Below are positions 1-33,908 of a DNA stretch of 33,908 nucleotides, piece after piece. The DNA is from Nitrospirota bacterium (lineage in GTDB: Bacteria > Nitrospirota > Thermodesulfovibrionia > Thermodesulfovibrionales > JdFR-85). The translations under genes and the position numbers were made by a program. Each line of letters opens with the position of its first letter. Positions within the stretch are counted from its first letter, which is position 1. Location: NCBI GenBank assembly GCA_013151495.1, contig JAADIE010000003.1, forward strand, positions 1-33,908, in the 5' to 3' direction. The notes under the pieces are model-generated. The model was not told the origin of the DNA, did not search any database, and worked only from the letters and a program-made list of their open reading frames with translations.

Positions 1-1068
1 CACCTCATCCTCAAGGGGTATTCTAAAGAGGTCATATTCATGGTCAAGGATAACCTCCCGGGGCCTTTCTTCAAGGGAAAGCCTTATCCAGAAGTCCTTT
101 TTATCAACCTTTATTGTAAAATCCCTTTCAGCCTCTTTTGTTACAGCCTTTACAGGAAGATAGAAAGAAAAAGGCTCTTTGGTCTTCTGTTTTACCCGAA
201 TATCCACCCTGTATTTTCCATCTCTGAATACAACAGAGGCCTCAACAGGGGTTATCTCTATGGCTCCCTTTCTGTTTAACCACTGCTCAAAAAAGGCGCT
301 CAGATCCTGACCGGTTGTGCTTTCAAAGGCCTTTTCAAGGTCAGCCCAGGAGGCCTTTCTGTTTTTGTTTTCTTTTATAAAAAGCCTAAGTGTCTTGAAA
401 AATGCCTCATCCCCAATATCCCTTCTCAGCATATGAAAAAGCATGGCTGATTTTCCATAACCAATCGCCTTTGTAAGGTCATTCTTTCTTGCCTTGAATT
501 CAGAAAGTGTTATCTCATCCTCCCTGGTCACATAGTTACGGTAATCAAGTAACAGACGCTTTCTGTACTCAGCAGCTTTACCCTTTTTTTCACTAAGCAG
601 ATAATCGGACAGATAAGTGGTAAGCCCCTCAGCCCAGTTTCCGCTGGAGTAGTCAATATCCACCTCTGCCCCGAACCATTGATGAACTATCTCATGGGGC
701 AAGGAGGTGGTGAGTATAAAAGGCAAACGAATCACAGCAGAACCAAACACTATATACTTTGGATATGACATACCTACAGGGCTATTGGTTTCCATAATAT
801 TTAATTCCTCGTAAGGAAAATCTCCAAGCAACTCTACATACTCCCTGAGATAGTTTTTTGTGTACTCAATATAGCTACTGGCAAGAGTCTGATCCTTTTT
901 AAGCAGATAAACCTTTATCTTAATTCCATTAAACTGGTCCTCATATAAGTAGGCATTATTTATTATTTTTGATAAATCCTGGGTATCATTAACAAGCTGG
1001 TCTGCCAAAACAGGCTGTAGTGTAAATAATATTAGCCCTGCAATCAAAACCAGAAGTTTCCTCACCAT
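1..1068 (-). CDS. M1 family metallopeptidase (aminopeptidase N-like), C-terminus missing
   Basis: Secreted zinc metallopeptidase, probably an aminopeptidase acting outside the cytoplasm. It opens with a signal peptide of about 22 residues (basic start, hydrophobic core, ending V-L-A). The zinc site is HEIVH at residues 125-129, followed by E147 inside a GNWAEGL motif, and a later YGKS segment is where the family keeps its catalytic tyrosine. The gap from HEIVH to the zinc glutamate is 17 residues rather than the usual 18. The 356 visible codons stay open to the window edge, so the C-terminus lies outside. A Shine-Dalgarno GGAG sits 8 nt before the ATG. The gene begins 13 nt after the AIR-synthase-like gene and is probably co-transcribed with it. 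The family is clear; the substrate is unknown. Confidence 0.88.
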   Translation of the reverse strand, partial: MVRKLLVLIAGLILFTLQPVLADQLVNDTQDLSKIINNAYLYEDQFNGIKIKVYLLKKDQTLASSYIEYTKNYLREYVELLGDFPYEELNIMETNSPVGMSYPKYIVFGSAVIRLPFILTTSLPHEIVHQWFGAEVDIDYSSGNWAEGLTTYLSDYLLSEKKGKAAEYRKRLLLDYRNYVTREDEITLSEFKARKNDLTKAIGYGKSAMLFHMLRRDIGDEAFFKTLRLFIKENKNRKASWADLEKAFESTTGQDLSAFFEQWLNRKGAIEITPVEASVVFRDGKYRVDIRVKQKTKEPFSFYLPVKAVTKEAERDFTIKVDKKDFWIRLSLEERPREVILDHEYDLFRIPLEDEV

Positions 1069-1081
1069 GGGTTACTCCTTT

Positions 1082-2086
1082 CTAAAAGATCTTTGTTATT
1101 TCATCAGAGGAATAGACCTTCAGCGGCCTCTTTATTCCATTATCTATTAATACCACTTCCTCTTTTTCTGTAAACACCCCAATGCATTCAGCCTTAAAGC
1201 CCTTTTTCCGTAAAACCTCAAGCGCCTCATCTGTATCTTCTGCTTTTAAGGCAGCAAGCAATGCACCCGAAGCGATTAGCCCGAGTGGATCAAGCCCCAG
1301 ATACTCACAAAGCCTTTTTGTTTCATTAAAGAGTATAATGTTCTCTCCCCACACCTCACAACCAAGCCCGGCACCTTTAGCCATCTCGTTTATAGCTGTT
1401 GCAACGCCCCCTTCAGTAGGGTCATGGAGTGCCTTCAGACCTGGCACATCCCATAACAACTCTGCCTCTTTCAGTACACTAATACCAGGGTTATCTATAA
1501 AGGCCTTGCATCTTTGTATAAATTCCCTCCCAAATACCTCCAGCAGGTCTCTTTCCTTTTCCTGAGCTATAATGGCTGTTCCTTCTACAGCTATTCCCTT
1601 GGTCAGAATAAGTTTATCCCCGGGGGCTATCTGTTTCGGACTGAGCAGTCGGTCCTTTTTAACGGTGCCAAGCATCTGCCCAACCACAATAGGTCTGTCA
1701 AGCCCATAGGTTACCTCTGTATGCCCTCCACATATGGCTATGCCAAGTCGCTTACAATCCTCTGAAAGGCTCCTGAAGATATTTTCTACCATGCTTTCAT
1801 CTGTCTGTCCCTCTGGAAGCAGTATGGTTACAAGAAACCATCTTGGTCTGCCTCCCATACAGGCTATATCATTGGCATTTATTGTTACTGCATACTGTCC
1901 TATCCGGTCGGTTACAAAGGTGATGGGGTCAGTCTTTGCTATAAGGTATTCTTCGTGATCAAGGTCTATAACAGCGGCATCCACACCAATATCAGCACCA
2001 ACCACCACCTTTGGGTCTTCAGCCCCGGCGTATCTCTTGATCAGGCTTTCAAGCAGTTTCAGATCTAACTTACCGGTTGGAAACAT
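1082..2086 (-). CDS. AIR synthase-related protein (PurM/HypE/SelD superfamily)
   Basis: 334-residue protein of the ATP-binding AIR synthase superfamily, whose members (PurM, HypE, SelD, ThiL) make phosphorylated or dehydrated intermediates. Visible signatures are an N-terminal GADIGVDAAV segment, a K-T-D-P-I-T-F strand, NANDIACMGG as in HypE and SelD, an ICGGHTEVT loop, and a C-terminal domain with HDPTEGGVATAINE and GLIASGALLAAL. It most resembles HypE, but the C-terminal cysteine that HypE carbamoylates and cyanates is absent (it ends D-E-I-T-K-I-F), and no hydrogenase maturation gene lies nearby. The substrate therefore cannot be named. No Shine-Dalgarno is visible before the ATG; a weak GATAAA lies 6 nt upstream. 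The M1 peptidase gene follows in the same direction. Confidence 0.85.
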   Translation of the reverse strand: MFPTGKLDLKLLESLIKRYAGAEDPKVVVGADIGVDAAVIDLDHEEYLIAKTDPITFVTDRIGQYAVTINANDIACMGGRPRWFLVTILLPEGQTDESMVENIFRSLSEDCKRLGIAICGGHTEVTYGLDRPIVVGQMLGTVKKDRLLSPKQIAPGDKLILTKGIAVEGTAIIAQEKERDLLEVFGREFIQRCKAFIDNPGISVLKEAELLWDVPGLKALHDPTEGGVATAINEMAKGAGLGCEVWGENIILFNETKRLCEYLGLDPLGLIASGALLAALKAEDTDEALEVLRKKGFKAECIGVFTEKEEVVLIDNGIKRPLKVYSSDEITKIF

Positions 2087-2140
2087 GACTAATTTATCTT
2101 ATCAAAACATTTCAAGATAAATCTTATTGCTTTTTCATTC

Positions 2141-2146
2141 TATAAT
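2141..2146 (+). promoter_or_regulatory. -10 box for the rpsU leader transcript
   Basis: Perfect TATAAT in the divergent gap between the AIR-synthase-like gene and rpsU. No good -35 is seen at 16-18 nt. The predicted start near 2153 would give a leader of about 115 nt containing the terminator-like hairpin described below. Confidence 0.5.
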
Positions 2147-2175
2147 GTGCAATAATCATAGAAGCAATAACGAGG

Positions 2176-2232
2176 GTTTTTGCAGACTGTATGGCCGCAA
2201 AAACTTAAGTTTTTGCGGCTTTTTTGTTTTTT
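2176..2232 (+). terminator. Intrinsic terminator with a competing upstream stem (possible rpsU attenuator)
   Basis: Positions 2194-2204 and 2209-2219 form a perfect 11-bp stem (GCCGCAAAAAC with its complement) around a UUAA tetraloop, followed by a T-rich run at 2220-2232: a textbook intrinsic terminator. An upstream GTTTTTGC at 2176-2183 is perfectly complementary to GCAAAAAC at 2197-2204, the 5' arm of that stem, so an alternative hairpin with a 13-nt loop can form and break the terminator. It lies about 35 nt before the rpsU start. It could instead just end a short upstream RNA. Confidence 0.65.
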
Positions 2233-2267
2233 TAAGCAAACTAAACTTAAGAAAGGATGGGGGAATT

Positions 2268-2474
2268 TTGGAGGTAAAAGTTAGTGCAAACAACATAGAC
2301 AGGGCATTAAAGCTTCTGAAAAGAGAGGTTGAAAAAGAAGGGCTTTTCAGGGATCTTAAAAATAAAAGGTTTTACGAAAAACCCTCCGTTAAGAAACGCC
2401 GCAAACAGAGAGAGGCAAGAAAAAGACGCATAAAGGCCGCTCGTTACAGGCGTTCACAGCGCAATTCAAGATAA
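2268..2474 (+). CDS. rpsU: 30S ribosomal protein bS21
   Basis: Small-subunit protein bS21, which sits near the anti-Shine-Dalgarno end of 16S rRNA and helps mRNA engage the 30S subunit. I choose the TTG at 2268 as start because it gives the standard 68-residue protein (start E-V-K-V-S-A, then DRALKLLKREVEKEG) with an AGGATGGGG ribosome site about 8 nt upstream. The open frame reaches back to 2127, but that part covers the promoter and hairpin and is not protein-like. The C-terminus is the usual arginine/lysine-rich tail (KKRRKQREARKRR). A deaD-type helicase starts 57 nt downstream and may be co-transcribed, a natural pairing for ribosome assembly or cold adaptation. Confidence 0.93.
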   Translation: MEVKVSANNIDRALKLLKREVEKEGLFRDLKNKRFYEKPSVKKRRKQREARKRRIKAARYRRSQRNSR

Positions 2475-2531
2475 GAGAAAACCTTCTTGAATCTATCACA
2501 AATACTTTAAAACTCAAAGGAGAAAAATTTT

Positions 2532-4094
2532 ATGCAGAAAAGTTTTTACGACTTCAGCATGTCTGATGAGACACTTAATTCATTAACAGAAATGGGCTTT
2601 GAAGAACCCACACCAATACAACAGAAGGCGATCCCTCTGGGGCTTGAGGGCCGCGACATCATTGGACAGGCCCAGACAGGTACGGGGAAGACCGTTGCCT
2701 TTGGAGTGCCCCTGATAGAGCGATGCTCTAAAGGTAAAAAACCAGAGGCCCTTGTACTTGCCCCTACCAGAGAACTTGCCATTCAGATAGCCGAAGAACT
2801 GAACAGGGTGGGAAAACAAAAGAGGGTCTTTGCACTTCCTATATATGGTGGGCAGTCTATTGAAAGGCAGATAAGGTCTTTGAAAAAGGGAGCCCATATA
2901 GTTGTTGGCACACCAGGAAGGATTATTGATCACATAAAAAGGAAGACCCTGAATCTACAGAACATCCATACCGTTGTGCTGGATGAGGCAGATGAAATGC
3001 TTAACATGGGATTTATTGACGACATCGAGTTCATCCTGAAACAGACTCCCTCTGAAAGACAGACCATGCTCTTTTCTGCCACCATACCAAGGGAGATCAG
3101 AAACATAGCCAAACAGTACATGAAGGAGCCAGTAAGGGTATCGGTTGATACCGACCGGATGGTGGTTTCCCAGATTCGTCAGATCTTCTATGAGGTAAGA
3201 CACACAGATAAAATAACCGCTCTTACAAGAATTATTGATGTAGAGGATCCCGAGCTAACTCTTGTGTTTTGCCATACCAAGAAAGAGGTAGATGAAGTCT
3301 CTTCGAGGCTTAAACAGATGGGCTATTATGCAGGGGCAATTCATGGCGATTATACGCAGGCCCATAGAAACAGGATAATCAAACAGTTCAAGTCAGGAGA
3401 GATAGATATACTCGTTGCTACAGATGTTGCAGCAAGGGGGCTTGACATTACCGGGGTCTCCCATGTAATTAACTACAGCATACCTCAAAATCCAGACAGT
3501 TATATTCATCGTATAGGAAGAACTGGAAGGGCCGGAAAATCAGGCATAGCCATTACCTTTGTTACACCAAGGGAGTACAGGAATTTAAAAACCATTGAAC
3601 GTTCAGCAAAAACACGGATCCTCCGTGCCAAGCTACCCACTCGTGAGGATGTAAAGAGGGTAAGGCTACAGGAGCTCAAAGAGGAAATCCTTGAGACCTT
3701 TGAAGCAGATGAACATCAGGATTTCTTGGCTTTTGTGGATGACCTTGCAAAAGAACTCTCAACGAGAGATATTGCAGCAGCAGCCCTGTCTTTACTTTAC
3801 TCCTCCGATGATGAGGACGATGATATTGACTCAGAACAGGAAAGCACAAGGCTCTTCATAACACTGGGCAGAAAAGACAATATTACGGTTTCAGAACTCA
3901 TCAGACTCCTCAGAGAACACACAGGCATTTCAGGCAGCAGCATAGGACAGATCTCTATGCTTGATACCTTCAGCTTTGTTGAAGTAAGTGCCTCTGATGC
4001 ACCAAATGTGGTAAAGGCCTTAAATGGTAAGGCCCTCAGGGGCAGAAGAATAAAGGTCGAACAGGCCAGGCCACACTCAATTAGCAGAAACTAA
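2532..4094 (+). CDS. deaD: DEAD-box ATP-dependent RNA helicase with DbpA-type RNA-binding domain
   Basis: 520-residue RNA helicase of the DeaD/CsdA type, which remodels rRNA and mRNA structure during ribosome assembly and cold growth. Motifs appear in order: Q motif (F-E-E-P-T-P-I-Q, about 23-30), Walker A AQTGTGKT (47-54), PTRELA, TPGR, DEAD (near 150), SAT, the HGDYTQAHR region, VATDVAARGLD and HRIGRTGR. An acidic linker (S-S-D-D-E-D-D-D) leads to a C-terminal DbpA RNA-binding domain over about the last 80 residues (ends G-R-R-I-K-V-E-Q-A-R). An AAAGGAG ribosome site precedes the ATG. Its stop overlaps the ferritin stop by 4 nt on the opposite strand. Whether it is DeaD or a related paralogue cannot be settled by eye. 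Confidence 0.93.
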   Translation: MQKSFYDFSMSDETLNSLTEMGFEEPTPIQQKAIPLGLEGRDIIGQAQTGTGKTVAFGVPLIERCSKGKKPEALVLAPTRELAIQIAEELNRVGKQKRVFALPIYGGQSIERQIRSLKKGAHIVVGTPGRIIDHIKRKTLNLQNIHTVVLDEADEMLNMGFIDDIEFILKQTPSERQTMLFSATIPREIRNIAKQYMKEPVRVSVDTDRMVVSQIRQIFYEVRHTDKITALTRIIDVEDPELTLVFCHTKKEVDEVSSRLKQMGYYAGAIHGDYTQAHRNRIIKQFKSGEIDILVATDVAARGLDITGVSHVINYSIPQNPDSYIHRIGRTGRAGKSGIAITFVTPREYRNLKTIERSAKTRILRAKLPTREDVKRVRLQELKEEILETFEADEHQDFLAFVDDLAKELSTRDIAAAALSLLYSSDDEDDDIDSEQESTRLFITLGRKDNITVSELIRLLREHTGISGSSIGQISMLDTFSFVEVSASDAPNVVKALNGKALRGRRIKVEQARPHSISRN

Positions 4095-4606
4095 ATGGTT
4101 ATATCCTGAGGAGGCATAAAGGTTCGCTGGGATAGTTCCTTGTCTATCAGGAACAATCCACCGGGGTTGTTTTCATTAAGTTTAAGGCTCTGAACTATCT
4201 CATCCACAGAGGCCTCCTCCTCGACCTGCTCATCAATAAACCACTTAAGGAAGCTGCTTGTGGCATGGTCCCTTAGCTCAAGGGCAATATCCATAAGGTT
4301 GTTTATTCTGGAGGTTACGAGCTGTTCATGCTCAAGGACATTAAGAAAGGCTGCCAGAGGAGATTCCCACTCATTTGCTGGTGCCTTTATTTCAGACATC
4401 TTAACCCTTCCGCCCCGGTCAATTATATAGTCATAAAATCTCTTTACATGGGTAAGCTCCTCCATTGCCTGAACCCTCATCCAGTTTGCAAACCCCTTAA
4501 GATTAATAGATTCAAAGTAGGCAGACATGGAAAAATAGATATACGCAGAATATAGCTCAAAATTAAGCTGTTCATTCAGTGCATCAAGCATCTTTTCTTT
4601 AAGCAT
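4091..4606 (-). CDS. ftnA: Non-haem ferritin
   Basis: 171-residue cytoplasmic iron-storage ferritin that oxidises Fe(II) and stores a ferric core in a 24-mer cage. The ferroxidase ligands match bacterial FtnA residue for residue: E17, E50, H53, E94, Q127 and E130. No haem-binding methionine in the bacterioferritin position is evident, so FtnA is preferred. A strong AGGAGG ribosome site lies before the ATG. The gene has its own 86-nt upstream gap with tandem octamers and an 11-bp direct repeat, so separate regulation is likely. No classical Fur box is recognisable. The stop overlaps that of deaD. Confidence 0.94.
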   Translation of the reverse strand: MLKEKMLDALNEQLNFELYSAYIYFSMSAYFESINLKGFANWMRVQAMEELTHVKRFYDYIIDRGGRVKMSEIKAPANEWESPLAAFLNVLEHEQLVTSRINNLMDIALELRDHATSSFLKWFIDEQVEEEASVDEIVQSLKLNENNPGGLFLIDKELSQRTFMPPQDITI

Positions 4607-4637
4607 TTCAATAACCTCCTGATTTATTCTCTTTTTC

Positions 4638-4661
4638 CGATCTAACGATCTAATTATCTAA
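4638..4661 (-). repeat. Three tandem octamers upstream of ferritin
   Basis: On the minus strand, three consecutive 8-bp units read TTAGATAA, TTAGATCG, TTAGATCG, about 32 nt before the ferritin start. This lies in the expected promoter or leader region, so it may be an operator for a protein binding repeated half-sites, or a leader element. The function is inferred from position only. Confidence 0.5.
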
Positions 4662-4702
4662 CTATGATACTAAATCCATGTTACTTTTAGCACTATGATA
4701 CT
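4661..4702. repeat. 11-bp direct repeat in the ferritin upstream region
   Basis: ACTATGATACT occurs at 4661-4671 and again at 4692-4702, 31 bp apart (about three helical turns). The second copy overlaps the stop codon of the DUF4416 gene. The helical phasing fits a paired protein-binding site, but chance in AT-rich DNA is not excluded. Confidence 0.4.
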
Positions 4703-5211
4703 GTTTTAAGGTACTGCCTCATCCTGAGGAAAATCTCTATATACTCATCTGATTGATAATCCCTGTAAGTAAATTCATGTGCCCTGTAGGTGCCTTTTTT
4801 GTAATAAAGCGTCACCTCTGCATATATACCCTTTCCAAGATAGATCCGATGGGTGTAGTTTTTTGTAGTGGCCAACACCACCTTGGAAAGGGTTACATAA
4901 CCGGGGTCAAGATTTATCTTCCGCTTTCCATCAATTGAAAGCTCTGCTTCAAGCTCGTTAGTAAAGAGTTTTATCTCATTAATTACAGATGGGTCTATTA
5001 TCCTCTTAAAGGCAATGAACCTTCGTAGTATTGGCCATCCTAACTCCTCTCGATAATAATCTGTGTGCTGCCAGGGAAGCGACTCTGTGTCAAAAAGCAC
5101 CTCTCCGTACTCTTTAGATAGTCTTTCCTTTGCTTTATGATAATAGCTTTCATCAGAAAAAAGGGTGCCCACAAAAAGGAGTGCCTTTTCAGGTTCCCTG
5201 GGTGTGCCCAT
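4693..5211 (-). CDS. DUF4416 family protein
   Basis: 172-residue cytoplasmic protein of the uncharacterised DUF4416 family, recognised by its opening (P-R-E-P-E-K-A-L-L-F-V-G-T-L-F-S), the F-D-T-E-S-L-P-W-Q-H-T-D-Y-Y segment, the N-L-D-P-G-Y-V-T-L-S-K-V-V-L-A-T-T-K-N strand and the C-terminal F-T-Y-R-D-Y-Q-S-D-E-Y. It has no signal peptide or membrane segment. It starts 6 nt after the thioredoxin-like gene and has only a poor ribosome site, so translation is probably coupled. The function is unknown; many conserved aromatic and acidic residues suggest a folded domain rather than a linker protein. Confidence 0.85.
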   Translation of the reverse strand: MGTPREPEKALLFVGTLFSDESYYHKAKERLSKEYGEVLFDTESLPWQHTDYYREELGWPILRRFIAFKRIIDPSVINEIKLFTNELEAELSIDGKRKINLDPGYVTLSKVVLATTKNYTHRIYLGKGIYAEVTLYYKKGTYRAHEFTYRDYQSDEYIEIFLRMRQYLKTVS

Positions 5212-5217
5212 TGGATG

Positions 5218-5709
5218 TTATAGATTGTCCCAGTTTGTAGGACCGATTATCTTTTTGGTAAGTACACCATCGGGGTCTATAATATAGGTTTCAGGTACTC
5301 CTGTTACCCCAAATACCCTTGCGGCATTCTGGTCTGGATCTACATAAACAGGTATGTCAAAGCCCTCTTTCTCAAGATAGCTTTTAGACTCAGCTGGATT
5401 TTCTCTATAAACTACACTTAACAAAACAAAACCAGGATCGTTTCTTTTTCTATCGTAATAGGCAACTACCTGGGGCATCTCCTTTCTGCACTCCTTACAC
5501 CAGGAAGCCCAGAAATGAACAATAACCCTCTTTCCCCTGAGGTCTTTTATATTTATAAGTTTCCCATTTTTGTCTAAAAGCTCAAACTCTGGTACCTCAA
5601 GCCCAACCACAGCCTTTGGCGCCTGCTGAACCCTGTCCTTCTGGCTAAGAAGTACAAGAAAAAGCCCAACCCCCAATACTATGAAAAGAATTAACCCCTT
5701 GTGTTTCAT
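5218..5709 (-). CDS. Membrane-anchored TlpA/ResA-like thiol-disulfide oxidoreductase
   Basis: 163-residue thioredoxin-fold protein facing the periplasm, held by one N-terminal membrane segment (about residues 5-21). The active site is W-C-K-E-C with cysteines 71 and 74, and a G-V-P-E-T segment supplies the cis-proline that faces it. This matches the AhpC/TSA-Redoxin group that includes ResA and TlpA, which reduce disulfides during cytochrome c maturation or on other exported proteins. No cytochrome assembly genes are nearby, so the partner is unknown. It lies 89 nt after clpC and 6 nt before the DUF4416 gene. A GAGG ribosome site precedes the ATG. Confidence 0.88.
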   Translation of the reverse strand: MKHKGLILFIVLGVGLFLVLLSQKDRVQQAPKAVVGLEVPEFELLDKNGKLINIKDLRGKRVIVHFWASWCKECRKEMPQVVAYYDRKRNDPGFVLLSVVYRENPAESKSYLEKEGFDIPVYVDPDQNAARVFGVTGVPETYIIDPDGVLTKKIIGPTNWDNL

Positions 5710-5798
5710 GACCTCAAAACTATCCTGTAATCGCTTTTAAGCACAAGTAATATATCAGATGAAAGTAAAAAAGGAGAAAGCGAAGACCCCGGAGTTTC

Positions 5799-8245
5799 TT
5801 AGTTTACACTTGCAGTAAGATACTCCTGCTCCTTTGCTACCTTAAAGGCAGGAGCACCATCCTGCATTACCACAATTATCTTGTTGGCACCAACAAACCT
5901 GCCTTTCAGGATCTCCTCTGACACAGGTAGTCTTCTATCTCCTTTTGAATGGCCCTTCTCATTGGTCGGGCACCATAGATTGGCTGGTAGTATTTCTCGA
6001 CCAGCCACTCCTTCACCTCATCGGTTACCTCAAGTACAAGTTCCTGCTCAACAAGCTGCTTGTTAGTCTCATCTATTAGCAGGTCAATAATGGAGAACAG
6101 ATGTTCCTTCTCCAGTGGATGAAATACCACAATCTCGTCGATCCTGTTCAGGAACTCCGGATTAAAGGTCTTCTTGAGTTCGTTCATCACATTTTCTTTT
6201 ATCTTCTCATACAGATCCTCTGACTTTGTTCTATGGAAACCAAGTGGAGTGGCCTTTTCAATCAACCTTGCACCAAGATTGGAGGTCATAATTATTACCG
6301 TGTTTTTAAAGTCCACCTTTCGTCCAAAGCTGTCTGTCAGCACACCCTCATCAAGCACCTGAAGCAGTATATTAAATACATCAGGGTGAGCCTTTTCTAT
6401 CTCGTCAAAAAGGATTACAGAGTAAGGTTTCTTTCTCACCTGCTCTGTCAGCTGTCCACCCTCTTCATAACCCACATAGCCTGGAGGCGCACCAGTAAGT
6501 CTTGATACATTGAACCGCTCCATGTACTCAGACATGTCTATCTTGATCAAAGAGTTTTCGTCATCAAAGAGAAACTCGGCCAGGGCCTTCGCCAGTTCTG
6601 TTTTACCAACACCTGTTGGGCCAAGGAACAGGAAGGAACCAATCGGCTTCTTTCTGTTTTTAATACCTGTGCGTGATCTTCTGATAGCCCTGCATACAGC
6701 CTTAATGGCATCGTCCTGTGCAATGATCCTCTTGTGAAGCTCCTCCTCCATATGAAGCAGTTTTTCAGACTCCTCCTGCTCAAGCTTAAGTAGTGGCACA
6801 CCTGTCATCTTCGACACAGTGTATGCAATGTCCTCGGCGCTTATTACCGGTATCTCTTTTGTGAGATTATCACGCCACTGTTTATGCACCTGTTCATGGA
6901 GCTTTCTGAGTTTTTCCTCTTCACCCCTTATAGCTGCAGCCTTTTCAATGTCCTGTAGTTTTATATAAAGGGTTTTTTCCTTTGAAAGCCTGTCAAGCTC
7001 CTGCTCGATCTCTTTGAGTTCATGCGGTGGGGTGTACCTTTTAAGTTTTATCCTCGAGCCGGTCTCATCTATAACATCTATTGCCTTGTCTGGTAGATTA
7101 CGGTCTGCAATATAACGGTCTGAAAGCTTTGCAGCTGCCACAATAGCCTCTTCCGAGTATTTAACCCTGTGATGGGCCTCATACTTTGACTTAAGCCCCT
7201 TTAGAATCTCGATGGTTTCATCCACTGTAGGCGGCTCCACATAGATTGGCTGGAAACGCCTTTCCAGGGCTCCATCCTTTTCAATGTATTTTCTGTACTC
7301 ATCAACAGTTGTTGCACCTATGCACTGGATCTCACCTCTTGAGAGCGCCGGTTTTAGCATATTTGAAGCATCCACTGAGCCCTCAGCAGCACCAGCGCCA
7401 ATCAATGTATGTAACTCATCGATAAAGAGAATTATATTGTCAGACTGGATTATCTCCTTCATGACAACCTTCAGACGTTCCTCAAACTGCCCTCTGTACT
7501 TGGTACCTGCAATCAGTGCACCAAGGTCAAGGGAAACGATCCTCTTACCAAGCATCTGATCGGGCACATCCCCGGCTACTATTCTCTGGGCAAGACCCTC
7601 AACAATGGCAGTCTTGCCAACACCTGGCTCACCAATGATAGCCGGGTTGTTCTTTATCCTTCTTCCCAGTATCTGAAGTACCCTTTCGATTTCTCGCTCA
7701 CGACCAATAACCGGGTCGAGTTTACCCTTCTTTGCAAGGGCAGTAAGGTCTTTTCCGAACTCATCAAGTGCTGGTGTATGGGTCTTACGCTCACGTACAT
7801 GCGGATGGGTCTTCATGGAAAGATTTATTGCAAGCTGTCTTGCACCAAGCAGATTTGCACCATGATTTCTGAGTATCTTACCCCCGATACCCTCGTCTTC
7901 CCTGATTAGACCAAGCAACAGATGCTCGCTGCCGATATAATTGTGCCCAAGCAGCCTGGCCTCTTCAATGGCAAGCTCAAGGACCTTCTTGGCCCTTGGT
8001 GTAAAGGGTATATCGCCAAAGGTTAGCAGATTTGTTGGAGCTGGAAGGTTGCGTTCCACCTCCATCCGGACATCCTCTATTGAAATGCCCATCTTCTTCA
8101 GTATGACTACCGGAAGCCCATCCTGTTCTCTGATAAGTCCAAGCAGAAGATGCTCTGTTCCAAGATAGTCATTTTGCCTTCTCTCAGCCTCTTCTTTGGC
8201 ATATATAATTACCTTTCTTCCTCTTTCTGTAAATTTCTCAAACAT
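5799..8245 (-). CDS. clpC: ATP-dependent Clp protease ATP-binding subunit ClpC, frameshifted near the 3' end
   Basis: AAA+ unfoldase that feeds substrates to ClpP. It has two Clp-N repeats (about 1-145), a first ATPase with Walker A GEPGVGKT (205-212), a short coiled-coil middle region with the UVR-like stretch near 420-460, and a second ATPase with Walker A GPTGVGKT (542-549). L668-G669-F670 is the ClpP-docking loop. The frame stops at 5906 after E-D-Y-L-C-Q-R-R-S. The expected ending (S-E-E-I-L-K-G-R-F to T-A-S-V-N, stop at 5799) continues in another frame. The break falls at a TGTG at 5922-5925; removing one TG restores E-D-Y-L-S-E-E-I-L and a full protein of about 814 residues. It may be a sequencing error, a mutation or recoding. 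The ribosome site is AAGGAG. Confidence 0.9.
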
Positions 8246-8290
8246 ACAATCTCCTTTTTATCAGCAATTTGTTATAGGCTCCTTAATTTC

Positions 8291-8320
8291 ATAATAATTG
8301 TTTTTCAAGCAGGTTGTCAA
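8291..8320 (-). promoter_or_regulatory. clpC promoter
   Basis: On the minus strand, a perfect -35 TTGACA (8315-8320) and a -10 TATTAT (8291-8296) are separated by 18 bp. The predicted start near 8284 gives a leader of about 38 nt with an AAGGAG ribosome site. One arm of an 11-bp inverted repeat overlaps the -35 and spacer. Confidence 0.65.
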
Positions 8321-8355
8321 CTTCAGTAAAAATAAATTTTATAAACAACCTGCTT
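8307..8355. repeat. 11-bp inverted repeat over the clpC -35 region
   Basis: AAGCAGGTTGT at 8307-8317 and its exact complement ACAACCTGCTT at 8345-8355 are separated by 27 bp. The first arm overlaps the clpC -35 and spacer, so it could be an operator. It matches neither CIRCE nor a CtsR site that I recognise. Confidence 0.5.
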
Positions 8356-8397
8356 TATATATTCACCACCTGAAATCAGTAGTATTCAATAAACACG

Positions 8398-8569
8398 ATA
8401 TGAAGGGCTTTCACTTTAAAAACGGAACTTTTGACCCAACTATGGCTCGCTCCGTTCATTTTTTTGAACTCGCTTACGCTCAAACAGCAAAAAAATGCCC
8501 TTTGGGACACTCCGCTCGCCAAGTTGGGTGCCCCAAAATTTCCGTAAAATTTGTTCAAGCCCTTCATAT
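8398..8569. repeat. 172-bp long imperfect palindrome (MITE-like element)
   Basis: The ends are a perfect 13-bp terminal inverted repeat, ATATGAAGGGCTT (8398-8410) and its complement (8557-8569). Inside, the arms stay alignable: ACGGAA against TTCCGT, CCCAACT against AGTTGGG, and an inner perfect 10-bp pair CATTTTTTTG (8457-8466) with CAAAAAAATG (8488-8497). The whole unit can fold into one long hairpin. Its GC-rich core (GCTCGCTCCG, CTCGCTTACGCTC, CTCCGCTCGCC) differs from the AT-rich flanks. The TGAAGGGC ends abut TA on both sides, as in TA-targeting elements. No real gene is present inside. Confidence 0.7.
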
Positions 8570-8677
8570 AAATTATTTATTCAAAATCTATACCAGAACC
8601 TTAATCATTAATATAAGAATGTCAATCGCCTAAAAAACAGAAAATCATCTCCTGATTTAAGTTAAAATATATATATA

Positions 8678-8708
8678 TTGACGAAAATTTTCATCGGGAG
8701 TCGATAAT
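8678..8708 (+). promoter_or_regulatory. clpS-clpA promoter (near-leaderless)
   Basis: TTGACG (8678-8683) and GATAAT (8703-8708), separated by 19 bp, are each one base off consensus. The -10 ends only 5 nt before the clpS ATG, so transcription would start at about the start codon. A GGGAG 13 nt before the ATG is too far to be a good ribosome site. Confidence 0.5.
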
Positions 8709-8713
8709 TTGTC

Positions 8714-9031
8714 ATGGCAGATTTTCCTTTTACAGAAACAGTAAAAGAGCCAAAGACCAGAACTAAAAAGAAAACTAAAAGACCGCCCTTATACAGGGTG
8801 TATCTACTTAACGACGATTACACCACCATGGATTTTGTGGTCTTTGTTTTGCAGGAGGTCTTTAATAAGCCCTATGAAGAGGCTGTGCAGATAATGCTTC
8901 ATGTTCATCGAAGCGGCATGGGGCTATGTGGAGTATATACAAAAGAGATCGCTGAAACAAAGGTGGAAACCGTTCATCGGCTGGCAAGGGCCAATCAGTT
9001 TCCACTTAAATGCAGAATGGAGAGGGAATAA
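8714..9031 (+). CDS. clpS: ATP-dependent Clp protease adaptor ClpS
   Basis: 105-residue adaptor that binds destabilising N-terminal residues (N-degrons) and hands substrates to ClpA for degradation by ClpP. After a lysine-rich flexible N-terminus of about 24 residues comes the ClpS fold. N33 and D34 (in [12 protein letters not shown]) and H65 (in M-L-H-V-H) are the residues that hold the substrate's free amino group. The ATG at 8714 is the first possible start after a stop at 8705. The clpA gene begins 3 nt downstream, so the two are one operon. Aat, the enzyme that creates N-degrons, is encoded about 3.6 kb further on. Confidence 0.95.
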
Positions 9032-9034
9032 AGG

Positions 9035-11287
9035 ATGTTAAACAGGGAAATTGAATCCTCCATCCAGAGGATAATAAACAGGGCAAGACAAAAGGGTCAT
9101 GAGTATGTAACCGTAGAACACCTGCTTTATGCAATACTGGAGGACGAATGGGGCAGTGAGATCCTTTATCACTGCGGGGCAGACCTGGATTACCTCAAGG
9201 AATCGCTTAATGAATACTTTGACAAATACATTCCAACAAAGGCACTTCGTACAAATGAACAGCCCCAACCCACGATTGCATTCCAGCGAGTACTGTCAAG
9301 GGCCATAGATCATGTAAGGGCTGCAGAAAAACAGGAGGCCGATGCAGGCGACCTGCTTGCAGCCATGTTCTACGAAGAAGATTCCTATGCTGTGGAGCTT
9401 TTGCAATCTGAGGGTATTAGCAGACTTGATGTGTTAGAGTTCATTTCCCATGGTGTATCCAAAAGGGATGAAGATTTTGAAGACGACTACGATGAAGAGG
9501 AGGAGCCCCATCCATCACATAGGCGTAACAGAAAAAAGGCAGACCCTCTGGAGCTTTACACAACTGAATTAGTAGATAAGGCTCGAAGAGGTGAGATAGA
9601 CCCACTGGTAGGACGACAGAATGAATTAAAGAGAACCATCCAGATTCTTGCCAGAAGGCGTAAAAACAATGTTGTCTTTGTAGGAGAGGCAGGTGTAGGA
9701 AAAACCGCCTTAGTCGAGGGACTTGCCCTAAAAATAGCCAAAGGTGAGGTGCCAGAAATATTAAAGAATGCTAAGATCTATGCCATTGACCTGGGTGGTA
9801 TGATTGCGGGCACCAAATACCGTGGTGAGTTCGAGGCCCGATTGAAGGCCACCATTAAAAGGCTTGAAGAGATTGAAGGGGCAATCATGTTCATAGATGA
9901 AATCCACACAGTAGTGGGAGCTGGAGCAACAAGCGGGGGCTCGCTTGATGCATCCAACATTCTTAAACCCTTCCTTGTCTCAGGCAAACTAAGATGCATT
10001 GGAGCAAGCACCTACGAGGAATACAAAAAATACTTTGAAAAAGACAAGGCCCTTTCACGCCGGTTTCAGAAGGTTGAGCTTCAGGAGCCTTCAGTGGAGG
10101 AGACCGTAAAGATACTTAAGGGGTTAAAAAACTACTACGAAGAATTTCACGGTGTTCGTTATACAGAAGGAGCCCTGAGGGCAGCAGCAGAGCTTTCAGC
10201 CAAGTACATTAACGACAAGTTTCTCCCGGACAAGGCAATAGATGTAATTGATGAGGCTGGTGCTGAGGTAAAACTACACTCAGTAAAAAAGACCGTTGGT
10301 GTAAGGGATATCGAAAATATAGTTTCAAGGATAGCACGTATCCCGGCACGTTCGGTATCCACCTCTGATACAGAGCGGTTACAGAGGCTTGAAGAAGACC
10401 TTAAGTCAGTGGTATTTGGACAGGACGAGGCCATTCACAACCTGGTTTCCTCAATAAAGAGGGCAAGGGCTGGCCTTGGACATCCTGACAAACCTATTGG
10501 TTCCTTTTTGTTTACAGGCCCAACAGGAGTTGGCAAAACCGAGGTTGCCCGCCAGCTGGCCAATACACTTGGTGTGAAGTTCATAAGGTTCGATATGAGT
10601 GAATACATGGAAAAGCACTCAGTTGCCCGATTAATAGGAGCACCGCCTGGATATGTTGGCTTTGATCAGGGTGGGCTACTGACCGATGCCATCAGGCGTA
10701 ACCCCTATGCAGTGTTGTTGCTTGATGAGATAGAAAAGGCCCATCCAGATGTGTTTAATATACTGCTTCAGGTAATGGATTATGCCTCTTTAACTGACAA
10801 CAATGGCAAGAAGGCTGACTTCCGAAATGTGATACTAATAATGACATCCAACGCCGGAGCCCGCGAGATGCAGCAAAGCCCTATCGGGTTTGGCAATCGT
10901 ACCCAGGATGCCCTCTCAAAATCTCAGGAGGCCATAAACCGTCTGTTCAGCCCGGAGTTCCGAAACCGTCTTGATGCGATAATCACCTTTAAGCCACTGA
11001 CACACGACATCATGCTCCATGTGGTTGATAAATTCATCAGGGAACTCCAGGAACAGCTAAGACCTAAAAAAGTAAAAATCCAGCTAAGCAAAGAGGCTCG
11101 AGACTATCTTGCCCGCAAGGGTTTTGATCCTCGTTTTGGTGCCCGACCACTTTCAAGGGTTATTCAGCAGGAGATTAAAGACAGACTTTCTGATGAAATA
11201 CTGTTTGGAACACTTAAAAGAGGTGGTCTGGTCAGGATAGATTGCCAGGATGACAGGCTTAGTTTCAGTTTTAGTTCAGATCACTGA
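9035..11287 (+). CDS. clpA: ATP-dependent Clp protease ATP-binding subunit ClpA
   Basis: 750-residue two-ATPase unfoldase for ClpP, partnered with ClpS. It has a Clp-N domain (about 1-145), an acidic linker (D-E-D-F-E-D-D-Y-D-E-E-E), a first AAA+ domain with Walker A GEAGVGKT (217-224), and a second with GPTGVGKT (495-502) and the MSEYME and GAPPGYVG segments. The ClpP-docking loop is I617-G618-F619. It lacks the long middle coiled coil of ClpB, which fits a protease partner rather than a disaggregase. It starts 3 nt after clpS. Its stop overlaps the opposing SPOR/TPR gene by 7 nt. No clpP is in the window. Confidence 0.95.
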   Translation: MLNREIESSIQRIINRARQKGHEYVTVEHLLYAILEDEWGSEILYHCGADLDYLKESLNEYFDKYIPTKALRTNEQPQPTIAFQRVLSRAIDHVRAAEKQEADAGDLLAAMFYEEDSYAVELLQSEGISRLDVLEFISHGVSKRDEDFEDDYDEEEEPHPSHRRNRKKADPLELYTTELVDKARRGEIDPLVGRQNELKRTIQILARRRKNNVVFVGEAGVGKTALVEGLALKIAKGEVPEILKNAKIYAIDLGGMIAGTKYRGEFEARLKATIKRLEEIEGAIMFIDEIHTVVGAGATSGGSLDASNILKPFLVSGKLRCIGASTYEEYKKYFEKDKALSRRFQKVELQEPSVEETVKILKGLKNYYEEFHGVRYTEGALRAAAELSAKYINDKFLPDKAIDVIDEAGAEVKLHSVKKTVGVRDIENIVSRIARIPARSVSTSDTERLQRLEEDLKSVVFGQDEAIHNLVSSIKRARAGLGHPDKPIGSFLFTGPTGVGKTEVARQLANTLGVKFIRFDMSEYMEKHSVARLIGAPPGYVGFDQGGLLTDAIRRNPYAVLLLDEIEKAHPDVFNILLQVMDYASLTDNNGKKADFRNVILIMTSNAGAREMQQSPIGFGNRTQDALSKSQEAINRLFSPEFRNRLDAIITFKPLTHDIMLHVVDKFIRELQEQLRPKKVKIQLSKEARDYLARKGFDPRFGARPLSRVIQQEIKDRLSDEILFGTLKRGGLVRIDCQDDRLSFSFSSDH

Positions 11288-12558
11288 GGGGTGCCAGTAA
11301 TGTTAAGCCCTGAATCTATTAGATCACGTAGTCTCTTTGCGGCAACAGGGTCCAGTTCCAGTAAACGCCTGTATATCTCCTCAGCAAGGTCTTTTCGATC
11401 AATACTAACATACACAGTGCCAAGCCCTTCCAGGGCATCCACATTGTCTGGATCAATTTCAAGGGCCTTCTGAAAGGCCTCAATAGACTCCTGGGCCCTC
11501 TGGATATATATATTAAGCAGGCTATAACCAAGCCCTGAGTGGTATTCACTTACATCAGGGGAAAGCTCTATGGCCTTTTTGTACTGCCTGTAGGCACTCT
11601 TTGCAAAGCCCATGTTAAGTAATGTTTCGCCATACAGGGCATGGATCTCCGGGTTTTCAGGCCAGCGTTTCACTGCCTCGCGTAGAAGCCTTGCTGCCTC
11701 ACCAAAATCCTCATTCTCCAGCCTTTCCTCCACATCCGATATAAACAACTCTATTTCCTCTTCCTGTCGCCTGAGGCCTTCGGCATCCTCAACACCCTCG
11801 CCCACCCTGGTATCTGCATAACTGAAGACCACCTTTTCTTTGCTGTATCTGCTTTGAACCACCACTCCTTTGAGTGAGGCCCTGGAGGCTAAAAACTCCT
11901 CCGCATCTTTATAGGTATTGAAAATGCCAATCCTCAGGCTGTAATTCATTCCATGCCTTTCTATCCTGAGGCTATCAAGCATCTCTTTACCCAGTTGCTC
12001 TGAAATTGCCTTTAATTCATTGATTGCCTCTTTGAGTCTACTGTAGGTGCCAACCTCAATGGTATAGATCACCCGGGGTGTTTCCTTTTTCAATGTGGCC
12101 TCTTTAACATCCTTTTTAGTCTTTTCCTTTCTGGCCTTCTCTGTTTTTCCTTCTGAGCTCTTCTTTTTAGCCTCTTTCTGAGTCCTTTCATTGTTTACAT
12201 AGGAGGCCACAACCTCAAGCCCTTCATTCTGTTTTATCTTTAACACAAAGGCATCAGAAATCAGGGTCTTAACCTTAGCAAGCACCTCCTTTGCCTCTTT
12301 AAACTCTTTAAACCAACCAAGCCTGATTACCAGGTATTTATTGCCTTTAAGTAGCCTTACTGGCAGAGCATTCTTTTGGGCAAATTCCTTTTTAATAAAA
12401 TCATAATGTCTGCGAGCATATCTCTGTGCTGTCAGCGAGTAGGTAGCGGTCTGGATACTGTAGTGGATAGCCTTACCTTCAGGGGTATCCCCTGCGTAAA
12501 GAGGCGTAAGTGTCAGGAAAATTATTATAATTATAACGAGGGGCCTTAAAAATCCCAT
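11281..12558 (-). CDS. Exported SPOR-domain and TPR-repeat protein
   Basis: 425-residue protein with a signal peptide or N-terminal anchor (about residues 1-22, very isoleucine-rich). Two SPOR-like regions (about 28-112 and 162-240, the second starting I-Y-T-I-E-V-G-T-Y) flank a lysine- and glutamate-rich linker (about 115-160). A C-terminal block of TPR repeats (about 265-415) contains the W-P-E-N-P-E-I-H and D-P-D-N-V-D-A-L units. SPOR domains bind denuded peptidoglycan at division sites and TPRs bind proteins, so a septal or envelope scaffold is likely. The specific role is unknown. There is no Shine-Dalgarno; an extended -10 lies 6 nt before the ATG. It is divergent from aat and convergent with clpA. 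Confidence 0.82.
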   Translation of the reverse strand: MGFLRPLVIIIIIFLTLTPLYAGDTPEGKAIHYSIQTATYSLTAQRYARRHYDFIKKEFAQKNALPVRLLKGNKYLVIRLGWFKEFKEAKEVLAKVKTLISDAFVLKIKQNEGLEVVASYVNNERTQKEAKKKSSEGKTEKARKEKTKKDVKEATLKKETPRVIYTIEVGTYSRLKEAINELKAISEQLGKEMLDSLRIERHGMNYSLRIGIFNTYKDAEEFLASRASLKGVVVQSRYSKEKVVFSYADTRVGEGVEDAEGLRRQEEEIELFISDVEERLENEDFGEAARLLREAVKRWPENPEIHALYGETLLNMGFAKSAYRQYKKAIELSPDVSEYHSGLGYSLLNIYIQRAQESIEAFQKALEIDPDNVDALEGLGTVYVSIDRKDLAEEIYRRLLELDPVAAKRLRDLIDSGLNITGTPQ

Positions 12559-12564
12559 GAAGTG

Positions 12565-12573
12565 ATTATATCA
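12565..12573 (-). promoter_or_regulatory. Extended -10 promoter of the SPOR/TPR gene (leaderless)
   Basis: Minus-strand TGATATAAT (a TGn extension plus perfect TATAAT) is followed by exactly 6 nt and then the ATG, placing the predicted +1 on the A of the start codon. The -35 candidate TTTATG at 17 bp is weak, as is usual for extended -10 promoters. Confidence 0.6.
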
Positions 12574-12605
12574 AATAAGGACGGTTTCATAAAGAACCAC
12601 AAAAG

Positions 12606-13319
12606 ATGCCTGTTTTTCTGTTGTCAAAGGAGCTTGTTTTTCCACCACCAGAGTATGCCGAGTACGACGGTCTCCTTGCTGTCGGTGGAGACCTGAGCCC
12701 AGAGAGGCTTTTGCTTGCATACAGAATGGGAATATTTCCATGGTTTACAGAGGATACCGAGATACTCTGGTGGTCGCCAGACCCAAGGCTTGTGCTTTTT
12801 CCTGATGAGCTTAAGGTATCAAGAAGCCTTAGACAGTTCATCAAAAAAAATCTCTACCGGATCACTCTTGACAGGGCCTTTGAGGATGTGATTAAAGCCT
12901 GTGCCAGAGTACATAGTGAAAAGGATGGGAGCACCTGGATCACCCCCTCAATGATAGATGCCTATATCAGGCTTCATGAGATGGGCTATGCCCATTCGGT
13001 GGAGGCCTGGTATGGTGACGAGCTGGTTGGAGGGCTGTACGGGGTATCCCTTGGAAAGGCCTTTTTTGGGGAGTCCATGTTTACCAGAAGGGATAATGCC
13101 TCAAAGGTGGCCTTTGTCTTTCTGGTGCATCAGCTGAAAAGATGGGGTTATGATCTCATAGATTGTCAGGTTAGTACCCAGCACCTTAAACGGTTTGGGG
13201 CACGAGAGATACCCCGTAGGAAATTCCTCAGTCTGCTTGAGCGCTCTCTCAGATGGGAAACCAGAAAGGGGAAATGGACCATGGAGGTCTCAGAAGTTGA
13301 AGTTCTTCAGAAAATCTAA
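12606..13319 (+). CDS. aat: Leucyl/phenylalanyl-tRNA--protein transferase
   Basis: 237-residue cytoplasmic enzyme that moves Leu or Phe from aminoacyl-tRNA onto proteins beginning with Lys or Arg, making N-degrons for ClpS/ClpA. It is recognised by the N-terminal [10 protein letters not shown] and Y-R-M-G-I-F-P-W segments, the [10 protein letters not shown] motif, the [18 protein letters not shown] core and the N-A-S-K-V-A helix. Length is normal. The ribosome site is weak: AAGGACGG lies 22 nt upstream. The C-terminus overlaps the opposing hisS stop by 30 nt. Proximity to clpS and clpA supports a functional N-degron pathway. Confidence 0.95.
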
Positions 13320-14546
13320 GACCCCTTGTTTGTCAATCTCTCCCTCGGTGTGTTCTCTTAGATCCCTGTACTTAACAATACCCTTTGAAAGCTCATCTTC
13401 ACCCACAATAAAGACAAGCCTTGCACCTGCCTTGTCAGCCCGGCGCATCTGACTCTTAAGGGAACTTCGCCTGAAGTCCATCTCTGCAGAAAAACCAGCA
13501 CTTCTTATATGTGAAAGCTCTTTAAAGGCGAACTCTGAAGCCTCCTCTCCAAGGGTAACAAAATATACCATTGGCCCTTTATCACGAGGTGGTTTAAGCT
13601 CAGACAGCAGCACTATCAGCCTCTCCATCCCGATCGCAAACCCAACGGCTGGGGTAGGAGGACCACCAAAGGATTCAACAAGCCTGTCGTAACGTCCTCC
13701 TGCGGCAACGGCATTCTGGGCACCAAGGGCATTTGATGTGATCTCAAAGGTTGTCCTGGTGTAATAATCAAGCCCCCTTACCATCTCAGGATTAATACTG
13801 TATTGAATCTCCAGGGCCTTCAGTCTTTGCTGAAATTTCTGGAAATGCTCCTTACAACCGTCACAGAGAAAATCCGTAATCCTGGGGGCATCCTTAATGA
13901 ATTCCTTACAGGTGGGCACCTTACAGTCAAGCACCCTTAAAGGGTTCTTTTGATAACGCCGCTGACAATCGTTACAAAGAGTATCCACGCCAGAAGAGAG
14001 GAACTCAATCAATCTCTCCCTGTAAAAGGGTCGACACTGCTCACAACCTATAGAGTTAATCTCAATGCTCAGACTGTCAAGACCTATTCTCTGCAGGAAG
14101 GCCCTGATCATATCAATCAGTTCAGCATCCACATCAGGTGAGTCCACACCAAAGACCTCTACACCTATCTGATGAAACTGTCTGTATCTACCCTTCTGGG
14201 GTCTTTCGTACCTGAACATTGGCCCTATATAATAGAACTTCTGTGGAGCAGGTAACTGACTGAGACCATGCTGTATATAGGCACGTACCACCGAGGCAGT
14301 ACCCTCTGGCCTCAGTGTTATACTTCGGCCTGCACGGTCCTGAAAGGTGTACATCTCCTTTTCAACTATATCGGTTGTCTCACCAATACTTCGAACAAAA
14401 AGCTCAGTAAACTCAAGTATGGGTGTCCTTATCTCTTTGAATCCATAAAGTGAGAAGATCTCCTTTGCAGTCTGTTCAACCTCTTGCCACAGAAAGGTCT
14501 CGGGTGGCAGTATGTCCTGTACACCCTTAATCGTCTTGTACTTCAT
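13290..14546 (-). CDS. hisS: Histidine--tRNA ligase
   Basis: 418-residue class II aminoacyl-tRNA synthetase that charges tRNA-His. Visible features are the N-terminal G-V-Q-D-I-L-P motif, motif 2 with [16 protein letters not shown], the histidine-specific [13 protein letters not shown] loop, A-A-G-G-R-Y-D-R-L and motif 3 around G-F-A-I-G-M-E-R-L, then a C-terminal anticodon-binding domain. A cysteine-rich insertion (C-E-Q-C, C-N-D-C, C-D-G-C spaced over residues about 168-232) looks like a metal-binding knot. The start overlaps the divIVA end by 20 nt with a good AGAGGAGG site. It is the last gene of the yggS-proC-yggT-divIVA operon. Confidence 0.96.
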
Positions 14547-15057
14547 CTTCCTCCTCTTGCTGAGTTTGTTCTGGCAGCTCCTCCTGCCTTATAGCAGTCT
14601 CTTCGGTCTCCCTGATATCATCAAACTCCAGCATCCTGAGATGGCTTTCAATAAGCCGACGAAGCTCTTCACGAAAATGGGTTCTTATACCCTTGAGGTC
14701 AACAATGTCTTCATGGATCTTAACTACCTTTTCCTGGGCCTCCTTAATCATGGCATCGGCCTTCAGTTCTGCCTCGCGTATAATTAATTCAGCCTCCTTG
14801 CGGGCATTGTTTTTATAGTCTTCAACCATCTGCTGGGCGGTCATCAGGGTTTCTCGAAGGGTGTTCTCCATTTCCCTGTATTCCTCGAGCTGGGCCTTAA
14901 GCTGCTGTACCTGTTCCTTCAATGTGGCATTTTCTCTTAGCAGGTCCTCCATCTCCTCCCTGATTACCTCCAGAAAGGCATAGACCTCCTCGACATCAAA
15001 CCCCCTGAACTTAATGGGAAACTGCTTTTGCTGGATATCAAGGGGGGTTATCCTCAT
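14527..15057 (-). CDS. DivIVA domain-containing protein
   Basis: 176-residue coiled-coil protein of the DivIVA family, which marks curved membranes at poles and division sites. The N-terminal membrane-binding motif is present (P-L-D-I-Q-Q-K-Q-F-P-I-K-F-R-G-F-D-V-E-E-V). A long heptad-rich coiled coil follows (about 35-130), then an acidic glutamine/glutamate tail. In Gram-negative lineages its exact role is less clear than in Bacillus. The cluster order with yggT and yggS resembles the ylm-divIVA region of Gram-positive bacteria, supporting a link to division. It overlaps yggT by 4 nt and has a strong AAGGAGGT site. Confidence 0.9.
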   Translation of the reverse strand: MRITPLDIQQKQFPIKFRGFDVEEVYAFLEVIREEMEDLLRENATLKEQVQQLKAQLEEYREMENTLRETLMTAQQMVEDYKNNARKEAELIIREAELKADAMIKEAQEKVVKIHEDIVDLKGIRTHFREELRRLIESHLRMLEFDDIRETEETAIRQEELPEQTQQEEEDEVQDD

Positions 15058-15362
15058 AGGTGACCTCCTTTCAGTTTATATCCAAGTTCAATAAGGCTTC
15101 CTACCAGAAAGGTCTTCAAAAACACAATTGCCAGTATTGCAATAAGTGGAGACAGATCTATTCCACCGAACACCCCTATCCTTCGCCTGATAGGCCTAAG
15201 TACAGGCTCTGTAACACCATAGAGGAAACGCACGATCGGATTGTAGGGATCAGGATTAACCCAGCTAATTAGAGCTGCTATAATGAGCACCCACATGTAG
15301 ATACTAAGAAGAATGTCTACCACATTTCCAACTGCTATTAAAAGATTGCCAAATACAAACAT
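15054..15362 (-). CDS. YggT family membrane protein
   Basis: 102-residue inner-membrane protein with two hydrophobic stretches (about residues 5-35 and 65-90), joined by the family motif region Y-N-P-I-V-R-F-L-Y-G-V-T-E-P-V-L-R-P-I-R-R. YggT/YlmG proteins are associated with cell division and, in plastids, with nucleoid distribution; the biochemical role is unresolved. An AGGAGGT site precedes the ATG, the gene starts 2 nt after proC, and its end overlaps divIVA by 4 nt. Confidence 0.9.
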   Translation of the reverse strand: MFVFGNLLIAVGNVVDILLSIYMWVLIIAALISWVNPDPYNPIVRFLYGVTEPVLRPIRRRIGVFGGIDLSPLIAILAIVFLKTFLVGSLIELGYKLKGGHL

Positions 15363-15364
15363 AT

Positions 15365-16150
15365 CTACCTCCTGCTAAGCTCAGCAGCCCTTAAGGTTGC
15401 AGCCTCTATGGCTGATTTTATAATGCCTTTAAGTCCTGATGCTTCCATCGCAAATAGACCCTCAGCAGTGGTTCCACCAGGTGAGGTAACCATTCTTTTA
15501 AGATCACAGTAACTGACCCCTTCCTTGAGCATCTGACATGTGCCAAGGAAGGTCTGAAGTGTTAGTTCAAGGGCCTCATCATGGGAAAGCCCCATTCGTA
15601 CGCCTGCCTCTGTCATGGACTCGATAAAGTAGGCCACAAAGGCAGGCCCACTTCCACTAAGGGCGGTTACTGCGTCCATCTTTTCTTCGGGTAATACCAT
15701 CACCCTGCCAATCCTGCTGAAAATATCTGTAACCCTCTGGTAATCCCCTTTACTTACCCCTTCAGAGCCGGAAATCACGCTCATTGCCTCACCCACAAAG
15801 GCCGGGGTGTTCGGCATCACCCTGATAATCCTATTACTATTAAGTCTACCTGTCAGATACTCTAAACCCACACCTGCTGCAATAGAGACCACAAGTTTGT
15901 CAGAATCTATGAAAGGGGATATTTCATTCAGTACATCATCCATATTCTGTGGTTTAACAGCAAGCACCACCAGCTGAGAGGCCTTTACAACATCCTGGTT
16001 AGCCTTTAGCGTCTTTACTCCGTACTGTTTTTTCAGGTATCTGAGTCTCTGTCCGTTTTTATCAGAGACCACAATCTCCTTTTTCCCGGCTGAGACGAGG
16101 CCCTTAATTATGGCCTCTGCCATGTTACCTCCACCAATAAAGCCGATCAT
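15365..16150 (-). CDS. proC: Pyrroline-5-carboxylate reductase
   Basis: 261-residue NAD(P)H-dependent enzyme for the last step of proline synthesis, reducing 1-pyrroline-5-carboxylate. The N-terminal Rossmann motif G-F-I-G-G-G-N-M-A-E-A-I-I is clear, with V-L-A-V-K-P-Q and R-V-M-P-N-T-P-A-F-V-G-E-A downstream. The C-terminal dimerisation domain carries A-L-S-G-S-G-P-A-F-V-A and the S-P-G-G-T-T-A-E-G-L signature. Length is typical. The start follows the yggS stop with no intervening base, and AAGGAGGT within the end of yggS serves as ribosome site. Placement next to yggS is common across bacteria. Confidence 0.96.
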   Translation of the reverse strand: MIGFIGGGNMAEAIIKGLVSAGKKEIVVSDKNGQRLRYLKKQYGVKTLKANQDVVKASQLVVLAVKPQNMDDVLNEISPFIDSDKLVVSIAAGVGLEYLTGRLNSNRIIRVMPNTPAFVGEAMSVISGSEGVSKGDYQRVTDIFSRIGRVMVLPEEKMDAVTALSGSGPAFVAYFIESMTEAGVRMGLSHDEALELTLQTFLGTCQMLKEGVSYCDLKRMVTSPGGTTAEGLFAMEASGLKGIIKSAIEAATLRAAELSRR

Positions 16151-16840
16151 TTAATATGACCTCCTTCCAAAAATGGCTGTGCCAACCCTTACCATTGTGG
16201 CTCCTTCTTCTACTGCAACCTCATAATCACCCGACATACCCATGGAAAGCTCCTTCAGCCTGTAACCCTTTTCATTCAGTTTATCCCTTAGTTGTCTTAA
16301 TCTCCTGAAATAGGGCCTGACCAGCTCAGGGTCTTCAAAAAAGGGTGGTATGGTCATCAGCCCCTCAAGAGAAAGGTTTTCAAGGCTTAAAACCTCCTCA
16401 ACCAGTGCCTCAAGGGCCTCTTCGCTTACACCGTGTTTTGTCTCCTCCTCAGATAGCTTAACCTGAATGAGTACCCTCTGAACCTTACCAAAATCTGCAG
16501 CCACCCGGTTTATCTTTCTTGCCAGCTCTATACTATCAACAGACTGTATCATATCAAAAAGCATCACCGCAGGTCGAACCTTGTTTTTCTGCAGATGTCC
16601 GATCATATGCCACTGGACAGTCTCAGGCAGTTCATCCCGCAGGCGCTCAATCTTTTCTTTAGCCTCCTGTACCCTGTTTTCACCAATCAGTCTTATCCCA
16701 AGATCCACAGCCTCTTTAATACGCTCGGCAGACACGGTTTTTGTGACAGCAATCAATACCACTTCAGATGGATCACGGCCTGCCCGCATGGCAGCATGGG
16801 AAATCCTCTTATACACATGGCTTATATTTTCAAGTAACAT
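16151..16840 (-). CDS. YggS family pyridoxal phosphate homeostasis protein
   Basis: 229-residue PLP-binding TIM-barrel protein that buffers pyridoxal phosphate and affects amino-acid metabolism; it has no established catalytic reaction. K34 in A-V-T-K-T is the PLP lysine. Other family marks are I-G-E-N-R-V-Q-E-A, W-H-M-I-G-H-L-Q-K-N-K and the C-terminal L-S-M-G-M-S-G-D-Y-E-V-A with G-T-A-I-F-G. It is the first gene of the minus-strand cluster. GGAGTAAAAGGG before the ATG supplies the ribosome site. It is divergent from recN across an 83-nt gap. Confidence 0.94.
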   Translation of the reverse strand: MLLENISHVYKRISHAAMRAGRDPSEVVLIAVTKTVSAERIKEAVDLGIRLIGENRVQEAKEKIERLRDELPETVQWHMIGHLQKNKVRPAVMLFDMIQSVDSIELARKINRVAADFGKVQRVLIQVKLSEEETKHGVSEEALEALVEEVLSLENLSLEGLMTIPPFFEDPELVRPYFRRLRQLRDKLNEKGYRLKELSMGMSGDYEVAVEEGATMVRVGTAIFGRRSY

Positions 16841-16923
16841 GGTGCCCTTTTACTCCGATGCTCAGATATTTTATCATAATATCAAATTATTTATACTTCC
16901 AGGGCTGAAAACTATTCGGCATA

Positions 16924-18573
16924 ATGCTTCAAGAGATATACATAAAAAATTTTGCTATTGTATCAAACCTGCGGATTCCCTTCCGAGAAGGTCTCAATGT
17001 CATAACCGGCGAGACAGGCACTGGAAAATCCATTATCATAAATGCCCTTGAACTTGCCCTTGGAGCCAGGGCAAGGGCAGAGGTGGTCTCTGAAGGCTCT
17101 GAAGAGGCAGAGGTGATTGCTGTTTTCGAGCCACCTGATAATCTAAACCTGCCAGCAGGGTTTGAGCCTCAGGAAGAACCGATAATAATCCGTAGAACAG
17201 TGGCACGCAACGGAAAGACCAGGGTTTATCTTAACGACAGGGCCATTACACTGAAAAGCATCTCAGAGCTTGGCGATACCCTGGTGGATATACACGGCCA
17301 GCATGAACACCAGAGCCTTCTAAGACCTGCTACCCATCGTTTACTGCTTGACAGCTATGCTGGCCTTCACGAACTTGCCGATGAGGTAAAGGAACTCTAC
17401 AAAAGACTCCAGGCCCTTAAAGCAAGGCTTGATGAACTACAAAGCACCAGGCGGCAGAGGGCCCAGAGGATTGACCTGCTCAGGTACCAGATCCAGGAGA
17501 TCGAGGAGGCATCGTTAAGGCCAGAGGAGGAGCAGGAGTTAAGGACAGAGCGTGAAATCCAGAGGAATATGACCAATCTGCTGTATCATATTGAACACTC
17601 CCTCAGTCTATTAAAAGAGGAAGAGGGTTCAATTTTAGACAGGCTTTATCAGGTCCGGAGTTCAGTAGAAGAGATTACACGATTAGATCCTTCAGCCCAA
17701 GAAACACTGAATATGCTCTCAGATGTGGAGGCCCTGACATCCGAGATAGCGCTTCAACTACGGGGGCTTAAAGACCATTACGACGCAAACCCTGAAAGGC
17801 TTAATGAGATAGAAAGACGCCTTGATCTGATCGATAGACTGAAACATAAATACGGCGACAGTATCGAGGAGATACTTGATTACCTCGAGGGGGCCAGAAA
17901 GGAACTACAGGAACTTCTGGCTGCTGAGGAACAGGGCGACGACCTCAGCGAAATGATAGCCAGCGTAGAAGAGGAGCTTCTTGAGAAGGCAAAACTTCTT
18001 AGTAAAAAACGTTATGAAATGGCTGAGGAGATTGAGAAAAAGATAACCCAGGTCTTAAAGTCCCTTGCCATGAAGAACGCTACCTTTAAGGTAGCCCTTA
18101 CTAAAACTGACATAACCGAGCATGGTCTCGAAGAGGTTGAGTTTTTGTTTTCCGCCAATCCTGGGCAGCCTCCCAAGCCTCTTAACAGGGTTGCCTCTGG
18201 TGGAGAACTATCAAGGGTAATGCTTGCTATTAAAAGCATCTTTGCCCATACTGATGGGATTCCTGTACTGGTGTTTGATGAGGTGGATGCAGGCATAGGC
18301 GGGATTACGGCCGAGGCAGTGGGCGAAAGGCTGAAGGCCCTGTCGAGGCATCACCAGGTTATTTGTATCACCCACCTACCCCAGATTGCTGTCAAGGCTG
18401 ACCATCATCTATGCGTTAGAAAACAGGAGAAAAAAGACAAAACAGAGGTGGAGGTCTCTGAGTTAACAGGCAACGACCGTATAGAGGAGATAGCCCGTAT
18501 GCTCGGTGGCTCGATCACTAAAACTTCCATAAAACATGCAAAGGAACTGCTTGAAAAGAACAAAAACTGTTAA
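16924..18573 (+). CDS. recN: DNA repair protein RecN
   Basis: 549-residue SMC-like ATPase for recombinational repair of double-strand breaks. It has an N-terminal Walker A GETGTGKS (29-36), H-G-Q-H-E-H-Q-S-L-L (the RecN family loop), a central coiled coil (about 150-360), and a C-terminal half with R-V-A-S-G-G-E-L-S-R (ABC signature) and V-F-D-E-V-D-A-G-I-G-G (Walker B), then C-I-T-H-L-P-Q-I-A. The ATG gives the standard family N-terminus. No Shine-Dalgarno is visible and no LexA-type palindrome could be recognised in the 83-nt upstream gap; a possible -10 TATACT is at 16892-16897. A ferredoxin gene follows 13 nt downstream. Confidence 0.95.
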   Translation: MLQEIYIKNFAIVSNLRIPFREGLNVITGETGTGKSIIINALELALGARARAEVVSEGSEEAEVIAVFEPPDNLNLPAGFEPQEEPIIIRRTVARNGKTRVYLNDRAITLKSISELGDTLVDIHGQHEHQSLLRPATHRLLLDSYAGLHELADEVKELYKRLQALKARLDELQSTRRQRAQRIDLLRYQIQEIEEASLRPEEEQELRTEREIQRNMTNLLYHIEHSLSLLKEEEGSILDRLYQVRSSVEEITRLDPSAQETLNMLSDVEALTSEIALQLRGLKDHYDANPERLNEIERRLDLIDRLKHKYGDSIEEILDYLEGARKELQELLAAEEQGDDLSEMIASVEEELLEKAKLLSKKRYEMAEEIEKKITQVLKSLAMKNATFKVALTKTDITEHGLEEVEFLFSANPGQPPKPLNRVASGGELSRVMLAIKSIFAHTDGIPVLVFDEVDAGIGGITAEAVGERLKALSRHHQVICITHLPQIAVKADHHLCVRKQEKKDKTEVEVSELTGNDRIEEIARMLGGSITKTSIKHAKELLEKNKNC

Positions 18574-18576
18574 AAT
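18568..18576 (+). promoter_or_regulatory. Candidate extended -10 for the ferredoxin gene
   Basis: TGTTAAAAT (TGn plus TAAAAT) spans the recN stop codon and ends 10 nt before the ferredoxin ATG, giving a predicted leader of about 4 nt. The ferredoxin gene has no Shine-Dalgarno. TTGAAA lies 14 bp upstream, too close for a normal -35. Confidence 0.35.
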
Positions 18577-18586
18577 AACTTAGTTC

Positions 18587-18814
18587 ATGAAGGGAAAGAT
18601 AAGCATAGATACCGAACGTTGTAAAGGTTGTGAGTTCTGTGTTGTGGTATGCCCCAAAGGGGTGATAGGCATTAAGGAGGAATTTAACTCCTCAGGTTAT
18701 TATTATGCATATCCTGAAAAGCCTGATGACTGTACTGGCTGTGCCTTTTGTGCCGATGCCTGCCCGGATGTGGCTATTGAGGTATGGAAAGAGGACTCCT
18801 CAGAGGCCCTTTAA
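18587..18814 (+). CDS. 2x[4Fe-4S] ferredoxin, KorD/VorD-like delta subunit
   Basis: 75-residue ferredoxin with two cysteine sets, C-K-G-C-E-F-C-V-V-V-C-P and C-T-G-C-A-F-C-A-D-A-C-P, each able to bind a [4Fe-4S] cluster. The sequence and spacing match the small delta subunit of 2-oxoacid:ferredoxin oxidoreductases. In most genomes the alpha, beta and gamma subunit genes follow directly. Here the next gene is a convergent methyltransferase, so the subunit is orphaned from its complex or serves as a free ferredoxin. Its stop overlaps that gene's stop by 4 nt. It sits 13 nt after recN without a Shine-Dalgarno. Confidence 0.87.
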   Translation: MKGKISIDTERCKGCEFCVVVCPKGVIGIKEEFNSSGYYYAYPEKPDDCTGCAFCADACPDVAIEVWKEDSSEAL

Positions 18815-19617
18815 CCCGCAAGCTTTCTTCTAAGTTCGTATAGCACCACCGCTGCTGAGCTACCAACATTAAGGCTTTCAGCCTTTCCATAAATTGGCAC
18901 CTTTATGAGTGCCCCTGCCTCTTTTCTTATCTCCTCACTAATACCATGAGTTTCGTTACCAAAGGCAACCATCATGGCTCCTGCAGGGTTGAAGTCATAC
19001 ACACTGAGTTCTGCCCCTATATCTGTGCCCACCAGCTGGTATCCCCTCTTCTTTGAAAAATCCAGTAATTCTTCAATGGTACAAAAACAGATCTTTAGAT
19101 TAAATACACTGCCGGCAGATGCCCTGATGGACTTTGTATTGAATGGAGAGACAGAGCCTTTTATTACCACCACAGAGCCGACACCCACTGCATCAGAGAC
19201 CCTTATGATGCTACCCATATTGCCAGGGTCCTGTACCCTGTCGACAACCACCACCAGATCACCCTCGGTATCAGCCAGTGTGGATGCCTTTACCTTGCAT
19301 ATAGCCACTATGCCCTGAGGTGTCACAGTGTCGGCAACCCTTTTCAGGGCCTTATGCTCAACCACAATTACCTGAACCTTTCTCTGAAGTAGCCTGTCCA
19401 TCAGGTTAGAGTTGCGTTCGTCCGAGATAAACTGGTTTGTTACAAGGGTGTAGCCTATCTTTGTCCCGCGCTGTAGAGCCATCTCTACCACTCTGGGCCC
19501 CTCGGCAATCACCTCGCCCTCTGGCTGTTTAATAGATGGGGCAAACTTCTCTGGCTTTTTGAGTATCTTTAAAAACCTCTTAATCGTCGGATTTTCCTCA
19601 GAGCTTATCCTCTTCAT
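18811..19617 (-). CDS. TrmH/SpoU family RNA 2'-O-methyltransferase
   Basis: About 268 residues. The N-terminal substrate-binding domain is followed by a knotted SPOUT methyltransferase domain with D-R-V-Q-D-P-G-N-M-G-S-I-I-R (motif 1), G-N-E-T-H-G-I-S (motif 2) and P-I-Y-G-K-A-E-S-L-N-V-G-S-S-A-A (motif 3). These methylate ribose 2'-OH in rRNA or tRNA; the exact nucleotide cannot be told. I prefer the ATG at 19617 because AGAGGT sits 5 nt upstream. An earlier in-frame ATG at 19641 has no ribosome site and lies inside the preceding gene. It begins 2 nt after the flippase-like gene and converges with the ferredoxin gene. Confidence 0.88.
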   Translation of the reverse strand: MKRISSEENPTIKRFLKILKKPEKFAPSIKQPEGEVIAEGPRVVEMALQRGTKIGYTLVTNQFISDERNSNLMDRLLQRKVQVIVVEHKALKRVADTVTPQGIVAICKVKASTLADTEGDLVVVVDRVQDPGNMGSIIRVSDAVGVGSVVVIKGSVSPFNTKSIRASAGSVFNLKICFCTIEELLDFSKKRGYQLVGTDIGAELSVYDFNPAGAMMVAFGNETHGISEEIRKEAGALIKVPIYGKAESLNVGSSAAVVLYELRRKLAG

Positions 19618-19619
19618 AC

Positions 19620-20543
19620 CTACCTCTTTAATGATTTCCATTTAAGATAAATCGGTAGCCCTGGCAATGAACCAACCACATACGAGAGAAACCACATCAG
19701 TGATAAAGAGGTTGCCACCTCTGGTTTTATACCTATCATACCAAGAAGCACCACAAAAGAGCCCTCTCTCAGGCCAAGCCCTGAAATTGACAGAGGTATG
19801 GAGGAAACTGTTATAACTACAGGCATAAAAAAGAAAAGCTCCAGAAGCTCAACCCTTACATTCAGGGCCAATACAATAAGATAAACCGAAAAGATGGAGA
19901 TTACCTGTACAAGCAGCGCTACCCAGAAGGCAATAAAGAGCCTTTTTGGTGCCTGTCCAACCCTATCTACATATTCATAAAAGGCCCTGATTGGTTTTAC
20001 TCCCTTTGCAAACCTGATCCCAAACAGTCCTACACTGAATAATAAAAACAACAGGGCCATAGCTGGTATAAGCCACCTGATCAGCGGGTTTTCTATCCTT
20101 CCTGCAACAAACAGGGTGGCCAGAAGTCCCAGAAAAAGCAACGATGCATAACCTATGTATCTGTCGGCAAAGACAGAGCCAAAGGCCCCACCACCTCTTG
20201 TCTCATCCCTGTACAGGTAGTAAACCCTTAGTGCGTCACCACCAACAATACCCGGCAGCAGATTGTTGAAAAAAGAACCAAGTAGATAAAGGGCATATAG
20301 CCTTTTTATTGTAAGCTCAGGTGGCTTCATATCCTCAGGAAGCAGTAACCACCATCTGATGGTTGATACAAACTGTCCAAACATATAACACAGGGAGGCA
20401 AGAAAAAAGTACAGGGGATTTATATATTTTACTACCTGGATGGTCTCTTTCAGGTCAGCCTTCCTGAATATCAAAAGCAGCAATCCAATGCTGACCGCTG
20501 CCTTAAGAATCAGAAGGGGAAGTCTATTTTTCTTTCTTTCCAA
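19620..20543 (-). CDS. Lysylphosphatidylglycerol synthase TM-region / UPF0104 flippase-like membrane protein
   Basis: 307-residue polytopic inner-membrane protein with about seven to eight hydrophobic segments. It matches the AglD/MprF-type transmembrane family (UPF0104) by Y-M-F-G-Q-F-V-S-T-I-R-W-W, L-G-S-F-F-N-N-L-L-P-G-I-V-G-G-D-A-L-R and the C-terminal S-I-P-L-S-I-S-G-L-G-L-R-E-G-S motifs. Such proteins move or modify lipid-linked substrates, but direct evidence is limited to a few members. The start is TTG at 20543, 20 nt inside the glycosyltransferase gene, so the two are translationally coupled and probably work on the same lipid-linked sugar. Confidence 0.86.
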   Translation of the reverse strand: MERKKNRLPLLILKAAVSIGLLLLIFRKADLKETIQVVKYINPLYFFLASLCYMFGQFVSTIRWWLLLPEDMKPPELTIKRLYALYLLGSFFNNLLPGIVGGDALRVYYLYRDETRGGGAFGSVFADRYIGYASLLFLGLLATLFVAGRIENPLIRWLIPAMALLFLLFSVGLFGIRFAKGVKPIRAFYEYVDRVGQAPKRLFIAFWVALLVQVISIFSVYLIVLALNVRVELLELFFFMPVVITVSSIPLSISGLGLREGSFVVLLGMIGIKPEVATSLSLMWFLSYVVGSLPGLPIYLKWKSLKR

Positions 20544-21489
20544 TGATCCGCTTTATAACATAGATGGGTTTCTTCTGACTCTCATGATATACCCTGACCA
20601 GCATCTCCCCAATCAGCCCAAGCCCTATTAATTGAATCCCCACAATAATCAGGAGCACACCAAGCAGCAGAAGGGGCCTTCCACCTATGTCCTCTCCAAA
20701 GAATATCTTCCGGAAGGTAAGATAGGCAGATATAAGTACCCCAATGGCACCTGAAGCAAGCCCAAAGGGGCCAAAAAACTGGATTGGCTTGGTTGAAAAG
20801 CTCTGCAAAAACTTTACAGTTATCAGATCCAGTAGGACCTTAATGGTCCGTGACATGCCGTATTTAGATTTACCCCTTAACCTTGGGTGGTGTCTTGTTA
20901 CCACCTCTTTTACACGTACTCCATACCAGCTTGCCACCGCAGGTATAAAACGATGCATCTCTCCATAGAGATTTAGGTTTTTTATTACATCCCTTCTGTA
21001 GGCCTTTAAAGAGCATCCATAATCATGAAGCTCAACACCCGTAACCTTGCTTATAAGCCAGTTAGCTATCATGGAAGGCAGCCTTCTCTTCAGAAAGGGG
21101 TCTTTTCTGTCTTTTCGCCAGCCACTTACAAGGTCGCAACTTCCTATTTCCTCAAGCAGTTTTGGTATATCTTCAGGGTCGTTCTGAAGATCACCATCCA
21201 TAGTAATAATCACATCACCTCTGGCAAAATCAAAACCAGCAGCAAAAGCAGCTGTCTGTCCAAAGTTTCTCCTGAGGCTCAGGGTTAATACATGGGGGTC
21301 TTCAGAGGATATCTTTTCCAGTAGCTCCAGTGTCCTGTCTGTGCTTCCATCATCTACATAGATTATCTCGTAATCGAAATCAAACCTTGAAAGCACATTG
21401 CTGAGACGCTGGTGAAGTTCCTCCACATTTTCCTCTTCATTATAAAGAGGGATTACCACCGATACCCTTTTTATCCAGTCCGCAATCAT
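20524..21489 (-). CDS. Family 2 glycosyltransferase, polyprenyl-phosphate type
   Basis: 321-residue membrane-associated enzyme with an N-terminal GT-A domain (V-V-I-P-L-Y-N-E-E-E-N, Y-V-D-D-G-S-T-D, and the metal-binding D-G-D-L-Q-N-D-P) and two C-terminal membrane helices (about 235-260 and 270-300). This layout matches DPM1/GtrB/ArnC-like enzymes that put a sugar on undecaprenyl phosphate at the cytoplasmic face. The sugar is not predictable. With the flippase-like gene it probably forms a transfer-and-flip pair for envelope glycan decoration. There is no Shine-Dalgarno; an extended -10 TGCTATAAT ends 7 nt before the ATG. Confidence 0.9.
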   Translation of the reverse strand: MIADWIKRVSVVIPLYNEEENVEELHQRLSNVLSRFDFDYEIIYVDDGSTDRTLELLEKISSEDPHVLTLSLRRNFGQTAAFAAGFDFARGDVIITMDGDLQNDPEDIPKLLEEIGSCDLVSGWRKDRKDPFLKRRLPSMIANWLISKVTGVELHDYGCSLKAYRRDVIKNLNLYGEMHRFIPAVASWYGVRVKEVVTRHHPRLRGKSKYGMSRTIKVLLDLITVKFLQSFSTKPIQFFGPFGLASGAIGVLISAYLTFRKIFFGEDIGGRPLLLLGVLLIIVGIQLIGLGLIGEMLVRVYHESQKKPIYVIKRIIGKKEK

Positions 21490-21496
21490 GGTTGAT

Positions 21497-21505
21497 ATTA
21501 TAGCA
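21497..21505 (-). promoter_or_regulatory. Extended -10 promoter of the glycosyltransferase (leaderless)
   Basis: Minus-strand TGCTATAAT (TGn plus perfect TATAAT) ends 7 nt before the ATG. The predicted start is 1 nt upstream of, or on, the start codon. No convincing -35 is present. Confidence 0.6.
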
Positions 21506-21544
21506 AAGAGCAGATATGAATTTGCTCAGAAAGGGCTTCGGTAA

Positions 21545-22513
21545 TCAGATCTTTCCAATATAAAGGGCCGTCTCCCCTAACCTGTGGGCCCTTATTGAGA
21601 TGAACCCTGCATCCTTAAGCCATCCTCTGATCTCTTTTGAGGTGTATGTACGGCCACCCTGGGTATTAACAAGCATATTTACAGAAAACAGGGCCCCTCT
21701 GAGGGGTGATGTCCTTGTCTCGTTAAGATAAAACTCCTGAACAGCCACATAGCCACCAGGGTTTAATGTCTTTCTGATACTTCTGAGAAGCCTGATATTG
21801 TCTTTCTCACTGTAGGCATGGAGCACCTGGCTCAAAAATACCAGGTCATAACCCCTTCCAAAGGAATCAACCATGAAATCACCAGGCTTTAGCTTGATAT
21901 TATTACCATAGGGGGTGTCATTAATTACCCTTTCTACAATCTCCAGAACCTCGGGTCTGTCAAACAGGGTAACCTCCAGCCCCTTTTTTGCAAGCTCAAT
22001 AGAGTATGTGCCTGGCCCTCCTCCAAGGTCAAGCGCCTTTTTTACCCTCCTTAAAGGCAGTCTTTTTATAACCTCCTCACTTCTAAGACTTGCTATGTCA
22101 TGCATGCCAAGAATAAAGGCCCTGAGGTCCCACCTTTCGGTTCTGTTAGGTTTTCCTGTTTTTAACACATCATCAAGGCCTGACCAGCTCCACCAGAGAT
22201 TTTCTGCATGGGCTATAATGTTACCCTGATAATAAGGTGAGCTTGAGACAAGGAACCTATCGGACAGTGGTGTATTTTTGTAACGGTCCTTTTTCTTTTT
22301 CAGAAGGCCAAGGGCAGTCAGGGCATCAAGCAAAATCTCAGTGGCACGTTTATCAGTTTTTAGCTTTTCTTTCAGTTCATCCACGCTCCTCCAGCCTACA
22401 AGATGATCGAATACCCTGAGGTTGTTGGCTGTCATGATGACCCTTGAAGCCATAAACCCGGACCAGAGGGTTCTTAAATGCTGAAGCTCCTCTTCAAGAT
22501 TTTTCGAAGGCAT
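21545..22513 (-). CDS. SAM-dependent O-methyltransferase-like protein directly behind tRNA-Pro
   Basis: 322-residue methyltransferase. An N-terminal winged-helix dimerisation domain (about 1-90) precedes a Rossmann SAM-binding domain with A-L-D-L-G-G-G-P-G-T-Y-S as the glycine-rich loop, and F-L-S-Q-V-L-H-A-Y and L-N-P-G-G-Y-V-A-V-Q-E further on. It resembles hydroxyneurosporene- or O-methyltransferase family 2 proteins; the substrate is unknown. The ATG at 22513 is chosen because the longer frame to 22567 would read through the tRNA. It lies 9 nt from the encoded CCA of tRNA-Pro, leaving no room for a ribosome site, so tRNA processing would yield a nearly leaderless mRNA. Confidence 0.83.
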   Translation of the reverse strand: MPSKNLEEELQHLRTLWSGFMASRVIMTANNLRVFDHLVGWRSVDELKEKLKTDKRATEILLDALTALGLLKKKKDRYKNTPLSDRFLVSSSPYYQGNIIAHAENLWWSWSGLDDVLKTGKPNRTERWDLRAFILGMHDIASLRSEEVIKRLPLRRVKKALDLGGGPGTYSIELAKKGLEVTLFDRPEVLEIVERVINDTPYGNNIKLKPGDFMVDSFGRGYDLVFLSQVLHAYSEKDNIRLLRSIRKTLNPGGYVAVQEFYLNETRTSPLRGALFSVNMLVNTQGGRTYTSKEIRGWLKDAGFISIRAHRLGETALYIGKI

Positions 22514-22522
22514 ATTATAAAA

Positions 22523-22600
22523 TGGTCGGGGCGAGCCGATTCGAACGGCCGACCTCTCGCACCCCAAGCGAGTGCGCTAACCAGACTGCGCCACGCCCCG
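22523..22600 (-). tRNA. tRNA-Pro(GGG), CCA encoded
   Basis: A full cloverleaf is visible on the minus strand. The acceptor stem CGGGGCG pairs with CGCCCCG, followed by A73 and encoded CCA at 22523-22525. The anticodon stem CTCGC/GCGAG closes the loop TTGGGGT, giving anticodon GGG and G37. The T-arm contains GTTCGAATC. It sits 19 nt after merR in the same direction, so it is probably transcribed with ihfA-merR, an order also known from Pseudomonas. Confidence 0.97.
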
Positions 22601-22619
22601 AACTGATATAAATTCCAAA

Positions 22620-23006
22620 TTAGAGCTGGTTGATAATCTCTCTAAGACGGGACTTGATATGTTCGAGCTTTTCCTTGAGTGTGTCTGCCTCGGATGCCTC
22701 AGGTTGCTCTTTAGGAACAACCTTCAATGAGGGCTCAGCAAAACACTTCTTAACTCCCTCTATTGTATAACGCTCTTCGTAGAGAAGCCTTTTAATCTCC
22801 AGTATGACCTCTATATCCTTCTTTACATATAGCCTCTGACCCGAACGGCTCTTACGAGGTCTTAAAAAAGGAAATTCACTCTCCCAGTACCTGAGCACAT
22901 AGGGCTCAACCCCGGTAATTCTGCCAACCTCTCCTATTTTATAAAAGAGCTTCTCCGGAATCTTGACCTTTGGGGAGTTTGTCTTTTTTTGTTTAGCCCT
23001 GATCAT
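22620..23006 (-). CDS. MerR family transcriptional regulator
   Basis: 128-residue DNA-binding protein. A MerR winged helix-turn-helix occupies about residues 20-90 (Y-K-I-G-E-V-G-R-I-T-G-V-E-P-Y-V-L-R-Y-W-E-S-E-F), and a C-terminal helix (about 100-126) is predicted for dimerisation. It lacks metal-binding cysteines and any effector domain. It is the conserved small MerR found behind ihfA in many Proteobacteria; its targets are unknown. Its ATG overlaps the ihfA stop (ATGA) with AAGG as ribosome site, so it is translated with ihfA. Confidence 0.92.
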   Translation of the reverse strand: MIRAKQKKTNSPKVKIPEKLFYKIGEVGRITGVEPYVLRYWESEFPFLRPRKSRSGQRLYVKKDIEVILEIKRLLYEERYTIEGVKKCFAEPSLKVVPKEQPEASEADTLKEKLEHIKSRLREIINQL

Positions 23007-23284
23007 TTAACCTTTTCGACCCGTTCCTTCAACAGATTGCTTGGCTTGAAGGTTACCACCCTTCTTGGGGTAATCTCCATTTCTTCACCTGTCTGGGGAT
23101 TTCTTCCCCTTCGGGCAGTCTTTTTTCTTACATGAAAGGTGCCAAAGCCTGTTATCTTAACATTCTCACCTTCAGCCAAGGTCTTTTTGATGGTCTCAAG
23201 GATAAGCTCGATTATATCCTGAGCCTCCTTTTTTGGAAGCCCTACCTTGTCAAATATGGCCTTTGCTAAGTCTGCCCGTGTCAT
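23003..23284 (-). CDS. ihfA: Integration host factor subunit alpha
   Basis: 93-residue DNA-bending protein of the HU/IHF family. The arm region G-R-N-P-Q-T-G-E-E-M-E-I-T-P-R-R-V-V-T-F-K-P is diagnostic. It looks like IHF alpha more than HU because of the T-P-R-R-V-V-T-F form and the ihfA-merR-tRNA-Pro neighbourhood. IHF bends DNA at specific sites in promoters and recombination. The ATG matches the family N-terminus exactly. There is no Shine-Dalgarno: a perfect consensus promoter puts +1 on the A of ATG, so the mRNA is predicted to be leaderless. pheST, which often precedes ihfA, is absent; a tRNA-Gln gene is divergent instead. Confidence 0.92.
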   Translation of the reverse strand: MTRADLAKAIFDKVGLPKKEAQDIIELILETIKKTLAEGENVKITGFGTFHVRKKTARRGRNPQTGEEMEITPRRVVTFKPSNLLKERVEKVK

Positions 23285-23290
23285 AGATTA

Positions 23291-23319
23291 ATTATATTTA
23301 TTAGATGAGTTATTGTCAA
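23291..23319 (-). promoter_or_regulatory. Perfect consensus promoter for leaderless ihfA
   Basis: Minus-strand TTGACA (23314-23319), 17-bp spacer, TATAAT (23291-23296): an exact sigma-70 consensus. Six nt separate the -10 from the ATG, so standard geometry puts +1 exactly on the initiator A at 23284. Confidence 0.8.
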
Positions 23320-23347
23320 GTCATTAATTATAAAAAATTTTTTAGCC

Positions 23348-23377
23348 TTGACTTATCCCGGGCAATTATCAGAAAAT
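23348..23377 (+). promoter_or_regulatory. tRNA-Gln promoter
   Basis: TTGACT (23348-23353), an 18-bp spacer and GAAAAT (23372-23377) give a predicted start near 23384, about 11 nt before the mature tRNA 5' end. The -10 is imperfect but the -35 is good, and the position suits a stable-RNA promoter that may also serve the downstream pgpA-recA genes. Confidence 0.45.
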
Positions 23378-23394
23378 TTACATAGGTATTTTTC

Positions 23395-23469
23395 TGGGGC
23401 GTAGCCAAATGGTAAGGCAGGAGACTTTGGATCTCCCATTTGGTGGTTCGAGTCCACCCGCCCCAGCCA
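23395..23469 (+). tRNA. tRNA-Gln(TTG), CCA encoded
   Basis: A cloverleaf is visible. The acceptor TGGGGCG pairs with CGCCCCA, followed by G73 and encoded CCA at 23467-23469. The anticodon stem GGAGA/TCTCC closes the loop CTTTGGA, giving anticodon TTG. The T-arm contains GGTTCGAGTCC. The start codon of pgpA lies 28 nt downstream. Confidence 0.96.
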
Positions 23470-23497
23470 GATAAGATTAAATACGAGGCATTCTCCT

Positions 23498-23968
23498 GTG
23501 AATAAAAAAGATATCCTCACCTTTTTTGCAACCCTTGGTCCGGTTGGTTATTCCCCCATGGCACCAGGCACTGCTGGCACTGTGGTATCAGCTGTGATAG
23601 TTTATCTTCTGAGGCCATCGGATGTGGCCATAGGGGTTGGCTGTTTTTTCCTTTTTTTTCTTGGGGTTATGGCATCCACCCGGGCTGAGCAGACACTGGG
23701 TGAGTCTGATAGCTCTCATATTGTGGTGGATGAGGCTGTGGCCTTTCCTATAGCACTTTTATTTAATAATATCAATATGTTAACTGTTATCATGGCCTTT
23801 TTCTTATTCAGGTTTTTTGACATTGTCAAGCCCTTTCCAATAAAAAAAATAGAGGCAAAACTGCACAGAGGTCTGGCGGTAATGACAGACGACCTGGTGG
23901 CTGCAATCTACTCAAACATTACTTTACATATTGTTTTATATTTAATAAACCTTTTCAGGGCTAATTAA
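23498..23968 (+). CDS. pgpA: Phosphatidylglycerophosphatase A
   Basis: 156-residue inner-membrane phosphatase that dephosphorylates phosphatidylglycerol phosphate to make phosphatidylglycerol. Family motifs are G-Y-S-P-M-A-P-G-T-A-G-T near residue 17, V-V-D-E-A-V-A-F-P near 76, F-R-F-F-D-I-V-K-P-F-P and V-M-T-D-D-L-V-A-A, the last carrying acidic residues expected at the metal site. About four hydrophobic segments are present. The start is GTG with GAGG about 10 nt upstream. It is the first protein gene after tRNA-Gln and the first of the run to recX. Confidence 0.92.
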   Translation: MNKKDILTFFATLGPVGYSPMAPGTAGTVVSAVIVYLLRPSDVAIGVGCFFLFFLGVMASTRAEQTLGESDSSHIVVDEAVAFPIALLFNNINMLTVIMAFFLFRFFDIVKPFPIKKIEAKLHRGLAVMTDDLVAAIYSNITLHIVLYLINLFRAN

Positions 23969-24005
23969 AGCAGCATTTTGTCTTTTTTACCAGACAATAA
24001 TAATG

Positions 24006-24011
24006 TATAAT
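24006..24011 (+). promoter_or_regulatory. -10 box before pncC (near-leaderless)
   Basis: Perfect TATAAT ends 9 nt before the pncC ATG, predicting a leader of about 3 nt. The gene has no Shine-Dalgarno. An inverted repeat TTGTCT/AGACAA (23978-23983 and 23992-23997) lies in the -35 area and might be an operator. No well-spaced -35 is seen. Confidence 0.5.
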
Positions 24012-24020
24012 ATCTGAACA

Positions 24021-24527
24021 ATGGGGAAGGACTACCCCAGAGAGATTATTGAACTTGTAAAAAGATTGCATCAGGTTCTGCTTGACAGACATCTCAGTCT
24101 ATCAACAGCAGAAAGCTGTACCGGAGGGAAAGTAGCTGATCTTATTACAGAAGTTCCGGGTGCAAGCAGATTCTTCAAAGGCTCAATAGTTGCCTACTGG
24201 GTTGAAATCAAAAAGAATGTATTAGGTGTTTCTGGAAGGACTATACAGCAAAAAGGGGTTGTAAGCCCTGAGACCGCCGGGGAAATGGCAGAGAGGGTCA
24301 GAAAAATACTAAACACTGATATAGGGCTTTCCACCACCGGGAATTTGGGCCCTGAGGCACTGGAAGGTAAGGATGTGGGGCTTGTGTATCTGGGTGTCTC
24401 CATCTCCGGAACAGGAACCTGGACCAGAGAGTTAAAACTTAAAGGTACAAGACAGGATAATAAGCTCACCGCCTCATTAGAGGCCCTTAAATTTCTTCTA
24501 AACAGGATAGATGGGGAAACAAGTTGA
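24021..24527 (+). CDS. pncC: CinA C-terminal-type nicotinamide-nucleotide amidase
   Basis: 168-residue stand-alone CinA C-terminal domain, which in other bacteria deamidates nicotinamide mononucleotide to nicotinate mononucleotide for NAD recycling. The core T-A-E-S-C-T-G-G-K-V-A with its serine and cysteine is present near residue 30. V-P-G-A-S-R-F-F-K-G-S-I-V-A-Y and the later G-V-V-S-P-E-T-A and S-T-T-G-N-L-G-P segments also match. The N-terminal MoaB-like half of full-length CinA is missing. The cinA-recA neighbourhood is a familiar one, also seen in competence operons. Its TGA overlaps the TTG start of thpR. Confidence 0.93.
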   Translation: MGKDYPREIIELVKRLHQVLLDRHLSLSTAESCTGGKVADLITEVPGASRFFKGSIVAYWVEIKKNVLGVSGRTIQQKGVVSPETAGEMAERVRKILNTDIGLSTTGNLGPEALEGKDVGLVYLGVSISGTGTWTRELKLKGTRQDNKLTASLEALKFLLNRIDGETS

Positions 24528-25090
24528 GGTTATTCATTGCCATTGATATACCAGATGAGATCAAAAGAGCCATTTCCGAGCTAATCGGAAGGCTCAAGAA
24601 AACCGGCTCAGATGTTAAATGGGTTCGTCCTGAGACAGTGCATATAACTCTGAAATTTCTCGGAGAGGTGGAAGAATCAAAGATTAAAGCAATAACTGAC
24701 CGTCTGGAAATGATTTCTAAAAGGCATGCACCCTTTGAACTGGAGGCTGTGGGCACCGGGGTCTTTCCCGATTACTCAAGGCCAAGAGTACTGTGGATAG
24801 GTATCAGGCAAAATGAAGAGGTACAGAAGATTTATGAAGAGATAAATACAGAGCTAAAGGCCCTTGGCTTTGAAGAGGAAAACAGGGCATTTAAGCCCCA
24901 TCTAACCATTGGGAGGGTAAAATCAAGGTCTGGTCTGAATCAGACCCTTAAGACCCTGAGAGGATTCAGCAAAAGAGACTTTGGTAAAATATCTGTTAAG
25001 GAGATACTACTTATGAAAAGCACACTAAAACCAACAGGGGCAGAATATGAAAAGATACATGTCTCGGCCCTTAGGAAGGAGGATCTATGA
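24524..25090 (+). CDS. thpR: RNA 2',3'-cyclic phosphodiesterase
   Basis: 188-residue member of the 2H phosphoesterase (LigT/ThpR) family that opens 2',3'-cyclic phosphates on RNA ends. Its two H-x-T/S-x signatures are V-H-I-T-L-K-F-L-G near residue 42 and P-H-L-T-I-G-R near 126. It starts at TTG (R-L-F-I-A-I-D-I-P), overlapping the pncC stop as TTGA, with GGGGA 7 nt upstream. The end overlaps the recA start as ATGA, and an AGGAAGGAGG near its 3' end is the recA ribosome site. Confidence 0.93.
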
Positions 25091-26097
25091 ATAAAGACAA
25101 GCTAAAGGCCCTTGAGATGGCTATCTCTCAGATTGAAAGAAGCTTTGGCAAGGGCACCATAATGCGCCTTGGAGACAAGGGCAAGTTCGAAGGGATACAG
25201 ACCATATCAACAGGCTCGCTCACCCTTGATATTGCCACTGGCATTGGTGGTTTTCCCAGAGGTAGGGTAATTGAGATTTATGGACCTGAGTCATCTGGAA
25301 AGACCACCCTTGCCCTGAGTGCCATTGCTGAGGCACAGAAGGCAGGAGGGGTTGCAGCCTTCATCGATGCTGAACATGCCCTTGATATTGGGTATGCTGC
25401 CAAAATCGGTGTAAATATTGAGGACCTTCTTGTGTCGCAGCCCGACACTGGTGAGCAGGCCCTTGAAATTGCCGAGGCACTGGTAAGAAGTGGGGCAGTC
25501 GATATAATTGTGATAGACTCTGTAGCAGCCCTTGTACCAAAGGCTGAGATAGAGGGGGAAATGGGTGATAGCCTGCCCGGGCTTCATGCAAGACTGATGA
25601 GTCAGGCCCTGAGGAAACTTACTGCTGCCATCTCCCGCTCACTTACTACCGTGATATTCATTAACCAGATCAGGATGAAGATAGGTGTTATGTTTGGTAA
25701 CCCTGAAACCACCACAGGTGGCACTGCTCTGAAGTTTTACTCTTCTATGCGTCTTGACATCAGAAAGATCGACAATATCAAGACCGGTCAGGACACCATA
25801 GGTGGAAGAGTAAGGGTAAAGATTGTCAAAAACAAGGTTGCCCCTCCCTTTAAGCAGGCCGAGTTCGATATCTATTTCAACGAAGGCATCTCAAAGGAAG
25901 GAGAATTGATAGACCTTGGAGTTGCTGCTAATATTATTGACAAGGCAGGGGCTTGGTACAGCTATGGAGGCACCAGGATAGGCCAGGGAAGAGAAAATGC
26001 AAAGGAGTACCTACGAAACCATCCAGAGGTGGCAAAGGAGATAGAGGAAAAGATACTGGAGAAATACAACCTTAGGAGGAATGATGGAGATCAATGA
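25087..26097 (+). CDS. recA: Recombinase RecA
   Basis: 336-residue recombinase that coats single-stranded DNA for strand exchange and SOS signalling. Walker A GPESSGKT is at 66-73 as in E. coli. The Walker B region [12 protein letters not shown], the L1 loop [10 protein letters not shown] and the L2 region with N-P-E-T-T-T-G-G are all intact. The C-terminal acidic tail is short. An AGGAGG site precedes the ATG. It sits inside an operon (pgpA-pncC-thpR-recA-pilT-recX) and I see no SOS box nearby, so DNA-damage control is uncertain. Its end overlaps pilT by 17 nt. Confidence 0.98.
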
Positions 26098-27232
26098 GCT
26101 CCTGAAAAAAGCCTATAGCATGGAGGCATCTGACCTGCACATCAAGGTAGGCTCTCCGCCTATAATGAGGATCCATGGAGAGCTTGTGCCCATGAATGAG
26201 GAGGGCAGAATAACGGCTGAACAGGCCCTTAAAATGGCCTTTCAGGTTATGAACCAGTCACAAAGAGAGATCTTTAAAAGGAAACAGGATATAGACCTTG
26301 CCTACAGTGTTACTGGGCTAGGCAGGTTTCGATGTAATGTGTTTGTTCAAAGAGGTACGGTGGGTCTTGTTTTCAGGGTCATTCCCATGAAAATACCAAC
26401 CATTGATGAGTTAAACCTGCCTGAGGTACTTAAAAAAATAGCCCTTGAGCCAAGAGGGCTTATCCTCGTAACCGGTACTACTGGTAGTGGTAAATCAACC
26501 ACCCTGGCTGCCATGATCGACCACATAAATGCCAATAAGACCTATAACATCATCACCATAGAGGACCCCATTGAGTATCTTCATCGTGATAAAAAGAGCA
26601 TTGTAAATCAGCGAGAGGTGGGCTCTGATACCGAGTCATTCAGTAAGGCACTGAGAGCAGCCCTTCGTCAGGACCCTGATGTAATACTGGTTGGTGAGAT
26701 GAGAGACTTCGAGACAATCCAGACAGCACTAACTGCAGCAGAGACAGGTCATCTGGTCCTCAGTACACTTCATACCACCGATGCAACCGAGACAATAAAC
26801 CGAATTATCACAGTCTTTCCACCCTATCAGCATAAACAAATCCGTATTCAGCTTGCCTCTATTCTAAAGGGTATTATCTCCATGCGTCTTGTTCCCCGTG
26901 CAGATGGAAGTGGTCGAGTTCCGGCTGTTGAGGTAATGATCGCCACAGAGACCATACGCGATTGCATTATAGACCCGGACAAAACAAAGCTTATAGCCGA
27001 TGTAATAGCAAAAAGCAAGCTTCATTATGGTATGCAGACCTTTGACCAGTCTCTTTACGACCTCTACAAGAAAGGGCTTATAACCTATGAAGAGGCCCTG
27101 AGAAGGGCTACAAATCCGGATGATTTTGCACTTAAGGTTAAAGGTATACAGTCAACCAGTGATCTTACTTTTGAACAAAATGAAATGAGTGATGGAGGAG
27201 ATGAAATCCCGATCGAACGGTTCCACAAGTGA
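26081..27232 (+). CDS. pilT: PilT family type IV pilus retraction ATPase
   Basis: 383-residue hexameric ATPase that powers pilus retraction in twitching and DNA uptake. It has an N-terminal PAS-like domain, Walker A GTTGSGKS (132-139), the Asp box ([12 protein letters not shown]), Walker B ([12 protein letters not shown]) and His box ([10 protein letters not shown]). The C-terminal AIRNLIRE motif of PilT is replaced by T-I-R-D-C-I-I-D-P, so PilT versus a PilT-like paralogue stays open. A C-terminal tail of about 25 residues goes beyond the usual length. It overlaps recA by 17 nt and recX by 32-44 nt; TAGGAGG precedes the ATG. Confidence 0.9.
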
Positions 27233-27671
27233 TCCCCTCTCATACGCCTTTCGATTACTGAACCTGAGGGGGCGTAGCACAAAAGAGCTAAGCTTCAGAC
27301 TAAAATTAAAAGGCTTCAGTACCGAGGAGATTGAATCCACTATTGAATATCTTAAAAACAGGGGTTTTATTGACGATCTGGCCCTGGCAAGACAGTTACT
27401 TGATTATGGCCTTAATGTAAAGGGCTATGGTATAAAGGGGCTCAGGGACTTTCTAAGAAAAAGAGGAATAAAGGAAGATCAGATAAGAGAACTCCTTGAT
27501 GATAACCTGGATGAATATCCAGCGGCCCTTAAAGTAGCTACAAGGGCCTTAGAGAAAAACAAAAACAGACCAAAAGAGGTTCAAAAACAGAGAATTTATG
27601 GTCTGCTCTATAGACGGGGTTACAGTTATGATACAATAAAAAGGGTCCTGAAAGAGCTATCTATTGATTGA
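27189..27671 (+). CDS. recX: Regulatory protein RecX
   Basis: About 156-160 residues. RecX binds RecA filaments and limits their growth. Three helical repeats are visible: A-F-R-L-L-N-L-R-G-R-S-T-K-E-L, the I-D-D-L-A-L-A-R-Q-L-L-D segment with G-I-K-G-L-R-D-F-L, and a final Y-G-L-L-Y-R-R-G-Y-S-Y-D-T-I. The start is unclear: GTG 27189 or ATG 27192 lack ribosome sites, while ATG 27201 has GGAGG only 2 nt away. All lie inside pilT, so translation is coupled. recX is usually next to recA; here pilT separates them. Confidence 0.9.
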   Translation: MMEEMKSRSNGSTSDPLSYAFRLLNLRGRSTKELSFRLKLKGFSTEEIESTIEYLKNRGFIDDLALARQLLDYGLNVKGYGIKGLRDFLRKRGIKEDQIRELLDDNLDEYPAALKVATRALEKNKNRPKEVQKQRIYGLLYRRGYSYDTIKRVLKELSID

Positions 27672-27692
27672 ACTGTAATAATTAGAGCATAA

Positions 27693-27710
27693 GGGTTATA
27701 ATATTAACCC
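27693..27710 (+). promoter_or_regulatory. -10 box inside a palindrome before the lipoprotein gene
   Basis: TATAAT at 27697-27702 lies inside GGGTTA-N6-TAACCC, a perfect 6-bp inverted repeat. The predicted start is near 27709 with a leader of about 32 nt carrying GGGAGG. The palindrome could be an operator or a weak hairpin; no T-run follows, so it is not a terminator. Confidence 0.45.
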
Positions 27711-27740
27711 ATAAATTTGCAAACACAGGGAGGTTAAATC

Positions 27741-28082
27741 ATGAAAAGACTTTCTTTATTGTTTTTGATAATCTCTGTTATAGCCCTGACATTTTCCTGT
27801 ACAAAGGCCATGCGATACACAAATGAAGAGATAAGTAAATTTCCTCCTCAGATTCAGGAGCACATCAGAAAAGGTGAGGTTGTAACTGGTATGACCATGC
27901 AACAGGTACGATATGCCTGGGGGGCGCCAGCCAAAATAAAGGTCCTGCCATCAACTGATGAGGGTAAAGAGCGGGTTCAGTGGGAGTACAGACGGATGTT
28001 TGGGGCCTTCAAGACCTATTTAAGGTTTACCGATGGCGTATTAACCGAGATAATCAGTACAGAGCCTGGAATCGCAAAATAG
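27741..28082 (+). CDS. Small outer-envelope lipoprotein
   Basis: 113 residues with a lipoprotein signal: hydrophobic segment then the lipobox L-T-F-S-C (cysteine 20), so the mature protein is lipid-anchored. The C-terminal part (V-V-T-G-M-T-M-Q-Q-V-R-Y-A-W-G-A-P, then W-E-Y-R-R and L-R-F-T-D-G-V-L-T-E-I) resembles the SmpA/OmlA or BLIP-like fold, with the usual pattern of Gly-Met-Thr, Val and Trp-Gly-x-Pro. The exact role is unknown; a BamE-like function would be a guess. It has its own -10 and a GGGAGG ribosome site. Confidence 0.82.
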   Translation: MKRLSLLFLIISVIALTFSCTKAMRYTNEEISKFPPQIQEHIRKGEVVTGMTMQQVRYAWGAPAKIKVLPSTDEGKERVQWEYRRMFGAFKTYLRFTDGVLTEIISTEPGIAK

Positions 28083-28107
28083 ATCTTAATTTACAGAGGT
28101 ACACATA

Positions 28108-30729
28108 ATGAAAGGTAAAGAAATCCGACAGCAATTTCTTGAGTACTTCAGAAAGAATGCCCATGAGGTGGTAAAAAGCTCACCCCTTCTACCTCATGAT
28201 GACCCAACCCTTCTTTTTACCAATGCGGGAATGGTCCAGTTCAAGGGAGTCTTCCTTGGCCTTGAAAAGCGTCCCTACAGCAGGGCAACAAGCTGCCAGA
28301 AATGCATGCGAGCAGGTGGCAAACACAACGATCTGGAAAATGTTGGTCATACGGCAAGGCATCATACCTTTTTTGAGATGCTGGGGAACTTTTCCTTTGG
28401 CGACTACTTCAAGGCAGATGCAATCAAATTTGCCTGGGAGTTACTGACAGACTGGTTCAGCCTGCCAAAGGATAAACTCTGGGTCTCGGTCTACGAAGAG
28501 GATGATGAGGCAGAGAATCTCTGGAAGGAACTTACCGATGTCAACCCATCACAGATTGTCCGCTTCGGGGCAAAGGACAACTTCTGGCAGATGGGTGATA
28601 CTGGCCCATGTGGCCCCTGCTCAGAGATAATCATAGACCAGGGCCCCGAGGCTGGTTGTGGAAGGCCTGAATGTAACATAGAATGTGACTGCGACAGGTA
28701 TCTTGAGCTCTGGAATCTGGTCTTTATGCAATACAACCGCGACGCCCAGGGTAACCTTACACCGCTTCCAAAGCCCAGCATCGACACTGGAATGGGACTT
28801 GAAAGAATAACCGCCGTGCTTCAGGGAAAACTCAACAATTATGATACCGACCTATTTATGCCTATAATAGATCAGATTACCACTTTAAAGGGCCTGACCT
28901 ACCATAAGGACCCAAAAACAGATGCATCCATCAGGGTTATTGCCGATCATATTAGGGCATCCGTGTTCCTTCTCTCTGAGGGATTGGTACCATCAAATGA
29001 GGGAAGGGGATATGTGCTTCGCCGTATAATCAGGAGGGCATCCAGACATGCCAGATTGCTTGGTGCTGAGGAGCCCTTTCTGCACAAGATAGTTGATTCT
29101 GTAGTGGATTCAATGGGAGAAACCTACCCAGAGATTATAGATGAAAGTGAAAGGGTCAAAAAGCTGCTTAAGATAGAGGAGGAGCGTTTTATAAGGACGG
29201 TTGAGAAGGGAATGCAGCTTTTTGATGAGGTTATCAAAGATGTCAGGGCCAAAGGAAGCGATACCATACCGGGGGAAGAGGTCTTCAGGCTATACGATAC
29301 CTATGGGTTTCCAATAGATCTTGCCCGTGATATAGCAAATGATGAGGGATTGAAAATAGATGAAGAGGGCTTTCAGAGAGCACTCCAGGAGCAGAGAAGA
29401 CGAGCACGGGCATCCTGGGAGGCAGAGGATAAGACAGTGGCCAGGATTTATTCCGAGGCTGTTGAGAAAGCTGGAGAAACTGAATTTGTGGGATACGAAA
29501 AACTCTCTGAAGAGGTCACGGTAAGATTCATTATCAAAGATGGCAGCCCCGTTGAATCCCTTAAAGAGGGTCAAGAGGGTGAGGTTATCCTAAATAGAAC
29601 TCCCTTTTATGCTGAATCTGGTGGCCAGGTTGGTGATACAGGCACCCTGCATTCAGACAAATGCCATATTCTTGTTAAGGATACAAAAAAACCTGTACAG
29701 GGGCTTCATGTGCATCATGTCAAAGTATTGAGAGGCGAAATAACCCCGGGTGATACACTAACTGCCACTGTGGATAAAGAGAGACGTTATGATATTATGC
29801 GTAATCATACAGCAACCCATCTGCTACACAAGGCACTACAGATGGTACTTGGTGAGCATGTAAAACAGTCTGGCTCTCTTGTTGCGCCTGAGAGATTAAG
29901 GTTCGACTTTACCCACTACGATGCCCTTTCCGAGGATGAATTCAGGGAGATTGAGGATATAGTTAATGAAAAGATCATGGAAGACCTGAAGGTAAAAACA
30001 GAGGTCATGGACATTGAAGAGGCACTCAACTCCGGGGCTATGGCCCTTTTTGATGAAAAATACGGTGATAAGGTACGGGTGGTATCAGCCGGTAGTTTCA
30101 GTAAAGAACTCTGTGGTGGTACCCATTGTTCATCAACCGGTCAGATTGGCACCTTTGTCATCACATCCGAAGGCAGCGTGGCAGCTGGTATTAGAAGAAT
30201 AGAGGCCCTTACCGGAAAAGGCGCTATTAACTACCTGAGAGAAAAGAGAAAAGAGGTAGAACAGATTAAGGAAATCCTTAAGACCGACTCACCAATTAAC
30301 AGAATAGAAAGGCTCCTTGCTGACCTTAAAAGGCTTGAAAAGGAGGTCGAGCGTTTAAAGACATCAGGAGCTGGTGATATAATTTCTGAGGCTGTTCAGG
30401 GTGCCAAAGAGATTAATGGTGCAAAGGTAGTAGCAATAGTTAAAGAGGGACTGAATCACAAAGAGCTAAGGCTTCTTGCCGACAGGATCAAAGACAAACT
30501 ACATTCAGGTGTGATTATTGCTGGCTCTGTACAGGACGGACAGGCCGCTATGGTCTGTATGGTTACAAAGGACCTGACAGATAAGTTTCATGCAGGAGAG
30601 ATTATTAAGAAGATTGCACGGCTCACCTCAGGAAAAGGTGGTGGCAAGGATGTACTTGCCCAGGGAGGCACTAAAGAAACCGAGAGTTTTATAAAAGTGC
30701 TTAACAACATAGAGGAGATTTTCAAATAA
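28108..30729 (+). CDS. alaS: Alanine--tRNA ligase
   Basis: 873-residue class II synthetase that charges and proofreads tRNA-Ala. The catalytic N-terminus opens with E-I-R-Q-Q-F-L-E-Y-F and includes F-T-N-A-G-M-V-Q-F-K. The editing domain zinc ligands are H567 and H571 (H-T-A-T-H) and C669 and H673 (C-G-G-T-H). The C-terminal DHHA1-type domain contains G-K-G-G-G-K-D-V-L-A-Q-G-G. Length is standard. It starts 25 nt after the lipoprotein gene with AGAGGT as ribosome site, and is followed 2 nt later by the DUF2914 gene. Confidence 0.98.
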   Translation: MKGKEIRQQFLEYFRKNAHEVVKSSPLLPHDDPTLLFTNAGMVQFKGVFLGLEKRPYSRATSCQKCMRAGGKHNDLENVGHTARHHTFFEMLGNFSFGDYFKADAIKFAWELLTDWFSLPKDKLWVSVYEEDDEAENLWKELTDVNPSQIVRFGAKDNFWQMGDTGPCGPCSEIIIDQGPEAGCGRPECNIECDCDRYLELWNLVFMQYNRDAQGNLTPLPKPSIDTGMGLERITAVLQGKLNNYDTDLFMPIIDQITTLKGLTYHKDPKTDASIRVIADHIRASVFLLSEGLVPSNEGRGYVLRRIIRRASRHARLLGAEEPFLHKIVDSVVDSMGETYPEIIDESERVKKLLKIEEERFIRTVEKGMQLFDEVIKDVRAKGSDTIPGEEVFRLYDTYGFPIDLARDIANDEGLKIDEEGFQRALQEQRRRARASWEAEDKTVARIYSEAVEKAGETEFVGYEKLSEEVTVRFIIKDGSPVESLKEGQEGEVILNRTPFYAESGGQVGDTGTLHSDKCHILVKDTKKPVQGLHVHHVKVLRGEITPGDTLTATVDKERRYDIMRNHTATHLLHKALQMVLGEHVKQSGSLVAPERLRFDFTHYDALSEDEFREIEDIVNEKIMEDLKVKTEVMDIEEALNSGAMALFDEKYGDKVRVVSAGSFSKELCGGTHCSSTGQIGTFVITSEGSVAAGIRRIEALTGKGAINYLREKRKEVEQIKEILKTDSPINRIERLLADLKRLEKEVERLKTSGAGDIISEAVQGAKEINGAKVVAIVKEGLNHKELRLLADRIKDKLHSGVIIAGSVQDGQAAMVCMVTKDLTDKFHAGEIIKKIARLTSGKGGGKDVLAQGGTKETESFIKVLNNIEEIFK

Positions 30730-30731
30730 AG

Positions 30732-31115
30732 ATGAAAAAGACGGTTTTTCTGCTGTGTGTAATAGCTTTGTTTGTGTTAACAAATACTGTTCATGCAGTA
30801 GAGGTTAAGGATGCGGTACTGGCAAAAGGGGTTGTTGATCTGAAGCCTGTTGAGCCATCAGATCGTTTCGATGCAGATATCGGACGGGTTTACTGTTTTA
30901 CAAGGATTGTGGGAGCTAAGGGAGTTATCCGGATAAAGCATCTATGGTTTTATAAAGATAGATTCATGGCAGAGGTTGTCCTGCCTGTTAAGTCTCCTGA
31001 CTGGCGCACTTACAGCAGCAAACGTATCCTGCCATCATGGAAAGGCCCATGGCGTGTTGATGTCACCACTGAAGATGGGTTGCTACTTAAAAGCCTCCAC
31101 TTTTCAATAGAGTAA
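30732..31115 (+). CDS. Exported DUF2914 domain protein
   Basis: 127-residue protein with a cleavable signal peptide (about 1-22, ending V-H-A). The mature part is a DUF2914 domain: R-F-D-A-D-I-G-R-V-Y-C-F-T-R-I-V-G-A, H-L-W-F-Y-K-D, and R-T-Y-S-S-K-R-I-L-P-S-W-K-G-P-W-R-V-D-V. The family is a small periplasmic beta-rich domain of unknown function. It starts 2 nt after alaS, with GAGGAG inside the alaS end as a distant ribosome site, so it probably rides on alaS transcription. Confidence 0.87.
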   Translation: MKKTVFLLCVIALFVLTNTVHAVEVKDAVLAKGVVDLKPVEPSDRFDADIGRVYCFTRIVGAKGVIRIKHLWFYKDRFMAEVVLPVKSPDWRTYSSKRILPSWKGPWRVDVTTEDGLLLKSLHFSIE

Positions 31116-31128
31116 GCCCCAACTTTAG

Positions 31129-31137
31129 TGATATAAT
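31129..31137 (+). promoter_or_regulatory. Extended -10 promoter of the phasin-like gene
   Basis: TGATATAAT (TGn plus perfect TATAAT), predicted start near 31144, leader about 37 nt with AAAGGAGGG before the ATG. This is a conventional leadered promoter, useful as contrast to the leaderless set. Confidence 0.55.
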
Positions 31138-31180
31138 AAAAACAAGAACTTCTAAACATGGAAACAAAAAGGAGGGTTGT

Positions 31181-31510
31181 ATGAATCTATTCGAGATTAT
31201 TAGAAATGCAATGCTTGCTGGTTTTGGTGCCCAGCAAAAGATGAAGGAGTTTATCGATGAGCTTGTAAAAAAAGGTGAACTCAGTGAATCACAGGGTGCT
31301 AAACTTGTAAAAGAGTTTACGGAAAGGGCTGAAAAAAGCTCTGACGAATTCAGCAAAACCCTGACCGATGCCATTCAGAAGGCCCTTGAAAAAATGAACA
31401 TCCCTACAAAAGAGGATATCGAAACCATTAACAAAAAGATCAAATCCCTTTCAGCAAGAGTAAAAAAATTAGAGGAGTCTCTGGAGAAATCCACCCAACA
31501 GGATAGCTAA
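31181..31510 (+). CDS. Phasin-like coiled-coil protein
   Basis: 109 residues, almost all helix. It matches the PhaF/phasin-like family (COG3937 type): an N-terminal helix F-E-I-I-R-N-A-M-L-A-G-F-G-A, then E-F-I-D-E-L-V-K-K-G-E-L-S-E-S-Q-G and a C-terminal coiled coil with regular hydrophobic spacing (about 75-105). No polyhydroxyalkanoate synthase is in the window, so granule binding is not supported. Its TAA overlaps the ubiB ATG by 1 nt, which suggests a functional link to UbiB. The ribosome site is strong. Confidence 0.8.
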   Translation: MNLFEIIRNAMLAGFGAQQKMKEFIDELVKKGELSESQGAKLVKEFTERAEKSSDEFSKTLTDAIQKALEKMNIPTKEDIETINKKIKSLSARVKKLEESLEKSTQQDS

Positions 31511-33210
31511 TGCTTTTAGAACTCCTCAGGATCAAGCGCACTTACAGAAATATAAACAGGGTCAGACAGATAGTAAATGTCTTCCTCAAGCATGGCTTCG
31601 GACAGATAATAGAACAACTGAACCTTCACCGGGTCCTGCCCTTCAGGAAAAGACTGAAGCTCCTTGGTGCAAAACCTGATCTTGGACATGCAGTTGCAGA
31701 AAGGCTGAGAATTGCCTTTGGTGAGCTTGGGCCATCCTTTATAAAGCTTGCCCAGCTCCTTTCGTCAAGACCAGATCTGATAACAAAGACCTTTGCCGAT
31801 GAGTTTAAGAAGCTTCAGGATGAGGTGCCACCATTTCCCTTTGAGGAGGTCCGCAGGATAATAAAAGAGGATATGGGCAGAGAGCCTGAAATACTTTTTA
31901 ATTATATTGATCCACATCCTGTTGCTGCTGCCTCAATAGCTCAGGTACATTATGCCACATTGAAGGATGACACACCTGTGGTCATAAAAATACAGCGACC
32001 TAACATAAAAGACATCATAGAAACTGATATAACCATAATGAAGGCTATTGCCAACCTGCTCGTAAAGTACATACCAGAAACAGAGCTTTTTAACCCACCA
32101 GGAATAGTTGAAGAGTTTGCAAGAACTATTAGGAAGGAGCTTGACTTTACAGAAGAGGCAAAAAACATGTGCCGTTTCAGGAGAAACTTCTCCGGTCATC
32201 CCCATATCTATATTCCCAAGCTGTACCCCCATCTACTTTCAAAGAGGATGATCGTGATGGAGCGAATAGAGGGTGTGAGGATAGACGATATAGAGGCCAT
32301 AACTCGCATGGGACACGACAGAACAGAGCTTGCCAAAAAGGGCGTTGATGCCTACTTCAAGATGTTTTTAGAGGATGTTTTTTTTCATGCCGATCCTCAT
32401 CCTGGAAACATTTTTGTTATGCCTGATGGTCGAATTGGCCTGGTCGATTTTGGCATAGTAGGCTGGCTAACCCCTGACATCATGGAAAGCATTGCCCAGG
32501 CCCTTATCGCATTAGTAAAAAAGGACTTTGATAGCCTTATAGAGCAGTATATAGCCCTTGGGCTTGTAACAGAAGAGGTTGATCTCGAATCATTCAAGAG
32601 GGAGTTTAAAGCAGATATTATAGATTTCCTTATTCCCCTTTATGATATGACCATCTCCGAGATAAACATTGCACAGTATCTTGATACCCTCATCCATATT
32701 GCCATTAAACACAAACTAAAGATACCATCTGATCTTCTTCTCTTAAATAAATGTATGCTGATCCTGGACAATATCGGCAGGGAACTGGATCCAAACTTCA
32801 ACTTCATCTCAATTGCAGAGCCCTATGCATCCAAAATCATAAGAAGCAGATACAACCCTAAACGCCTATATGAAAAGATGCAAAAACAGGTTAACGAGCT
32901 TTCCACACTTACAGTTAACACTCCAAAACAGATGAGCATGTTGCTTAGAAAGGCACTAAAGGAAGACCTGCATCTGAAGATCACACCAATAGGGCTTGAC
33001 CGCCTGATAAGGGATATAGACAGATCCACCAACAGGATTGCCTTCAGTATAGTTGTAGCTGCTATAATATTGAGTTCAGCCATACTCACACTTACCGGTA
33101 CGGGCGGGAAGGTCTTTGACATTCCGTTATTAGGGCTTGGAGGCTTCATAATAGCCTTTATACTCGGTTTCTGGTTGCTTATTTCAATCATACGTTCTGG
33201 CAGGCTGTAA
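31510..33210 (+). CDS. UbiB/ABC1/AarF family atypical kinase
   Basis: 566-residue membrane protein of the ABC1/UbiB kinase-like family, which supports quinone synthesis or membrane lipid homeostasis. It has the K-x-G-Q-like region L-G-P-S-F-I-K-L-A-Q-L-L-S-S-R-P-D-L, an alanine-rich A-A-A-S-I-A-Q-V-H loop in place of a normal P-loop, V-V-I-K-I-Q-R-P with the invariant lysine, F-H-A-D-P-H-P-G-N-I-F and L-V-D-F-G-I-V-G. Two C-terminal hydrophobic helices (about 515-562) anchor it. Other quinone genes are not nearby. It is coupled to the phasin-like gene. Confidence 0.94.
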   Translation: MLLELLRIKRTYRNINRVRQIVNVFLKHGFGQIIEQLNLHRVLPFRKRLKLLGAKPDLGHAVAERLRIAFGELGPSFIKLAQLLSSRPDLITKTFADEFKKLQDEVPPFPFEEVRRIIKEDMGREPEILFNYIDPHPVAAASIAQVHYATLKDDTPVVIKIQRPNIKDIIETDITIMKAIANLLVKYIPETELFNPPGIVEEFARTIRKELDFTEEAKNMCRFRRNFSGHPHIYIPKLYPHLLSKRMIVMERIEGVRIDDIEAITRMGHDRTELAKKGVDAYFKMFLEDVFFHADPHPGNIFVMPDGRIGLVDFGIVGWLTPDIMESIAQALIALVKKDFDSLIEQYIALGLVTEEVDLESFKREFKADIIDFLIPLYDMTISEINIAQYLDTLIHIAIKHKLKIPSDLLLLNKCMLILDNIGRELDPNFNFISIAEPYASKIIRSRYNPKRLYEKMQKQVNELSTLTVNTPKQMSMLLRKALKEDLHLKITPIGLDRLIRDIDRSTNRIAFSIVVAAIILSSAILTLTGTGGKVFDIPLLGLGGFIIAFILGFWLLISIIRSGRL

Positions 33211-33215
33211 CTATA

Positions 33216-33761
33216 ATGAAGGTCCTCATGCATATATGCTGCGCAAATTGTGCGCTCTATCCACTAAAGAGTCTAAAGGAAAGGGGTATCCAGTTCCATG
33301 GTCTATGGTTCAACCCAAATATCCATCCATTTAAGGAATACCTGATGCGATTGGATACCCTGAGGCAGCTACAGGAACTCTGGAAGCTCGACATTACCTA
33401 TAAAGATCACTACGGACTTGAGGAGTTTGTGAGGGCAGTGGTCTATGATGAAAAAAACCGATGCCGCTACTGTTACACAGTACGGCTTAAAGAGGCTGCA
33501 AAAGAGGCAAAAAAACTGGGGCTGGATGCCTTTTCAACCACCCTTCTTGTCAGCCCCTATCAAAAGATTGATCTGATTAAAGAAATTGGCGAAAGTATCC
33601 AGGATGAGTTTGATATCGAGTTCTTCTTTGAGGACTTCAGGGATGGCTTCAGAGAGGGTATAGGAATGTCAAAGGAGCTTGGATTCTATCGACAGAACTA
33701 CTGTGGATGTATCTACTCAGAAATGGAACGCTTTATGACCAGAAAGAAAAGGAGGTCTTAA
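33216..33761 (+). CDS. queH: Epoxyqueuosine reductase QueH
   Basis: 181-residue iron-sulfur enzyme that makes queuosine in tRNA by reducing epoxyqueuosine. QueH is unrelated to the cobalamin-dependent QueG. The cysteine pattern is diagnostic: H-I-C-C-A-N-C (C8, C9, C12), C-R-Y-C-Y near 82-86 and Y-C-G-C-I-Y-S-E near the end. The T-T-L-L-V-S-P-Y-Q segment also fits the DUF208 family. It starts 5 nt after ubiB with a weak GCAGG site and is followed 3 nt later by DUF2905. Confidence 0.94.
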   Translation: MKVLMHICCANCALYPLKSLKERGIQFHGLWFNPNIHPFKEYLMRLDTLRQLQELWKLDITYKDHYGLEEFVRAVVYDEKNRCRYCYTVRLKEAAKEAKKLGLDAFSTTLLVSPYQKIDLIKEIGESIQDEFDIEFFFEDFRDGFREGIGMSKELGFYRQNYCGCIYSEMERFMTRKKRRS

Positions 33762-33764
33762 GAT

Positions 33765-33908
33765 ATGGCCCCCTTTGAGGAGCTTGGGAAACTTCTTCTG
33801 GTCTTTGGTGTTATTATAATTGTAATAGGTTTGCTTTTACTATTTGTTGGGAAGGTACCCTTTATAGGTAAACTTCCGGGTGATATTTTGATTCAGAGGA
33901 AAAACTTT
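33765..33908 (+). CDS. DUF2905 family small membrane protein, cut by window edge
   Basis: 48 codons visible, open to the edge. One long hydrophobic helix (about 8-28) is followed by the family signature G-K-V-P-F-I-G-K-L-P-G-D-I-L-I. DUF2905 proteins are about 70 residues long and unstudied; they often sit with ruvB and queA genes, so proximity to queH fits. AAAGGAGG precedes the ATG. Confidence 0.88.
   Translation, partial: MAPFEELGKLLLVFGVIIIVIGLLLLFVGKVPFIGKLPGDILIQRKNF

Follow-up and report, generated by a model that had tools for sequence, protein, structure and literature searches.

The 172-bp palindrome between clpC and clpS in this Nitrospirota genome is a dispersed repeat and not a local structure. 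It is probably a decayed, non-autonomous MITE-like element, of a kind that in this bacterial family (f1) most likely relied on an IS4-type transposase acting in trans, and that carries a conserved minus-strand hairpin with which a putative factor may interact. The element is repeated, has inserted as a unit in relatives and strongly conserves its fold, and its f1 copies have IS4-like ends and 9-bp duplications.

Structure and extent of the element

In the window, the whole stretch of 33,908 nucleotides analysed here, the palindrome is bounded on the + strand by a left arm, ATATGAAGGGCTT (8398-8410), and a right arm, AAGCCCTTCATAT (8557-8569), which are the perfect 13-bp inverted repeats that a first-pass annotation of this DNA had recognised. 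Between the arms lie a long core helix, in which ACGGAACTTTTG (8422-8433) pairs with CAAAATTTCCGT (8534-8545) and displays covariation, a second core helix formed by CCCAACTATGGC (8435-8446) and GCCAAGTTGGG (8518-8528), and an apical stem, in which CATTTTTTTG (8457-8466) pairs with CAAAAAAATG (8488-8497) and both sides have changed in most family pairs. This apical stem is the inner perfect 10-bp pair of the earlier annotation, and its view that all these parts make one long hairpin is also upheld by the folding energies. The + strand folded as RNA has a minimum free energy of -62.5 kcal/mol (z -7.8), compared to a mean of -33.3 kcal/mol for 200 dinucleotide shuffles, none of which was as stable as the element; for the minus strand, folded as DNA, z is -6.3.

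The palindrome at 8398-8569 is thus sound, but it is not the entire element as had been proposed. Because the flanks past the arms align with copies from two other genomes (G002 and G011), the element is longer, reaching from about 8377 to about 8604. This probable total span (8377-8604, with no strand assigned) was obtained by aligning the outer ends of the decayed copy with loci L003, L004, L020, L024 and L027; the family model itself reports one copy in the window at 8399-8570 with an E of 1e-42, the window copy being among the sequences from which that model was built. On the + strand the left outer extension at 8377-8397 (CAGTAGTATTCAATAAACACG), which aligns with L027, L004 and L003, is a remnant of an IS4-like end starting with CAGTAGTGTCCG, and its CAGTAGT terminus is still recognisable. 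The right outer extension at 8570-8604 is strongly degenerate (TACCAGAAC for TACCGGACA), aligns weakly and gives an approximate limit; no target duplication is recognisable in the outer-end alignment of the window copy. Given that the left end can be aligned while most of the right end and a clear duplication have been lost, we infer an old insertion event for the window copy.

Distribution and insertion sites

A plain DNA search recovered a second copy in the same genome and matches in relatives. A covariance model built on eight copies (R1), for which scoring was limited to nine candidates per genome, detected matches in at least 39 of the 296 genomes of Nitrospirota. With a broader model, the copies that the first-pass annotation had proposed to look for amount to three in the window organism's own genome (G000) and to as many as 33 in relatives within the phylum (33 in G058, 25 in G130, 19 in G277, 17 in G029, 16 in G189 and 12 in G023), with none in G005. 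An exact-pattern scan of GTDB genomes had as its sole match the organism of genome G002, Nitrospirae isolate S139_46. Searches of plasmid, phage and IMG/VR sequences returned no match to the element, and therefore no phage or plasmid carrier is seen.

Genera g16 and g21 both contain sites that are filled in one species and empty in others. In a congener (G001) the element is missing from between clpC and clpS, where the intergenic sequence has diverged too far to be aligned and to mark the exact insertion point. The single copy conserved at one place across relatives, which would signal a local structure, was looked for and not found. The earlier suggestion of a non-autonomous mobile repeat is instead supported by the dispersed copies, the lack of the element in G001, the empty orthologous sites and a transposase with f1-like ends (see below).

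It is accordingly very improbable that the palindrome originated in the divergent clpC-clpS promoter region as a local cis-regulatory RNA or cruciform. Its location, with the start codon of a divergently transcribed gene about 150 bp away on either side, would suit such a role, but copies adjoin many unrelated genes in intergenic regions, the same place is vacant in G001, and an Rfam scan of the window and 15 divergent loci gave no match to any curated covariance model over the elements. The element may exert a secondary effect on the expression of clpC or clpS, which is a matter separate from the origin of the sequence.

We also noted that one and the same intergenic region can harbour different subfamilies from species to species, both upstream of rplU (L236 and L256) and upstream of pfkA (L207 and L234), which suggests insertion hot spots or the replacement of one copy by another. 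At L119:11547-11873 (G216) two full elements are arranged head-to-tail with two bases between them.

IS4-type ends and target duplications in family f1

The best-preserved f1 copies are MITEs. Copies L003 and L004 reach past the arms to CAGTAGTGTCCG ends, and are flanked by 9-bp target duplications: ATGTTACTT at L004 (9/9) and TCTGATCCY with one mismatch at L003 (8/9). A second MITE family in G005 (L137, L140, L143 and L148) has the same CAGTAGTGTCCGG left end with another palindromic interior, and its duplications are ATAGCGGTA at L140, ATCAACGGG at L143 and ATGTAGATA at L148, each 9/9, with 8/9 at L137. The ends of L003, L004 and these G005 MITEs match those of a complete IS4-type insertion sequence of 1273 bp at L304 (G358), from the same order as the window organism. 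Its left end, CAGTAGTGTCCGG, is the same as that of f1, its right end, CCGGACAGCAATG, is similar to that of f1, it is bounded by the 9-bp duplication ATATTGAAT, and its protein matches DDE_Tnp_1 and DUF4372. The window copy shares the IS4-type end only in the form of its decayed left end.

These duplications speak against the mode of insertion that had been proposed, in which the TA dinucleotides flanking the palindrome were read as a target duplication, and with it the lead towards a Tc1/mariner or IS630-type MITE. The TA is not the target duplication because well-preserved copies carry 9-bp duplications and the TA lies inside the palindrome, where it recurs in the G002 and G011 copies. Empty orthologous sites do exist, as had been anticipated. 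The transposase with matching ends that had been expected is present in L304, whose ends resemble those of f1, but no relative of the IS4-type transposase was found in the organism's own genome; the one in G002 has an internal stop codon. With no match to the autonomous IS in G000, membership of the IS4-type MITEs becomes less likely for the window copy but stays plausible, as old MITEs often outlive their IS.

The transposase link does not cover the whole family, since these IS4 ends were not seen in most copies outside f1; no clean target duplication was found outside f1 either. At L301 (G059) a GTAGTGTCCGGTAA end is followed directly on its inner side by a fragment of a transposase-like ORF (DDE_Tnp_1; by eye ISAs1-like), so similar ends may serve more than one group of transposases. 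Pairs of g16 copies 1.5-2.7 kb apart were considered as a candidate autonomous element and rejected, as housekeeping genes (argH, a lipoprotein gene and an EF-G-like gene) and no transposase lie between them. The interior of the second G005 MITE family again displays TGAGCG and GACGAA halves, and is possibly a distant relative of the hairpin.

A conserved hairpin with tandem G-A junctions

The first-pass annotation overlooked a hairpin architecture that is common to the Nitrospirota copies. The same core is found in copies with unrelated yet self-complementary outer arms (e.g. TATGAAGGGC, CAGAGGATGTC and AAGAGATGG). In an alignment of 78 copies, standard pairs occupy 91.5% of 3523 paired cells as against 64% upon shuffling, and in 46 of 48 pairs both sides have changed. 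RNAalifold applied to the same alignment recovers a very similar structure, with both-side changes in 45 of its 46 pairs. As this alignment was fitted to the model, the absolute pairing values lean towards the model, but slid controls are only 31-43% paired.

The helices are joined at three junctions by TC/TC on the + strand, which corresponds to GA/GA, i.e. tandem G-A, on the complementary strand. All three are present in the window, with one half of each on the minus strand at 8411-8412 (partner 8555-8556; conserved in 68 of 78 copies), 8447-8448 (partner 8516-8517; 49 of 78) and, below the apical hairpin, 8470-8471 (partner 8480-8481; 72 of 78). These GA/GA sites lie in a Py-GA-Pu context, in which stable tandem sheared G-A pairs form. 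The repeated CTCGCT words previously reported from the core are indeed present in the window element, and recur (as AGCGAG/CTCGCT) because they are halves of these junctions. A conserved shape with freely changing sequence indicates selection on a folded single strand; it is the shape of the hairpin and not its exact sequence that is preserved in dozens of Nitrospirota copies.

In family f23 we observed the apical hairpin by itself, 42-44 nt in length (L046:1291-1332 and L042:1377-1420), about 80-170 bp from a full element and laid out as stem, AAACTCG, small hairpin, TTAGACAG or CTCAGACAG, and stem. Such a lone hairpin may serve as a building block; no further clear examples emerged when we scanned for apical hairpins on their own.

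Strand asymmetry of the fold

Helix mismatches, counted in the window + orientation, are strongly uneven: A-C 128, G-T 42, C-T 79 and G-A 15, where A-C and C-T on the + strand are G-T and G-A on the other. Four clades all share the direction of this bias. In 75 of 78 copies it is the complementary strand that folds better, under RNA and DNA parameters alike (these strand counts are given without a P value because the sequences are related). Both the mismatch spectrum and the folding energies suggest that selection acts on this complementary strand, the minus strand of the window.

The asymmetry also bears on whether the pairing is maintained chiefly by the repair of imperfect palindromes through template switching, and not by selection on the fold. 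The arms of apparent orthologues can differ and nevertheless be palindromic on both sides (the L210 site, G058 versus G313), as such repair would predict. However, the asymmetric tandem G-A junctions persist uncorrected, and the strand-specific bias in the four clades includes transversion mismatches, while repair would be symmetric. We consider this mechanism improbable as the main cause, though part of the covariation could derive from template-switch repair of palindromes, which would not favour one strand.

In copies situated between tandem genes (n=29; ORF-only gene calls, with a few orthologous pairs included), the + orientation is sense to the genes in 23 and opposite in 6, such that the best-folding strand is usually antisense to the surrounding transcript. 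This placement fits a hairpin that acts in single-stranded DNA, or one that is tolerated only outside mRNA. The scarcity of G-U pairs is not diagnostic of a DNA-level structure, as 22 tRNA acceptor stems are similar (4 of 154 pairs).

Mode of dispersal and comparison with known elements

In f1, an IS4-type DDE transposase recognising the CAGTAGTGTCCG ends most likely moved the element in trans and generated the 9-bp target duplications, which are seen in the well-preserved copies of relatives and would once have flanked the window copy too. Between these ends lies the conserved single-strand hairpin, whose helices meet at tandem G-A junctions on the complement of the window + strand, and hairpin copies with other arms are dispersed over the intergenic regions of Nitrospirota genomes. 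The minus-strand hairpin, as DNA (or RNA), may be recognised by a putative factor that aids the spread or survival of the element. More tentatively, these elements might constitute a Nitrospirota-wide mobile class, the defining feature of which would be a conserved single-strand hairpin that has tandem G-A junctions at three places, is recognised on one strand by a putative host or element protein and can be carried in different transposon ends.

An alternative is that the structured core is itself mobile via a putative single-strand hairpin recombinase or transposase, with the IS4 ends of f1 being acquired later or belonging to a MITE that hosts the core. The shared core within unrelated outer arms, the spread of the family across the phylum without IS4 ends, the apparent one-strand selection and the different subfamilies at the same spots upstream of rplU and pfkA are all in its favour. 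We nevertheless hold it to be rather unlikely, as no common neighbour gene was evident at the loci examined, the Y1 transposase domain is missing from several element-rich genomes, and copies outside f1 lack a clean target duplication.

The Y1 domain is also pertinent to large REP or REPIN-type elements moved by RAYT (the Y1 tyrosine transposase), to which the palindromic, intergenic and high-copy nature of our elements and the apparent one-strand selection bear a resemblance. RAYT was rejected as the mover, since PF01797 was not found in eight genomes (G000, G001, G058 with its 33 copies, G040, G192, G216, G125 and G023). The elements are 160-250 bp long against 20-40 bp for REPs, and the GTAG or CGTC end tags described for such palindromes (PMC3733652) were not seen in the copies by eye, leaving this origin extremely improbable. 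The CGTC-tagged group is likewise without a dedicated transposase (PMC3733652), which is a further similarity to the elements described here.

Like ERIC/RU and other long-hairpin MITEs (PMC2759123, PMC2229807), these are palindromic mobile repeats of 100-250 bp, but here one fold persists throughout the phylum despite a nearly total turnover of the stem sequence. Searches of open-access papers yielded no description of the family. The f1 elements share with IS4-derived MITEs the matching ends, the 9-bp target duplications, a non-coding and intergenic nature and a related autonomous IS in the same order. Bacterial MITEs are usually regarded as short-lived IS remnants; the interior here is unlike an IS deletion remnant in being a conserved structured hairpin common to elements with other ends. 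The f1 elements work like MITEs and have most of their features; what is unusual is the conserved hairpin that they share with elements of other ends. Integron attC sites offer a parallel, being imperfect hairpins whose conserved unpaired features allow their recognition on one strand, but no arrays or cassettes were seen in the loci read. Retention of the hairpin across the phylum despite stem turnover, along with signs of strand-specific selection, would imply a recognition step without an earlier description, and the hairpin could be used directly as bait in a search for this putative step.

As for the genomic setting of the window copy, ORF translations read by eye at 5906-13319 include clpC divergent from clpS, a second, clpA-like Clp ATPase and an aat-like leucyl/phenylalanyl-tRNA transferase, i.e. 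a cluster of bacterial N-degron genes.
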